This document shows positions 1-64,000 of a stretch of DNA of 64,000 bases, in pieces. Under the pieces are notes generated by a model. That model was given only the letters and a program-made list of their open reading frames with translations, did no database searches and was not told the DNA's origin. The position numbers and the translations under genes are program-made. Position 1 is the first letter of the stretch; the number at the start of each line of letters is the position of its first letter. Source of the stretch: Rahnella sp. AA (lineage in GTDB: Bacteria; Pseudomonadota; Gammaproteobacteria; Enterobacterales; Enterobacteriaceae); the NCBI RefSeq assembly GCF_002834385.1, contig NZ_PITQ01000001.1:372001-436000 (forward strand), in the 5' to 3' direction.

Positions 1-148
1 CACCGATAAAGCGGCGTTCAGCTTCCAGGGACACCCTGAAGCCAGCCCGGGCCCGCACGATGCGGCGCCATTGTTCGACCATTTCATCGAACTGATTAAC
101 GCTTACCGCGCTTCTCATAACAACAACGCCACTCTTATAAGCAAATAA
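1..148 (+). CDS. carA: Carbamoyl-phosphate synthase small (glutaminase) subunit, 3' end only
   Basis: Only the last 48 codons are present, read from base 2 to the TAA at 146-148; the gene starts left of the window. The visible peptide contains [11 protein letters not shown], the end of the class I glutamine amidotransferase domain, which carries the catalytic His and Glu of the Cys-His-Glu triad. CarA hydrolyses glutamine and channels ammonia to CarB for arginine and pyrimidine synthesis in the cytoplasm. carB follows 18 bp downstream, the usual carAB operon. The extreme C-terminus (after ELINAYR) is a few residues longer than I recall for E. coli and rich in Asn, which is not remarkable. Confidence 0.95.
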
Positions 149-166
149 ATCAGGAGCGAATAAAAA

Positions 167-3100
167 ATGCCAAAACGTACAGACATAAAAAGCATCCTGA
201 TTCTGGGCGCAGGCCCGATTGTCATCGGCCAGGCGTGTGAGTTTGACTACTCCGGCGCACAGGCGTGTAAAGCGCTGCGTGAAGAGGGTTACCGTGTCAT
301 TCTGGTGAACTCTAACCCGGCAACGATTATGACTGACCCGGAAATGGCCGATGCGACATACATCGAGCCGATTCACTGGGAAGTTGTGCGCAAGATTATT
401 GAGAAAGAACGTCCGGACGCTGTGCTGCCTACCATGGGTGGCCAGACTGCACTGAACTGTGCACTGGAACTGGAACGTCAGGGCGTGCTGGCAGAATTCG
501 GCGTGACCATGATTGGCGCGACCGCAGACGCCATTGATAAAGCCGAAGACCGTCGCCGTTTCGATATCGCGATGAAGAAAATCGGCCTTGATACCGCACG
601 TTCAGGCATTGCGCATACCATGGAAGAAGCGCTGGTGATCGCGGCTGACGTCGGTTTCCCGTGCATCATTCGTCCTTCATTCACCATGGGCGGCACCGGT
701 GGCGGTATCGCGTACAACCGTGAAGAGTTTGAAGAGATTTGCGAACGCGGTCTGGATCTTTCCCCAACCAAAGAGCTGCTGATTGATGAGTCGCTGATTG
801 GCTGGAAAGAGTACGAGATGGAAGTGGTGCGTGACAAAAACGACAACTGCATCATCGTCTGTTCAATCGAAAACTTCGATGCGATGGGCATCCACACCGG
901 TGACTCCATCACCGTTGCGCCCGCGCAGACCCTGACCGATAAAGAATACCAAATCATGCGTAACGCCTCGATGGCAGTACTGCGTGAAATCGGCGTAGAA
1001 ACCGGCGGTTCAAACGTCCAGTTCTCGGTGAACCCGAAAAATGGTCGCCTGATTGTTATCGAAATGAACCCGCGCGTTTCCCGTTCATCAGCACTGGCAT
1101 CTAAAGCAACCGGCTTCCCGATTGCAAAAGTCGCTGCGAAACTGGCGGTGGGTTACACCCTCGATGAACTGATGAACGACATCACTGGCGGCAAAACGCC
1201 TGCGTCGTTCGAACCGTCTATCGACTACGTTGTGACGAAAATTCCCCGCTTCAACTTCGAGAAATTTGCCGGTGCAAACGACCGTCTGACCACGCAGATG
1301 AAATCCGTCGGCGAAGTGATGGCGATTGGCCGCACCCAGCAGGAATCTCTGCAAAAAGCCTTGCGCGGTCTGGAAGTTGGCGCAAGCGGCTTCGACCCGA
1401 AAGTGAACCTGGATGACCCGGAAGCGCTGACGAAAATCCGCCGCGAGCTGAAAGAAGCGGGCGCGGAGCGTATCTGGTACATCGCTGACGCCTTCCGCGC
1501 CGGGATGTCCGTTGACGGTATCTTTAATCTGACCAACGTCGACCGCTGGTTCCTGGTGCAGATTGAAGAGCTGGTGAAACTGGAAAATGAAGTTGCCGAA
1601 GGCGGTTTCAACATCCTGACCCATGACTACCTGCGCATGCTCAAACGCAAAGGCTTTGCTGACCTGCGCCTGGCTAAGCTGGTCGGTGTATCCGAAAGCG
1701 AAGTGCGCAAACTGCGCCACAAATACAATCTGCATCCGGTTTACAAACGTGTGGATACCTGTGCGGCGGAATTCTCGACTGACACGGCGTACATGTACTC
1801 CACGTACGAAGAAGAGTGCGAATCTAACCCGACCAACGACAAGCCAAAAATCATGGTGTTGGGCGGTGGTCCGAACCGTATCGGTCAGGGCATTGAGTTC
1901 GACTACTGCTGCGTACACGCTTCACTGGCGCTGCGTGAAGACGGTTACGAAACCATCATGGTCAACTGTAACCCTGAAACAGTTTCTACCGACTACGATA
2001 CCTCTGACCGTCTGTACTTCGAATCCGTCACGCTGGAAGACGTGCTGGAAATCGTGCGCATCGAGCAGCCGAAAGGCGTCATCGTGCAGTACGGCGGCCA
2101 GACTCCGCTGAAACTGGCGCGTGAGCTGGAGGCCGCTGGCGTACCGATTATCGGCACCAGCCCGGATGCCATTGACCGCGCTGAAGACCGTGAACGTTTC
2201 CAGCAGGCGGTTAACCGTCTGGGCCTGAAACAACCGGCTAACGCCACGGTAGCAACCATCGAACAGGCTGTCGAAAAAGCAGCCGGTATCGGTTATCCGC
2301 TGGTGGTTCGTCCGTCGTATGTTCTTGGCGGCCGCGCGATGGAAATCGTTTATGACGAAATCGACCTGCGCCGTTACTTCCAGAATGCCGTCAGCGTGTC
2401 CAACGACGCACCCGTGCTGCTGGATCGCTTCCTGGATGACGCAATCGAAGTGGACGTTGACGCAATCTGCGACGGCGAACGCGTGCTGATTGGCGGCATC
2501 ATGGAACACATCGAACAGGCGGGCGTTCACTCCGGTGACTCCGCATGTTCCCTGCCTTGTTACACGCTGAGCCAGGAAATTCAGGATGTGATGCGTCAGC
2601 AGGTCGAGAAACTGGCCTTCGAGCTGAGCGTTCGCGGCCTGATGAACGTCCAGTTCGCGGTGAAAAACAACGAAGTCTACCTGATTGAAGTTAACCCGCG
2701 CGCCGCACGTACCGTACCATTCGTGTCCAAAGCGACCGGTGTGGCACTGGCGAAAGTGGCGGCCCGCGTTATGGCCGGCCAGACGCTGGCGCAGCAGGGC
2801 GTGACCAAAGAAGTGATCCCGCCTTACTACTCCGTCAAAGAAGTGGTGCTGCCGTTCAACAAATTCCCTGGCGTTGACCCGATTCTCGGGCCGGAAATGC
2901 GTTCAACCGGTGAAGTCATGGGCGTTGGCCGCACCTTCGCAGAAGCATTCGCGAAAGCGCAGCTGGGCAGCAACTCCGGCATGAAGAAAGGCGGTCGCGC
3001 GCTGTTGTCAGTGCGTGAAGGCGACAAAGGCCGCGTCGTGGATTTGGCCGCGAAACTGCTGAAACGCGGCTTCGAGCTGGACGCGACGCACGGGACTGCC

Positions 3101-3391
3101 GTTGTGCTGGGCGAAGCCGGGATTAACCCTCGCCTGGTCAACAAGGTGCATGAAGGTCGTCCGCACATTCAGGACCGTATTAAAAACGGTGAGTATGTTT
3201 ACATCGTCAACACCACGGCTGGCCGTCAGGCGATTGAAGACTCCAAGCTGATCCGCCGCAGTGCGCTGCAATATAAAGTGCATTACGACACCACGCTGAA
3301 CGGTGGTTTCGCCACGGCGATGGCGCTGTCTTCTGACCCGACAGAGCAGGTGACGTCGGTGCAGGAAATGCACGCGAAAATCAAAGGCTAA
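167..3391 (+). CDS. carB: Carbamoyl-phosphate synthase large subunit
   Basis: The 1074-residue product matches the usual length of about 1073. It makes carbamoyl phosphate from bicarbonate, ammonia and two ATP, using ammonia tunnelled from CarA. Two homologous ATP-grasp halves are visible: the first opens with [20 protein letters not shown] near residue 11, the second with [19 protein letters not shown] near residue 564, with an oligomerisation region between. The C-terminal allosteric domain (about 937-1074), which binds ornithine, UMP and IMP in the family, is intact. The ATG is preceded by AGGAG at 152-156. Transcription enters from carA, and a hairpin with a T tract at 3409-3443 ends the operon. 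Confidence 0.98.
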
Positions 3392-3408
3392 TGGCATAAT
3401 TGGTTGGC

Positions 3409-3443
3409 AAAAGGCGTGGCGAAAGCTGCGCCTTTTGTCTTTT
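3409..3443 (+). terminator. Rho-independent terminator of carAB
   Basis: AAAAGGCG at 3409-3416 pairs with CGCCTTTT at 3429-3436 and is followed by a T-rich tract. It lies 18 bp after the carB stop. The terminator abuts the left end of the ERIC element. Confidence 0.8.
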
Positions 3444-3568
3444 ATACCCGTCATACTTCATTTCGCAGATGCGTTGGCTGCATTCAGTCACCCGAATCAC
3501 TTACCTGAGTAAGCTCATCGGGATTCCATCACTTGCCGCCTTCCTGCGAACCGAATTATTTGGGTATA
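3443..3568. repeat. ERIC (IRU) palindromic repeat, 126 bp
   Basis: The ends are inverted: TATACCCGTCATACTTC on the left and GAATTATTTGGGTATA on the right. The centre, around 3490-3522, reads CACCCGAATCACTTACC then GAGTAAGCTCATCGGGATTC, which matches the conserved ERIC core used for the ERIC1R and ERIC2 primers. The length from end to end is 126 bp, the classical ERIC size. It sits between the carAB terminator and kefF and would be transcribed only by read-through. A second, more diverged copy is at 28552-28678. Confidence 0.9.
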
Positions 3569-3640
3569 ACGTATGGGCTTTTTTCCAGAAAGCTAAAAAT
3601 TGCGTATGCTGAAGTAAATGAAATAAGACAAGAGACCTGC

Positions 3641-4195
3641 ATGATATTAATAATTTACGCCCATCCTTATCCGCGCCATTCGCGGGCTAATCAGGGACTG
3701 CTGTCAGCAGTAAAAGACTTACCGAACGTGGAAATCCGTTCGCTGTATGACCTCTACCCCGATTTCAACATTGATGTCGATGCTGAGCAGAAAGCGGTTG
3801 AACGCGCCGATCTGGTGGTATTTCAACATCCGGTCCAGTGGTACAGCCTGCCACCGCTGATGAAATTGTGGATAGATAAAGTGCTGGAACACGGCTGGGC
3901 ATACGGCCACGAAGGCAATGCGCTTAATGGAAAACATTGCCTGTGGGCAGTGACCACCGGCGGCAATGAGCACCACTTCGAGCTGGGCGATCACCCGAAT
4001 TTCGATGTGCTGGCGCAGCCGTTGCAGGCGACGGCCGTTTACTGCGGCATGCACTGGCTGCCGTATTTTGCGGTGCATAACACGTTCATTTGCGACGAAG
4101 TGGCGCTGAAAGCAGCCGGTGAGGAATACCGCCGGCGCCTGACGGCCTGCCTGAGTTTGAAAGAAGGCTGCCCGCCGGAGGTGAATCATGGATAA
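3641..4195 (+). CDS. kefF: KefF, flavoprotein regulator of the KefC potassium efflux system
   Basis: The 184-residue product is a flavodoxin-fold NAD(P)H:quinone oxidoreductase of the KefF/MdaB family (about 176 in E. coli). The N-terminus [17 protein letters not shown] is the FMN-phosphate binding beginning of the family, and [17 protein letters not shown], near residue 64, is the typical substrate/FMN-pocket stretch. KefF binds KefC at the inner membrane and is needed for full glutathione-gated K+ efflux during electrophile stress. I chose the ATG at 3641 over in-frame upstream starts because the family begins at MIL; those upstream codons lie inside the ERIC element. The end overlaps kefC by 8 bp, so the two are translationally coupled. 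Confidence 0.93.
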
Positions 4196-6038
4196 CCATA
4201 ACCTGATGATTGAGGGGCTGATTTATCTTGGCTCCGCGGCGCTCTTTGTGCCGATTGCCGTCCGCCTCGGGCTGGGTTCTGTACTGGGCTATCTGATCGC
4301 AGGCTGCATTATCGGGCCGTGGGGATTGAAACTGGTTTCTGACGCCGAGTCGATTCTGACGTTTGCGGAAATCGGCGTGGTGCTGATGCTGTTTGTGATA
4401 GGTCTTGAACTGGACCCGAAACGCTTATGGACAATGCGAGCCTCCGTTTTTGGCGGCGGCAGTATTCAGATGGCCGGTTGCGGCATCGTGCTCAGCGCGT
4501 TTTGCTATTTCCTCGGGCTGGACTGGAAAATTGCGCTGCTGATCGGCCTGACGCTGGCGCTGTCTTCCACTGCGATCGCCATGCAGGCGATGAGTGAACG
4601 CAGCCTGACGCCGTCACCGATCGGCCGCAGTGCGTTTGCCGTGCTGCTGTTCCAGGATATTGCCGCGATCCCGCTGGTGGCGATGATCCCGCTCCTCGCC
4701 AGCACGGGCGAAGCCACTACGCTGATGAGCTTCGGCCTGTCGGCGGCAAAAGTGGCCGGTGCGCTGGTGCTGGTCGTGCTGCTCGGGCGTTATGTCACGC
4801 GGCCTTTGCTGCATTTTGTGGCCCGTTCCGGCATGCGTGAAGTGTTCAGCGCCGTCGCGCTTTTCCTGGTATTCGGCTTCGGCATCCTGCTGGAAATGGC
4901 CGGCATGTCGATGGCGATGGGCGCGTTTCTGGCGGGCGTATTGCTGGCGAGCTCTGAGTATCGCCACGCGCTGGAAAGCGATATTCAGCCGTTTAAAGGT
5001 TTGCTGTTGGGGCTGTTCTTTATCGGCGTCGGGATGTCTATCGACTTCGGAACGCTGGTGCATCAGCCGTTGCTAATCGCTACGTTGCTGGTGGGCTTTA
5101 TGGCGCTCAAGGCGGCGATGTTGTGGCTGATTGCACCGTGGCTGGGTGTACCGAAAAAACAGCGTGGTCTTTTTGCGATCTTAATCGGGCAGGGCAGTGA
5201 ATTCGCCTTCGTGATTTTCAGTGCTGCGAAAATGGCTGGCGTGATGCCTGACGAATGGTCGAAAGCGCTGACGCTTGCCGTTGCGCTTTCAATGGCTGTA
5301 ACGCCGCTGCTGCTGGTGATTGCGAACCGCATGGAGCGCAATGCGCCGAAAGATGACCGTCCGCAGGATACCATTGACGAAGAAAATGCACAGGTCATTA
5401 TCGCCGGGTTTGGTCGTTTTGGTCAGATTGCCGGTCGTTTGCTGCTGGCCAATAATGTTCATACCGTCGTTCTGGACCACGATCCGGATCATATCGAAAC
5501 GCTGCGAAAATTCGGCACCAAAGTGTTTTACGGTGACGCGACCCGCGTGGATTTACTCGAATCTGCAGGCGCAGCGCAGGCCAAAGTGCTGATTAATGCC
5601 ATCGACGATGTCGACGCTAATCTCCAGCTGACGGCGCTGGCGAAAGAACATTTCCCTCATCTGAAAGTTATCGCCCGTGCCCGCGATGTCGATCACTGGT
5701 ATCAGTTGCGCCAGTTAGGCGTGGAAGCGCCTGAGCGTGAACTGTTCGAAGGCTCTCTGCGCGTTGGCCGCGATGTGCTTGAAGCGCTCGGGCTGGATGC
5801 CTACGAAGCCCGAGAGAAGGCCGATCTGTTCCGCCGCTATAACCTCAAAATGCTGGAAGCCACGATCGAGAATTACGAAGATACCGAGTTCCGGATCGCC
5901 AGTATGCAACGTGCGAGAGATATGCTGAGTTCAGCCATTGAGCAGGATCAGGAGCGTCTGTCATCAGTTCACTCAGGCTGGCGTGGGAGTATTGACGGTA
6001 AAGCGCCGGAAAAGGATGTGATAGAAGCGAAGGGATAA
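4188..6038 (+). CDS. kefC: KefC, glutathione-regulated potassium/proton antiporter
   Basis: The 616-residue protein (about 620 in E. coli) has a CPA2 Na+/H+-exchanger membrane domain of roughly a dozen hydrophobic segments over residues 1-385. A charged linker follows, then a cytoplasmic TrkA-N (RCK) domain opening with the NAD/glutathione-binding glycine motif [10 protein letters not shown] near residue 403. The acidic regulatory loop HALESD, where mutations are known to make KefC leaky, is present near residue 259. Glutathione holds it shut and glutathione adducts open it, acidifying the cytoplasm and protecting against methylglyoxal and other electrophiles. GGAGGTG just upstream is a strong ribosome binding site. 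A hairpin at 6055-6082 closes the kefFC unit. Confidence 0.96.
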
Positions 6039-6054
6039 ACTTAGGAATAAATAG

Positions 6055-6082
6055 AAAACCGGTGCCAGATGCACCGGTTTTT
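6055..6082 (+). terminator. Terminator of kefFC
   Basis: AAAACCGGTGC pairs perfectly with GCACCGGTTTTT around a 5-base loop. With A runs on one side and T runs on the other it probably works in both directions, also serving the convergent exporter gene that ends at 6092. Confidence 0.85.
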
Positions 6083-6091
6083 CTTTGTGAT

Positions 6092-6706
6092 TCAGCTCAG
6101 AGCGACTTTAATGCCTAAACCAATCAGCACGCCGCCCAGCAGTTTATCGATAATTTTCTGCGCTTTTGCCAGACCACGGCGAACCGGTGCACTCTGGATT
6201 AACAACGCCAGCGAAGGCCACCAGATAGCAGACAAGCCGACGATAATCGACGCATACCACAGCTTTTCGCCAAGGCTTGAGTTGATCTGTAAAACCTGTG
6301 TAAACATCGCCAGGAAAAACAGTGTCGCTTTCGGGTTCAGCAGATTGCACAGATAGCCCTGTACGAATGCAGTACGCAGTTTGACCTGCTGTGGCTCCAG
6401 CCCGTCGAGATTCATCTTACTGTTGCTGCGCGAGAACAGCGCCTGAATACCGACCCAGATCAGATAGGCGGCACCGACGTATTTCAGCAGATCGAACAAC
6501 CACGGCGTTGTTGTGATCACCACCGCCAGACCGGCCACACAGTAAGACATATGTGTTATCACGCCACAAATCACGCCCAATGACGTCATAAGTGCAGCGA
6601 TGCGCGGATAGCGGGCCGCATTTTTGATGACCAGAAAGAAATCAGGGCCAGGAGAGAGCATGCCGAGAAAGGCGATACTGGCAACAAAAAGGGTGGTTTC
6701 AAGCAT
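6092..6706 (-). CDS. LysE/RhtB-family amino-acid exporter
   Basis: The 204-residue integral membrane protein has about six hydrophobic segments and the family signature GMLSPGPDFFLVIKNA near its N-terminus, followed by a conserved LLNPKATLFFLAMF in the middle. Members export amino acids or related small metabolites (threonine, homoserine, lysine) out of the cytoplasm; the substrate here cannot be told from sequence. I placed the start at the ATG at 6706, where MLET begins the first membrane segment; a TTG six codons upstream (6724) is also open. It lies convergent to kefC and divergent from folA. I do not recall an exporter here in E. coli, so it is a lineage-specific insertion or retention. 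Confidence 0.85.
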   Translation of the reverse strand: MLETTLFVASIAFLGMLSPGPDFFLVIKNAARYPRIAALMTSLGVICGVITHMSYCVAGLAVVITTTPWLFDLLKYVGAAYLIWVGIQALFSRSNSKMNLDGLEPQQVKLRTAFVQGYLCNLLNPKATLFFLAMFTQVLQINSSLGEKLWYASIIVGLSAIWWPSLALLIQSAPVRRGLAKAQKIIDKLLGGVLIGLGIKVALS

Positions 6707-7120
6707 GAAAATAACCGTCGTCAATGTTCAGAACAAAAGAAGGCGGCATGATACGCCAATCCTCAGTAAGTTAAATCACTCTTGCCGATTTTTTTGGGCA
6801 GCTATACTGAGGGAGTCTGTGGCTGTGTATCGTAAACACCCCGTTGTGTAAGCGTTGTTGTACAACACGGACAGACAGCAAAAGGTGCAGGTGGCCGGAT
6901 TCAGAATTTTCGACTGAATTAATGACAAACTATCCTGATTTTAACCGCACTTTACGACAGAGGCTGGCACTTTAGCGTGGGAATATCCCGTCAGGCTAAA
7001 GGCTCCCTTATATCTTTGTAAAGCGTGGGTCTCCCTATCGACGGCTGATGGGGCTTTCCGTATAGTGTCACCTCTTTTTTCGAGTCACGCACCAATTCCT
7101 TATTTACACAGGGCTTCACA
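6707..7120. other. 414-bp spacer between the exporter gene and folA
   Basis: No gene is supported here. It holds the divergent promoters of the LysE-type gene and folA. Visible signals are TTGCCG (6782) and TATACT (6803), 15 bp apart and so weak as a pair, a perfect 12-bp palindrome TGTTGTACAACA at 6856-6867, and a better folA promoter candidate at 7038-7066. A 10-codon GTG frame at 6819-6851 after GGGAG was judged too short to call. Confidence 0.6.
7038..7066 (+). promoter_or_regulatory. Candidate folA promoter
   Basis: TCGACG at 7038-7043 and TATAGT at 7061-7066 are separated by 17 bp and place the start of transcription about 48 bp before folA. The -10 is good and the -35 is moderate. This was assigned by eye only. 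Confidence 0.45.
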
Positions 7121-7606
7121 ATGATTATTAGCCTGATCGCCGCACTGGCGACCGATCGCGTTATTGGCATGGAAAACGCTATGCCTTGGCATTTACCCGG
7201 TGATCTGGCCTGGTTTAAGCGTAATACGCTCAACAAACCTGTCATCATGGGGCGCAAGACGTTTGAGTCAATCGGACGCCCGTTGCCTGGCCGGCTGAAT
7301 ATCGTCATCAGCTCTAATCCGGGCGGACATGAAGGTGTGACCTGGGTGACGTCTGTTGATGCCGCACTGAGTGCTGCCGGAGATGTGGAAGAAGTGATGG
7401 TGATGGGCGGCGGACGTGTTTATGAGCAGTTGCTGCCAAAGGCAGATCGTTTGTATCTGACCCATATCGATGCCGAAGTCGAAGGGGATACCCACTTCCC
7501 GGATTACGAGCCTGACGACTGGGAAAGCACTTTCAGCGAATTCCATGACGCTGACGAGCAAAACTCACACGGCTACTGCTTCGAGATCCTCGACCGCCGC
7601 GCCTGA
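7121..7606 (+). CDS. folA: Dihydrofolate reductase
   Basis: The 161-residue enzyme reduces dihydrofolate to tetrahydrofolate with NADPH in the cytoplasm and is the target of trimethoprim. The sequence is the chromosomal type: [20 protein letters not shown] at the N-terminus, then the catalytic Asp in [10 protein letters not shown] (residue 28, equal to Asp27 of E. coli because of one extra N-terminal Ile), and the NADPH-binding MGGGRVYEQ near residue 94. No change typical of trimethoprim resistance stands out at the Asp-Leu-Ala-Trp-Phe core. It is a single-gene unit with its own promoter candidate and a terminator at 7627-7653. Confidence 0.97.
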
Positions 7607-7626
7607 CAGGCCCTCTGTGTAAAATA

Positions 7627-7653
7627 AAAGGCACCTTTTACGGGTGCCTTTTT
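7627..7653. terminator. Terminator between folA and apaH
   Basis: AAAGGCACC at 7627 pairs with GGTGCCTTTTT around a short loop. It has A and T runs on both sides and lies between two convergent genes, so it is probably bidirectional. Confidence 0.85.
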
Positions 7654-7703
7654 GCCATTCTTATCTTCACTATCCGGTCAGCCAGTGATTCGCGCAGACA
7701 TCA

Positions 7704-8558
7704 TCAGGTAGCTTTTGGGATTTCTGCCTGCTCTTTCTCATCCTGGCGATTTGAAGGCTGAGTGAAGTAAGTTTTGTCTTCCCACCGCAACATCGTTAAA
7801 TCACCGCCCCAGCAGCAACCGGTATCGAGCGCATAAATGCCTTCCGGAGCCCCTTTCCCTTCCAGCGATGCCCAGTGGCCAAAAGCAATGCTGTAGCCCG
7901 CTTCCTGCAACGGTCCGGGGATATCAAACCAGGGTTTCAGAGGTCTTGGCGCATTTTCTGGCACATCTTTGCAGATCATATCCAGTTGCCCGTTTGGAAA
8001 ACAGTAACGCATGCGGGTGAGCGCATTGGTGCTGAAACGCAGGCGTGCCAGACCGCTGAGCTCAGGATGCCAGTTGTTAGGCATGTCGCCGTACATCGCA
8101 TCCAGAAACAGCGGATAGGTATCGCTGCTCAGAACGGCTTCGACTTCCCGTGCGCACATTTTTGCGGTTTCAAGATCCCATTGCGGCGTGATGCCCGCGT
8201 GAGCCATCACCAGTTTCAGATCCTCATCGACCTGCAGAACCGGCTGGCGTCGCAGCCAGTTGATGAGCTCATCGGCGTCTTCTGCTTCGAGTAAAGGCGT
8301 GATGCGATCTTTCGGCTTGTTAAAGCTGATGCCCGCATATACGGCCAGCAGATGTAAATCGTGATTCCCCAGCACCATTCGCACGCAATCGCCCAAACCA
8401 CTGACAAAACGCAGGACTTCATGAGAAGAGGGGCCGCGGGCAACCAGATCGCCTGTCAGCCAGAGAGAATCATTTTGCGGATCAAAATCCACCTGCGCCA
8501 ATAGCGCCTTGAGTTCATCGATGCAGCCGTGAACATCACCAATAAGATATGTCGACAT
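7704..8558 (-). CDS. apaH: Bis(5'-nucleosyl)-tetraphosphatase (symmetrical), ApaH
   Basis: The 284-residue cytoplasmic enzyme hydrolyses Ap4A to two ADP and also removes Np4 caps from RNA in E. coli. The calcineurin-like metallophosphatase blocks are visible in order: [13 protein letters not shown] near residue 4, [11 protein letters not shown] near residue 33 and [16 protein letters not shown] near residue 61, with a downstream VMAHAGI block. It is the last gene of the lptD-surA-pdxA-rsmA-apaG-apaH run and starts 5 bp after the apaG stop. No strong Shine-Dalgarno is visible, so coupling to apaG translation is likely. Confidence 0.96.
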
Positions 8559-8563
8559 GAGGA

Positions 8564-8941
8564 TTAATTTATCAGCGTAGGGATGGCGAGGCGGAAGACC
8601 GGAACGGGCACACGGAAGGCCTCGCCGTCATGTGCAACCATTTCATAATGGCCTTCCATCGTGCCCAGCGGTGTTTCTAAAATCGCGCCGCTGGTGTAGT
8701 GAAATTCATTGCCAGGCAGGATCAATGGCTGTTCACCAATCACCCCTTCTCCCTGAACTTCGGTCTGACGACCGTTACTGTTGGTAATCAGCCAGTAACG
8801 GCGAAGCAGCTGCACATTAAAACGCCCCAGATTGCGGATCGTGATGGTGTAGGCGAAAACAAAACGTTCTTCTTCCGGTATCGACTGTGACTCAACGTAG
8901 ATACTTTGCACCTGAACACAAACTCGGGGCGAATTAAGCAT
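8564..8941 (-). CDS. apaG: ApaG, fibronectin-III-like protein
   Basis: The 125-residue protein has the length of E. coli ApaG. It is a single beta-sandwich domain, with [19 protein letters not shown] and the [14 protein letters not shown] block as family hallmarks. Its exact role in bacteria is not settled; the fold is that of the F-box protein FBA/ApaG domain. I chose the ATG at 8941 (MLNSPRV) rather than an upstream frame because the SD sequence AGGAG overlaps the rsmA stop codon just before it and homologues start here. It is 4 bp from rsmA and 5 bp from apaH, inside the operon. Confidence 0.95.
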
Positions 8942-8945
8942 AACG

Positions 8946-9773
8946 CTACTCCTGAGGTTCCGGGGTTTTAGGTCGTGTAGACAACCAGTTAGCCAGTTTA
9001 CAGAATTGCTCAACCGAAATATTTTCAGCACGCATGCTGAGATCCAGACCCAGCTCGGTCATTTGTTCTGGTGTGAACAAATGACCGAGACTGTTACGTA
9101 CAGTCTTACGGCGCTGGTTAAAAGCATCCGTGGTCAGGCGGCTCAGAATACGAATATCAGATACCGGGTACGGAATACTTTCATGCGGTACTAAGCGTAC
9201 TACCGCAGATTCTACTTTTGGCGCTGGCGTGAAGGATTCCGGTGGAACTTCCAGTACCGGGATCACGCGGCAATAATACTGCGCCATCACTGTTAAACGA
9301 CCATACGCTTTGCTGTTCGGGCCTGCAACCAGACGGTTCACCACTTCCTTTTGCAACATGAAGTGCATGTCTTTGATGGCGTTGGTATAGGTAAACAGAT
9401 GGAACATTAACGGTGTGGAGATGTTATATGGCAGGTTACCGAAAACGCGCAACGGCTGCCCCAGCTCTTCAGAGAGTTCGCCAAAATTGATTTTCATGGC
9501 ATCGGACTGAATGACCCGCAATTTACCCTGAAATTTAGGATTGGTTTCCAGTCGTGCAGCCAGATCACGGTCAAGTTCGATCACCGTCATACTGTCCAGA
9601 CGGGAGGCGACAGGCTCTGTCAGCGCCGCCAGACCGGGGCCGATCTCGACGACGGCCTCGCCCGGCATAGGGTGAATGGCCGATACGATGCTATCGATAA
9701 CAAACTGATCGGTTAAGAAGTTTTGCCCAAAACGTTTACGGGCAAAGTGACCTTGGTGGACTCTACTATTCAT
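8946..9773 (-). CDS. rsmA: 16S rRNA (adenine1518-N6/1519-N6)-dimethyltransferase
   Basis: The 275-residue protein (about 273 in E. coli, also called KsgA) dimethylates two adjacent adenines in helix 45 of 16S rRNA late in 30S assembly. FGQNFLTD near the N-terminus, the SAM-binding [13 protein letters not shown] and the catalytic [12 protein letters not shown] are all present. Loss of this gene is known to confer kasugamycin resistance; nothing suggests loss here. It sits 5 bp downstream of pdxA and 4 bp upstream of apaG on the same strand. Confidence 0.97.
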
Positions 9774-9778
9774 TGTTG

Positions 9779-10786
9779 TTATTTATCGTTGCTGTTATTT
9801 GCCATGCGAATGGCGAGATTTATTGCTGTCTTGAAACTGCCTGCATCGGCGGTGCCGGTGGCGGCGAGTTCAAGGGCGGTACCGTGATCAACGGAAGTCC
9901 GGATAAAAGGAAGGCCAAGCGTGATATTCACTGCGCGACCGAATCCCTGATATTTTAGCACCGGAAGGCCCTGATCGTGATACATCGATAAAACAGCATC
10001 GGCATGTTGCAGATATTTAGGCTGGAATAACGTATCAGCGGGCAGCGGGCCGATAAGATTCATCCCTTGCTGGCGTAGTTCTTCCAACGCCGGAATGATG
10101 GTATCAATCTCTTCATGGCCCATGTGGCCGCCTTCACCTGCATGTGGATTCAGACCACAGACATAGATTTGCGGCTCGTCAATACCGAATTTAGTTTTCA
10201 GGTCGTGATTGAGTATGGTGATCACTTCATGCAGGCATTGGCGGGTAATTGCGCCCGGCACCGCCAGTAATGGCAAATGCGTGGTCGCCAGCGCCACGCG
10301 CAATTCTTCCGTTGCCAGCATCATGACGACACGGTCGCAATGGCTGCGGTCAGCAAAGAATTCGGTATGGCCTGTGAAAGGGATCCCTGCATCGTTGATA
10401 ATACTTTTTTGCACCGGACCGGTTACCAACGCAGCGAATTCACCGCTGATAGCACCGTCGCAGGCCCGGGCCAGCGTTTCCACGACGTAGTGGCTGTTGG
10501 CGACGTCCAGCTTGCCAGCTGTAACAGGCACGGCGGTGCTGACTGGCAAAACGGTTAACGTCCCCGCGGCCTGAGGTTCTGCCGGGCTGTCTTTTTGGTA
10601 TTCGCGCAGCTGAATCTTCAGACCCAGTTTTTCAGCGCGTTCAAGCAGCAGGGCCGGATCGGCACATACCACCAGCTCAACAGGCCATGCCTGCTGAGCC
10701 AGCGCCAGTACCAGATCCGGCCCAACCCCGGCAGGCTCGCCGGGGGTGATGACGACAGATTTCGTTGTCAGAGGTTTATTGTCCAT
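9779..10786 (-). CDS. pdxA: 4-hydroxythreonine-4-phosphate dehydrogenase
   Basis: The 335-residue NAD-dependent enzyme (about 329 in E. coli) oxidises 4-phosphohydroxy-L-threonine in the pyridoxal phosphate pathway, before condensation by PdxJ. Recognisable family blocks are [19 protein letters not shown] at the N-terminus, [10 protein letters not shown] with a metal-binding His near residue 143, and [19 protein letters not shown] near residue 217. Its start overlaps the end of surA by 11 bp, which indicates translational coupling, and rsmA follows 5 bp after. Confidence 0.97.
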
Positions 10787-12071
10787 TACCGTCCATAATT
10801 TTCACATACGCTTCCGCACGTTGTTCCTGCATCCACGTCTGGGCTTCTTCCGCAAATTTACGGTTGAACAACATACGGTAAGCACGTTCTTTCTGTGCAG
10901 CATCGGTTTTATCAACCTGACGGGTATCAAGCATTTGAATCAAATGCCAACCGAATGATGAGTGAACCGGTGCACTGATCTCGCCTTTTTTCAGGTTCAT
11001 CAACGCGTCACGGAACGCAGGATCGTACATATCCGGTGACGCCCAACCTAAATCGCCGCCCTGATTAGCAGAACCCGGATCCTGAGAAAGCTGTTTAGCT
11101 TCATCCGCAAAGTTAGCTTTACCGCTCTTAATGTCAGCAGCCACTTGTTCGAGTTTTGCACGTGCTTGCGCATCGGTCATCACGACAGAAGGTTTCAGCA
11201 GGATATGGCGGGCGTGCACTTCAGTCACAGAGACTGTTTTGCTGTCGCCACGGATATCGTTCACTTTCAGGATATGGAAGCCCACGCCTGAACGGATTGG
11301 ACCAATGATCTGGCCTTTCTGCGCAGTGCTTAATGCCTGAGCAAACAGGGATGGCAATTCCTGCAGTTTGCCCCAGCCCATATTACCGCCTTTCAGCGCC
11401 TGGGAATCAGCAGAGTAAGTAATCGCCAGCTTGCCGAAATCGGCACCATTATTCAGATCAGAAACGATCTTCTTGGCCAGCTGTTCCGCTGAATCAACCT
11501 GATCCTGCGTCGGGTTTTCCGGCAATGGCAGCAAAATATGGCTGAGGTTAAATTCAGCACCGCTGCCGTTCTGAGCCGCAACCTGTTTGGACAGCTGATC
11601 GACTTCCTGAGGCAGGATCGTGACGCGACGGCGAACTTCACTGTTACGCACTTCGCTGATGATCATTTCCTTGCGGATTTGTGCACGGTAAGTGCTGTAA
11701 TTCATTCCATCATAAGCAAGACGGCTGCGCAGCTGATCAACAGAAATGTTGTTCTGCTGCGCGATACCGGCAATGGCTTTATCGACATCTTGATCCGTCG
11801 GGGCAATACCCATACGGGTCGCCATCTGCAATTGGATCTGATCCATAATCAGGCGATCAAGAATCTGATGACGTAAGGTCGCGTCATCCGGCAGCTGTTG
11901 GTTAGCCTGCTGAGCTTGCTGTTTAACAGAGTTAAACAGGCTGTCTACGTCACTTTGCAACACGACGCCGTTGTTCACGACGGCGGCTACTTTATCAACT
12001 TCCTGAGGGGCCGCAAACGCAGTGCTGGCACAAAGCGTCACGCCGAGGAGAAGTGTTCTCCAGTTCTTCAT
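10776..12071 (-). CDS. surA: Periplasmic chaperone and peptidyl-prolyl isomerase SurA
   Basis: The 431-residue protein (about 428 in E. coli) begins with a Sec signal peptide, [14 protein letters not shown], cleaved before APQEVDK. A long helical N-terminal chaperone domain follows, then two parvulin (PpiC) domains, the first around residues 175-275 ([13 protein letters not shown]) and the second around 285-385 ([14 protein letters not shown]), and a short C-terminal helix. It escorts outer-membrane beta-barrel proteins such as LptD to the Bam complex. lptD lies directly upstream with a 104-bp gap, and pdxA overlaps its end. Confidence 0.97.
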
Positions 12072-12175
12072 ACTTTTTCCATTTGTCTAATCCGCAAACG
12101 CGGGTTTCAAGTTCACTGAGTTCGTAGTGTCTTCACTAAATAACGTGTTTGACAAAATAAATAGCGTTGTCAGGC

Positions 12176-14551
12176 TTAGAAAGCTCGTTGATAAGGCAGT
12201 ATGCCACTGGCCAACATTTCTTTCGTTCCGAGGGTTTGATTGTTCCCAAGGCCTCTAAGTTCAATGTTGAAGCCAATCTTATTGTCATACTTACTTTCTG
12301 ACTTCGTTGTATCGTAATTGGTTATCTTACGTTCGTAGCCGACATTGATTGCCCAGCAGCAGGTATTGTATTGCAGGCCAATGAGCTGATCTGCTGTTTG
12401 CTGCGCTTTAGTATCATAATAATAGGCACCGACAATCGCCCAACGATCGGCAATCGGCCAGCTGGCAATTCCGCCTACCTGAGAAATACCGTCCTGATAC
12501 CCCGGGTTGGTGACATCTGGCAATGTAGCCTGAATATATTCCGGGCTGGCATAACGGTAGCTCAACTGAACCATTCTTTCTGAGTCAGCGCGATACTCCA
12601 GAACCGTATCCGCCAGAGCGACTGAATCCAGACGTGTGTCGTACTGAATCCCTCCGCGAATACCCCAGAAGTTATTGATTTTGTAATAACTATCACCGGC
12701 CCAAACCAGGCTGCCCGTGTCGTCATTTTTGTCCAGTACGCTGTTCGTGTCACCCGTACGCGGTGGCTGGAAATAATAAATCTGACCGGCAGACGCATTG
12801 AAACGTTCTTCCAGGTTTTCATCGTAAATACGCGTCGTTAAGCCACCGGCCACCTGGTTTGCGGAGGCAATCCGGTCCAGGCCGCTGTAGCTTTTATCGC
12901 GGAACAGGCCGGTATAGTCGGACTGCAACAGCGTCGAGTCGTAGGTATTGATTGAGCTTTGATTACGGTACGGAATGTACAGGTATTGCAAACGCGGCTC
13001 GAGGGTCTGGGTATAGTCGCTGTTCCAGTCCATCGTCCGGTCAAACACCATTTTGCCATCGCTTTTAAACTCAGGCATTACGCGGTTCACGGATGAACGT
13101 AGTTTGGTATCGGCATTATTATCGTAATAAGCGTCTGGAATATCCTGCTGATAGTGTGTGGCCATCAGCTTCACTTCGTTATCCAGGCTTCCCCAGCCAT
13201 TGCTGAGAGGCAGGCTGAGGGTCGGTTCAAAGTGAGTACGGACAGCTTCAGGATTATCCGGGTTAACGCTGGTGAATTTCGCCGCCTGGCCATAAAGATG
13301 CAGGTCGAACGGACCCAGGTCATTTTTATAATAGTTAATGTCCAGCTGTGGCTGGGCACGGTAAGCATTACTGTTACCGTAATCCGAGAACACCTGGAAC
13401 TGCTTACTGGCCAGCGTGACATCCCAGTTCTGGTCAGCATACCCTACGCTGAATTTTTGCGTGGAATAGCCGTCAGTGCTCGAACCGTATTTCGAATCAA
13501 AATCGGTGAAGTAGTAGGGGTCGCTGACCTTGGTGTAGTCGACATTGAAACGCCATACCTGATCGTATACACCAGCGTGACGCCAGTAATACATCCAGCG
13601 TTTAGTCGTATCGCTGGTACGGTTTTGATCCTGAACATACTGGTCATCGATTTTCTTATCGTTGCCCAGATAATCAAATTCCATCAGGCCGGCACCGGCA
13701 ACGGTCAGATAGCGGAATTCGTTCTGTAACTGCAGGCCACGGTTGCTCATGTAATTCGGGGTGATCGTGGCGTCATAGTTTGGCGCGATGTTCCAGTAAT
13801 AAGGAACGGTAAGACCTACCCCATTGTTACTGCTGTATTTCGCATTCGGGATAAGGAAACCTGAGCGGCGCTTATTACCAATTGGCAACTGCATATACGG
13901 GCTGTAAAACACCGGAACCGGTCCGATATGGAATCGGGCATTCCAGATTTCAGCCACTTCTTCCTGGCGATCCTGAATCACCTCGGAACCGACGACGCTC
14001 CAGCTGTTATCGCCTGGCAGACACGTCGTAAAGGTACCGTTATCCATGATGGTGTAGCGGTTGTTGTCACGCTGCTTCATTTTGTCAGCCTGACCGCGAC
14101 CCTGGCGGCCGACCATCTGGTAGTCACCATCCTGAACGTCAGTATCTTTGGTTGTCAGGTTTGCAAAACCTTTTGGCCCGTTCAGCTTGATTTGGTTATC
14201 GTTATAACGCACGTTGCCGGTTGCTGTTGCAGTACGGGTCGGTGTCGGCTGGTTGGGATTGGGAATTTGGTTAAGCTGAACCTGATCGGCATCCAGCGTG
14301 CTGTTGCCTTGGACAACGTTAACGTTGCCACTAAACAGTGCGCTGTCAGGATAGTTGCCCGTTGCCTTATCGGCATTGATGGTCACAGGCAGTGAATTCG
14401 GATCACCCTGCACCAAAGGTTTGTCATAGGTCGGAACGCCGAGCATACATTGTGCTGCGAGATCGGCCATTGCGCCGTGACTGTACAATACTGACCAAAT
14501 TGTCGCGGCCAGCACTGTCGGTAAGCGTGTTTTCAGACGTCTGTTTTTCAT
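12176..14551 (-). CDS. lptD: LPS-assembly outer-membrane protein LptD
   Basis: The 791-residue protein (about 784 in E. coli) has a signal peptide ending near HGAMA, a periplasmic beta-jellyroll/OstA region (around residues 55-200) and a large C-terminal 26-strand barrel with many aromatic-rich strands. With the lipoprotein LptE it inserts lipopolysaccharide into the outer leaflet. All four cysteines needed for the interlocked disulphides are present: Cys35, Cys177 and the adjacent pair Cys731-Cys732. It is the first gene of the lptD-surA-pdxA-rsmA-apaG-apaH run and is divergent from djlA across 181 bp. In E. coli this promoter is sigma-E dependent; I could not confirm a sigma-E site here. 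Confidence 0.97.
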
Positions 14552-14685
14552 ACGTAAAATGGTGTTCCGTCATCAGAGGCATCATGCCGGCAAACGGTCA
14601 GAGACTATCTCACTCATCATGGTTGCGCTAGTGTTAAATCCAACCTGTTACGCTGCCGCCGTTAGGCACAACGATAAATGCCGGT

Positions 14686-14691
14686 TATGAT
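14686..14691 (+). promoter_or_regulatory. Possible djlA -10 element
   Basis: TATGAT lies about 40 bp before the djlA start in the lptD-djlA divergent spacer. The only hexamer at a plausible distance (TTAGGC, 18 bp upstream) is a poor -35, so this is a weak call. Confidence 0.3.
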
Positions 14692-14732
14692 AAAGCAATT
14701 TTTAAGCGACGGCATGGCGAATTGAGGAGTAT

Positions 14733-15554
14733 ATGCAGTATTGGGGAAAACTGCTCGGACTTATCCTGGGCTTATGGTCCGGTTTAGGCTTCTGGGGAAT
14801 TGTGTCAGGGCTGTTGATAGGGCATATGTTTGACACCGCGCGTTCAGCGAAACGCAGAGGGTATTTTGCCGATCAACAGACGCGTCAAACCATTTTTTTC
14901 CGCACCACTTTTGAGGTGATGGGAAATCTGACTAAATCAAAAGGGAGAGTTACCGAAGCGGATATTCAGATCGCCAGTCTTTATATGGAACGTATGCAAT
15001 TGCACGGTGAGCAGCGCGAAGCCGCGCAGCGTGCCTTCCGCGACGGAAAAGAAGCGAGCTATCCTCTGCGGGAAAAAATGCGTGAATTGCGCAGCGTGTG
15101 CTTTGGCCGTTTCGACCTGATCCGGACCTTTCTGGAAATCCAGATCCAGGCTGCATATGCCGATGGTTCATTGCATCCGAACGAGCGCGAAGTACTGTAT
15201 GTGATTGCTGAAGAACTCGGGATTTCCCGCATGCAGTTCGATCAGTTCCTGCGCATGATGGAAGGCGGACAACAGTTCGGTGGAAGTCAGCAGGGCGGTC
15301 ACTCTTATCGCGGCGGTTATCACCAGACACAGCAAGGCCCGACGCTGGCCGATGCCTGTAAAGTGCTGGGCGTGAATGCTACGGACGATGCGACCACCAT
15401 CAAACGTGCGTACCGCAAGCTGATGGGTGAGCATCATCCGGACAAACTGGTCGCGAAAGGTTTGCCGCCGGAAATGATGGAAATGGCGAAAGAAAAAGCG
15501 CAGGCGATTCAGGCAGCGTATGACCTGATCAAAAGAGAGAAAGGTTTTAAGTAG
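14733..15554 (+). CDS. djlA: DjlA, membrane-anchored DnaJ-like co-chaperone
   Basis: The 273-residue protein (about 271 in E. coli) has one glycine-rich N-terminal membrane segment (residues about 7-30), a central TerB-like helical region, a low-complexity Gly/Gln linker around residues 176-200, and a C-terminal J domain with the essential HPD motif at residues 235-237. It recruits and stimulates DnaK at the inner membrane and is linked in E. coli to the Rcs capsule response. GAGGAG lies 6-8 bp before the ATG. It is transcribed alone, divergent from lptD, and ended by the hairpin at 15574-15601. Confidence 0.96.
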
Positions 15555-15573
15555 TCTTCTCCGACGCAAAAGT

Positions 15574-15601
15574 AAAAGGCGCTGATTTCAGCGCCTTTTT
15601 T
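15574..15601. terminator. Terminator between djlA and rluA
   Basis: AAAAGGCGCTGA pairs with TCAGCGCCTTTT with a tiny loop and flanking A/T runs. It sits between convergent genes and is probably used in both directions. Confidence 0.88.
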
Positions 15602-15616
15602 GCATTTCCGGAAACG

Positions 15617-16336
15617 TTAAAAATCCGGCTCACAGTTGAATACCAGCGGCGCGTCCGTGATCGGATGGTAAAACGACAGCTCCTGCGCGTGCAGTTGCAG
15701 ACGGTCGGCGGCGGCCAGCGCCTGCGGATGTGCGTAAAACTTATCGCCCAGAATCGGATGTCCGAGTGCCAGTAAATGCACGCGCAGCTGGTGTGAGCGC
15801 CCGGTAATCGGCCGGAGTTTGACCCGCGTCGTGCCGTCTTCATCCCACGACATCACTTCATACTGCGTCAGCGCTTTCTTCCCGGTCTCATGGCAAACTT
15901 TCTGTTTTGGCCGGTTGGGATAATCGCAAATCAGCGGCAAATCAATAATGCCGTAATCTTCTTCGACCCGTCCCCAGACGCGCGCGATATAGACTTTCTT
16001 GGTTTCGCGTTCGCGGAACTGGCGTTTAAGTTCACGTTCAGCTTCTTTGGTCAGCGCCACCACAATTACGCCGCTGGTCGACATATCCAGACGATGCACC
16101 GATTCCGCTTCCGGATATTGCTGCTGAATACGCGTCATCAGGCTGTCCTGATGCTCGGCTAATTTACCCGGCACTGAAAGCAACCCGCTTGGCTTATTCA
16201 CCACCATGATGTGTTCATCCTGGAAAATCACCTGCAACCAGGGATCGGTCGGCGGATTGTAATTCTCCAGCGGCCGGGTTTTGGACGGTTCAGGCATTGT
16301 CGGTTGATGTTCGCTCATAGCGGTTTCAGTCTGCAT
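15617..16336 (-). CDS. rluA: 23S rRNA/tRNA pseudouridine synthase RluA
   Basis: This enzyme makes pseudouridine 746 in 23S rRNA and pseudouridine 32 in several tRNAs. The catalytic Asp is in ESVHRLDMSTSG, and the family blocks VVNKPSGLLSVPG and PITGRSHQLRVHLLALGHPI are clear. The product is 239 residues against about 219 in E. coli because of about 20 extra N-terminal residues before ENYNPP. An internal ATG at 16318 (MSEHQ) would shorten it by six; neither start has a strong Shine-Dalgarno, so the exact start is uncertain. It lies 50 bp after rapA, with a terminator-like hairpin between them. Confidence 0.93.
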   Translation of the reverse strand: MQTETAMSEHQPTMPEPSKTRPLENYNPPTDPWLQVIFQDEHIMVVNKPSGLLSVPGKLAEHQDSLMTRIQQQYPEAESVHRLDMSTSGVIVVALTKEAERELKRQFRERETKKVYIARVWGRVEEDYGIIDLPLICDYPNRPKQKVCHETGKKALTQYEVMSWDEDGTTRVKLRPITGRSHQLRVHLLALGHPILGDKFYAHPQALAAADRLQLHAQELSFYHPITDAPLVFNCEPDF

Positions 16337-16340
16337 TCAG

Positions 16341-16379
16341 GGTGAAATAAAAGAAGGGATGCAGAAGCGGCTGCATCCC
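16341..16379 (-). terminator. Terminator-like hairpin between rapA and rluA
   Basis: On the minus strand GGGATGCAG pairs exactly with CTGCATCCC around a 6-base loop and is followed by a T-rich stretch (16341-16355 read in reverse). It would end most rapA transcripts just before rluA, so rluA may be expressed by read-through or by its own promoter. Confidence 0.75.
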
Positions 16380-16386
16380 GACAGGC

Positions 16387-19284
16387 TTACTGGTGGCTGA
16401 CGACCACCAGACGGATTGCATCCAAACGCCAGCTGGCGTCGTTCAGATTGGCCAGCACCTGCTTACGGTTTGAGTCTACCGATTCCAGTTCGTCATCGCG
16501 AATGTTCGGGTTCACTTCTTTCAGTGCTTTCAGACGATCCAGCTCTTTCGTCAGTTGCTCATCCGCTTCAACTTTCGCCGCTTCAATCAGCGCACGCGCC
16601 TGCTCAGCAATTTCCGCTTCAGCCTGTTGCAGCATGGCGTGAACGTCCTGCTGCACGGCATTCACCAGCTTGCTGGAGTTATGGCGGTTGATGGCGTTCA
16701 ACTGGCGGTTAAAGCTTTCGAATTCTACCTGCGCGGCAAGGTTAGTGCCTTTGCGATCCATCAGCATGCGCACCGGCGTCGGTGGCAGGAAGCGTGTCAG
16801 CTGCAGGTGTTTCGGCGCCTGACATTCGACCACGTAAATCAGCTCTGCCAGCAGCGTACCGACCGGCAGCGCTTTGTTTTTCAGGATCGACACCGCACAG
16901 CTGCCGGTATCACCGGAGAGGATCAGATCCAGACCGTTGCGCACGATCGGATGTTCCCAGCTGATGAACTGCGCATCTTCACGCGACAGCGCCTGTTCAC
17001 GGTCAAACGTCACCGTACAACCGTCTTCCGGCAGGCCCGGGAAATCCGGCACCAGCATGTGATCGGATGGTGTCAGAACGATCAGGTTATCGCTGCGGTC
17101 GTCCTGATTGATGCCGACGATATCGAACAGATTCAGCGCGAAATTCACCAGATTGACGTCGTTATCCTGTTCGCCAATTTCCTTCGCCAGTTGCTGCGCA
17201 CGTTCGCCGCCGTTGGAATGCATCTCCAGCAGACGGTCGCGGCCATTTTCCAGCTTCTCTTTCAGCGCGTCATGTTCCGCGCGGCATTTGAGAATAAAGT
17301 CGTCCAGACCTTCCTGCTCAGCCGGTGTGGCGAGGAACGTAATCAGCTGATCGTAAGCGCTGTCATAAATAGTCCGGCCAGTCGGGCAGGTATGTTCGAA
17401 TGCATCCAGACCTTCGTGGAACCAGCGGACCAGCACGGACTGCGCGGTTTGCTCAAGGTAAGGCACCATGATGTCGATATTGTTTTGCTGGCCGATACGG
17501 TCCAGTCGGCCAATACGCTGCTCGAGCAGATCCGGGTTGAACGGCAGATCGAACATCACCATCTTGCTGGCGAACTGGAAGTTACGGCCTTCGGAGCCGA
17601 TTTCAGAACACAGCAGTACCTGCGCACCTTCTTCCTGCGAAGCGAAATACGCGGCGGCGCGGTCACGTTCGATGATCGACAAACCTTCGTGGAACACGGC
17701 GGCGCGGATCGCTTCGCGTTCACGCAGAACCTGCTCCAGTTGCAGCGCGGTGGCGGCTTTGGCGCAAATCACCAGCACTTTTTCGTCACGGTTGGCGGTC
17801 AGATAACCGAGCAGCCATTCCACGCGCGGATCGAAGTTCCACCAGGTGGCGTTTTCGCCTTCGAATTCCTGATAAATCTGCTCCGGATACAGCATGTCGT
17901 GCGCACGGGCTTCGGCGGTTTTCTTCGCACCCATAATGCCCGAGACTTTAATCGCGGTCTGATATTGCGTCGGCAGCGGCAGTTTCACCGAATGCAGATG
18001 ACGCTCCGGGAAACCTTTGACGCCGTTACGGGTGTTACGGAACAGCACGCGGCTGGTGCCGTGGCGATCCATCAGCATGGAAACCAGCTGTTTCGCGGCG
18101 GCTTCGTCACCTTTATTGGCGGCGGTCAGCAGCGCGTCGGTGTCTGCATTACCAACGCTTTCGCCCAGCAAGGCCAGCGCTTCCGGCGTCAGTGGCTCTT
18201 TATTAAGCAGCAGCGTCACGGCATCCGCGACCGGCTGATATTGCTGCTGTTCTTCAATGAATTCTTCGTAATCGTGAAAACGATCCGGATCCAGCAGGCG
18301 CAGACGCGCAAAGTGACTTTCCTGGCCCAGTTGCTCCGGCGTGGCGGTCAGCAGCAGGACGCTCGGGATTTGCTGAGAAAGCTGCTCGATAACCTGATAT
18401 TCGCGGCTTGGCGCGGCTTCGCTCCAGACCAGATGGTGTGCTTCGTCGACCACCAGCATGTCCCAGGAGGCGTCACATAACTGCTCGAGGCGGGACTTGT
18501 TGCGGCGTACAAAATCAAGTGAGCAGATAACCAGTTGCTCGGTTTCAAACGGGTTCGTCGCTTCATGCACGGATTCAGCATAGCGGTCGTCATCAAACAG
18601 AGAGAAACGCAGGTTGAAGCGACGCAGCATCTCGACCAGCCACTGATGTTGCAGAGTTTCAGGCACCACAACCAGCACGCGTTCGGCGCGGCCGGACAGC
18701 AATTGCTGATGAATAATCATGCCGGCTTCGATGGTTTTACCCAGACCCACTTCATCGGCCAGTAAAACGCGCGGCGCATGACGCTGGCCGACTTCGTAAG
18801 CGATGTGCAACTGGTGCGGGATCAGGCTGGCACGCATACCGCGCAGGCCGCCGAACTCGAGACGAAACTGCTCGCGCTGATATTTACGTGCGCGGAAACG
18901 CAGGGCAAAACGATCCATACGGTCAATCTGACCGGCGAACAGACGATCCTGAGGTTTACTGAACGTCAGTTTGCTGTCGAGCAGCACTTCGCGCATGGCA
19001 ACGCCGGTTTCTTCCGTATCCAGACGGGTACCGATATAGGTCAGCAGACCTTTGTCTTCAATGACTTCTTCGACTTGCAGTTGCCAGCCTTCGTGACAAC
19101 TGATGGTATCACCGGGATTAAACATTACGCGGGTGATCGGGGAATCATTTCGGGCATACAAACGGTTTTCACCGGTGGCGGGGAAAAGCAAAGTCACCAT
19201 GCGCACATCCAGCGCAACTACGGTTCCTAATCCTAATTCGCTTTCCGTATCGCTTATCCAGCGTTGACCCAATGTAAACGGCAT
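16387..19284 (-). CDS. rapA: RapA (HepA), RNA polymerase-associated SNF2-family ATPase
   Basis: The 965-residue protein (about 968 in E. coli) binds RNA polymerase and recycles it after termination. The order is an N-terminal Tudor-like region, a helicase core with Walker A GLGKT (Lys183) and the DEAH box in [12 protein letters not shown], a helicase C domain ([19 protein letters not shown] and [11 protein letters not shown]), and a C-terminal region specific to RapA. I moved the start to the ATG at 19284 (MPFTLGQRW) because the family begins there and GAGAGAG precedes it; an upstream frame adds 12 residues. It is transcribed toward rluA. Confidence 0.96.
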
Positions 19285-19507
19285 AATCTCTCTCTGTGTT
19301 GTTTGCTCTGTGTACGACAACTGCGGCAGCGGCTGTGCATTGCTCGCTATGCCTCTGATAATACTTGGGCAATAGTTTTCTTTTCCCGTCAGATGGCGGG
19401 AAGTGATTCACTGTGTGAGGATGTTTCAGAAATGGGAAAGGGCGCTATGGTAATGGAAGGTAAACGATTCGTCACCTGCGAATCACATCAGCCGCCCCTT
19501 CTTTTGC

Positions 19508-21871
19508 TTAGAATAGCCCCATCTGACCTGTAATGAGTGTAGCAAAATCGTCATGAAGGAAAGGCAAAATACCATCGGCCACGGGTTCCAGCTGACGCTC
19601 GATGTAGTGATCGTAATCGACCGGTGACTGACGGTTCTCCAGCGGCTCCGGCCCGGAGGTGGTCATCACATAGCTTATCCAGCCGCCATTCTGGTACTGC
19701 TTTGCGCGGCCATGCTGCACATTATACTCATCCGCCAGCCGGGCGGCGCGGACGTGAGGCGGCACATTTTTCTCGTAATCACTGAGCTTGCGGCGCAGGC
19801 GTTTTCGGTACACCAGCTTGTCGTCAAGTTCACCATTGAGCGTGCGCGCCACATAATCACGGACATAATCCTGATACGGCTGCTGATGAAAAATCCGCTG
19901 ATACAGCTCCTGCTGGAACTCCTGCGCCAGCGGCGTCCAGTCGGTGCGGACCGTTTCCAGCCCCTTATAAACGATGTGTTCGCCGTCGGCATCTTTCACC
20001 AGCCCGGCGTAACGTTTTTTACTGCCGGTTTCGGAACCTCGGATTGTCGGCATCAGAAAACGCTGATAATGGGTTTCGAATTCCAGCTCCAGCGCGCTTT
20101 CCAGCCCGTATTCCTGCTGTAAATGCAGTTTCCACCAGGCGTTCACCTGCTCCACCAGACGGCGGCCAATCACATTGGCATCTTCCTGCGTATGCGCTTT
20201 ATTGAGCCAGACAAAAGTCGAATCCGTGTCGCCGTAAATCACCTGATAACCTTCGGCCTCAATCAGCTCGCGGGTCTGGCGCATGATGTCGTGCCCGCGC
20301 AGCGTAATAGACGACGCCAGACGTGGATCGAAAAACCGGCAGCCGCTCGAGCCGAGCACGCCATAAAAGGCGTTCATGATGATTTTCAGCGCCTGCGACA
20401 GCGGTTTGTTGTTGTGTTTTTTCGCGGCTTCGCGCCCCTGCCAGATCTGGCTGACGATTTCCGGCAGGCAATGTTTTTCCCGCGAAAATCGGGCGTTGCG
20501 ATAGCCTGGAACAGAATGTTCATCGTCCGGCTGTTGCAGCCCGGCCACAAGCCCGACCGGGTCGATCAGGAATGTGCGGATAATCGACGGGTACAGACTT
20601 TTATAATCGAGCACCAGTACGGAATCGTATAAGCCGGGGCGGGAATCCATCACGAATCCGCCGGGGCTCATTTCACCTTCCAGCTCGCCCAGATTCGGCG
20701 CGACATAGCCGGCTCGGTGCATGCGCGGTAAATAAAGGTGGGTAAAGGCGGCGACTGAACCGCCGCTGCGGTCGGCGGCCAGCCCGGTTACCGACGCGCG
20801 TTCGAGAAGAAACGGCATCAGCTCTGTTTTGGCAAAAATGCGCGTCACCAGCTCACAGTCTTTCAGGTTATAACGTGCCAGCGCGGGTTTGTTTTCACGA
20901 AAACGTTGTTCGATTTCGGCCAGACGCTGATACGGGTTATCGCTGGATTTCCCTTCGCCTAACAAACTTTGTGAGACGAATTCCAGGCTAAAGGAATTGA
21001 AGTTCCAGAAGGCGGATTTCAGGGCTTCGATACCATCGATAATCAGGCGGCCTGCGGCGGCGGCAAAAAAATGGCCTTGCTTGAAACCGTGTTCGCGCCA
21101 TTCCAGTTCACTGCCGCCGCGCCCAAGTTTGAGCGGGATTTTGTAGCGGTCTGCATGCTTTTGTAAAACGCGCAGATCGAACTGTATGACGCTCCAGCCA
21201 ATAATCGCATCCGGATCGTAAGTTTCCAGCCACTCGTTGAGCTTTTCCAGCAGTTGCGGGCGGCTGTCGACGTATTCCAGTGTAAAATCGAACTGACTGT
21301 CCGGATCGCCGTTCGGCGGCCCGAGCATATAAACGTGGCGCTGCCCACAGCCTTCCAGCCCGATGCAATACAACTCGCCGTTGCCGCTGGTTTCGATATC
21401 CAGAGAACAGAGTTTCAGCGGCGGGCGGTACTCCTGCGCCGGTTTCATCTTCGTTTCGAGCAGCAAATTGCCCGGTCCCGGTTTGCCGCTGAACCACACC
21501 GGCGCGGTGATATAACGCTCCATCAGAAAACGTTCAGGCGGGCGGATATCCGCTTCATAGACCCTGACGCCATTCTCTTTTAACAGCTTTTCAATGCGCA
21601 TTAACTGCCGGTGTTGCGGGCAATACAGGCCGAGAACTGGCCGGGAATGAAAATCCTGCAACGGTAATTCGCGCAAACTGGCATTTTTTTCATCGGCCAG
21701 CAACCGCTCAGCCCGCGCCTGCTGCTCCGCCGGAATAAAGGCCACTGACTCCTGCAACGGCAGGCGAACTTTCTGCGGGCCATTGTCGGTCGCCAGCCAC
21801 AGTTCCACTTCCGTGCCACGCGGCGTGTCGCGCCAGTGGCGGGTCAGCACGAATCCCTGACGCGGTGACAT
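19508..21871 (-). CDS. polB: DNA polymerase II (family B), SOS-inducible
   Basis: The 787-residue protein (about 783 in E. coli) has an N-terminal 3'-5' exonuclease with the Exo I DIE motif ([13 protein letters not shown]) and Exo II block ([15 protein letters not shown]). The polymerase motifs are [25 protein letters not shown] and the catalytic [10 protein letters not shown]. It restarts stalled forks and carries out translesion synthesis. I set the start at 21871 ([13 protein letters not shown]) to match the family; an open frame runs 46 codons further upstream but would include the promoter and LexA site. In E. coli araDAB lies immediately upstream; here the next gene is the DedA protein. 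Confidence 0.95.
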
Positions 21872-21949
21872 GTCAGTGGTGCGTGTGGCGGAAGGAGTCG
21901 ATTGTGCGTTAATAAGCGCCTCGGAAGCGGAATGAAAAATCAATGACAG

Positions 21950-21978
21950 AGTATGGTTATTTATACAGTCTTTGTCCA
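21950..21978 (-). promoter_or_regulatory. polB promoter
   Basis: On the minus strand TGGACA (21973-21978) and CATACT (21950-21955) are 17 bp apart, placing transcription start about 70 bp before the polB ATG. The LexA-like box overlaps the spacer and the -10 element. Confidence 0.65.
21953..21968 (-). promoter_or_regulatory. LexA (SOS) box of polB
   Basis: On the minus strand it reads CTGTATAAATAACCAT, close to the CTG-N10-CAG consensus with one change in the last half-site base. E. coli polB (dinA) carries a similar CTGTATAAAA-type box. Its position across the spacer and -10 fits repression by LexA. Confidence 0.75.
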
Positions 21979-22156
21979 CGACTCTGGATTTTGCCAAATA
22001 CGCATACAATTACTGGGTTGACGGCAATAGTTCGTGCGCTGACAATTCAGCCGCTTGATGTATTTACTACAATCAAAGTTCAGAAAACTGACACTAATCT
22101 CATTATTTATTCGTACTGATGCTCTACGCCTTTTGCGTCACAATTACTGGGAATTT

Positions 22157-22924
22157 ATGGAAGCCTATTTACAACATCTGGTCGCTCAGTCGGTGGGCTT
22201 TGCTTTAATTATTGTCGCCGTGGTGGCTTTTTTCGAATCACTGGCGCTGGTGGGGCTGATTCTGCCCGGCACGGTGATGATGGCGACGCTCGGGACGCTG
22301 ATCGGCAGCGGCCAGGTCGGCCTGTACGAAGCGTGGCTGGCGGCCGGGCTCGGTTGCTTCTTCGGCGACTGGGCATCTTACTTCATCGGGCGGCGCTTTA
22401 AAGAACCGCTGCATCAGTGGAAATTCCTGCAACGCTATCAGTCATTGCTCGACAAAACCGGACACGCCCTTGACCGTCACAGCTTTGCTACGGTGATCCT
22501 CGGCCGTTTCATCGGGCCGACCCGTCCGCTGGTGCCACTGGCCGCCGGTATGCTTAATTTGCCTCCGTATAAATTTGCGCCGCCGAACATCGTCGGCTGC
22601 ATCACCTGGCCGCCGGTGTATTTTCTCCCCGGCATACTGGCTGGCGTGGCGATTGATATTCCGACAGGCCATAACAGCGCGGTCTTCAAATGGATGTTGT
22701 TTGCGGCCTTCGTGCTGATCTGGCTGAGTGCCTGGCTTCTCTGGCGCTGGTTCCGTGCCGGAAAAGCTGCGCCGGACGCGATGACAAAATGGTTACCGCT
22801 GCCGCGCCTGCGTGTGGTTTGCGTGCTGAGCCTGGCCGCAACGGCCGTGAGCATCGTGATGCTCAGCAAACAGCCGATGATGCCGGTCTATGGTCATCTG
22901 TTGTGGAAAGTGATTACCCGCTGA
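22157..22924 (+). CDS. yabI: DedA-family inner-membrane protein (YabI type)
   Basis: The 255-residue polytopic protein matches E. coli YabI (about 254). DedA hallmarks are visible: [18 protein letters not shown] near residue 24, an acidic membrane residue in [11 protein letters not shown], and the conserved [17 protein letters not shown] near residue 115. DedA proteins act in membrane homeostasis and, for several members, undecaprenyl-phosphate or phospholipid translocation; the specific role of YabI is not established. I chose the ATG at 22157 (MEAYLQ); an in-frame start 34 codons earlier lacks family support. Its 3' end overlaps the 3' end of the convergent thiQ by 11 bp. Confidence 0.92.
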
Positions 22925-23621
22925 CGGGGCGGATGCCTAACACTCTGGCTTCCGGTGCGGTGCCATCCGTCAGCGCCTGCGTCGGGCCATCGTAGAAAAT
23001 CCGGCCATCCACAATCAGTAAGGTGCGCGGTGCAATCCGCGCTGCATCATCCAGATTGTGCGACACCATCAGCAGCGTGAGATTACGCTGCTCACACACG
23101 TTATCCAGTAAACTCAGCATTTCGCTGCGCAGCGCCGGATCGAGCGCGGAAAACGGTTCGTCGAGCAGTAAAATCGGCTGGCTGCGCAGCAGGCAACGCG
23201 CCAGTGCCACGCGCTGACGCTGCCCGCCGGAAAGCTGCGACGGCAGGCGTTCCAGACACTCTTCCAGACCGACCTGCCGGGCGATGTCCTCCAGTTCCTG
23301 CTTTTGCTGCGTGCTGATTTTCAGCCCCGGATGCAGCCCCAGCCCCATGTTCTGGCGTACGGTCAGGTGCGAGAACAGATTGTTTTCCTGAAACAGCATC
23401 GACACCGGACGTTTAGCCGGTGGCGTTGCGCTGTGATCGGCACCGTTCAGTAAAATTTGCCCGCTGACCGGTGTCAGAAAACCCGCTACAAGGCTGAGCA
23501 GGGTGCTTTTTCCCGCACCACTCGGGCCGAGTATCGCCACGCGCTCACCCGCCGCGATACGCAAATCAAAGCGCATCGGCAAATGCTCGTACAGGTAAGT
23601 CAGTTTATTCAGCGTCAGCAT
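22914..23621 (-). CDS. thiQ: Thiamine ABC transporter, ATP-binding protein
   Basis: The 235-residue ATPase (about 232 in E. coli) powers uptake of thiamine, TMP and TPP. Walker A is GPSGAGKST near residue 33, the Q-loop is in LFQENNLF, the ABC signature is [13 protein letters not shown] and Walker B is [14 protein letters not shown]. The start at 23621 (MLTLNKL) agrees with the family and lies inside the last 17 bp of thiP, so thiP and thiQ are translationally coupled. It is the last gene of thiBPQ and converges on yabI with an 11-bp overlap of coding ends. Confidence 0.95.
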
Positions 23622-25215
23622 GGCGGCCCGGTAATTTCTCAATCAGGGTAAATAACAGGAAGCATAGCAGCAGGAGTAAAAGCGCCGTCACCGCACCATC
23701 CTGGCTGCGATAGGAACCTATCTGCTGATACAGATAAAACGGCAGCGTGCGGAAATTCTCGTTGCCAAACAGCGCAATCACGCCGAAATCCCCGAGCGAC
23801 AGCACGCAGGCGAACGCCAGCGCCTGCGTAATAGGGCGTTTCAGTGCGCTGAGTTCCACGCGGCGCAACCGCTGCCACCCGTGCATATCCAGCGAAAGGC
23901 ACAGCGGATTGTAGCGTTCGGCCACGTCGCGCATCGGGTTATCCAGCACTTTTAAAGCGTAAGGCACGGCCATCAGCGCGTTGGTTAAAATGACCAGCGG
24001 CCACGGCGATTGCGGCAATCCGGTGGTGTCGCCGAGTAGCAGGAAAAAGCCGGTCGCCAGCACGATGCCGGGCATCGCGAGGATCAGCATTCCGCTGAGA
24101 TCCATCGCCTGCGCCCAGCCATTTTTCTGGCGTAAACGCAGCTCGCGGCTGCTCCACAGCAACATCATCGTCAGCAGAACGCACAATAATCCGCTGCCCA
24201 GCGCGATACGGACTGACGTCCATAAAGCCTGCCACAGCGCGGGCTGTTGCAGCACGCTGATGGCGGCGCGATTTACACCATCGAAAACCACGGCCAGCAG
24301 CGGCGGCAGGATCAGCAGTAAAGCCAGCCCAATCAGCAGGCCGTCGGTAATGCGGCGCAGCGGGGAATCGTCCGGATTGCGCCAGCGCTGAGCCTGCGTT
24401 TGCCCGACCGGCAGCGCCTGACTCAGTTTCTGACTGAGCAAGACCAGCGCCAGACAGCAAAAAAGCTGGATCAGCGCCAGCGTGGCGGCACGGCCTAAAT
24501 CGTAGTCGTAACTCAGCGCCTGATAGACAGCCAGCTCAATGGTGGTCGCCTGCGGGCCGCCGCCAAGGGAAAGGACGGTCGCAAAGCTGGCGAAGCACAG
24601 CATAAAAATCAGCGCCGCCGCCGGGAAAATCTGGCGACGCAGCGCGGGCCATTCGACAAAGCGAAACTGCTGCCACGCGTTCATCCCCAGCTGAGCCGCC
24701 AGCTGACGCTGCTCAACTGCAATATTTTCCAGCGCCTGCAATAAAAGACGGGTTGCCAGCGGCAGATTGAAAAATACGTGCGCCAGCAAAATGCCCTGTA
24801 AACCGTACGGCGAAAAATGGTAATCCACGCCCAGCCAGCGGCAAATCTCCGCCAGCCAGCCTTGTCTTCCGTATACGCTGAGAATGCCGAACACTGCGAC
24901 TAAAACCGGCAATACCAGCGTCATCGCGCACAATCGTAATAACAGCTGACGGCCGGGAAAACGGCGGCGGAAGAGGGCGCGCGCCAGCAAAATGGCGGGC
25001 AGCACCGAGCAGGACGCCGAAAGCAGCGCCTGCCAGAAGGTGAAGCGGATGACGTGCCGGAGATACGGATCCTGCCACGCGGACGCGCCGCTCATTTGTG
25101 GCGCATGACGCCACAGCGAACCTAATGCCAGCGCGGCGACCAGCAGCATCGCCAGTGACGCCACCGCGCCCGGCCACAGCCAGCGGGGGATCAACGGCTG
25201 ACGGCGTTCTGCCAT
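23605..25215 (-). CDS. thiP: Thiamine ABC transporter, permease
   Basis: The 536-residue protein has the E. coli length and about 12 membrane segments arranged as two homologous permease halves. Each half carries an EAA-type coupling loop: [20 protein letters not shown] in the first and [20 protein letters not shown] in the second. It forms the inner-membrane channel of the ThiBPQ importer. The ATG at 25215 ([12 protein letters not shown]) matches the family; an ATG four codons upstream is also possible. The start lies within the last 25 bp of thiB and the end overlaps thiQ by 17 bp. Confidence 0.95.
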
Positions 25216-26174
25216 GCCTGAATCCATTCGCTGCGGTGAGAAGCCACATCCTGTGCGCTGTATTGCAGGGATTTTGCCGGTACGGTCAGCTGTTTAAAGG
25301 CATCAGGCAGTGGCGTGCTGATCACCGGATACATCCAGTTACCGGTCGGGATGACTTTCTGGAAATCTTCGGTGGTGACGAATTTCATGAACTGTTCAGC
25401 CAGTTTTGGCTGTTTGCTGCTGGCCAGTTGGCCCGCGACTTCCACCTGCATGTAATGACCTTCGGTGAAGTCAGCGGCGGCATAATTGTCTTTCTTCTCT
25501 TCGACAATGTGATACGCCGGAGAAGTGGTGTAGCTCAGCACAAGATCGCTTTCGCCTTTGAGGAACAGGCCATAAGCCTCGCTCCAGCCTTTGGTGACGG
25601 TCACGGTTTTCGCCGCCAGTTTTTGCCACGCTTCAGGCGCTTTGTCGCCATAGACTTTTTGCATCCACAGCATCAGGCCGAGACCCGGCGTGCTGGTGCG
25701 CGGATCTTCGTAAATCACTTTCCATTTCTGGTCGCTGTTGATCAGCTCATCAAGGCTTTTTGGCGGGTTTTTCAGTTTGTTTTTGTCATACACGAACGCG
25801 AAATAACCGTAGTCGTAAGGCACAAACGTCGTGTTATTCCAGCCACCCGGCACCGTCAGTTTAGCGTCGGTTTTCGGCGCTTTGGCAAACAGACCGGTTT
25901 GCTCAGCGGCCTGCAACAGGTTGTTATCCAGACCGAGCACCACGTCCGCTTTAGTGTTTTTGCCTTCCATCCGCAGACGGTTCAGCAGCGACACGCCATC
26001 TTCCAGCGCGACATATTTCAGTTCGCAGCCGCACTGTGCCTCAAAGGCTTTTTTGATGGCCGGGCCGGGGCCCCAGTCGGCCGAGAAGGAATCGTAGGTA
26101 TAAACCGTCAGAACGGGCTTTGCAGCAAAGGCAGGTGCAGAAAGTAACAGCAGGCAGGACAATAATTTTTTCAA
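25191..26174 (-). CDS. thiB: Periplasmic thiamine-binding protein
   Basis: The 327-residue protein equals E. coli ThiB (TbpA) in length when translation starts at the TTG at 26174. That TTG follows GGAG by 7 bases and begins a signal peptide, KKLLSCLLLLSAPAFA, cleaved before KPVLTVYTYDSF. No ATG is available near this point, and the next open start upstream (a TTG at 26234) lies at the riboswitch edge. ThiB delivers thiamine, TMP and TPP to ThiPQ. Conserved stretches include SADWGPGPAIKKAFEAQCGC and LSYTTSPAYHIVEEKKD. Expression should fall when TPP is abundant, through the leader aptamer. Confidence 0.94.
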   Translation of the reverse strand: MKKLLSCLLLLSAPAFAAKPVLTVYTYDSFSADWGPGPAIKKAFEAQCGCELKYVALEDGVSLLNRLRMEGKNTKADVVLGLDNNLLQAAEQTGLFAKAPKTDAKLTVPGGWNNTTFVPYDYGYFAFVYDKNKLKNPPKSLDELINSDQKWKVIYEDPRTSTPGLGLMLWMQKVYGDKAPEAWQKLAAKTVTVTKGWSEAYGLFLKGESDLVLSYTTSPAYHIVEEKKDNYAAADFTEGHYMQVEVAGQLASSKQPKLAEQFMKFVTTEDFQKVIPTGNWMYPVISTPLPDAFKQLTVPAKSLQYSAQDVASHRSEWIQAWQNAVSR

Positions 26175-26228
26175 CTTTGCGCTCCAAAAAAGAAAAGGGG
26201 CAAAGGATTTTGAGTGAGCATTGCACAG

Positions 26229-26469
26229 TCTCAAATCCCTCCGCCGGGGTTAACCGGATCAGGTTCGACGGGTATCAGGTCTCAGCCATATTTAAACGTG
26301 CTGCGCGTGTGTTGATCGGGCGTCGTGCAGTGCTCGAAATGCTCACGTACTTTGTGTACGCTCCGCTTTCTGTGCGCTGGACTTCACCCGCTGAACACGC
26401 GCTCGCGGCGTTTAAAAATCGAGGTCATTCTTTATTACAAAAGAAGTCACTCGGGCACCCCGTTGAGAA
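26229..26469 (-). ncRNA. TPP riboswitch (THI element) in the thiB leader, with an enlarged P3 arm
   Basis: On the minus strand, P1 is formed by TTCTCAAC (26462-26469) and GATTTGAGA (26229-26237). Core motifs follow in the right order: GGGGTG, then GGCTGAGA, ATACCCGTCGAACCTGATC, CCGGTTAACCCCGG and AGGGA. Apart from P3 this matches the E. coli thiB leader (SroA) almost base for base. P3 normally takes a few tens of bases; here the segment between GGGGTGCC and GGCTGAGA is about 160 bases and contains a palindromic element. Downstream, GGATTTGAG of P1 can pair instead with CTCAAAATCC (26205-26214 on the minus strand), and CTTTGC (26200-26205) with GCAAAG (26175-26180) right before the TTG, so control is probably at translation start. 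Confidence 0.9.
26288..26419. repeat. Palindromic repeat inserted in the P3 arm of the TPP riboswitch
   Basis: The element has terminal inverted repeats: TTTAAACG (26291-26298) matches CGTTTAAA (26409-26416), extendable to 11 bp with one mismatch. A second inverted pair lies inside: GCGCGTGTGTT (26303-26313) against AACACGCGC (26394-26402). At the middle is a small perfect hairpin, CGTAC-TTTGT-GTACG (26346-26360). It has no coding capacity. The form resembles a MITE-like or ERIC-like mobile palindrome. I have the impression that a GAGCGTAC...GTACGTGAGC core recurs in related genomes but cannot verify it. No second copy was noticed in this window. Confidence 0.7.
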
Positions 26470-26477
26470 CGGATGTC

Positions 26478-26483
26478 ATTCTA
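26478..26483 (-). promoter_or_regulatory. Candidate -10 of the thiBPQ promoter
   Basis: TAGAAT on the minus strand is placed so that transcription would start about base 26471, right at the 5' strand of riboswitch P1. No good -35 is visible at 16-18 bp. Confidence 0.4.
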
Positions 26484-26512
26484 GTGATTAACGGTGCAAT
26501 GCGATAGTCCGA

Positions 26513-28177
26513 TTAGCTGTCGGGTGGCGCGAACCAGGCAGATTTGAAGTCGAACCAGCCGAGAGTGTTCATCCGCACGCCGCGCATGCTGCGTTGCCCC
26601 TGCAAAACCAGCCAGTGGTGGAACAGGGGATGGATATGATGGGTGGCTACCTGTTTCTCGCCCCATTTTGCTATCGGGAGCTCGCCGTCGTGCCATAACG
26701 TGGCATCTTCTGCAAGGTCATAGCCGAAGCAATGCGCCGTGAGCGGCAATTCAAAGAACGTGGCAAACAGGGAGAATTCCAGCGGTAACGTGAAGTTTGC
26801 GCTACCAAGCCACAGATCGCTTTGGGCATCGCCACGGTGCCAGACGGCGTAATCCACAATCTGAATAATCAGCTCGATCCCTTCCGCAGCCAGTATTGGC
26901 CGCAGCGCGTTACAGATTGCGTGATGTTCGGAATGTTCGCTATAAAACGTCAGGGTAATCTGCGTCAGATTCTCGGGTTTCGCAGGACGTGTTTGAAGAT
27001 TTTTGTGATGCCAGCGGGGTAACAGGCCGTATGCCGGTGACCAGTAGCGCTGATAGATTGGCTCGGCGGCATTCAGTAAGGCAATCGGACTGAGTAAATC
27101 ACATAACCATGCCCGTATTTCACTGTTCTGACCGATGGCCGAACGCTGGTCGAACAGCAGGAAGTAGCAGCCTTCCTCAAGGCGGCTTTCCAGCTCACTT
27201 TTACCTGATTCATCGGCCTGAAGTTGCACACCGGAATGCACCAGTTCCTCGCTGAGTTCAGGGAAAACCCAGATGTTGACCTCATCGATCAGCGCCCGGA
27301 ATCCAAAATATTCGTCGAACGCGCGGATCCGCAGCTGCGTTTTCTGATTTCGCACCACGGCATACGGGCCGGTTCCCACCGGATGGCGGGCAAAATCGGG
27401 CAATGACTCCCACTCCTGCGGCAGGATCATGGCGTGGATATTCCCGAACAACCAGGCCAACCAGCGATCGGGCGCGTTCAGATGAATGTCGATGACGTTG
27501 GGCGTCGGCGATGCAACCGACGCAAGATTGCTGAACAGCCGGTGTGATTGCATCAGGCGTGTGAAGGTGGCGATGATATCCGCCATCTCCAGCTCACGGC
27601 CATGATGAAAATGAATGGCCGGGCGCAGATAAAACCGCCAGTGCAGCGGAGATATTTCCTGCCAGTGATGGGCTAAATCGCCTTCGACTTCCCCATTTTC
27701 CTCATTTATGCGCGTCAGCCCGCTGAAAATCTGTCGCGCTATGTGTGTTTCTGAACGCCGCAACATCGTTCCCGGTAGCAGATTAAACAGCGGACGATAG
27801 TACAACACGCGCAGGATATGTTTGCCCTGACGGAAGCTTCGCCCCAACTGGGATAACAGCATCTGGCGAACGCTGCTTTTATCACCCACCAGTTGCACTA
27901 ACTGATCGATATTATCCTGTTCAAGCAGTTCTTCGGCCCGCTGTTGCTGGAGTGCCAGGCCGGTATAAAGGAAACTCAGCGTCGAACGTTTACCGCGCCC
28001 GGCTTCGGCGTCCCACGTCAGCCACCCCTGTTCCTGCATGGTGCTAAGCAATGATCGCATATGTCGCCGGGAACAATTCAGTACTTGCGATAACGCCTGC
28101 AGCGTCGTCTCTGTTTCTTCACCGTGGCAGGATTGCCATAACCGGATGAATTGTTGCTGTAAGCGGGATGAAGCCAT
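26513..28177 (-). CDS. sgrR: SgrR, transcriptional activator of sgrS
   Basis: The 554-residue regulator (about 551 in E. coli) has an N-terminal winged-helix DNA-binding domain ([20 protein letters not shown], about residues 33-52). A large C-terminal domain related to periplasmic solute-binding proteins follows (SBP_bac_5; [19 protein letters not shown] near residue 187), thought to sense a glucose-phosphate-stress metabolite. In E. coli SgrR activates the divergently transcribed sgrS and represses itself. Here sgrS starts about 80 bp away on the other strand, so the same arrangement holds. GGAG precedes the ATG. thiB follows on the same strand after the riboswitch. Confidence 0.95.
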
Positions 28178-28278
28178 AAAAGAGGAACTCCGTGGCGATT
28201 TTCATCAATTTATCTTTCCTCATATTACTCTGATACTTCTCTTCAACGAAAGCCCGTCATGAAGGTCCGGAGGTCATC

Positions 28279-28464
28279 ATGAAAAATATGCTAACTGCCC
28301 GTTTCTACCAACGCTACTTCGCTGCCATCAGCAGAAATGCGGTCAGAAATCATGCTGACTGGCTGTCATGGGTTCCGGTGGAATACCGTTTAGACATTCT
28401 CTCCCGCCTGACGCAGTGGGACATCGCCTCGCAGGACGATGAACAATACCGCCGTCATTTATAA
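28279..28464 (+). CDS. sgrT: SgrT, small inhibitor of glucose transporter PtsG
   Basis: A 61-residue peptide is encoded in the 5' half of SgrS. It contains RFYQRYFAAISR and WLSWVPVEYRLDILSRLTQW, which align with the E. coli SgrT stretches FYQHYFTA and a Trp-Leu-x-x-Leu-x-x-Met-x-x-Trp-Asp pattern as I recall them. GGAGG lies 5 bases before the ATG. SgrT inhibits PtsG activity directly, complementing base pairing by the host RNA. It is longer than E. coli SgrT (43 residues), with about 6 extra residues in the middle and a longer C-terminal tail. An internal ATG at 28288 is an alternative start. Confidence 0.85.
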   Translation: MKNMLTARFYQRYFAAISRNAVRNHADWLSWVPVEYRLDILSRLTQWDIASQDDEQYRRHL

Positions 28465-28516
28465 CCCGCAGTCGCGGCCAGATTCGATTTTCTGAGTAAT
28501 GGTGTAATGTCACCAG

Positions 28517-28543
28517 CCAGTGGGGTAACTCACTGGTTTTTTT
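28517..28543 (+). terminator. SgrS terminator
   Basis: CCAGTG pairs with CACTGG around an 8-base loop and is followed by seven T, the Hfq-binding type of 3' end seen in SgrS. Confidence 0.9.
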
Positions 28544-28551
28544 CTATTGAT

Positions 28552-28678
28552 TATCCCCTTCACACTTCGAGCCGCAGATGTGTTGGCCGCTCTTGCTTAC
28601 CCGAATCACTGACTCATGTCAGCTCAACGGGATTCGCGCGTTTGCCGCCTTTCTGCAACTCGAATTGTTTTGGGTATA
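28552..28678. repeat. Second ERIC (IRU) element, 127 bp, diverged
   Basis: The ends TATCCCCTTCACACTTCGAG and CTCGAATTGTTTTGGGTATA are inverted, and the centre keeps ACCCGAATCACTGACTC and GTCAGCTCAACGGGATTCG. It matches the copy at 3443-3568 along its whole length with scattered substitutions. It fills the space between the SgrS terminator (8 bp away) and setA (46 bp away). Confidence 0.88.
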
Positions 28679-28724
28679 CACTGTATGTTTCGTTGTAAGA
28701 CTTTCATTTCTCAGGGATGGCGTT

Positions 28725-29888
28725 ATGTCTAAACCTCGTATTAATGCAATTTATGTCACCTTTCTGGTGGTGTCCTTGCTGTGTGGTGTCGCGGGCGCGT
28801 TGCAGGCGCCGACGCTTAGCCTGTTTCTGACCAATGAAGTGAAAGTGCGGCCAATGTGGGTCGGCTTCTTTTATACCGTCAATGCGATTGCCGGGATTGC
28901 GATCAGCTTTCTGCTGGCTAACCGCTCGGATAACAAAGGCGACCGCCGAAAGTTGCTGATGTTTTGCTGCCTGATGGCGATAGGCAACAGCCTGGTGTTT
29001 GCTTTCAGTCGCGATTATCTGGTGCTGATCACCGTCGGTGTTTTGCTGGCGGCGATCGGGAACGCGGCGATGCCACAGCTGTTTGCGCTGGCGCGTGAAC
29101 ACGCCGACCGTTCATCCAGCGAAGTCGTCATGTTCAGCTCAATGATGCGTGCAATGCTTTCGCTGGCGTGGGTGCTGGGTCCGCCGCTGTCGTTCATGCT
29201 GGCGCTGAACTACGGTTTTACGCCGATGTATCTGAGTGCGGCCGCGGTGTTTGTCGGCAGCATACTGATGATTGCGTTTTTCCTGCCGTCCGTGCCGCGT
29301 CTTGAGCAACCGGTGGATGAGAAAGTCGTACAGGTCAGCGCGTGGCGGAACAAAGATGTGCGTCTGCTGTTTTTCGCGTCATTGCTGATGTGGACGTGCA
29401 ATATCATGTACATCATTGATATGCCGCTGTATATCACCAGCGAGTTAGGTTTGCCGGAAGGGCTGGCGGGCTTATTGATGGGAACGGCGGCAGGGCTGGA
29501 AATTCCGGCGATGCTGGTGGCCGGCTATCTGGTCAAACGTTTTGGTAAACGCAAACTGATGCTTTATGCGGTGGCTAGCGGGGTAATTTTCTATGCCGGT
29601 CTGGTGGCGTTCCCGTTCAAAGCTGCACTGATGATCCTGCAACTGTTTAACGCGATTTTCATTGGCATCGTGGCGGGTATCGGGATGCTATATTTTCAGG
29701 ATCTGATGCCGGGTCGCGCAGGTTCGGCGACCACGTTATTCACCAACAGTATCTCGACCGGCGTGATTTGCGCAGGTTTGCTTCAGGGCGTGATCGTGGA
29801 GAATTTCGGGCATTATCCGGTGTATTGGGTGGGAACTGTACTTGCGGTTATTGCATTTGGCCTGATGGTTAAAGTCAAAGACGTCTGA
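28725..29888 (+). CDS. setA: SetA, sugar efflux transporter (major facilitator family)
   Basis: The 387-residue protein has about 12 hydrophobic segments and the MFS loop NRSDNKGDRRKLL between segments 2 and 3. Its beginning, FLVVSLLCGVAGALQAPTLS, matches the SET family. SetA exports sugars and non-metabolisable glucosides and lies downstream of sgrS in E. coli, where it helps in glucose-phosphate stress. I chose the ATG at 28725 (MSKPRINAIYVT); the frame is open for 49 more codons upstream but these run through the ERIC element. A terminator follows at 29902-29929. Confidence 0.93.
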   Translation: MSKPRINAIYVTFLVVSLLCGVAGALQAPTLSLFLTNEVKVRPMWVGFFYTVNAIAGIAISFLLANRSDNKGDRRKLLMFCCLMAIGNSLVFAFSRDYLVLITVGVLLAAIGNAAMPQLFALAREHADRSSSEVVMFSSMMRAMLSLAWVLGPPLSFMLALNYGFTPMYLSAAAVFVGSILMIAFFLPSVPRLEQPVDEKVVQVSAWRNKDVRLLFFASLLMWTCNIMYIIDMPLYITSELGLPEGLAGLLMGTAAGLEIPAMLVAGYLVKRFGKRKLMLYAVASGVIFYAGLVAFPFKAALMILQLFNAIFIGIVAGIGMLYFQDLMPGRAGSATTLFTNSISTGVICAGLLQGVIVENFGHYPVYWVGTVLAVIAFGLMVKVKDV

Positions 29889-29901
29889 CCGCACTGAAAA
29901 G

Positions 29902-29929
29902 AAAAACCCGCGAAGTTCGCGGGTTTTTT
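29902..29929. terminator. Terminator between setA and leuD
   Basis: AACCCGCGAA and TTCGCGGGTT form a perfect stem with flanking A and T runs between convergent genes. It probably acts in both directions. Confidence 0.88.
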
Positions 29930-29947
29930 ATGCCAGACGCACGGTCA

Positions 29948-30550
29948 TCAGTGCATAAATGCGGGCTGATTTTTCTCGTAGCCCGAGATGTTCTCTTCGT
30001 GCTGCAAGGTCAGGCCGATGCTGTCCAGACCGTTAATCATGCAATGACGGCGGAAGCTGTCGATGACAAACGGATAGCTTTTGTCACCGGCTTTCACGGT
30101 TTGCGCTTCCAGATCCACTTCAAACTGAATGCCTTCGTTGTCTTTCACCAGCTGGAAAAGCTCGTCGACTTCCGCTTCGCTCAGCGTGATGGGCAGCAAC
30201 TGGTTGTTGAACGAGTTGCCGTAGAAAATATCGGCAAAGCTCGGCGCGATGACTGCGTGGAAACCGTAGTCGGTCAGCGCCCACGGCGCATGTTCACGGG
30301 AAGAACCACAACCAAAGTTTTCGCGCGCCAGCAAAATACTCGCACCTTTGTAGCGCGGTTTGTTCAGCACGAAGTCCGGGTTAGGCTCCTGACCGGCGTC
30401 GTCCAGAAAACGCCAGTCATTGAACAGATGCTGGCCGAAACCGGTGCGGGTCACTTTCTGCAAAAACTGTTTCGGGATAATTGCATCGGTATCGACGTTT
30501 GCTGCATCCAGCGGAACCACCAGACCGATGTGTTGGGTAAATTTAGCCAT
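29948..30550 (-). CDS. leuD: 3-isopropylmalate dehydratase small subunit
   Basis: The 200-residue protein (about 201 in E. coli) is the swivel domain of isopropylmalate isomerase. It joins LeuC to convert 2- to 3-isopropylmalate in leucine synthesis. [20 protein letters not shown] at the N-terminus, the IPKQFL stretch and the active-site loop [14 protein letters not shown] near residue 79 are diagnostic. It is the last gene of leuABCD, 10 bp after leuC. Confidence 0.96.
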
Positions 30551-30560
30551 GGTGTTTTCC

Positions 30561-34646
<4,086 letters not shown>

Positions 34647-34689
34647 GGGTTGTTCCTTGTCTGTTTTATTTTCGCGCCCTGCGGGGAGA

Positions 34690-34720
34690 TAAAAAAAAAC
34701 CCGCGCATCGGCGCGGGTTT
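34690..34720 (-). terminator. Leucine operon attenuator terminator
   Basis: On the minus strand CCCGCGC pairs with GCGCGGG around a 4-base loop, extended by A/T pairs and followed by a run of nine T. It lies 20 bp after the leuL stop and 43 bp before leuA, the expected place for the attenuator. Confidence 0.88.
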
Positions 34721-34740
34721 ATTGTCTGTGGAAGTTGAAA

Positions 34741-34824
34741 TCAGTTCTGATTTTCGCCCACTGGCTTACCGCGCAAATTTTCTGCGTTGAGTAGTAGGCC
34801 TAGGAGACGGGTAATCATGAACAT
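34741..34824 (-). CDS. leuL: leu operon leader peptide
   Basis: The 27-residue peptide MFMITRLLGLLLNAENLRGK... contains five leucines in six positions. They use CTC CTA, Gly, CTA CTA CTC, so three of the five are the rare CTA codon. Stalling at these codons when charged leucyl-tRNA is scarce lets an antiterminator form and leuABCD be transcribed. The start could be the ATG at 34824 or the one at 34818; both keep the leucine run. It corresponds to E. coli LeuL (28 residues with four consecutive leucines). Confidence 0.92.
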   Translation of the reverse strand: MFMITRLLGLLLNAENLRGKPVGENQN

Positions 34825-35366
34825 GTTTTCAGCTTCTCATAATCGGGTGGTCAGAACGGATGTCGTTCAAACAGTGCCTAAAGTGATACGGGAATGTCCT
34901 TTGTATGTCAACCTTCGTTGTGTGGAAATCGCGAAAAACCTAGCAAATGATATTTTGTCTCATTTAGCATAAAAAACTGGATGTTGATGTCTGTGAGTCG
35001 TAAATGTTTTACATAAAATGACGTGCAATGGAACTATAAACAAAAAGAACGGCATGGATTTGAAAATTATCTAAAAATAAAGCTTGTATTACAATGGATT
35101 AAAAATGATTTACTTCTGGTTAATTTATTATTCATTTTTTGAATATTGTTTGAAAAACCATTTTATAGTCTTATATCATCAGTTTTTTAGCGGTTACTAG
35201 AGAGTGCATTACAGTTTCTGATTATAAGAATGAATGCTTTTTTTGGAAAGAAAAAGGATTATTAAAAAATAGCTTTCCTGATTTATTTTTATGATCTGAT
35301 ATTGTTTCGTCTTTTATAACTAAATCAATTAATAATATTCTTCTCAAATGGGAAGGCTATTCTTTG
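34825..35366. other. 542-bp AT-rich spacer between leuL and leuO
   Basis: Apart from the leu promoter at 34883-34911, no gene or clear site was found. From about 34960 to 35360 the sequence is strikingly AT-rich, with many A and T runs, unlike the surrounding genes. In E. coli and Salmonella this same spacer is bound and silenced by H-NS and relieved by LeuO, so the composition suggests the same here. Confidence 0.6.
34883..34911 (-). promoter_or_regulatory. leuLABCD promoter
   Basis: On the minus strand a perfect TTGACA (34906-34911) and TATCAC (34883-34888) are 17 bp apart, with transcription start expected near 34876, about 50 bases before leuL. Confidence 0.8.
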
Positions 35367-36326
35367 ATGGAGAATCCTGTGCCTGAAATCATTGCAGAAA
35401 ATAAAAAGAATTCAGCGGAAACAGAAACGCATCTTCGTAATGTCGACTTGAATTTATTGACAGTCTTTGATGCTGTGATGCAATTGCAGAATATCACCCG
35501 CGCAGCGCATCTTCTGGGCATGTCCCAGCCGGCGGTCAGCAATGCAGTTGCGCGCTTAAAAATTATGTTTAACGATGATTTATTTGTTCGCTCCGGGCGC
35601 GGGATTCAACCGACGATGCGCGCCCGTCAGTTGTTCGGCCCGATACGGCAAGCTCTGCAGTTGGTCATGAATGAACTTCCGGGGTCTGGTTTTGATCCCA
35701 ATATCAGCTTGCGCCAGTTTAACATCGCCATCTGCAGTCCGCTTGATAAGTTCCTGACATCTCAGGTGCTTAATGCGGTTGAGATGTCTTCGGCTGGTAT
35801 TAGTGTCAAATTACAAACTATTGTAAGTGATAATATTGAACATCAGTTACGTTATCAAAATATTGAGTTTATGATCAGCTACAGTAAATTTGAACGTGCT
35901 GATTTTTGTCATCAGGCATTATTTAATGATGAGCTGGTATTAGTCGCGGCGAAAAATCACCCAAGAATTAGCCCGCATATGTCTGATGAAAAATACCTGA
36001 AAGAAAGACATGCTGTAATGATGTTGGATAGATTTTATTCTTTCAGTTCTCCTTATTATGACGATCATGAATTACATTCTTTAATCGCGTATCAGGGAAC
36101 GGACCTTTTAAGCGTTATGGATGTTGTTTCTAAAACCGAGATGGTGGCATTGGTTCCCCGGTGGTTGGCGCAATCGAATGCCGGAATACTGAATTTATCC
36201 GTTATTCCATTGCCTTGGATGAAAAGTAATTTGACCTGTTACCTTTCATGGCACGAGTCATCGAGCAAAGATAAAGGCAATATGTGGATGAAGTCACTGC
36301 TGAGCCAGTGCGTTCTCTCGTTGTAA
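35367..36326 (+). CDS. leuO: LeuO, LysR-type transcriptional regulator
   Basis: The 319-residue protein (about 314 in E. coli) has the LysR winged helix near the N-terminus, DLNLLTVFDAVMQLQNITRA then AHLLGMSQPAVSNAVARLK (about residues 28-66). The effector domain aligns with LeuO across its length, for instance LPGSGFDPN, EHQLRYQNIEFMISY and TCYLSWHESSSKDKG. LeuO is an H-NS antagonist that controls stress, surface and CRISPR genes. GGAAGG precedes the ATG at 35367; a TTG one codon earlier could also start translation. Codon use is more AT-rich than in the neighbours, as usual for leuO. Confidence 0.93.
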   Translation: MENPVPEIIAENKKNSAETETHLRNVDLNLLTVFDAVMQLQNITRAAHLLGMSQPAVSNAVARLKIMFNDDLFVRSGRGIQPTMRARQLFGPIRQALQLVMNELPGSGFDPNISLRQFNIAICSPLDKFLTSQVLNAVEMSSAGISVKLQTIVSDNIEHQLRYQNIEFMISYSKFERADFCHQALFNDELVLVAAKNHPRISPHMSDEKYLKERHAVMMLDRFYSFSSPYYDDHELHSLIAYQGTDLLSVMDVVSKTEMVALVPRWLAQSNAGILNLSVIPLPWMKSNLTCYLSWHESSSKDKGNMWMKSLLSQCVLSL

Positions 36327-36341
36327 TCAGCCAATAGCCTT

Positions 36342-36375
36342 AACTCTTGCTGCCGTATCGGGTGCAGTAAGAGTT
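36342..36375 (+). terminator. Probable leuO terminator
   Basis: AACTCTTGCTGC and GCAGTAAGAGTT form a 12-bp stem with one mismatch around a 10-base loop. The downstream T tract is weak (TGTTAAATTT), so it may be a transcript 3' end or simply a hairpin. Confidence 0.5.
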
Positions 36376-36612
36376 GCTGTTAAATTTCTATCAGGCAATA
36401 TTTTATCCTGCACTTTTTCAGGCTTTATCCGGGCGCTTCGGGCTCCTGAAATTTCAGAAATCTTCCGGTTTTTTTTCTTGAATTGCCATGCAACCACAAT
36501 TTCATTTCACCGCACAATGTTTGCCGGTAAACTGCGTTAAATCTTTGTAACAGAGCAATGTGGTCAGTTTCTTTCTTACTCTGACCGCGCTGGACGTCGG
36601 TATAAGCGCTCA

Positions 36613-38409
36613 ATGAACCCAACCTTGAATAACTTTCATCTGATTACCCGTTTCCGCCAGCAAGTCAGTGCCCGTGCTGAGCAAATTGCTTTCCGTGAAT
36701 GGTCCCCTGCGGCAGAAACCTCCCTGATCTGGCGCGAGCTTGGCGAAAAAGTGAATGCCCTGTCCGACGTGTTATTGCAGGAACAGGTGAGTGTTCAGGA
36801 ACGCATCGCGATTTGCGGAAATAACTCCATGGCGTGGGCCATCGCCGATCTGGCGATCCTCCAGTTACGTGCCGTGACCGTGCCCATTTATGCCACGAAT
36901 ACGCCTTCCCAGTCGGCGTATGTGCTCAATGATGCCGATATCCGCATTCTGTTTGTTGTGGGCCAGAAACAGTATGACGCGGCGGTTGCCTTGCGCGATT
37001 TGTGTCCGCAGCTGAAACATATTCTGGTGCTGGACAGTGACGTCGATTTGCGTGCTGTTCCTATTGCCCGGCATGTCGCCGACATTGTGCCGCAGGACCG
37101 GGCTCTGGCGGCGGAGCGCGAAGTTCGCGTGAACGCTTGTAGTCTGGACGATCTCTTCACGCTGATTTATACGTCAGGCACCACTGGTGAAGCCAAAGGG
37201 GTGATGCTCGATTACAGCAGCATGGCGACCCAGCTTATGCAGCATGAAAAACGTCTGAACATTTCTGAACATGATATTTCCTTATGTTTTCTGCCGCTGG
37301 CGCACGTTTTTGAACGGGCCTGGAGTTTTTTTGTGCTCCACTCCGGCGCGCAGAATGTTTTCCTGCGGGAAACCGATCTGGTTCGCGATGCGTTGCAGGC
37401 AGTTAAACCAACGGTCATGTGCGCCGTTCCGCGTTTCTATGAAAAAGTCTTCAGTGCGATACACGATAAAGTTGCCCGTGCAGGGACGATCAAAAAAAGG
37501 CTTTTTCACTGGGCAGTGGCACAGGGAAAAGAGAAGTTTCTGATCGAACGCCGTGGTGAGCGCTATCCCTTCTGGCTTTCTCCTGCCTACTTCCTTGCCG
37601 ATAAACTGGTGTTGAAAAAGCTCCGTGGTCTGCTTGGCGGTAATTTGCGTTTTCTGCCTGCGGCCGGTGCCAGCCTGGATGACAATGTGATCCTATTTTT
37701 TGAATCACTGGGTCTGAAAATTAAATACGGCTACGGCCTGACAGAAACCTGTGCGACGGTAACCTGTTGGGAAGAAAATGATTTTCGCTTTGGCTCCGTC
37801 GGCACAGCTTTGCCTGAAATTGAAGTCCGGATCGGGGAAGAAAATGAGATCCAAGTCCGGGGGCCAACATTGTTGCGAGGCTACTTCAATAAACCGGAAG
37901 AAACTGCCGCCAGTTTTACCGCTGATGGCTGGTTCAAAACCGGCGATGCCGGGAAAATGGACGAGCAGGGCAACGTATTCATCACTGAACGCCTCAAAGA
38001 TCTGATGAAAACATCGGGTGGGAAATACATCGCGCCGCAACGGATCGAAGGCACGCTGGTGCAGGATCGTTATATTGAGCAGGCGGCGGTGATTGCCGAT
38101 GAGCGGCATTTTGTTTCCGCACTGATCGTACCGGATTTTGATGTGCTGAACGTATATGCGCAGGCCCACCACATTGATTATTTCAACCGCGCCGGTCTGG
38201 TAAAAAACGAACAAATCCTGTCGCTCTTTGCGCACCAGTTACGTGAGGTCCAGCACGATCTGGCCGGTTTTGAGCAGGTGAAAAAGTTTGTGCTGCTGAC
38301 CAAACCGTTCACCATGGAAGCCGGAGAACTGACGCCGACGCTCAAACTGCGGCGGAAGATCATTTTCAGCCGCTATCAGAAAGAAATCGATAAGCTTTAC
38401 CTGGAGTAG
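36613..38409 (+). CDS. Long-chain fatty acid-CoA ligase, FAA1 type
   Basis: The 598-residue protein belongs to the ANL superfamily. The AMP-binding motif LIYTSGTTGEAKGVMLDY is near residue 185. Further blocks are FLPLAHVFERAWSF, the adenylate pocket KYGYGLTETCATVTCW near residue 372, WFKTGDAGKMDEQG near residue 438 and the hinge ERLKDLMKTSGGKYIAPQ with the catalytic Lys. It should activate long-chain fatty acids to acyl-CoA; the exact chain length is unknown. It is closer to FAA1/COG1022-type synthetases than to FadD. There is no strong ribosome site at the ATG. I do not recall this gene between leuO and ilvI in E. coli. Confidence 0.85.
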   Translation: MNPTLNNFHLITRFRQQVSARAEQIAFREWSPAAETSLIWRELGEKVNALSDVLLQEQVSVQERIAICGNNSMAWAIADLAILQLRAVTVPIYATNTPSQSAYVLNDADIRILFVVGQKQYDAAVALRDLCPQLKHILVLDSDVDLRAVPIARHVADIVPQDRALAAEREVRVNACSLDDLFTLIYTSGTTGEAKGVMLDYSSMATQLMQHEKRLNISEHDISLCFLPLAHVFERAWSFFVLHSGAQNVFLRETDLVRDALQAVKPTVMCAVPRFYEKVFSAIHDKVARAGTIKKRLFHWAVAQGKEKFLIERRGERYPFWLSPAYFLADKLVLKKLRGLLGGNLRFLPAAGASLDDNVILFFESLGLKIKYGYGLTETCATVTCWEENDFRFGSVGTALPEIEVRIGEENEIQVRGPTLLRGYFNKPEETAASFTADGWFKTGDAGKMDEQGNVFITERLKDLMKTSGGKYIAPQRIEGTLVQDRYIEQAAVIADERHFVSALIVPDFDVLNVYAQAHHIDYFNRAGLVKNEQILSLFAHQLREVQHDLAGFEQVKKFVLLTKPFTMEAGELTPTLKLRRKIIFSRYQKEIDKLYLE

Positions 38410-38428
38410 CGTTCCACCTGCCTCAGTC

Positions 38429-38468
38429 ACCGGCGGATGTCAGTTCGCCGGTTTTCTCTCCTTTTTAT
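38429..38468 (+). terminator. Terminator of the acyl-CoA ligase gene
   Basis: ACCGGCG pairs with CGCCGGT around a 10-base loop and is followed by TTTCTCTCCTTTTT. Confidence 0.75.
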
Positions 38469-38611
38469 GTCAGCCACGGACATAATTTAATACTGTAATT
38501 TTCTCAGCCTTCCTGATATTTCTGACTGGTTACCGCACGCAGGCAGTGTTTTGTCCCAAGCGGGGTAATGAAGACAGTGTGAGGCCATAAAACAACGGTT
38601 CCGGACAATTT

Positions 38612-38672
38612 TTGGCGTTTGCCTGACTCAGATTCTGACGCTAAGGTACTGAGTTAGATTCGTGAACGCCAA
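38612..38672. repeat. Imperfect 61-bp palindrome upstream of ilvI
   Basis: TTGGCGTT (38612-38619) and ACTCAG (38626-38631) are mirrored by CTGAGT (38649-38654) and AACGCCAA (38665-38672). The arms are unequal (6 and 10 bases between the two pairs), so it could be a degenerate repeat element, a cruciform or a regulator site. It lies about 140 bp before ilvI. Confidence 0.5.
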
Positions 38673-38810
38673 TAAGAACAGCAGGGTCTTGTGAGCCAGA
38701 ATTAAAGTCCTAAAATTCAGCAATTTATCGCTAAATTGTTGCCTGATAGAACAGATAGCTGAAATAAAAAGTCATCCTATAGAAGAAACAAAAAGCCTGG
38801 AGGCAAAACC

Positions 38811-40529
38811 ATGGAGATGTTGTCAGGAGCCGAGATGGTCGTCCGGTCGTTAATCGACCAGGGCGTAAAGCACGTATTCGGTTATCCCGGCGGAGCGGTG
38901 TTGGATATCTATGATGCCCTGCATACGGTCGGTGGGATTGATCATGTGCTGGTGAGACATGAGCAGGGTGCTGTTCATATGGCTGACGGTTATGCGCGCG
39001 CCACAGGCGATGTGGGCGTGGTGCTGGTGACTTCGGGTCCCGGCGCAACCAATGCGATCACCGGTATTGCCACGGCTTATATGGATTCCATCCCACTAGT
39101 GGTGCTATCCGGCCAGGTACACAGTTCACTCATCGGGTATGACGCGTTCCAGGAATGCGACATGGTGGGGATTTCCCGCCCGGTGGTGAAACACAGTTTT
39201 CTGGTAAAACGCGCGGAAGATATTCCGACTGTCCTGAAAAAAGCGTTTTATCTGGCCTCAACCGGCCGTCCTGGCCCGGTAGTGGTTGATTTGCCTAAAG
39301 ACGTGGTGAATCCGCAAATCAAACTGCCTTATGCCTACCCCGATCAGGTTGCGATGCGTTCGTATAACCCGACCGTACAAGGCCATCGCGGGCAAATCAA
39401 ACGTGCCGTTCAGACTCTTCTGGCCGCAAAAAAGCCGGTGTTGTATGTCGGTGGTGGTGCGATCAACTCTGAATGTGACGCGGAACTTTTACAACTGGCC
39501 GAGAAACTCAATCTGCCGGTGACCAGTTCCCTGATGGGGCTGGGCGCGTTCCCGGGCACACATCGCCAGAGCCTCGGTATGCTGGGCATGCACGGCACCT
39601 ATGAAGCTAATATGGCAATGCACAATGCGGATCTGATCTTCGGCGTGGGCGTGCGTTTCGATGACCGAACCACTAACAATCTGGCCAAGTACTGCCCGAA
39701 TGCGACGGTCATGCATATCGATATCGACCCTACGTCCATTTCCAAAACCGTGAATGCGGACATTCCGATTGTCGGCGATGCGAAGCAGACGCTGGTTCAG
39801 ATGCTCGAACTGCTGGCGCAAAGCGATGAAAAGCAGGAGTTCGATGCGCTGCGCGACTGGTGGCAGAATATTGAGAACTGGCGCGGTCGTGAATGCCTGA
39901 GCTACGACAAAAATACCGGCACCATCAAACCGCAGGCGGTCATTGAAACGCTGCACCGTCTGACCAACGGTGAGGCGTATGTGACGTCAGACGTTGGCCA
40001 GCATCAGATGTTTGCCGCGTTGTATTACAAATTCGACAAACCGCGCCACTGGATCAACTCCGGCGGCCTGGGCACGATGGGCTTCGGCTTACCGGCAGCG
40101 CTGGGCGTGAAACTCGGCCTGCCAGACGAAACGGTCATTTGTGTGACCGGCGACGGCAGTATCCAGATGAATATTCAGGAGCTGTCCACTGCACTGCAAT
40201 ACGATTTGCCGGTGATTGTCGTCAACCTGAACAACGGTTATCTCGGCATGGTGAAACAGTGGCAGGACATGATTTACTCCGGCCGTCATTCACAGTCTTA
40301 CATGCAGTCACTGCCTGATTTCGTCAAACTGGCGGAAGCTTACGGCCATGTGGGTATTGCCATCCGTAAACCTGAAGAGCTGGAAAGCAAACTGGCGCTG
40401 GCGCTGGAACAGAAAAATCGCCTGGTATTTGTCGATATCAGCATTGATGAAACAGAACACGTTTACCCGATGCACATCCGTGGCGGTGCGATGGACGAAA
40501 TGTGGTTAAGCAAAACGGAGAGGACCTGA
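38811..40529 (+). CDS. ilvI: Acetolactate synthase III, large subunit
   Basis: The 572-residue enzyme (about 574 in E. coli) uses thiamine diphosphate, FAD and Mg2+ to make acetolactate and acetohydroxybutyrate for valine, leucine and isoleucine synthesis. [20 protein letters not shown] near residue 23 and the catalytic Glu in [19 protein letters not shown] are present. The TPP-binding motif [20 protein letters not shown] near residue 446 ends with the conserved NN in VNLNN. CTGGAGG precedes the ATG. ilvH, the regulatory subunit, follows after 2 bp. The nearby leuABCD and leuO make this a branched-chain amino acid block. Confidence 0.97.
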
Positions 40530-40531
40530 TC

Positions 40532-41023
40532 ATGCGCCGGATTTTATCAGTATTACTGGAAAACGAATCGGGTGCATTGTCCCGCGTAGTCGGCCTGTTC
40601 TCTCAGCGTGGCTACAACATTGAAAGCCTGACGGTTGCGCCGACAGACGATCCGACGTTGTCGCGCATGACGATTCAGACCGTGGGGGACGCCAAGGTGC
40701 TGGAGCAAATCGAAAAGCAGCTGCACAAGCTGGTGGACGTGCTGCGCGTGACCGAGCTGGTGCAGGGCGCGCACGTCGAGCGTGAAATAATGTTGGTGAA
40801 GGTTCAGGCTTCCGGTTATGGCCGCGAAGAAGTGAAGCGTTCAACCGACATTTTCCGTGGTCAGATTGTTGATGTCACGGCGACGCTTTACACCGTTCAG
40901 CTTGCCGGAACCAGCGATAAGCTTGACGCATTCTTAGCCAGTATTCGTGATGTGGCAGAAATAGTAGAAGTTGCACGCTCTGGCGTGGTTGGCGTTTCAC
41001 GCGGCGACAAGATCATGCGCTAA
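40532..41023 (+). CDS. ilvH: Acetolactate synthase III, regulatory subunit
   Basis: The 163-residue protein (E. coli length) has an N-terminal ACT domain, [20 protein letters not shown], that binds valine and confers feedback inhibition. The C-terminal domain activates IlvI. GGAGAGG precedes the ATG at 40532, and the ilvI stop lies 2 bp upstream, so the pair is coupled. The start is set by homology to [12 protein letters not shown] terminator lies at 41065-41098. Confidence 0.96.
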
Positions 41024-41064
41024 AGCGTAAATAATCAGCAAGATGTAAAATTTATCTGCTTCAT

Positions 41065-41098
41065 AAAAGCCCAACTTTTTCGTTGGGCTTTCTTTTTT
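41065..41098 (+). terminator. ilvIH terminator
   Basis: AAAGCCCAAC pairs with GTTGGGCTTT around a 6-base loop and is followed by CTTTTTT. Confidence 0.88.
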
Positions 41099-41130
41099 GC
41101 GCGTCAGGTGAAGCGATTCGGTAAAACACC

Positions 41131-41159
41131 TTGCCCGGCAGTGGCTTCTGGGGTTAGAT
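41131..41159 (+). promoter_or_regulatory. Candidate cra promoter
   Basis: TTGCCC (41131-41136) and TTAGAT (41154-41159) are 17 bp apart. Transcription would start about 25 bp before the GTG start codon. Confidence 0.45.
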
Positions 41160-41190
41160 AAAGCATTATCTTTATTAAGGGGTTTTCTCA

Positions 41191-42195
41191 GTGAAGCTGG
41201 ATGAGATCGCGAGGTTAGCGGGCGTTTCGCGTACCACGGCCAGTTATGTAATTAATGGCAAAGCGAAACAGTATCGTGTCAGCGATAAGACAGTCGAAAA
41301 AGTCATGGCTGTCGTGAAGGAACATAACTATCACCCGAATGCGGTGGCAGCAGGTTTGCGTGCCGGCCGTACTCGTTCTATTGGTCTGGTGATCCCCGAT
41401 CTGGAAAACACCAGCTATACCAAAATTGCCAATTTTCTTGAACGTCAGGCCCGGCAGCGAGGGTATCAGCTGTTGATCGCCTGTTCTGAAGATCAGCCTG
41501 ACAATGAGATGCGTTGCATCGAACATCTGCTTCAGCGGCAGGTTGACGCGATTATTATTTCCACCTCATTGCCGCCGGAACATCCTTTCTATCAGCGCTG
41601 GGCCAACGATGATTTCCCGATCATCGCACTCGACCGCGCGCTGGATCCTGAGCATTTCATCAGCGTCGTGGGCGCTGATCAAGATGACGCCCTGATGCTG
41701 GCGCAGGAATTGCGCACATTCCCGGCTGAATCCGTCTTGTATCTGGGCGCGCTGCCGGAGCTTTCCGTGAGTTTCCTGCGTGAGCAGGGCTTCCGTCAGG
41801 CCTGGGCGGAAGACCCACGTCAGCCGAAATATTTGTACGCCAATGCGTACGATCGCGAATCGGCGGCCGTCGTTTTCGCCGAGTGGCTGAAAACCAATCC
41901 GATGCCGCAGGCGTTATTCACGACATCCTTCCAGCTGTTGCAGGGGGTGATGGATGTGACGCTCAAAACAGAAGGGCGTTTGCCGGTCGATCTGGCTATC
42001 GCAACTTTCGGGGATAATGAGCTGCTCGATTTCCTCGAATGCCCTGTTCTCGCCGTCGCTCAGCGTCATCGTGATGTGGCCGAACGCGTGCTGGAACTGG
42101 TGCTGGCTTGCCTTGATGAACCTAAGAAGCCGAAAGCCGGCCTGACCCGAATCCGCCGTAACTTGTTCCGCCGTGGCCGTCTGAGCCGCAAGTAA
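41191..42195 (+). CDS. cra: Cra (FruR), catabolite repressor/activator
   Basis: The 334-residue LacI-family regulator has the E. coli length. The N-terminal helix-turn-helix is [20 protein letters not shown] followed by the hinge region, and the sugar-phosphate sensing domain follows from about residue 60 ([20 protein letters not shown]). Cra controls glycolysis and gluconeogenesis genes and is released from DNA by fructose 1-phosphate (and reported by fructose 1,6-bisphosphate). The start codon is GTG after AAGGGG. The gene lies between ilvIH and mraZ, as in E. coli. Confidence 0.96.
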
Positions 42196-42203
42196 ACACC
42201 GCA

Positions 42204-42236
42204 ACGGGCATTCGTAAAGATTGCCCGTCACTTTTT
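42204..42236 (+). terminator. cra terminator
   Basis: ACGGGCA pairs with TGCCCGT around an 11-base loop and is followed by CACTTTTT. Confidence 0.8.
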
Positions 42237-42812
42237 GCCCGGTATGCTCCCTCTTTGTTTCGGATAATTCGAATCATTCTTGCTGATAATACAAATACGA
42301 AAATTCCCATAGGGGATGAATGGATAATTTAGGAGCATTCCCAGATGCCTGAATTATTAACAAATGTTTTCGCTTTTCTGCAGTTGATATAAACCTTCCA
42401 ATCAATTTCTAAAATACGTTAATGCTGACTGCAAAAGTGCTGTAGAATTCCCCGCTTAATTTCCTTCAGTTTGTGTTTACATCGGCACTGATGGTTTTTG
42501 AAACGCCTTAAAGGCTTGTGCCATGCGGGCTGGCATTTAAAATGATGATGATTTAGCAGTGATGGCCAGAAAAAAATTGAGAAGGATTTTTCTTATGGCT
42601 AACAGGTTAAGAAATGAGAGTTAGATAGCAGAAGAATATAAATAGTTAAATAATGTTCAGTTTGGTTTTTTTTTAAACGAAATTATTAACCCTCCGAAAT
42701 TTCTTCAACTAATCATGACGTTATTTTCTATTCCTCTTCTAAAACACCTCACAAGATTGCGCTGCGCTTTCGCAGGCCTGCGTAAATATTGCTAAACCGC
42801 CTCCGCTCTGGC
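42237..42812. other. 576-bp non-coding spacer between cra and the mra promoter
   Basis: No open frame with a ribosome site and no known RNA family was recognised. The region is AT-rich over 42560-42750 with long T and A runs. A weak promoter-like TTAATG/TAGAAT pair (18-bp spacing) lies near 42419-42448. The sequence just before the mraZ promoter (42745-42812) is GC-richer. Confidence 0.5.
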
Positions 42813-42842
42813 TTGACAAGGTTTTAAAACCATCCGTAAACT
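42813..42842 (+). promoter_or_regulatory. mra (dcw cluster) promoter
   Basis: TTGACA (42813-42818) and TAAACT (42837-42842) are 18 bp apart. The E. coli mraZ promoter has the same TTGACAAG and CCGTAAACTC context. It drives mraZ and the following division and cell-wall genes. Confidence 0.85.
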
Positions 42843-42849
42843 CTTTTCT

Positions 42850-42883
42850 GTGGGAATTTGTGGAGGAAAGTGGTGAAAAGGGT
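42850..42883 (+). promoter_or_regulatory. MraZ operator (tandem GTGG repeats)
   Basis: Three hexamers GTGGGA (42850), GTGGAG (42860) and GTGGTG (42870) recur every 10 bp, followed by an A-rich GGG. E. coli MraZ represses its own operon through TGGGA repeats with the same 10-bp spacing just after the promoter. Here only the first repeat keeps the full TGGGA. Confidence 0.75.
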
Positions 42884-42903
42884 CACAGAGGGGTAGATCG
42901 GTC

Positions 42904-43362
42904 ATGTTTCGTGGCGCGACGATGGTTAACCTCGACAGCAAAGGGCGACTTGCCGTACCCACCCGTTATCGGGATTTGCTGAGCGAAGAATCGCAAGGTC
43001 AAATGGTGTGCACCATAGACCTCCATCACCCATGCCTCCTCCTTTACACACTCCCGGAATGGGAAGTTATCGAACAAAAATTGTCCCGTCTGTCGAGCAT
43101 GAACCCCGTTGAGCGCCGTATTCAGCGCCTGTTACTTGGGCATGCCAGTGAATGTCAGATGGATAACGCCGGGCGTTTGCTGATCGCAACAACTTTGCGC
43201 CAGCACGCCGGGCTCGCAAAAGAAGTGATGCTGGTTGGGCAGTTCAATAAGTTTGAACTGTGGGATGAACAGACCTGGTATCAACAAGTTAAGGAAGACA
43301 TCGACGCTGAACAATCGTCTCAGGAACCGCTTTCTGACCGATTACAGGACTTGTCATTATAA
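42904..43362 (+). CDS. mraZ: MraZ, transcriptional regulator of the dcw cluster
   Basis: The 152-residue protein has two SpoVT-AbrB-like halves, [20 protein letters not shown] near the N-terminus and [20 protein letters not shown] in the second half. MraZ forms a ring-shaped oligomer that binds the GTGG repeats upstream of its own gene. GAGGGG precedes the ATG. It is the first gene of the cluster and lies 2 bp before rsmH, whose product counteracts MraZ effects in E. coli. Confidence 0.96.
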
Positions 43363-43364
43363 GC

Positions 43365-44306
43365 ATGGTTGAAAATTACAAACACACTTCCGTTTTGCTG
43401 GATGAAGCCGTTAACGGCCTCAATATTCGACAGGACGGCATTTATATAGACGGAACCTTTGGCCGTGGTGGCCACTCACGTCTGATTCTGTCCCAGCTTG
43501 GGCCGGACGGGCGCTTGCTGGCGATTGACCGCGATCCTCAGGCGATCAAGGCCGCAGAATCTATTGACGATCCGCGATTTTCCATCGTTCATGGGCCTTT
43601 TTCTGATCTGGCTGAATATGTGCGCGATCGTGGGCTGGAAGGCAAGATCAACGGTGTCTTGCTGGATTTAGGGGTTTCTTCTCCACAGCTTGACGATCCT
43701 GAACGCGGCTTCTCTTTTATGCGCGACGGGCCTCTGGATATGCGTATGGATCCTACCCGTGGTTATTCAGCCGCTGAATGGCTGATGAAGGCAGAAGCAG
43801 AAGATATTGCCTGGGTGTTGAAAACCTTTGGCGAAGAGCGTTTCGCCAAGCGTATTGCGCGCGCGATTGTTGAGCGTAATCGTGAACTGCCGATGACCCG
43901 AACCAAAGAGCTGGCCGATTTGATCGCCAATGCTTCACCTGTTCGTGAGAAACATAAGCATCCCGCGACGCGCAGTTTCCAGGCAATCCGTATTTATATC
44001 AACAGTGAACTGGAAGAAATCGAACGTGCACTGGATGGGGCTCTGGAGATTCTGGCACCGGAAGGGCGTCTATCTGTGATCAGCTTCCATTCATTGGAAG
44101 ACCGTATCGTGAAGCGTTTCATCCGCCAGCACAGCCGTGGCGCGCAGGTTCCGGCGGGTATCCCGATGACCGAGGCGCAGATCGCCGAACTGGGTGGTCG
44201 CTCGCTGAAGTCTGTCGGGAAAATGATGCCTTCCGAAGCGGAAGTCGCTGAAAACCCAAGAGCCCGTAGTTCTGTTCTGCGTTTTGCACAGAGAACGACT
44301 GCGTGA
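43365..44306 (+). CDS. rsmH: 16S rRNA (cytosine1402-N4)-methyltransferase
   Basis: The 313-residue enzyme (formerly MraW) has the E. coli length. It methylates N4 of C1402 in the ribosomal P site. [17 protein letters not shown] opens the protein, the SAM-binding region includes [25 protein letters not shown] is near residue 101 and [14 protein letters not shown] is near residue 233. Its last codons overlap ftsL by 4 bp (GTGA). Confidence 0.96.
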
Positions 44307-44623
44307 TTGGCAACGAACGCCACGGATTAGTGGGAGTCATCGCCAGCGATATTCTTCGCAATGGCAAGATCCCGATGATTTTGCTGATCGCTGTTTTGGT
44401 CAGTGCGATTTTTGTGGTGACGACGGCTCACCGCACGCGTTTGCTGACGGCGCAACGCGAACAGTTAGTACTGGAACGGGATGCGCTGGATATCGAATGG
44501 CGCAACCTGATCCTTGAAGAGAATGCCCTCGGCGATCATAGCCGGGTTGAACGCATCGCAACGGAGAAATTGCAGATGCAACATGTTGATCCATCTCAAG
44601 AAGTTATTGTGGTTCAGCCTTAA
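44303..44623 (+). CDS. ftsL: Cell division protein FtsL
   Basis: The 106-residue bitopic protein has a short cytoplasmic tail, one membrane segment ([19 protein letters not shown], about residues 25-43) and a periplasmic leucine-zipper coiled coil. The coiled-coil region ([20 protein letters not shown]) and the C-terminus are nearly identical to E. coli. It forms the FtsQLB complex that activates FtsWI. The start is GTG, overlapping the rsmH stop. The cytoplasmic tail is about 15 residues shorter than in E. coli FtsL (121 residues); no better upstream start was visible. Confidence 0.95.
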
Positions 44624-44650
44624 AATGCGCACGGAGAATACAGGCAGCTA

Positions 44651-46414
44651 ATGAAAGCAACACGCACCGCGAAGTTAAAGCGTCCAGAAGATCAAGCCAG
44701 CTTTATTAGCTGGCGTTTTGCGTTGTTGTGCGCCTGTATCCTGTTGGCATTGGTGGGTCTGATGTTGCGCGTGGCATATTTGCAGGTCATTAACCCGGAT
44801 AAACTGGTTAAAGAAGGGGATCTGCGTTCCCTGCGTGTGCAAACAATTCCTACTTCGCGCGGCATGATCACGGATCGCTCAGGCCGCCCTCTGGCGGTCA
44901 GCGTTCCGGTCAACGCCATCTGGGCGGATCCGAAAGAAATAAGCGATCGTGGTGGCATCACTGTTGATACCAAATGGAAAGCGCTGGCCGACGCGCTGAA
45001 CATGCCGCTCGATCAACTTTCGTCGCGAATTAATGCCAATCCGAATGGGCGTTTCGTCTATCTGGCGCGTCAGGTCAACCCTGCCGTTGGCGAATATATT
45101 CACAAACTCAAATTGCCGGGGATTTCCCTGCGCCAGGAATCCCGCCGTTATTATCCGGCCGGGCAGGTCACGTCGCACGTTATTGGTGTCACCAACATTG
45201 ATGGCGAGGGTATCGAAGGTGTTGAGAAGAGTTTTGACCGCTGGCTGACGGGTAAACCGGGCGAACGTACCATCCGTAAAGACCGATTTGGCCGCGTCAT
45301 TGAAGACATCTCCACCGTTGACAGTCAGGCTGCGCATAACCTGGCGTTAAGCATTGATGAACGTCTGCAAGCGCTGGTTTACCGCGAGCTGAATAACGCC
45401 GTGGCTTTCAACAAAGCAGAATCAGGTACGGCGGTGCTGGTAGACGTACAAACGGGCGAAGTATTGGCGATGGCCAACAGCCCGTCATATAACCCGAACA
45501 ACATGCCGGATACGCCGAAAGACGTCATGCGTAACCGGGCGATCACTGACATTTTCGAACCGGGTTCTACCGTTAAGCCGATGGTAGTCATGACCGCGTT
45601 GAAAAATGGCGTAGTCCGTGAGAACAGCGTTCTTAACACGCTGCCGTACCGGATCAACGGCCATGAGATTAAAGATGTGGCCCGTTATGCGGAGCTTTCC
45701 GTCACGGGTATCTTGCAAAAGTCGAGTAACGTCGGTGTTTCACGACTGGCGTTATCGATGCCATCCGCAGAGCTTGTAGATACTTACTCGCGATTCGGAT
45801 TGGGAAAACCAACCAATTTGGGGCTGGTTGGGGAAAGCAGTGGCCTATACCCTAAAAAACAACGGTGGTCTGACATAGAGAGGGCCACCTTCTCTTTCGG
45901 CTACGGGCTAATGGTGACACCTCTCCAGTTAGCGCGAGTCTATGCCACGATCGGCAGTATGGGCGTCTATCGCCCATTGTCGATCACGAAAGTTGATCCA
46001 CCTGTTTCCGGTGAGCGCGTGTTCCCGGAGCCGCTGGTGCGTACCGTCGTTCATATGATGGAAAGCGTCGCGTTGCCGGGCGGCGGCGGCGTGAAAGCCG
46101 CCATCAAGGGTTACCGTATTGCGATCAAAACCGGTACGGCGAAGAAAGTCGGTCCGGACGGAAAATACGTCAATAAATACATTGCTTACACCGCAGGCGT
46201 TGCGCCGGCCAGCAATCCAAAATTTGCCCTGGTGGTCGTGATTAACGATCCGCAGGCAGGGAAGTATTACGGTGGGGCCGTTTCCGCACCGGTGTTTGGC
46301 GCCATCATGGGCGGAGTATTGCGCACCATGAACGTTGAACCAGATGCGCTGACTGCCGATGAAAATGCAGACATAGTAAATAATCAAAAAGAGGCAACAG
46401 GTGGCAGATCGTAA
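44651..46414 (+). CDS. ftsI: Peptidoglycan transpeptidase FtsI (PBP3)
   Basis: The 587-residue protein (about 588 in E. coli) crosslinks septal peptidoglycan with FtsW. A single N-terminal membrane segment ([20 protein letters not shown]) is followed by the PBP dimerisation domain and the transpeptidase domain. The active-site Ser is in [10 protein letters not shown], the SSN motif in QKSSNVG and the KTG motif in AIKTGTAKK. It is the target of aztreonam and related beta-lactams. No insertion near the active site stands out. The end overlaps murE by 14 bp. Confidence 0.97.
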
Positions 46415-47888
46415 TTTGCGCGACATCTTAGCGCCCTGGGTGAGTGAAGCCCCGGCAGTAGCGCTAAAAGACATGATCTTAGACAGCCGCATCGCGGCTG
46501 CCGGCGATCTGTTTGTCGCGGTCTCAGGCCATACCAGTGATGGGCGTCGTTTTATTCCCCAGGCAATTGCTCAGGGCGTCGCTGCCGTCGTGGCCGAAGC
46601 AAAAGGTGAACAAGAGCACGGAACGGTTTGCCAGATGCATGGTGTACCGGTGATTTATCTCGAGGATCTCAATGTCTCGCTTTCCGAACTGGCAGGACGT
46701 TTTTACCAGCAGCCAGGCAAGTCATTGCGTCTGGTTGGTGTGACAGGCACCAACGGCAAAACCACCACCACACAATTGCTGGCGCAGTGGAGCCAGTTGC
46801 TGGGCGAAACCAGCGCGGTGATGGGGACGGTGGGAAATGGCCTGCTCGATAACGTGGTTCCGGCGGAAAACACCACCGGTTCTGCCGTTCAGGTCCAGCA
46901 TATTCTGGCTGATTTAGTGAAACAGGGGGCCACCTTCGCCGCGATGGAAGTCTCTTCCCACGGGCTGGTGCAGCATCGTGTGGCCGCGTTGCCGTTTGCT
47001 GCCGCCGCGTTTACCAACCTGAGCCGCGATCATCTCGATTACCACGGTGACATGCAAAGCTATGAAGAAGCCAAATGGCTGCTCTTCTCCTCGCATCCGG
47101 TCGGTCAGAAAATTATCAATGCTGACGATGAAGTCGGGGCGCGCTGGCTGGCGAAAACCCCGGATTCCGTTGCGGTCAGCATGGAAGAAAAAATCCCGGC
47201 AGGCTGGAAAGGCCGCTGGCTGGTTGCGCGTAGCGTGAATTACCACGACAACGGTGCGACGGTGAATATCGATTCAAGCTGGGGCGAAGGCAAGCTGGAG
47301 AGCCGCCTGATGGGCGCGTTCAACGTCAGCAATTTGCTGGTCGCGCTGGCTACTCTGCTTTCTCTGGATTACCCGCTGGCACAGTTGCTGACGACGGCTT
47401 CTCAGCTACAGCCGGTTTGCGGTCGTATGGAAGTCTTTAACGCGCCGGGTAAACCGACCGCCGTTGTCGATTACGCGCATACGCCGGACGCGCTGGAAAA
47501 AGCGCTGGCGGCTGCCCGTCTGCACTGCAAAGGGCAACTGTGGTGCGTGTTCGGTTGCGGTGGCGATCGCGATAAAGGCAAACGTCCTCTGATGGGTGGG
47601 ATCGCCGAACAGTTCGCCGATCGCGTTATCGTGACCGATGACAACCCGCGTAGCGAAGAACCTCGCGCCATCGTGGCGGATATTCTTGCCGGGTTGCTTG
47701 ATGCTGGCCGTGCGCAGGAAATCCACGGTCGTGCGGAAGCGGTGACCAGCGCCATCATGCAGGCGAAGGAAGACGACGTCGTTCTGATTGCCGGCAAAGG
47801 CCACGAAGATTATCAGCTGGTGGGAAATCAGCGTCTTGATTACTCCGATCGCGTGACCGTCGCACGTTTGCTGGGGGTGATTGCATGA
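46401..47888 (+). CDS. murE: UDP-MurNAc-tripeptide (meso-diaminopimelate) ligase
   Basis: The 495-residue ligase adds meso-diaminopimelate to UDP-MurNAc-L-Ala-D-Glu. The ATP-binding [17 protein letters not shown] is near residue 110, [11 protein letters not shown] is near residue 209, and DDNPR in [12 protein letters not shown] is the meso-DAP specificity motif. The start is GTG, as in E. coli, and lies within the ftsI coding end. murF overlaps its last 4 bp. Confidence 0.97.
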
Positions 47889-49246
47889 TCCGCGTTTCTC
47901 TGCAAACTCTGGCTGACGCGCTCAACGCTGAACTTGTCGGCGCGGATACACAAATTGACAGCGTGACGACGGATACCCGTCAGATCACCTCCGGCTGTCT
48001 GTTTGTGGCGCTGAAAGGCGAAAAATTTGATGCACACGATTTTGCGGCAGACGCCGTTAAAGCGGGTGCAGGGGCATTGCTGGTGAGTAAGCGCTTACCG
48101 GTGGAGGTCCCTCAGTTAGTGGTCGCTGACACCCGCATCGCACTGGGGCAACTCGGTGGCTGGGTTCGCCAGCAGGTCCCTGCCCGCGTGGTCGGTCTGA
48201 CCGGTTCCTCCGGCAAAACCTCTGTGAAAGAAATGACCGCGGCGATTTTGCGTGAGTGCGGCAATGTGCTGTACACCGCAGGCAATTTCAATAACGACAT
48301 CGGCGTACCGTTGACGTTACTGCGCCTGACCGCAGAGCATGATTTTGCCGTCATTGAGATGGGCGCAAACCATCCGGGCGAAATCGGTTATACCACCGCG
48401 CTGGCACGTCCCGAGACGGCGCTGATCAACAACCTCTCAGCGGCGCATCTGGAAGGTTTTGGTTCTCTGGCTGGCGTTGCCCGCGCTAAAGGCGAGATTT
48501 TCGACGGTTTGCCTGAAAACGGTATTGCGGTGATCAACGCGCAGAGCAATGACCTCGCAAACTGGCAGCACAAGCTGGCCGGCAAAACCGTCTGGCAGTT
48601 CTCTTCTGCAAAAACGGAAGGCACTGATTTCAACGCGACCGATGTCAGACTCAGCCCGCTGAACACGGCTTTCACTCTGCATTCTCCAAAAGGCAGCATT
48701 GATGTTTCGTTGCCTGTGCCGGGCCGCCACAATATTGCCAACGCTTTGGCTGCGGCTGCGCTGGCGCTGTCTGTCGGCGCATCGCTTGAAAACGTACGTG
48801 CTGGCCTGAAAACCCTGCAATCCGTCAAAGGGCGTTTGTTCCCGATTGCGCTTAGCGAAGGTAAAACTCTGCTCGATGACAGCTATAACGCGAACGTCGG
48901 TTCAATGACGGCAGCGGCACAAGTGCTGTCAGAAATGCCGGGCTACCGCGTGATGGCCGTCGGCGATATGGCTGAGCTGGGCGCTGAAAGCGAAAGTTGC
49001 CACCGTCAGGTCGGCGAAGCGATTCGTGCAGCAGGTATCGATAAAGTATTCAGTATTGGCCACGACAGCCGCATCATCAGTGATGCCAGCGGATGTGGTG
49101 AGCATTTAGAGGATAAGGCAGCCCTGACGGCCCGTTTAACGAGCTTACTGTCTGAACATGCGGTAATTACCGTTTTGATTAAAGGTTCACGTAGTGCCGC
49201 AATGGAGCAGGTAGTACGCGCGTTACAGGAGAATGCAACATGCTAG
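47885..49246 (+). CDS. murF: UDP-MurNAc-tripeptide D-alanyl-D-alanine ligase
   Basis: The 453-residue ligase (about 452 in E. coli) attaches D-Ala-D-Ala to complete the UDP-MurNAc-pentapeptide. The P-loop is [16 protein letters not shown] near residue 103, [12 protein letters not shown] is near residue 158 and [12 protein letters not shown] near residue 330. DdlB, encoded later in this cluster, makes its D-Ala-D-Ala substrate. It overlaps murE by 4 bp and mraY by 7 bp. Confidence 0.97.
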
Positions 49247-50322
49247 TTTGGCTGGCCGAACACTTGGTCAAATATTATTCCGGCTTCAACGTCTTTTCCT
49301 ATCTGACGTTTCGCGCCATTGTCAGCTTGCTGACTGCTTTGTTCCTGTCTTTGTGGATCGGACCACGGATGATTGCCCGTCTGCAAAAAATGTCTTTCGG
49401 TCAGGTTGTCCGTAACGACGGCCCGGAATCGCATTTCAGCAAACGCGGTACTCCAACGATGGGCGGCCTGATGATTCTGGCGTCCATCACGATTTCCGTC
49501 CTGATGTGGGCTTACCCGTCGAATCCATACGTCTGGTGCGTACTGTTTGTCCTGCTGGGCTACGGTGTTGTCGGTTTTATCGATGACTATCGCAAAGTTG
49601 TCCGTAAAGACACCAAGGGCCTGATTGCCCGCTGGAAATACTTCTGGCAGTCGGTTATCGCACTTGCCGCCGCTTTCACGATGTACGCCATCGGGAAAGA
49701 CACGCCAGCCACCGAACTGGTGGTTCCGTTCTTCAAAGACATCATGCCGCAGCTTGGCTTGCTGTATATCCTGCTGAGTTACTTCGTGATTGTCGGAACC
49801 AGTAATGCGGTCAACCTGACGGATGGTCTGGATGGTCTGGCGATTATGCCAACCGTGTTTGTCGCTGCCGGTTTTGCGCTGGTGGCCTGGGCGACCGGTA
49901 ACATGAATTTTGCCAGCTACCTGCATATTCCTTACCTGCGCCACGCAGGTGAACTGGTGATCGTGTGTACCGCCATTGTTGGCGCCGGGCTGGGCTTCCT
50001 GTGGTTTAACACGTATCCGGCGCAAGTCTTCATGGGCGATGTCGGTTCACTGGCTCTCGGCGGTGCGCTGGGGACTATCGCCGTGTTGCTGCGTCAGGAG
50101 TTCTTACTGGTGATTATGGGCGGTGTGTTCGTGGTCGAAACACTGTCGGTCATCTTGCAAGTCGGGTCCTTTAAGTTACGCGGTCAGCGCATTTTCCGAA
50201 TGGCGCCGATTCACCACCATTACGAACTTAAAGGCTGGCCGGAACCGCGCGTCATCGTGCGCTTCTGGATTATTTCGCTGATGCTGGTCCTGATTGGCCT
50301 GGCGACGCTGAAGGTGCGGTAA
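49240..50322 (+). CDS. mraY: Phospho-MurNAc-pentapeptide translocase
   Basis: The 360-residue integral membrane enzyme transfers phospho-MurNAc-pentapeptide to undecaprenyl phosphate, forming lipid I. About ten membrane segments are visible. The conserved loops are [11 protein letters not shown] near residue 70, GFIDDYRK with the Asp pair near residue 115, [14 protein letters not shown] near residue 188, and the His-rich [14 protein letters not shown] near residue 321. The start overlaps murF by 7 bp; murD follows after 2 bp. Confidence 0.97.
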
Positions 50323-50324
50323 TT

Positions 50325-51641
50325 ATGGCTGACTATCAGGGTAAAAAAGTGGTCATCATCGGGCTGGGTCTTACCGGCCTGTCCTGTGTTGATTTCTTTG
50401 TGGCACGGGGCGTGACGCCGCGTGTTATTGATACCCGCGTCAGCCCGCCCGGACTGGATAAACTCGCGGATAACATTGAGCGCCACCTCGGTTCACTCAA
50501 TGAAGACTGGCTGCTCGATGCGGACCTGATTATTGCCAGCCCCGGTATGGCGCTGGCAACGCCTGCGCTCAGCGCTGCCGCCGATGCAGGCGTGGAAATT
50601 GTGGGTGATATCGAGCTGTTCTGCCGCGAGACGCAAACGCCAATTGTGGCGATCACCGGTTCGAACGGTAAAAGCACCGTAACGATGCTGGTCGGCGAAA
50701 TGGCGAAAGCCGCCGGATGGCGCGTCGGAGTGGGTGGCAACATTGGCTTACCGGTGCTGACCCTGCTTGATCACGAATACGATTTGTTTGTCCTTGAGCT
50801 GTCCAGTTTCCAGCTTGAGACCACGTACAGCCTGCACGCTGCGGCCGCGACGATCCTTAACGTGACCGAAGATCATATGGATCGTTATCCGTTTGGTCTG
50901 CAGCAGTACCGTGCGGCAAAACTGAAGGTTTATGAGAACGCCGCGCTGTGCGTCGTCAATGCTGATGATGCGCTGACAATGCCGGTGCGTGGCGCGGATA
51001 AGCGTTGCGTGAGTTTTGGTGTGGACGTTGGTGATTATCACCTGACACGCCAGCAGGACGATATCTGGCTGCGCGTGCATGGCGAGAAGGTTCTGAATAC
51101 CAAAGAAATGCCGCTCACGGGCCGCCACAATTATACCAATGCGCTGGCTGCGCTGGCGCTGGCGGATGCCGTGGGCATTCCTCACGCATCAGGCCTGCAA
51201 GCGCTGACGACCTTTACCGGCCTGGCGCATCGTTTTCAGGTAGCGTGGCAACACAATGGCGTGCGTTGGATCAACGATTCCAAAGCGACCAACGTGGGCA
51301 GTACCGAAGCGGCACTCAACGGCCTGCATGTTGATGGCACATTGCATCTGTTGCTGGGTGGGGACGGGAAATCCGCAGATTTCTCACCACTGACGCAATA
51401 TTTGCAGGGCGATAATCTGCGTATTTACTGCTTTGGCCGTGACGGCGCGGAGCTGGCGGATTTACGCCCTGAAGTTTCTTCTTTGTTTGAAACCATGGAG
51501 CAGGCGATGCGTGATATCAGCACGCGTGTGGCTTCTGGTGACATGGTTTTACTGTCTCCGGCCTGCGCGAGCCTCGATCAGTTCCGCAGTTTTGAACAAC
51601 GCGGTGATGTTTTCACTGCGCTGGCGAAGGAGCTGGGTTAA
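50325..51641 (+). CDS. murD: UDP-MurNAc-L-alanine:D-glutamate ligase
   Basis: The 438-residue ligase adds D-glutamate to UDP-MurNAc-L-Ala in the cytoplasm. [17 protein letters not shown] is the N-terminal uridine-binding block. The ATP-binding motif is [18 protein letters not shown] near residue 109, followed by [13 protein letters not shown] near residue 181 and [16 protein letters not shown] near residue 317. It shares one base with ftsW (TAATG). Confidence 0.97.
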
Positions 51642-52849
51642 TGCGGATCCGTATCCCAAAACTGGGCCTTGCCGGAAGATTTAACGATTGGGTGATGGGG
51701 TCGAAAGAAAACGACGCATTAACGCTCGTGCTATACGACCGGACCTTGCTTTGGCTGACTTTTGGTCTGGCGATTGTGGGTTTTGTGATGGTGACGTCAG
51801 CTTCGATGCCGATTGGCCAGCGCCTTGCAGATGACCCGTTTTTATTTGCCAAGCGTGACGCGATTTACCTTGCGCTGGCCTTTGGGCTTTCGATGGTCAC
51901 GCTGCGTGTACCGATGGCGGTCTGGCAGAAATACAGCAACGTTCTGCTGTTGCTTTCCGTGGTGATGTTGCTGGTTGTACTGGTGGTCGGGAGCTCAGTT
52001 AACGGGGCATCGCGCTGGATTTCGCTGGGGCCATTACGTATTCAGCCGGCAGAGTTTTCCAAACTGTCACTGTTTTGCTACCTCGCCAGCTATCTGGTGC
52101 GAAAGGTCGATGAAGTCCGGAGTAACTTCTGGGGTTTTTGTAAACCGATGGGCGTCATGGTGGTTCTGGCGGTGCTCCTGCTGGCTCAGCCAGACCTGGG
52201 TACCGTCGTTGTACTGTTTATTACCACGCTGGCGATGCTGTTTCTGGCGGGGGCGAAGATGTGGCAGTTCCTGGCTATCATCGGTTCCGGTGCTTTCGCT
52301 GTCGTGTTGCTGGTTTTGGCGGAACCGTATCGTATGCGCCGCGTAACGTCGTTCTGGAACCCGTGGGCGGATCCGTTTGGCAGCGGTTATCAGCTGACCC
52401 AGTCTCTGATGGCATTTGGCCGCGGTGAATTCTGGGGGCAAGGGCTAGGGAATTCGGTGCAGAAACTGGAGTATTTACCGGAAGCGCATACCGACTTCAT
52501 CTTCTCCATTTTGGGGGAAGAGTTGGGCTATTTCGGTGTGGTTCTGGCCTTGTTGATGGTATTCTTCGTCGCTTTTCGGGCGATGTCCATCGGGCGTCGT
52601 GCTCTGGAGCTTGATCAGCGTTTTTCCGGCTTTTTAGCCTGCTCAATTGGCGTGTGGTTCAGCTTTCAGGCGCTGGTCAACGTAGGGGCCGCCGCGGGGA
52701 TGTTGCCAACGAAAGGTCTGACTTTACCGCTCATCAGTTACGGTGGTTCGAGTCTGTTAATTATGTCGACGGCAATCGTGTTATTGCTGCGAGTGGATTT
52801 TGAAACGCGTCTGGCAAAAGCCCAGGCGTTTGTAAGGAGCGCCCGATGA
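51641..52849 (+). CDS. ftsW: FtsW, septal peptidoglycan polymerase (SEDS family)
   Basis: The 402-residue protein (about 414 in E. coli) has about ten membrane segments. SEDS landmarks include [26 protein letters not shown] near residue 129, and the large periplasmic loop with [20 protein letters not shown] and [16 protein letters not shown] containing the catalytic Asp. [15 protein letters not shown] comes near the end. It polymerises lipid II at the septum with FtsI. The N-terminal cytoplasmic tail is somewhat shorter than in E. coli. The end overlaps murG by 4 bp. Confidence 0.96.
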
Positions 52850-53913
52850 GTGGCAATACCCGGCGTTTAATGGTGATGGCAGGCGGTACCGGCGGGCACG
52901 TTTTCCCCGGTCTGGCGGTCGCACATCATCTGATGGCGCAAGGCTGGGAAGTTCGCTGGCTGGGCACGGCAGACCGGATGGAAGCGGATTTGGTGCCGAA
53001 AAATGGCATTGAGATTGATTTCATTAAAATTGCAGGATTGCGTGGGAAAGGTCTGAAAGCGCAGCTCACCGCCCCTGTTCGCATATATCATGCGTGGCGC
53101 CAGGCAAAAGCCATCATGAAGCGCTTCCAGCCTGATGTGGTTTTAGGCATGGGCGGTTACGTTTCCGGCCCCGGCGGTCTGGCGGCATGGTCGCTGGGTA
53201 TTCCGGTGGTGCTGCATGAGCAAAATGGTATTGCGGGCATGACCAATCGCGGTTTGTCGCACATTGCCAAAAAAGTATTACAGGCGTTTCCCGGCGCGTT
53301 CCCGAATGCGGCTGTGGTCGGTAATCCGGTGCGTACTGATGTGCTGGCGCTGGAATTACCGCAAACCCGCCTGGCCGGGCGTGAAGGTCCAATCCGCGTG
53401 CTGGTTATTGGCGGAAGTCAGGGCGCGCGGGTGCTTAATCAGACCCTGCCGGAAGTGGCGGCGCTGATGGGCGATAAAATTACGTTGTGGCATCAGGTCG
53501 GTAAAGGCGCGCTGGAGTCCGTGGATCAGGCTTACGAAAAAGCCGGTCAGACTCAGCATAAGGTCACCGAATTTATTGATGACATGGCGCAGGCTTATGC
53601 CTGGGCAGATGTCGTGGTTTGTCGTTCCGGTGCACTGACCGTCAGCGAAATTGCGGCTGCGGGTTTACCGGCGATATTCGTGCCGTTTCAGCATAAAGAT
53701 CGTCAGCAGTACTGGAATGCGCTGCCGCTGGAAAAAGCCGGTGCCGCGAAGATTATTGAGCAGAAAGATTTTAGTGCCGCAGCCGTCTCTGATCTGATGG
53801 CCGGATGGGACAGAACCCATCTGATGGACATGGCGATCGCTGCCCGTGCAGCCGCGATCCCCGATGCGACAGAGCGTGTTGCCGCAGAAGTGGTCGCCGT
53901 CAGCAAAAAATGA
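52846..53913 (+). CDS. murG: Lipid I GlcNAc transferase MurG
   Basis: The 355-residue GT-B glycosyltransferase converts lipid I to lipid II at the inner face of the membrane. The N-terminal glycine loop is [20 protein letters not shown] second glycine loop, [17 protein letters not shown], is near residue 100, and the donor-binding region [20 protein letters not shown] is near residue 260 with [13 protein letters not shown] after it. It overlaps ftsW by 4 bp. The gap to murC is 78 bp, the longest within this run from mraY to ftsA. Confidence 0.97.
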
Positions 53914-53991
53914 AATTGAACGGGCCATGCGCAGCGTGGTCCCAGCCGTAAGAAACGGATTAATCAGTAACCTGAAATAGTGAATAAAAAC

Positions 53992-55467
53992 GTGAATACA
54001 CAACAATTGGCGAAACTACGTACCTTCGTGCCCGAGATGCATCGTGTCCGGCACATTCACTTTGTTGGCATCGGTGGTGCCGGCATGGGTGGTATCGCCG
54101 AAGTGTTGGCCAATGAAGGCTATCAGATTAGCGGTTCTGACTTAGCACCGAATGCGGTCACTCAGCAACTGACCGCGCTGGGCGCGACCATTTATTTCAA
54201 TCACCGCCCGGAGAACGTGCTGGATGCCAGCGTGGTGGTGGTTTCGACGGCAATCTCTTCCGATAATCCGGAAATTGTCGCCGCCCGTGAAGCGCGTATC
54301 CCGGTTATCCGCCGCGCGGAAATGCTCGCCGAGCTGATGCGTTTTCGTCACGGTATTGCCGTGGCAGGGACACACGGTAAAACCACAACCACCGCGATGG
54401 TCACCAGTATTTATGCAGAAGCCGGGCTGGACCCGACTTTCGTAAATGGTGGGCTGGTTAAAGCGGCAGGCACGCATGCGCGTCTGGGCTCAAGCCGTTT
54501 CCTGATTGCAGAAGCGGACGAAAGCGATGCGTCCTTCCTGCATCTGCAACCGATGGTGGCGATTGTGACCAACATCGAAGCAGACCATATGGATACGTAT
54601 CAGGGCGATTTTGAAAACCTGAAACAGACGTTTGTGAATTTCCTGCACAACCTGCCGTTCTACGGACGCGCGGTGATGTGCATTGATGATCCGGTGATCC
54701 GTGAGCTGATCCCACGCGTAGGCCGCCATATGACCACCTACGGATTCAGCGAAGACGCTGATGTGATTATCGAAAATTACCGACAGGTTGGCGCGCAGGG
54801 GCACTTTACGATACGTCGTCAGGATCTGCCGCTGATCAGCGTCACGCTGAACGCTCCGGGCCGTCATAACGCCCTGAATGCCGCTGCGGCTGTGGCTGTT
54901 GCGACAGAAGAAGGTATCAGCGACGACGCAATTTTGCGTGCACTGGAAGGTTTCCAGGGAACCGGTCGTCGTTTTGATTTTTTGGGCGATTACGCGCTGG
55001 AAAATGTGAACGGAAAAACCGGCAGCGCGATGCTGGTTGATGACTACGGCCATCACCCGACAGAAGTGGATGCGACAATCAAAGCTGCGCGCGCGGGCTG
55101 GGCGAACAAGCGCCTGGTGATGATTTTCCAGCCTCACCGTTACACGCGTACCCGCGATTTGTACGACGACTTTGCGAACGTGCTGTCTCAGGTCGATGTG
55201 CTGATCATGCTCGACGTTTATCCGGCCGGTGAAGCGCCAATTCCGGGCGCGGACAGCCGTTCGCTGTGCCGCACCATTCGTGCGCGAGGAAAACTGGATC
55301 CTATTCTGGTTTCTGACATTGATGCCGTGCCTGAAAACCTGGCGCAGATCCTCGAAGGCGATGATTTAGTGCTGGTGCAGGGTGCTGGCAACGTTGGCAA
55401 AGTGGCCCGTAAACTGGCTGATCAAAAGTTGCAGCCAGTGAAAAAAGGTGAAGAACATCATGTCTGA
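53992..55467 (+). CDS. murC: UDP-MurNAc:L-alanine ligase
   Basis: The 491-residue ligase equals E. coli MurC in length when started at the GTG at 53992 ([10 protein letters not shown]); another GTG four codons upstream (53980) is also open, and neither has a clear Shine-Dalgarno. It adds L-Ala to UDP-MurNAc. [17 protein letters not shown] is the nucleotide-binding loop, [20 protein letters not shown] the P-loop near residue 120, and [11 protein letters not shown] lies in the C-terminal domain. ddlB overlaps its last 8 bp. Confidence 0.96.
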
Positions 55468-56380
55468 GAAAGTAGCGGTATTATTGGGTGGTACTTCCGC
55501 AGAACGCGATGTGTCATTACAGTCCGGCGCGGCCGTGCTGGCCGGTTTACGCGAATCAGGTGTGGATGCGCATGGCATCGACACCAAAACATTCAACGTG
55601 GCGCTTCTTAAAGAAGAAGGGTTCAGCAAAGTCTTTATCGCGCTGCATGGCCGCGGCGGTGAAGACGGTACGTTGCAAGGGCTGCTCGAGCAAATCGGCC
55701 TGCCGTATACCGGCAGCGGCGTGATGGCTTCTGCGCTGACCATGGATAAATTCCGCACCAAGCTGGTGTGGCAGGCGCTGGGTTTGCCGGTTGCCCCGTT
55801 CGTGGCATTGCATCGTTCACAAATTGAAGAAGCAGGGCAGGGCGCTCTGGCGGCAAAAATCGCCGAATTAGGCCTGCCGGTTATCGTCAAACCGAGCCGT
55901 GAAGGTTCCAGCGTTGGCATGAGTAAAGTGACAACTGAAAAAGAGTTGCTGCCAGCCCTGCAGGAAGGCTTCCGACATGACGATAACGTTCTGATTGAAA
56001 AGTGGTTAAGCGGCCCTGAATACACGGTAGCTATCGTTGGCGATCAGGTTATGCCATCAATCCGTATCCAGCCAGCCGGGACGTTTTATGACTATCAGGC
56101 GAAGTATCTGTCGGACGAAACACAGTATTTTTGCCCAAGCGGTTTGAGCGGGGAGCAGGAAAAACAATTATCTGCACTGGCACTGCAGGCTTACCAGGCA
56201 CTGGATTGCAGTGGCTGGGGGCGTGTTGATGTGATGCAAGACGGTGATGGCAGCTTTAATTTGCTGGAAGTGAATACGTCGCCGGGAATGACCAGCCACA
56301 GCCTGGTGCCGATGGCGGCCAGGTATGCCGGGCTGAGCTTCCCTCAACTCGTTTTCCGTATTCTGGCATTGGCTGACTGA
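55460..56380 (+). CDS. ddlB: D-alanine-D-alanine ligase B
   Basis: The 306-residue ATP-grasp enzyme has the E. coli DdlB length. [18 protein letters not shown] is the N-terminal block. ATP-grasp motifs follow: [16 protein letters not shown] near residue 143, [18 protein letters not shown] near residue 209 and [19 protein letters not shown] near residue 267. It supplies D-Ala-D-Ala for MurF. I chose the ATG at 55460 (MSEKVAVLL), preceded by AGGTGAAG; a GTG four codons upstream is an alternative. ftsQ follows after one base. Confidence 0.96.
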
Positions 56381-56381
56381 T

Positions 56382-57218
56382 ATGTCTCAAGCCGCCCTGA
56401 ATACCCGAGAGCGCGAGACGGCCGAAAACAACGGTCGTCGCAGTAACGGTGGCCAGCTGGCAGGGATCGTGTTTCTGCTGTTGGTAGTAGGAACAATTTT
56501 ATGGAGTGCGTGGGCTGTTGTTGGCTGGATGCAGGATGCGAACCGGTTGCCGTTGTCCCAGCTTGTGGTTACGGGGGAACGTCATTACACGACCAATGAT
56601 GATATTCGTCAGGCGATTCTGTCCTTAGGGGCACCGGGAACGTTCATGACGCAGGATGTAAACGTCATTCAGCAGCAGATTGAGCGTTTACCCTGGATAA
56701 AACAGGTCAGCGTACGTAAGCAATGGCCGAATGAATTGAAGATACACCTGGTGGAGTATGTGCCGGTCGCACACTGGAATGATCTGCATATGGTTGATGC
56801 CGATGGCAAATCATTCAGCATACCCGCTGAACGTGTGGTCAAACAGAAAATGCCGTTGCTTTACGGTCCGGAAGGCAGCGAACAGGATGTTTTGCAGGGC
56901 TTTCAAACGATGAGCCAGACGCTTGCCGTCGGGAAATTCACGCTGAAAGCAGTAGCAATGAGTGCGCGTCACTCGTGGCAGTTAACTCTGGATAATGACG
57001 TCCGGCTGGAATTGGGAAGAGATGACCGGATGGGGCGTTTACAGCGTTTTATCGAGCTTTACCCGCGATTCCAGCAACAGGCAGAAGCCGATAAAAAACG
57101 CATCACTTATGTCGATTTACGTTACGACAGCGGTGCGTCAGTAGGCTGGGCGCCAGAGTTTATTGACCAGCAAAACAGTAATCAGCAACAGAATCAGGCA
57201 CAGGCTAAACAACAATGA
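56382..57218 (+). CDS. ftsQ: Cell division protein FtsQ
   Basis: The 278-residue bitopic protein (about 276 in E. coli) has a cytoplasmic tail, one membrane segment ([20 protein letters not shown], about residues 26-45), a POTRA domain ([20 protein letters not shown]) and a beta domain. It is the hub of the FtsQLB complex. The C-terminus ends in a Gln/Asn-rich tail. It overlaps ftsA by 4 bp. Confidence 0.96.
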
Positions 57219-58471
57219 TCAAGTCGACGGACAGAAAACTGGTAGTTGGGCTGGAAATCGGTACGGCAAAGGTTGCCGCATTGGTGGGGGAAGTTCTGCC
57301 CGATGGCATGGTCAATATTATCGGTGTGGGCAGTTGCCCGTCCCGTGGCATGGACAAGGGTGGAGTGAATGATCTGGAATCGGTGGTGAAATGCGTACAG
57401 CGCGCCATCGATCAGGCTGAACTGATGGCGGATTGCCAGATTTCCTCTGTTTACCTTGCTTTGTCCGGTAAACATATCAGTTGCCAGAATGAAATAGGGA
57501 TGGTTCCTATTTCAGAAGAGGAAGTCACGCAGGAAGATGTAGAGAACGTTGTGCATACCGCGAAATCGGTTCGCGTACGTGACGAACATCGTGTTCTGCA
57601 TGTGATTCCTCAGGAATATGCCATTGATTATCAGGAAGGGATCAAAAACCCCGTCGGACTTTCCGGCGTGCGTATGCAGGCAAAAGTTCACCTGATTACC
57701 TGCCATAACGATATGGCAAAGAACATTGTGAAAGCGGTTGAACGCTGTGGCTTGAAAGTTGACCAGCTGATTTTTGCCGGTCTGGCAGCCAGTTATGCGG
57801 TTCTGACCGAAGATGAGCGCGAATTAGGGGTCTGTGTCGTCGATATTGGTGGTGGAACCATGGATATCGCGGTTTATACCGGCGGCGCACTACGTCATAC
57901 TAAGGTTATCCCTTATGCAGGGAACGTGGTCACCAGCGACATCGCTTATGCGTTTGGAACGCCACCGACCGATGCCGAAGCTATCAAAGTTCGCCACGGT
58001 TGTGCATTAGGTTCGATTGTCGGCAAAGACGAAAACGTCGAAGTGCCGAGCGTAGGCGGACGTCCGCCACGCAGTCTGCAACGTCAGACACTGGCTGAAG
58101 TCATCGAGCCTCGTTACACAGAATTGCTGAATTTAGTGAACGACGAAATTTTGCAATTGCAGGAGCAGTTACGTCAGCAGGGCGTAAAACATCATCTGGC
58201 CGCAGGTATTGTTTTGACAGGCGGTGCAGCACAAATTGATGGTCTGGCAGCTTGTGCGCAGCGGGTATTCCATACCCAGGTGCGTATCGGGCAACCTCTG
58301 AACATCACAGGGCTGACAGATTATGCGCAGGAACCTTACTACTCAACGGCTGTAGGGCTGCTGCACTATGGTAAAGAGTCTCACCTGAGCGGTGAGGCCG
58401 AAGTGGAAAAACGCGCCTCAGTGGGCAACTGGTTCAAACGAATCAACAGCTGGCTGAGAAAAGAGTTTTAA
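57215..58471 (+). CDS. ftsA: Cell division protein FtsA
   Basis: The 418-residue actin-like ATPase (about 420 in E. coli) tethers FtsZ filaments to the inner membrane. [20 protein letters not shown] at the N-terminus and [14 protein letters not shown] near residue 208 are the phosphate-binding loops, and [20 protein letters not shown] is the adenosine motif. The C-terminal amphipathic membrane-targeting helix is [15 protein letters not shown]. It overlaps ftsQ by 4 bp and is followed by ftsZ after 71 bp. Confidence 0.97.
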
Positions 58472-58542
58472 TGTTTTAACAACGGGATCATGCTGTTATG
58501 GCTTTTGGTCCCGACGCGACAGGCACAAAACGGAGAGAAACT

Positions 58543-59697
58543 ATGTTTGAACCTATGGAACTGACCAACGACGCGGTGATTAAAGTCATCGGCGTCGGCG
58601 GTGGCGGCGGTAACGCTGTCGAACACATGGTGCGTGAACGCATCGAAGGTGTTGAATTCTTTGCCGTTAATACAGACGCCCAGGCGTTGCGTAAAACGGC
58701 TGTAGGCCAGACGATTCAGATCGGTAGCGGTATTACCAAAGGTCTGGGTGCTGGTGCGAACCCTGAAGTGGGTCGCAATTCTGCAGAAGAAGACCGTGAA
58801 GCCCTGCGCGCTGCGCTTGAAGGTGCCGACATGGTCTTTATTGCAGCGGGCATGGGCGGCGGTACCGGTACCGGTGCTGCACCAGTAGTCGCTGAAGTTG
58901 CAAAAGATTTGGGTATTCTGACCGTTGCTGTCGTGACTAAGCCTTTCAACTTTGAAGGCAAGAAGCGCATGGCATTTGCGGAGCAGGGTATCGCTGAACT
59001 GTCCAAGCATGTGGACTCCCTGATCACAATCCCGAACGATAAGCTGTTGAAAGTTCTGGGTCGCGGCATCTCTCTGCTGGACGCCTTCGGTGCGGCCAAC
59101 GACGTGCTGAAAGGCGCGGTGCAGGGTATCGCTGAGCTGATCACCCGTCCGGGTCTGATGAACGTCGACTTTGCTGACGTGCGCACTGTAATGTCCGAAA
59201 TGGGTTATGCCATGATGGGTTCCGGCGTGGCATGTGGTGAAGACCGTGCTGAAGAAGCGGCTGAAATGGCGATCTCCAGCCCGTTGCTGGAAGACATCGA
59301 CTTGTCTGGTGCGCGCGGCGTTCTTGTCAACATTACAGCGGGCTTCGACCTGCGTCTGGATGAATTCGAAACCGTGGGTAACACTATCCGTGCTTTCGCT
59401 TCTGACAACGCAACCGTGGTTATCGGGACTTCCCTTGACCCGGAAATGAATGACGAATTGCGTGTTACCGTGGTTGCGACCGGTATCGGCATGGACAAAC
59501 GTCCTGAGATCACTTTGGTGACCAACAAGCCAGCCAGCCAGCCAGTGATGGATCACCGTTACCAGCAGCACGGGATGTCTCCGTTGCCGCAGGAAACCAA
59601 GCCAGCGGCTAAAGTGGTGAATGATCAAAGCGCGCAATCTAATAAAGAGCCCGACTATTTGGACATCCCGGCCTTCCTGCGTAAGCAGGCAGACTAG
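58543..59697 (+). CDS. ftsZ: Cell division protein FtsZ
   Basis: The 384-residue tubulin homologue (about 383 in E. coli) forms the division ring. The GTP-binding tubulin signature [16 protein letters not shown] is near residue 105 and [15 protein letters not shown] carries the T7-loop residues. A variable linker of about 45 residues follows. The conserved C-terminal peptide [14 protein letters not shown] binds FtsA and ZipA. GGAGAG precedes the ATG at 58543; an in-frame ATG 15 codons upstream is not supported by the family. Confidence 0.98.
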
Positions 59698-59703
59698 TCC
59701 GAA

Positions 59704-59733
59704 TTGTAGGATCTCCGCTCTTTGTGCTAAACT
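59704..59733 (+). promoter_or_regulatory. Candidate lpxC promoter
   Basis: TTGTAG (59704-59709) and TAAACT (59728-59733) are 18 bp apart. The TTTGTGCTAAACTG context closely resembles the E. coli ftsZ-lpxC spacer as I recall it. Confidence 0.6.
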
Positions 59734-59738
59734 GTCCC

Positions 59739-59766
59739 ACCGATCTTAAGGTAAGCTTAGGTCGGT
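59739..59766 (+). other. Imperfect hairpin in the lpxC leader
   Basis: ACCGATCTTAAG can fold with CTTAGGTCGGT, leaving a small bulge and loop. E. coli has a hairpin at the same place after the lpxC promoter. There is no T tract, so it is not a simple terminator. Confidence 0.5.
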
Positions 59767-59777
59767 TGGATGGATAA

Positions 59778-60713
<936 letters not shown>

Positions 60714-60728
60714 TCGGTACTGATATCA

Positions 60729-61253
60729 TTACTTATTACGACTGGTTGTTTTGGCACCCTCTCCGGCCAATTCTGCCAGTCGTTCTAATGCTTTTCTCAG
60801 TTTTTCCGGGCTACGGCTCGCAAGCCCTCGCAATTCTTCCGCACTCTGTGCACTCAAATGCCTGACCGGCATCGATTCAGAAGCGTTCGCTTTATTTTTA
60901 ACCGCAATCTGCGAAGCATTTTCCATTTTCGCCATGAGCGAAGGATTAATCCTGATGTCGATTGATGACAATGATGGTAGAATTTGCGCTCGAAGTGCAG
61001 AGAGTAATGCGGGTTGTTCATAGCGTAAGCGCATCATCCAACTGGCATTAGCTATCTCAAGTACTAAAACTCCCTGTCGATAATTACCGACACGACACCA
61101 TGGTTGCATGGGCGCCGGTAACAGACCTTTCACTGCGCGGTTTAGTTTTAATAACGCCGCCGCACGCTGTTGAACAATACGCAGCGGGCTTTGCTCTGTG
61201 GAAGAGGCATCATCGAACAGGATATCTAATAATTGTGGGCGGCTATCGCGCAT
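60729..61253 (-). CDS. DUF721 / DciA-like protein
   Basis: The 174-residue protein starts MRDSRPQLLDILF after GGAG. The N-terminal half (about residues 20-105: LKLNRAVKGLLPAPMQPWCR, LVLEIANASWMMRLRYEQPA) has the DUF721 (DciA) pattern. The C-terminal half is a basic, Ala/Ser-rich tail. DciA is the replicative helicase loader of many bacteria that lack DnaC. Enterobacteria use DnaC, so here it is more likely a retained relative of unknown role. It is transcribed against lpxC, secM and secA, ends 15 bp from lpxC, and its start is 26 bp from the secM start. A longer upstream frame exists but runs into secM. Confidence 0.75.
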   Translation of the reverse strand: MRDSRPQLLDILFDDASSTEQSPLRIVQQRAAALLKLNRAVKGLLPAPMQPWCRVGNYRQGVLVLEIANASWMMRLRYEQPALLSALRAQILPSLSSIDIRINPSLMAKMENASQIAVKNKANASESMPVRHLSAQSAEELRGLASRSPEKLRKALERLAELAGEGAKTTSRNK

Positions 61254-61279
61254 GATGGGCTCCGGCGGATTGTAAACGT

Positions 61280-61807
61280 GTGATTGGCATTCTAAATCGT
61301 TGGCGACAATTTGGCAGAAGGTATTTTTGGCCGCATCTCCTGTTGGGGATGGTCGCGGCGAGCCTTGGCGTGTCAACGAACCTCTCGCAAACGGAACTGC
61401 CTGCGGTTCCCAATACGTCCTCAAGTCTAAACCGACTTAACATCGGCAGTACAGGGCTGAGTAACCTCGCGTTGCTCCAGGCAAATCGCCGCCCGTCTTT
61501 CGGTGTGGATTACTGGCAGCAGCATGCACTGCGCACGGTCATCCGTCATCTTTCTTTTGCGCTGGCGCCGCAGGTGGTTTACACCACAGCCCAACCTGAA
61601 ATTGTCGCGCAGGCAGCAGAACCTCTTCATGTACAGCAGCTCGCGTTGCTGGTGACCCTGAACGCATTACTGACGCATGAGTCCAAACCGCCGGTTATCA
61701 TCCGTTACACGCAACAACCTTTCCTGAATTTCTCTTCATCACATCAAACCGGACTGTGGTTAGCACAGGTGCAAGGCATTCGTGCCGGCCCGGTCTTCCT
61801 GATTTAA
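61280..61807 (+). CDS. secM: SecM, secretion monitor with translation-arrest sequence
   Basis: The 175-residue protein (about 170 in E. coli) begins [20 protein letters not shown], a long positively charged signal sequence nearly identical to E. coli. [20 protein letters not shown] is conserved in the middle. The C-terminus carries the arrest sequence [12 protein letters not shown] with Pro171 four residues before the end. Stalling at this Pro exposes the secA ribosome site until SecA pulls the nascent chain. Two key positions differ from E. coli: Ile156 is Leu, and the Phe that should lie 5 residues before the Trp is 9 residues before it. The start is GTG. Confidence 0.92.
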
Positions 61808-61887
61808 CAGACTGTAAATTTAAACTCTATCTATAAATCAACAAATTAGTGGCTGCGTTAGGTGGCCTCCAAGAGATATTAAGCATC

Positions 61888-64000
61888 ATGTTAATCAAAT
61901 TATTGACCAAAGTTTTTGGTAGCCGTAACGATCGTACACTGCGCCGCATGCGTAAAGTTGTGGAACTTATTGGCCGCATGGAACCTGAAATTCAGAAGCT
62001 TACTGACGAGCAACTGAGAGCTAAAACTGATGAGTTCCGTGAGCGTCTGGCAAAAGGCGAAGTTCTGGAGACCCTGATCCCGGAAGCGTTTGCAGTGGTT
62101 CGCGAATCCAGTAAACGTGTGTTCGGCATGCGTCACTTCGACGTCCAGTTGCTCGGCGGTATGGTACTGAACGAGCGTTGCATCGCAGAAATGCGCACCG
62201 GTGAAGGTAAAACGCTGACCGCAACGTTGCCGGCTTACCTGAACGCACTGAGCGGTAAAGGTGTTCACGTTGTCACCGTCAACGACTACTTAGCTCAGCG
62301 TGACGCCGAAAATAACCGCCCATTGTTCGAGTTCCTCGGTCTGAGCATCGGGATTAACCTGCCGGGCATGCCTTCTCCGGCTAAGCGCGCTGCTTACGCT
62401 GCCGACATCACTTACGGTACAAACAACGAATACGGCTTTGACTACCTGCGCGATAACATGGCTTTCAGCCCGGAAGAACGCGTTCAGCGTAAACTGCATT
62501 ACGCGCTGGTGGATGAGGTTGACTCCATCCTGATCGATGAAGCACGTACTCCGCTGATCATTTCCGGTCCGGCAGAAGACAGTTCAGAAATGTACACCCG
62601 CGTTGACAAACTGATCCCTAAACTGATCCGTCAGGAAAAAGAAGACTCCGACACCTTCCAGGGTGAAGGCCACTTCTCTGTGGACGAAAAAGCGCGTCAG
62701 GTTCATCTGACCGAACGTGGCCTGGTTCTGATTGAAGAAATGCTGGTTGATGCAGGCATCATGGAAGAGGGCGAATCTCTGTATTCCCCGACCAACATTA
62801 TGCTGATGCATCACGTGACCGCCGCACTGCGTGCGCACGTGCTGTTCACCCGCGATGTCGATTACATCGTGAAAGACGGTGAAGTTATCATCGTTGACGA
62901 ACACACCGGTCGTACCATGCAGGGGCGCCGCTGGTCTGATGGCTTGCATCAGGCAGTGGAAGCGAAAGAAGGCGTCGATATTCAAAACGAAAACCAGACG
63001 CTGGCTTCTATCACCTTCCAGAACTACTTCCGTCTGTATGAAAAACTGGCCGGTATGACCGGTACTGCGGATACTGAAGCGTTCGAATTCAGCTCCATCT
63101 ACAAGCTGGATACCATCGTTGTGCCAACGAACCGCCCTATGGTGCGAAAAGACATGGCCGACCTGGTGTACATGACCGAAATGGAAAAAATTGGCGCGAT
63201 TATCGAAGATATCCGTCAGTGTACTGCCAAAGGCCAGCCGGTTCTGGTGGGGACTATTTCGATTGAGAAATCCGAAGTCGTTTCCAACGAACTGACTAAA
63301 GCAGGCATCGCGCACAGCGTGCTGAACGCCAAGTTCCACGCAAAAGAAGCAGATATCGTCGCACAGGCGGGCCAGCCGAGCGCGGTAACCATCGCCACCA
63401 ACATGGCCGGCCGTGGTACGGATATCGTGCTGGGCGGCAGCTGGCAGGTTGAAGTTGAAAACCTGGGCGAAGAAGCCACCGACGAGAAAATCGCTGAAAT
63501 TAAAGCGGCATGGCAGATTCGTCACGATGCCGTATTGGCTTCCGGTGGTTTGCATATTATCGGTACCGAGCGTCACGAATCTCGCCGTATCGATAACCAG
63601 TTGCGTGGCCGTGCAGGTCGCCAGGGTGATGCCGGTTCATCCCGCTTCTATCTGTCCATGGAAGATGCCCTGATGCGCATTTTTGCTTCTGACCGTGTGT
63701 CGAGCATGATGCGTAAACTGGGTATGAAACCGGGCGAAGCGATTGAGCATCCTTGGGTGACCAAAGCGATTGCCAATGCTCAGCGTAAAGTTGAAAGCCG
63801 TAACTTTGATATTCGTAAGCAATTGCTGGAATATGATGATGTTGCCAGCGATCAGCGTCGCGCGATCTACAGCCAGCGTAACGAATTGCTGGATGTGTCC
63901 GACGTGAGCGAAACCATCGCCAGCATCCGTGAGGACGTGTTTAAAGCGACTATCGACAGTTACATTCCACCGCAGTCTTTGGAAGAAATGTGGGATGTGC
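61888..64000 (+). CDS. secA: Preprotein translocase ATPase SecA, 5' part
   Basis: The first 704 codons of about 901 are present; the gene runs off the window. It starts [20 protein letters not shown]. Walker A is [17 protein letters not shown] (GEGKT at 105-109), [16 protein letters not shown] and the DEAD-like [17 protein letters not shown] follow, then the preprotein crosslinking domain and the second nucleotide-binding domain ([16 protein letters not shown]). SecA drives proteins through SecYEG. Its ribosome site (AAGAGA at about 61872) lies 80 bp after secM, the usual place for SecM-controlled access. Confidence 0.98.

Follow-up and report, generated by a model that had tools for sequence, protein, structure and literature searches.

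In fungal TPP riboswitches the P3 arm averages about 150 nt and reaches 172 nt in one example, in contrast to the short P3 of bacteria, and the long arm often defeats the Rfam model (accessible part of PMC11683625). In the pneumococcal trp leader a BOX repeat is situated between two T-box riboswitches and transcribed with them, the riboswitches being thought functional (PMC3049150, accessible sections). YPAL/RU-2 elements are described, in the available portion of PMC2229807, as inserting in or next to regions of dyad symmetry, and BoxC/TMECO repeats are defined, in the part of PMC4666352 at hand, by a CCCTCNCCC...GGGNGAGGG triplex pattern. As far as the accessible parts of these sources go, the BOX/T-box arrangement comes closest, among the precedents found, to riboswitch RNA that carries a mobile repeat. 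The literature covered, to which older subscription surveys do not belong, yielded no report of an aptamer arm with a repeat inside it, and a search of paper texts for words of the core sequence described below gave no match dealing with repeats by its title.

Here, a thiB leader of Rahnella sp. AA is described; it carries a TPP riboswitch in which a dispersed palindromic repeat makes up P3. Positions refer to the window, the whole stretch of 64,000 nucleotides that was analysed, and the genome shares its genus with R. laticis and further named species of Rahnella.

The thiB leader of the Rahnella window

Two open reading frames on the minus strand, which we take to be sgrR and thiB, enclose the leader (Table 1); the list of open reading frames gives thiB with an earlier TTG start than the one at 26174. 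Among 135 thiB-bearing loci, a number that counts duplicates, 126 had a match to the C-terminal 240 residues of SgrR. The leader displays the conserved aptamer motifs and the P1 and P2 complementarity of the TPP riboswitch (RF00059). A first-pass annotation of this DNA had stated that motifs and P1 are intact on both sides of about 160 extra bases in P3; the located motifs agree with this, and the extra sequence was counted as 166 nt.

Table 1. Features of the thiB leader and its surroundings in the window.
Feature	Position	Strand	Basis or remark
TPP riboswitch aptamer of thiB with extended P3	26230..26467	-	Motif positions; Rfam RF00059
P1, 5' side CTCAA / 3' side TTGAG	26467-26463 / 26234-26230	-	Motif positions
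CTCAACGGGGTGCC	26467-26454	-	Aptamer motif
GGCTGAGA	26287-26280	-	Aptamer motif
ACCCGTCGAACCTG	26273-26260	-	Aptamer motif
Extra P3 sequence, 166 nt, from GGGGTGCC (ends 26454) to GGCTGAGA (starts 26287)	26288..26453	-	
Palindromic element, sX9-like family, thiB type, TTTTTAAACG...CGTTTAAA	26291..26418	-	
Core common to dispersed copies in the window genome and others	26327..26379	-	
Apical hairpin GTAC-ACAAA-GTAC	26347..26359	-	Read from sequence; predicted fold
Auxiliary hairpin CGAG...CTCG, 5' half of P3	26420..26453	-	Predicted folds
Anti-P1 sequence CTCAAAATCC, complementary to P1 3' side	26205..26214	-	
Putative Shine-Dalgarno sequestor CTTTGC.../GCAAAG around GGAG	26168..26205	-	-7.8 kcal/mol
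thiB (presumed), thiamine-binding protein, TTG start, 327 aa	25191..26174	-	Open reading frame and homologues
sgrR (presumed), upstream of the thiB leader	26513..28177	-	Open reading frame

An Rfam scan of the window at the gathering threshold reported no TPP riboswitch. The riboswitch is missed because RF00059 scores only 40.2 bits (span 26317-26219) against a gathering score of 54.3, which is a detection threshold and not a biological criterion, and because the 5' half of the model is aligned onto palindrome sequence. Two further TPP riboswitches of the same Rahnella genome score above the cut-off. The minus-strand fold, which the first-pass annotation had proposed together with this Rfam comparison, gave a z-score of -3.95 for the 240-nt leader, with none of 200 shuffled sequences being equally stable.

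Downstream of the aptamer, the anti-P1 sequence is predicted to form an alternative hairpin (26247-26196, -21.3 kcal/mol). A CTCA...CCTTTG anti-P1 sequence is present in all 16 long-P3 leaders of named species and in 71 of the 79 leaders overall. The putative sequestor hairpin further downstream would hide the Shine-Dalgarno site, and, going by what is established for TPP riboswitches, translation is expected to be repressed when TPP is high.

From 26550 to 23050, identity to R. laticis (L034) is 76-88% over sgrR, 91-99% over the riboswitch, thiB and thiP, and then lower again, so that the 91-99% stretch has the appearance of a recombined block with its upstream end just before the riboswitch. 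A leucine operon leader is situated at 34693-34838 (minus strand; RF00512, 89 bits).

Anatomy and folding of the P3 element

The base of the palindrome is formed by the outer pair TTTAAACG/CGTTTAAA, which, like the apical hairpin, was read from the sequence and is paired in the predicted fold. The inner pair GCGCGTGT/ACACGCGC is complementary at eight out of eight positions and is the sole inverted pair listed by the repeat finder. This corresponds to the outer and inner inverted repeats around a central hairpin that had been noticed in the first-pass annotation; the CGAG...CTCG hairpin is separate and lies outside the interval assigned to the repeat there (26288-26419). At thiB the element is about 120 bp long, compared with 113-115 bp in dispersed copies.

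An alignment of 25 out of 28 P3 arms (A1; omitted were L009 with a cut shifted by 16 bases, the near duplicate L153, and L015 with an unaligned left arm) gives a 38-pair imperfect hairpin as consensus. In A1, 97.6% of the cells are paired, rising to 100% in the apical helix (helix 8), 17 of the 38 pairs show double changes, and the covariation score is 0.352, compared with 0.128 after shuffling and at most 0.055 in slid controls. This shows a maintained hairpin. By itself it is not proof of selection inside the riboswitch, since the sequences are related, the dispersed copies also keep pairing and covary, and the two most divergent arms, those of genome G033 and of Y. similis (L087, which is not among the 28), lie outside A1. 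Compared as a possible sign of selection at the RNA level, counts of G-U and A-C pairs are 69 and 12 in the thiB set and 66 and 22 in dispersed copies, both sets consisting of related sequences with one near-fixed G-U pair.

Enforcing P1, P2 and the two basal pairs of P3 next to them, with P4 and P5 left free, the aptamer-constrained fold cost 1.4-3.0 kcal/mol relative to the minimum for 13 of 15 long-P3 leaders (2.7 kcal/mol in the window), the exceptions being Y. alsatica (4.7 kcal/mol) and Y. similis (8.9 kcal/mol). For four short-P3 leaders the cost was 1.4-2.3 kcal/mol, a range shared by ten of the 15 long-P3 leaders and exceeded by the other five. Together with the consensus and its covariation, these folds favour the suggestion of the first-pass annotation that the insert extends P3; it is predicted to do so as a self-contained hairpin. 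At the gathering threshold Rfam recognised only four of 16 insert-bearing leaders (15 with long P3 and one with ERIC in P3a), all of them from Yersinia, and missed twelve; the low scores follow the length of the insert, all four short-P3 leaders being recognised.

Dispersed copies and family identity

A genome-wide search for 26288-26419, as suggested in the first-pass annotation, retrieved the repeat in part: two copies elsewhere in the window genome match over the core (89% over 52 nt at C3:85899; 77% over 56 nt at C11:1064504), and the whole 130 bp was not found elsewhere in it. Core matches were found in 5216 of 5426 E. coli genomes, at one to six places per genome with any match (median 4). 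Among the 15 matches listed, these cover 49% of the 132-nt query, no place reaching 80%; an example in K-12 sits in the pyrH-frr spacer, where nothing is annotated. The core is also present outside thiB in 11 of 14 genomes of one comparison set, one Erwinia unit shares 94% identity over 62 nt with a second site in its own genome, and three core-only matches are located on plasmids.

The dispersed copies are uniform, measuring 113-115 bp in 35 of 40; the other five were dropped because their ends could not be placed. For the pairing analysis, 18 of 55 dispersed candidates were dropped as poor core matches or as fragments in thiB leaders. Among 20 loci with dispersed copies, Rfam at gathering listed four matches, none of them a riboswitch.

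One genome (G244) carries a core copy in the spacer that separates 16S from 23S rRNA, where it lies between a tRNA and 23S rRNA (C1:2784883; L159, 1501-1561); a second core copy of this genome is at C1:3569605. In G033, three tandem core copies with a spacing of about 98 bp are found outside thiB (L185, C1:2396743-2396996), which indicates that the repeat forms arrays elsewhere too. The P3 cores of R. ecdela and H. psychrotolerans (L012, L042) have a linked, compensated CCA/TGG in place of AAA/TTT; dispersed copies show this variant too, which points to sequence exchange among members of the repeat family.

By sequence, the P3 element resembles Rfam sX9 (RF02228) on the opposite strand, and the similarity is beyond chance. 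The sX9 consensus scores 48.5 on the window element, 68.0 on the P3 of H. alvei and 56.0 on a dispersed copy, the respective maxima of 300 letter shuffles being 39.0, 38.0 and 33.5. The antisense strand exceeds the sX9 gathering score of 44 in H. alvei (48.0 bits) and likewise passes it in Y. aleksiciae. With the RF02228 model, no match was obtained in window positions 26150-26520 at E<=1 or across the window genome at E<=0.001; among nine genomes searched, four gave any match at E<=0.001 and one passed the cut-off.

Other repeats were rejected as the source of the element. ERIC scores 41, a value reached by 10 of 300 shuffles, and the element is not a copy of it; the shuffle control is borderline (the score is reached by 10 of 300 shuffles for the window element and by 5 of 300 each for the H. 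alvei P3 and a dispersed copy), which leaves a remote relation to ERIC open. YPAL/RU-2 also scores 41, reached by 33 of 300 shuffles, and the score of RU-3 was reached by 214 of 300 (comparison sequences from PMC2759123, Table 1b). The BoxC/TMECO pattern is absent from both strands with up to three substitutions allowed.

Intergenic repeats of E. coli were reportedly surveyed by Bachellier in 1999 and by Rudd in 1999, and the family may already have a name in such older surveys. The thiB type could be a separate subfamily, judging from outer arms that differ from those of most dispersed copies.

Distribution of the element at thiB

P3 lengths were determined in named-species thiB loci, namely the 80 out of 144 whose ThiB is most similar to that of Rahnella, a choice biased to near relatives. 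Counted from GGGGTGC to GCTGAGA, which gives 168 nt for the window, P3 measures at most 57 nt in 63 and at least 144 nt in 16 of the 79 parsable leaders, with none in between. The smooth variation of P3 length that the first-pass annotation had named as a sign of ordinary growth is thus not what is seen. Outside this set, P3 is 115 nt in G033 and 133 nt in G291; the element-bearing leaders that were read range from 115 to 524 nt. Within Rahnella, the long form occurs in 11 of 14 genomes and a 43-nt form in three (ten long and two short by pattern matching, G012 as long and G008 as short by direct reading).

Using one Erwinia unit (121 positions) as query against three overlapping sets of 14, 391 and 37 genomes, near full-length thiB-type matches were obtained in 24 distinct genomes of Rahnella, Hafnia, Yersinia, Erwinia and other genera, all of them in the P3 of the thiB riboswitch (G065 was placed there via its locus L077). 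Matches outside thiB are confined to query positions 27-98, and no full-length thiB-type match outside thiB was found in the three sets, with two candidates per genome scored in the set of 391. In this set of family genomes, 15 gave a near full-length match at E<=1e-12 with the two best candidates scored, a procedure that rarer full-length copies elsewhere could escape and that leaves Yersinia-like copies below the threshold.

In Erwinia, Hafnia, Yersinia and Rahnella the element has the same orientation and the same right junction, CGTTT or AGTTT, which closely precedes GCTGAGA. A single old insertion, followed by exchange and loss, explains this better than many separate insertions. On a tree of ThiB and SgrR the distribution is patchy, with Pantoea, Mixta and the six Serratia included lacking the element, so that several gains or exchanges may also have taken place. 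A true empty thiB site with a clean target duplication was not found among the leaders compared; we therefore infer insertion from membership in the dispersed family. In E. aphidicola (L084), which groups with the tandem-array Erwinia, the sgrR-thiB spacer contains a short thiB leader with no recognisable TPP riboswitch.

Tandem growth and shrinkage

The longest P3, 524 nt, contains four tandem units of about 119 bp (G211); the only other searched genome of that genus has one unit. In the genus of E. rhapontici, full-length matches were obtained in six of 37 genomes (E<=1e-9), three with two tandem units and a P3 of 284-289 nt (G385, G450, G462) and three with one unit and a P3 of 150-192 nt (G434, G437, G438). 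Inspected by eye, several of these six have a right-half fragment to the left. E. persicina has only the right half of the element.

The P3 of R. perminowiae displays two AGCAAG repeats, 100 nt apart, which flank its variable part; they could be read as the target duplication of a MITE, but a deletion explains them equally well. If its flanks are joined at AGCAAG, the 43-nt short Rahnella P3 results except for single-base differences, so that the short forms probably arose through deletion by slippage on the palindrome. The first-pass annotation had looked to relatives for insert-free leaders. Short P3 arms are the majority among the named leaders. The short Rahnella forms keep both element ends; they resemble the outcome of a deletion more than a site never entered, and were not accepted as pre-insertion sites.

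Possible insertion into hairpins, and ERIC in Serratia riboswitches

The flanks of dispersed copies are inverted repeats. Over 35 copies, 4.63 of eight flanking positions are paired (G-U allowed), compared with 3.11 after swapping of flanks (0 of 2000 equally high). Taking one copy per flank cluster gives 4.58 of eight versus 3.02 (19 clusters, 0 of 5000 shuffles). The termini are complementary in 17 of the 19 clusters, which is partly built in, as the end motifs contain the terminal bases; the outside flanks are unaffected. Inverted-repeat flanks indicate a family that tends to sit inside hairpins, the P3 stem-loop being such a site, and suggest insertion into hairpins such as P3.

A full-length ERIC element is found at P3a, between GCTGAGA and AACCCGTCG, in S. 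proteamaculans CCUG 14510, Serratia PL17 and S. quinivorans. All 127 consensus positions are aligned, 100-101 of 128 columns are identical, and the scores of 155.5-159 compare with a shuffle maximum of 53. The same position holds three bases in S. proteamaculans UME734 and S. grimesii. As judged from these alignments, Serratia provides the clearest comparison with and without a repeat and shows a second repeat family in the thiB riboswitch, independent of the P3 element.

Discussion

We consider it probable that the P3 stem-loop of the thiB riboswitch was the target of an old insertion by a dispersed palindromic repeat related to sX9, and that the repeat was subsequently inherited, exchanged, duplicated and trimmed, with TPP switching expected to be kept. 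The insertion would have occurred in an ancestor of Erwinia-, Hafnia-, Yersinia- and Rahnella-like bacteria, or the element would have been exchanged among them, and the habit of the family of sitting inside inverted repeats would make the P3 hairpin a natural target. Inheritance in place, trading by recombination, tandem duplication to up to four units and shortening by deletion between short direct repeats would have followed. The RNA of the element is predicted to fold on its own as an elongated P3, without engaging the TPP pocket or the expression platform, and the riboswitch would still be expected to repress thiB at high TPP. The proposal of the first-pass annotation, a mobile palindrome that landed in P3, holds with respect to a dispersed palindromic family; a recent or isolated landing does not fit the same place and orientation across genera.

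Independent insertions into P3 in the Erwinia, Hafnia, Yersinia and Rahnella lineages, by an element that targets the hairpin, would account for the patchy spread with short P3 in many intermediate lineages, and the flanks of dispersed copies as well as the entry of ERIC into the Serratia riboswitch are in line with them. We regard such parallel events as unlikely, because orientation and right junction are the same and the outer arms similar in all genera, whereas dispersed copies mostly have other arms, and because full-length thiB-type matches were restricted to thiB in the searches described above. Growth of P3 by point changes and small duplications, with an incidental likeness to dispersed repeats, could draw on the length tolerance of this arm and on the long P3 of fungi, which averages about 150 nt (PMC11683625, accessible part); it is highly improbable in view of the dispersed copies matching the core, in the window genome (C3:85899) as in Erwinia, and of the bimodal lengths.

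The insert might instead disrupt sensing in a decaying riboswitch and render thiB constitutive. The twelve leaders below the Rfam gathering score, the E. aphidicola leader and the poor fold of Y. similis could be read in this way, but the aptamer motifs are kept, the anti-P1 sequence is present in every long-P3 leader of named species, the P3 arm shows compensatory pairing and the low scores track insert length, so that decay appears quite unlikely. Slightly less credence still is given to a co-opted insert, tolerated in P3 and acting as an antisense sX9-like small RNA or as an RNase III or stability hairpin. Antisense strands above the sX9 gathering score in two species, an sX9 score of the window element above all 300 shuffles and the retention of the element in 24 genomes speak for it; against it stand the lack of an RF02228 match at E<=0.001 in the window genome and the fact that ordinary retention and recombination can explain persistence.

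With the old insertion as the preferred reading, thiB offers a natural series of TPP riboswitches whose P3 measures between 6 and 524 nt and which carry the repeat or lack it, sometimes within one genus, allowing P3 tolerance, co-transcriptional folding and switching to be tested on evolved sequences. The series suggests a possible source of long aptamer arms, and repeat-bearing riboswitches can be missed by standard annotation, as were 12 of the 16 insert-bearing leaders. For the dispersed family, of which sX9 is the one Rfam relative found, a preference for inverted-repeat flanks is added. More speculatively, and with considerable doubt on our part, stem-loop arms of bacterial riboswitches may be preferred landing sites of hairpin-targeting repeats, and long TPP P3 arms, including those of fungi, may be insertion fossils, some of which might have acquired another role, for instance as antisense RNA. 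If so, a length-tolerant aptamer arm would catch a repeat, keep it for long and let it multiply, as in the P3 with four units.

Comparison with known systems

Compared with RF00059, the leaders share the conserved motifs, P1, P2, GCTGAGA and GAACCTGATCCGG as well as the position upstream of thiB, and differ in a P3 of 115-524 nt in element-bearing leaders versus at most 57 nt in 63 of 79. Fungal TPP riboswitches have the long P3 and the failure of the Rfam model in common with them; the origin of the fungal arm is not given in the accessible part of PMC11683625, whereas the arm described here is a dispersed repeat, bacterial, and arranged in tandem units up to 524 nt. The sX9 consensus of Xanthomonas and the antisense strand of the element can be aligned over the core and one outer arm, but the Rfam entry describes a small RNA gene and not a palindromic repeat inside a riboswitch. 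ERIC (IRU, RU-1) is likewise an enterobacterial palindromic repeat of similar size (consensus 127 bp), on which the P3 element scores 41 and the Serratia copies 155.5-159. YPAL/RU-2 shares insertion at dyad symmetry and differs in sequence (PMC2229807, available portion). The BOX/T-box leader likewise holds a small mobile repeat within riboswitch RNA; there the repeat lies between two riboswitches, according to the accessible sections of PMC3049150, whereas the P3 element occupies an arm of a single aptamer, is found in many species and forms tandem units.
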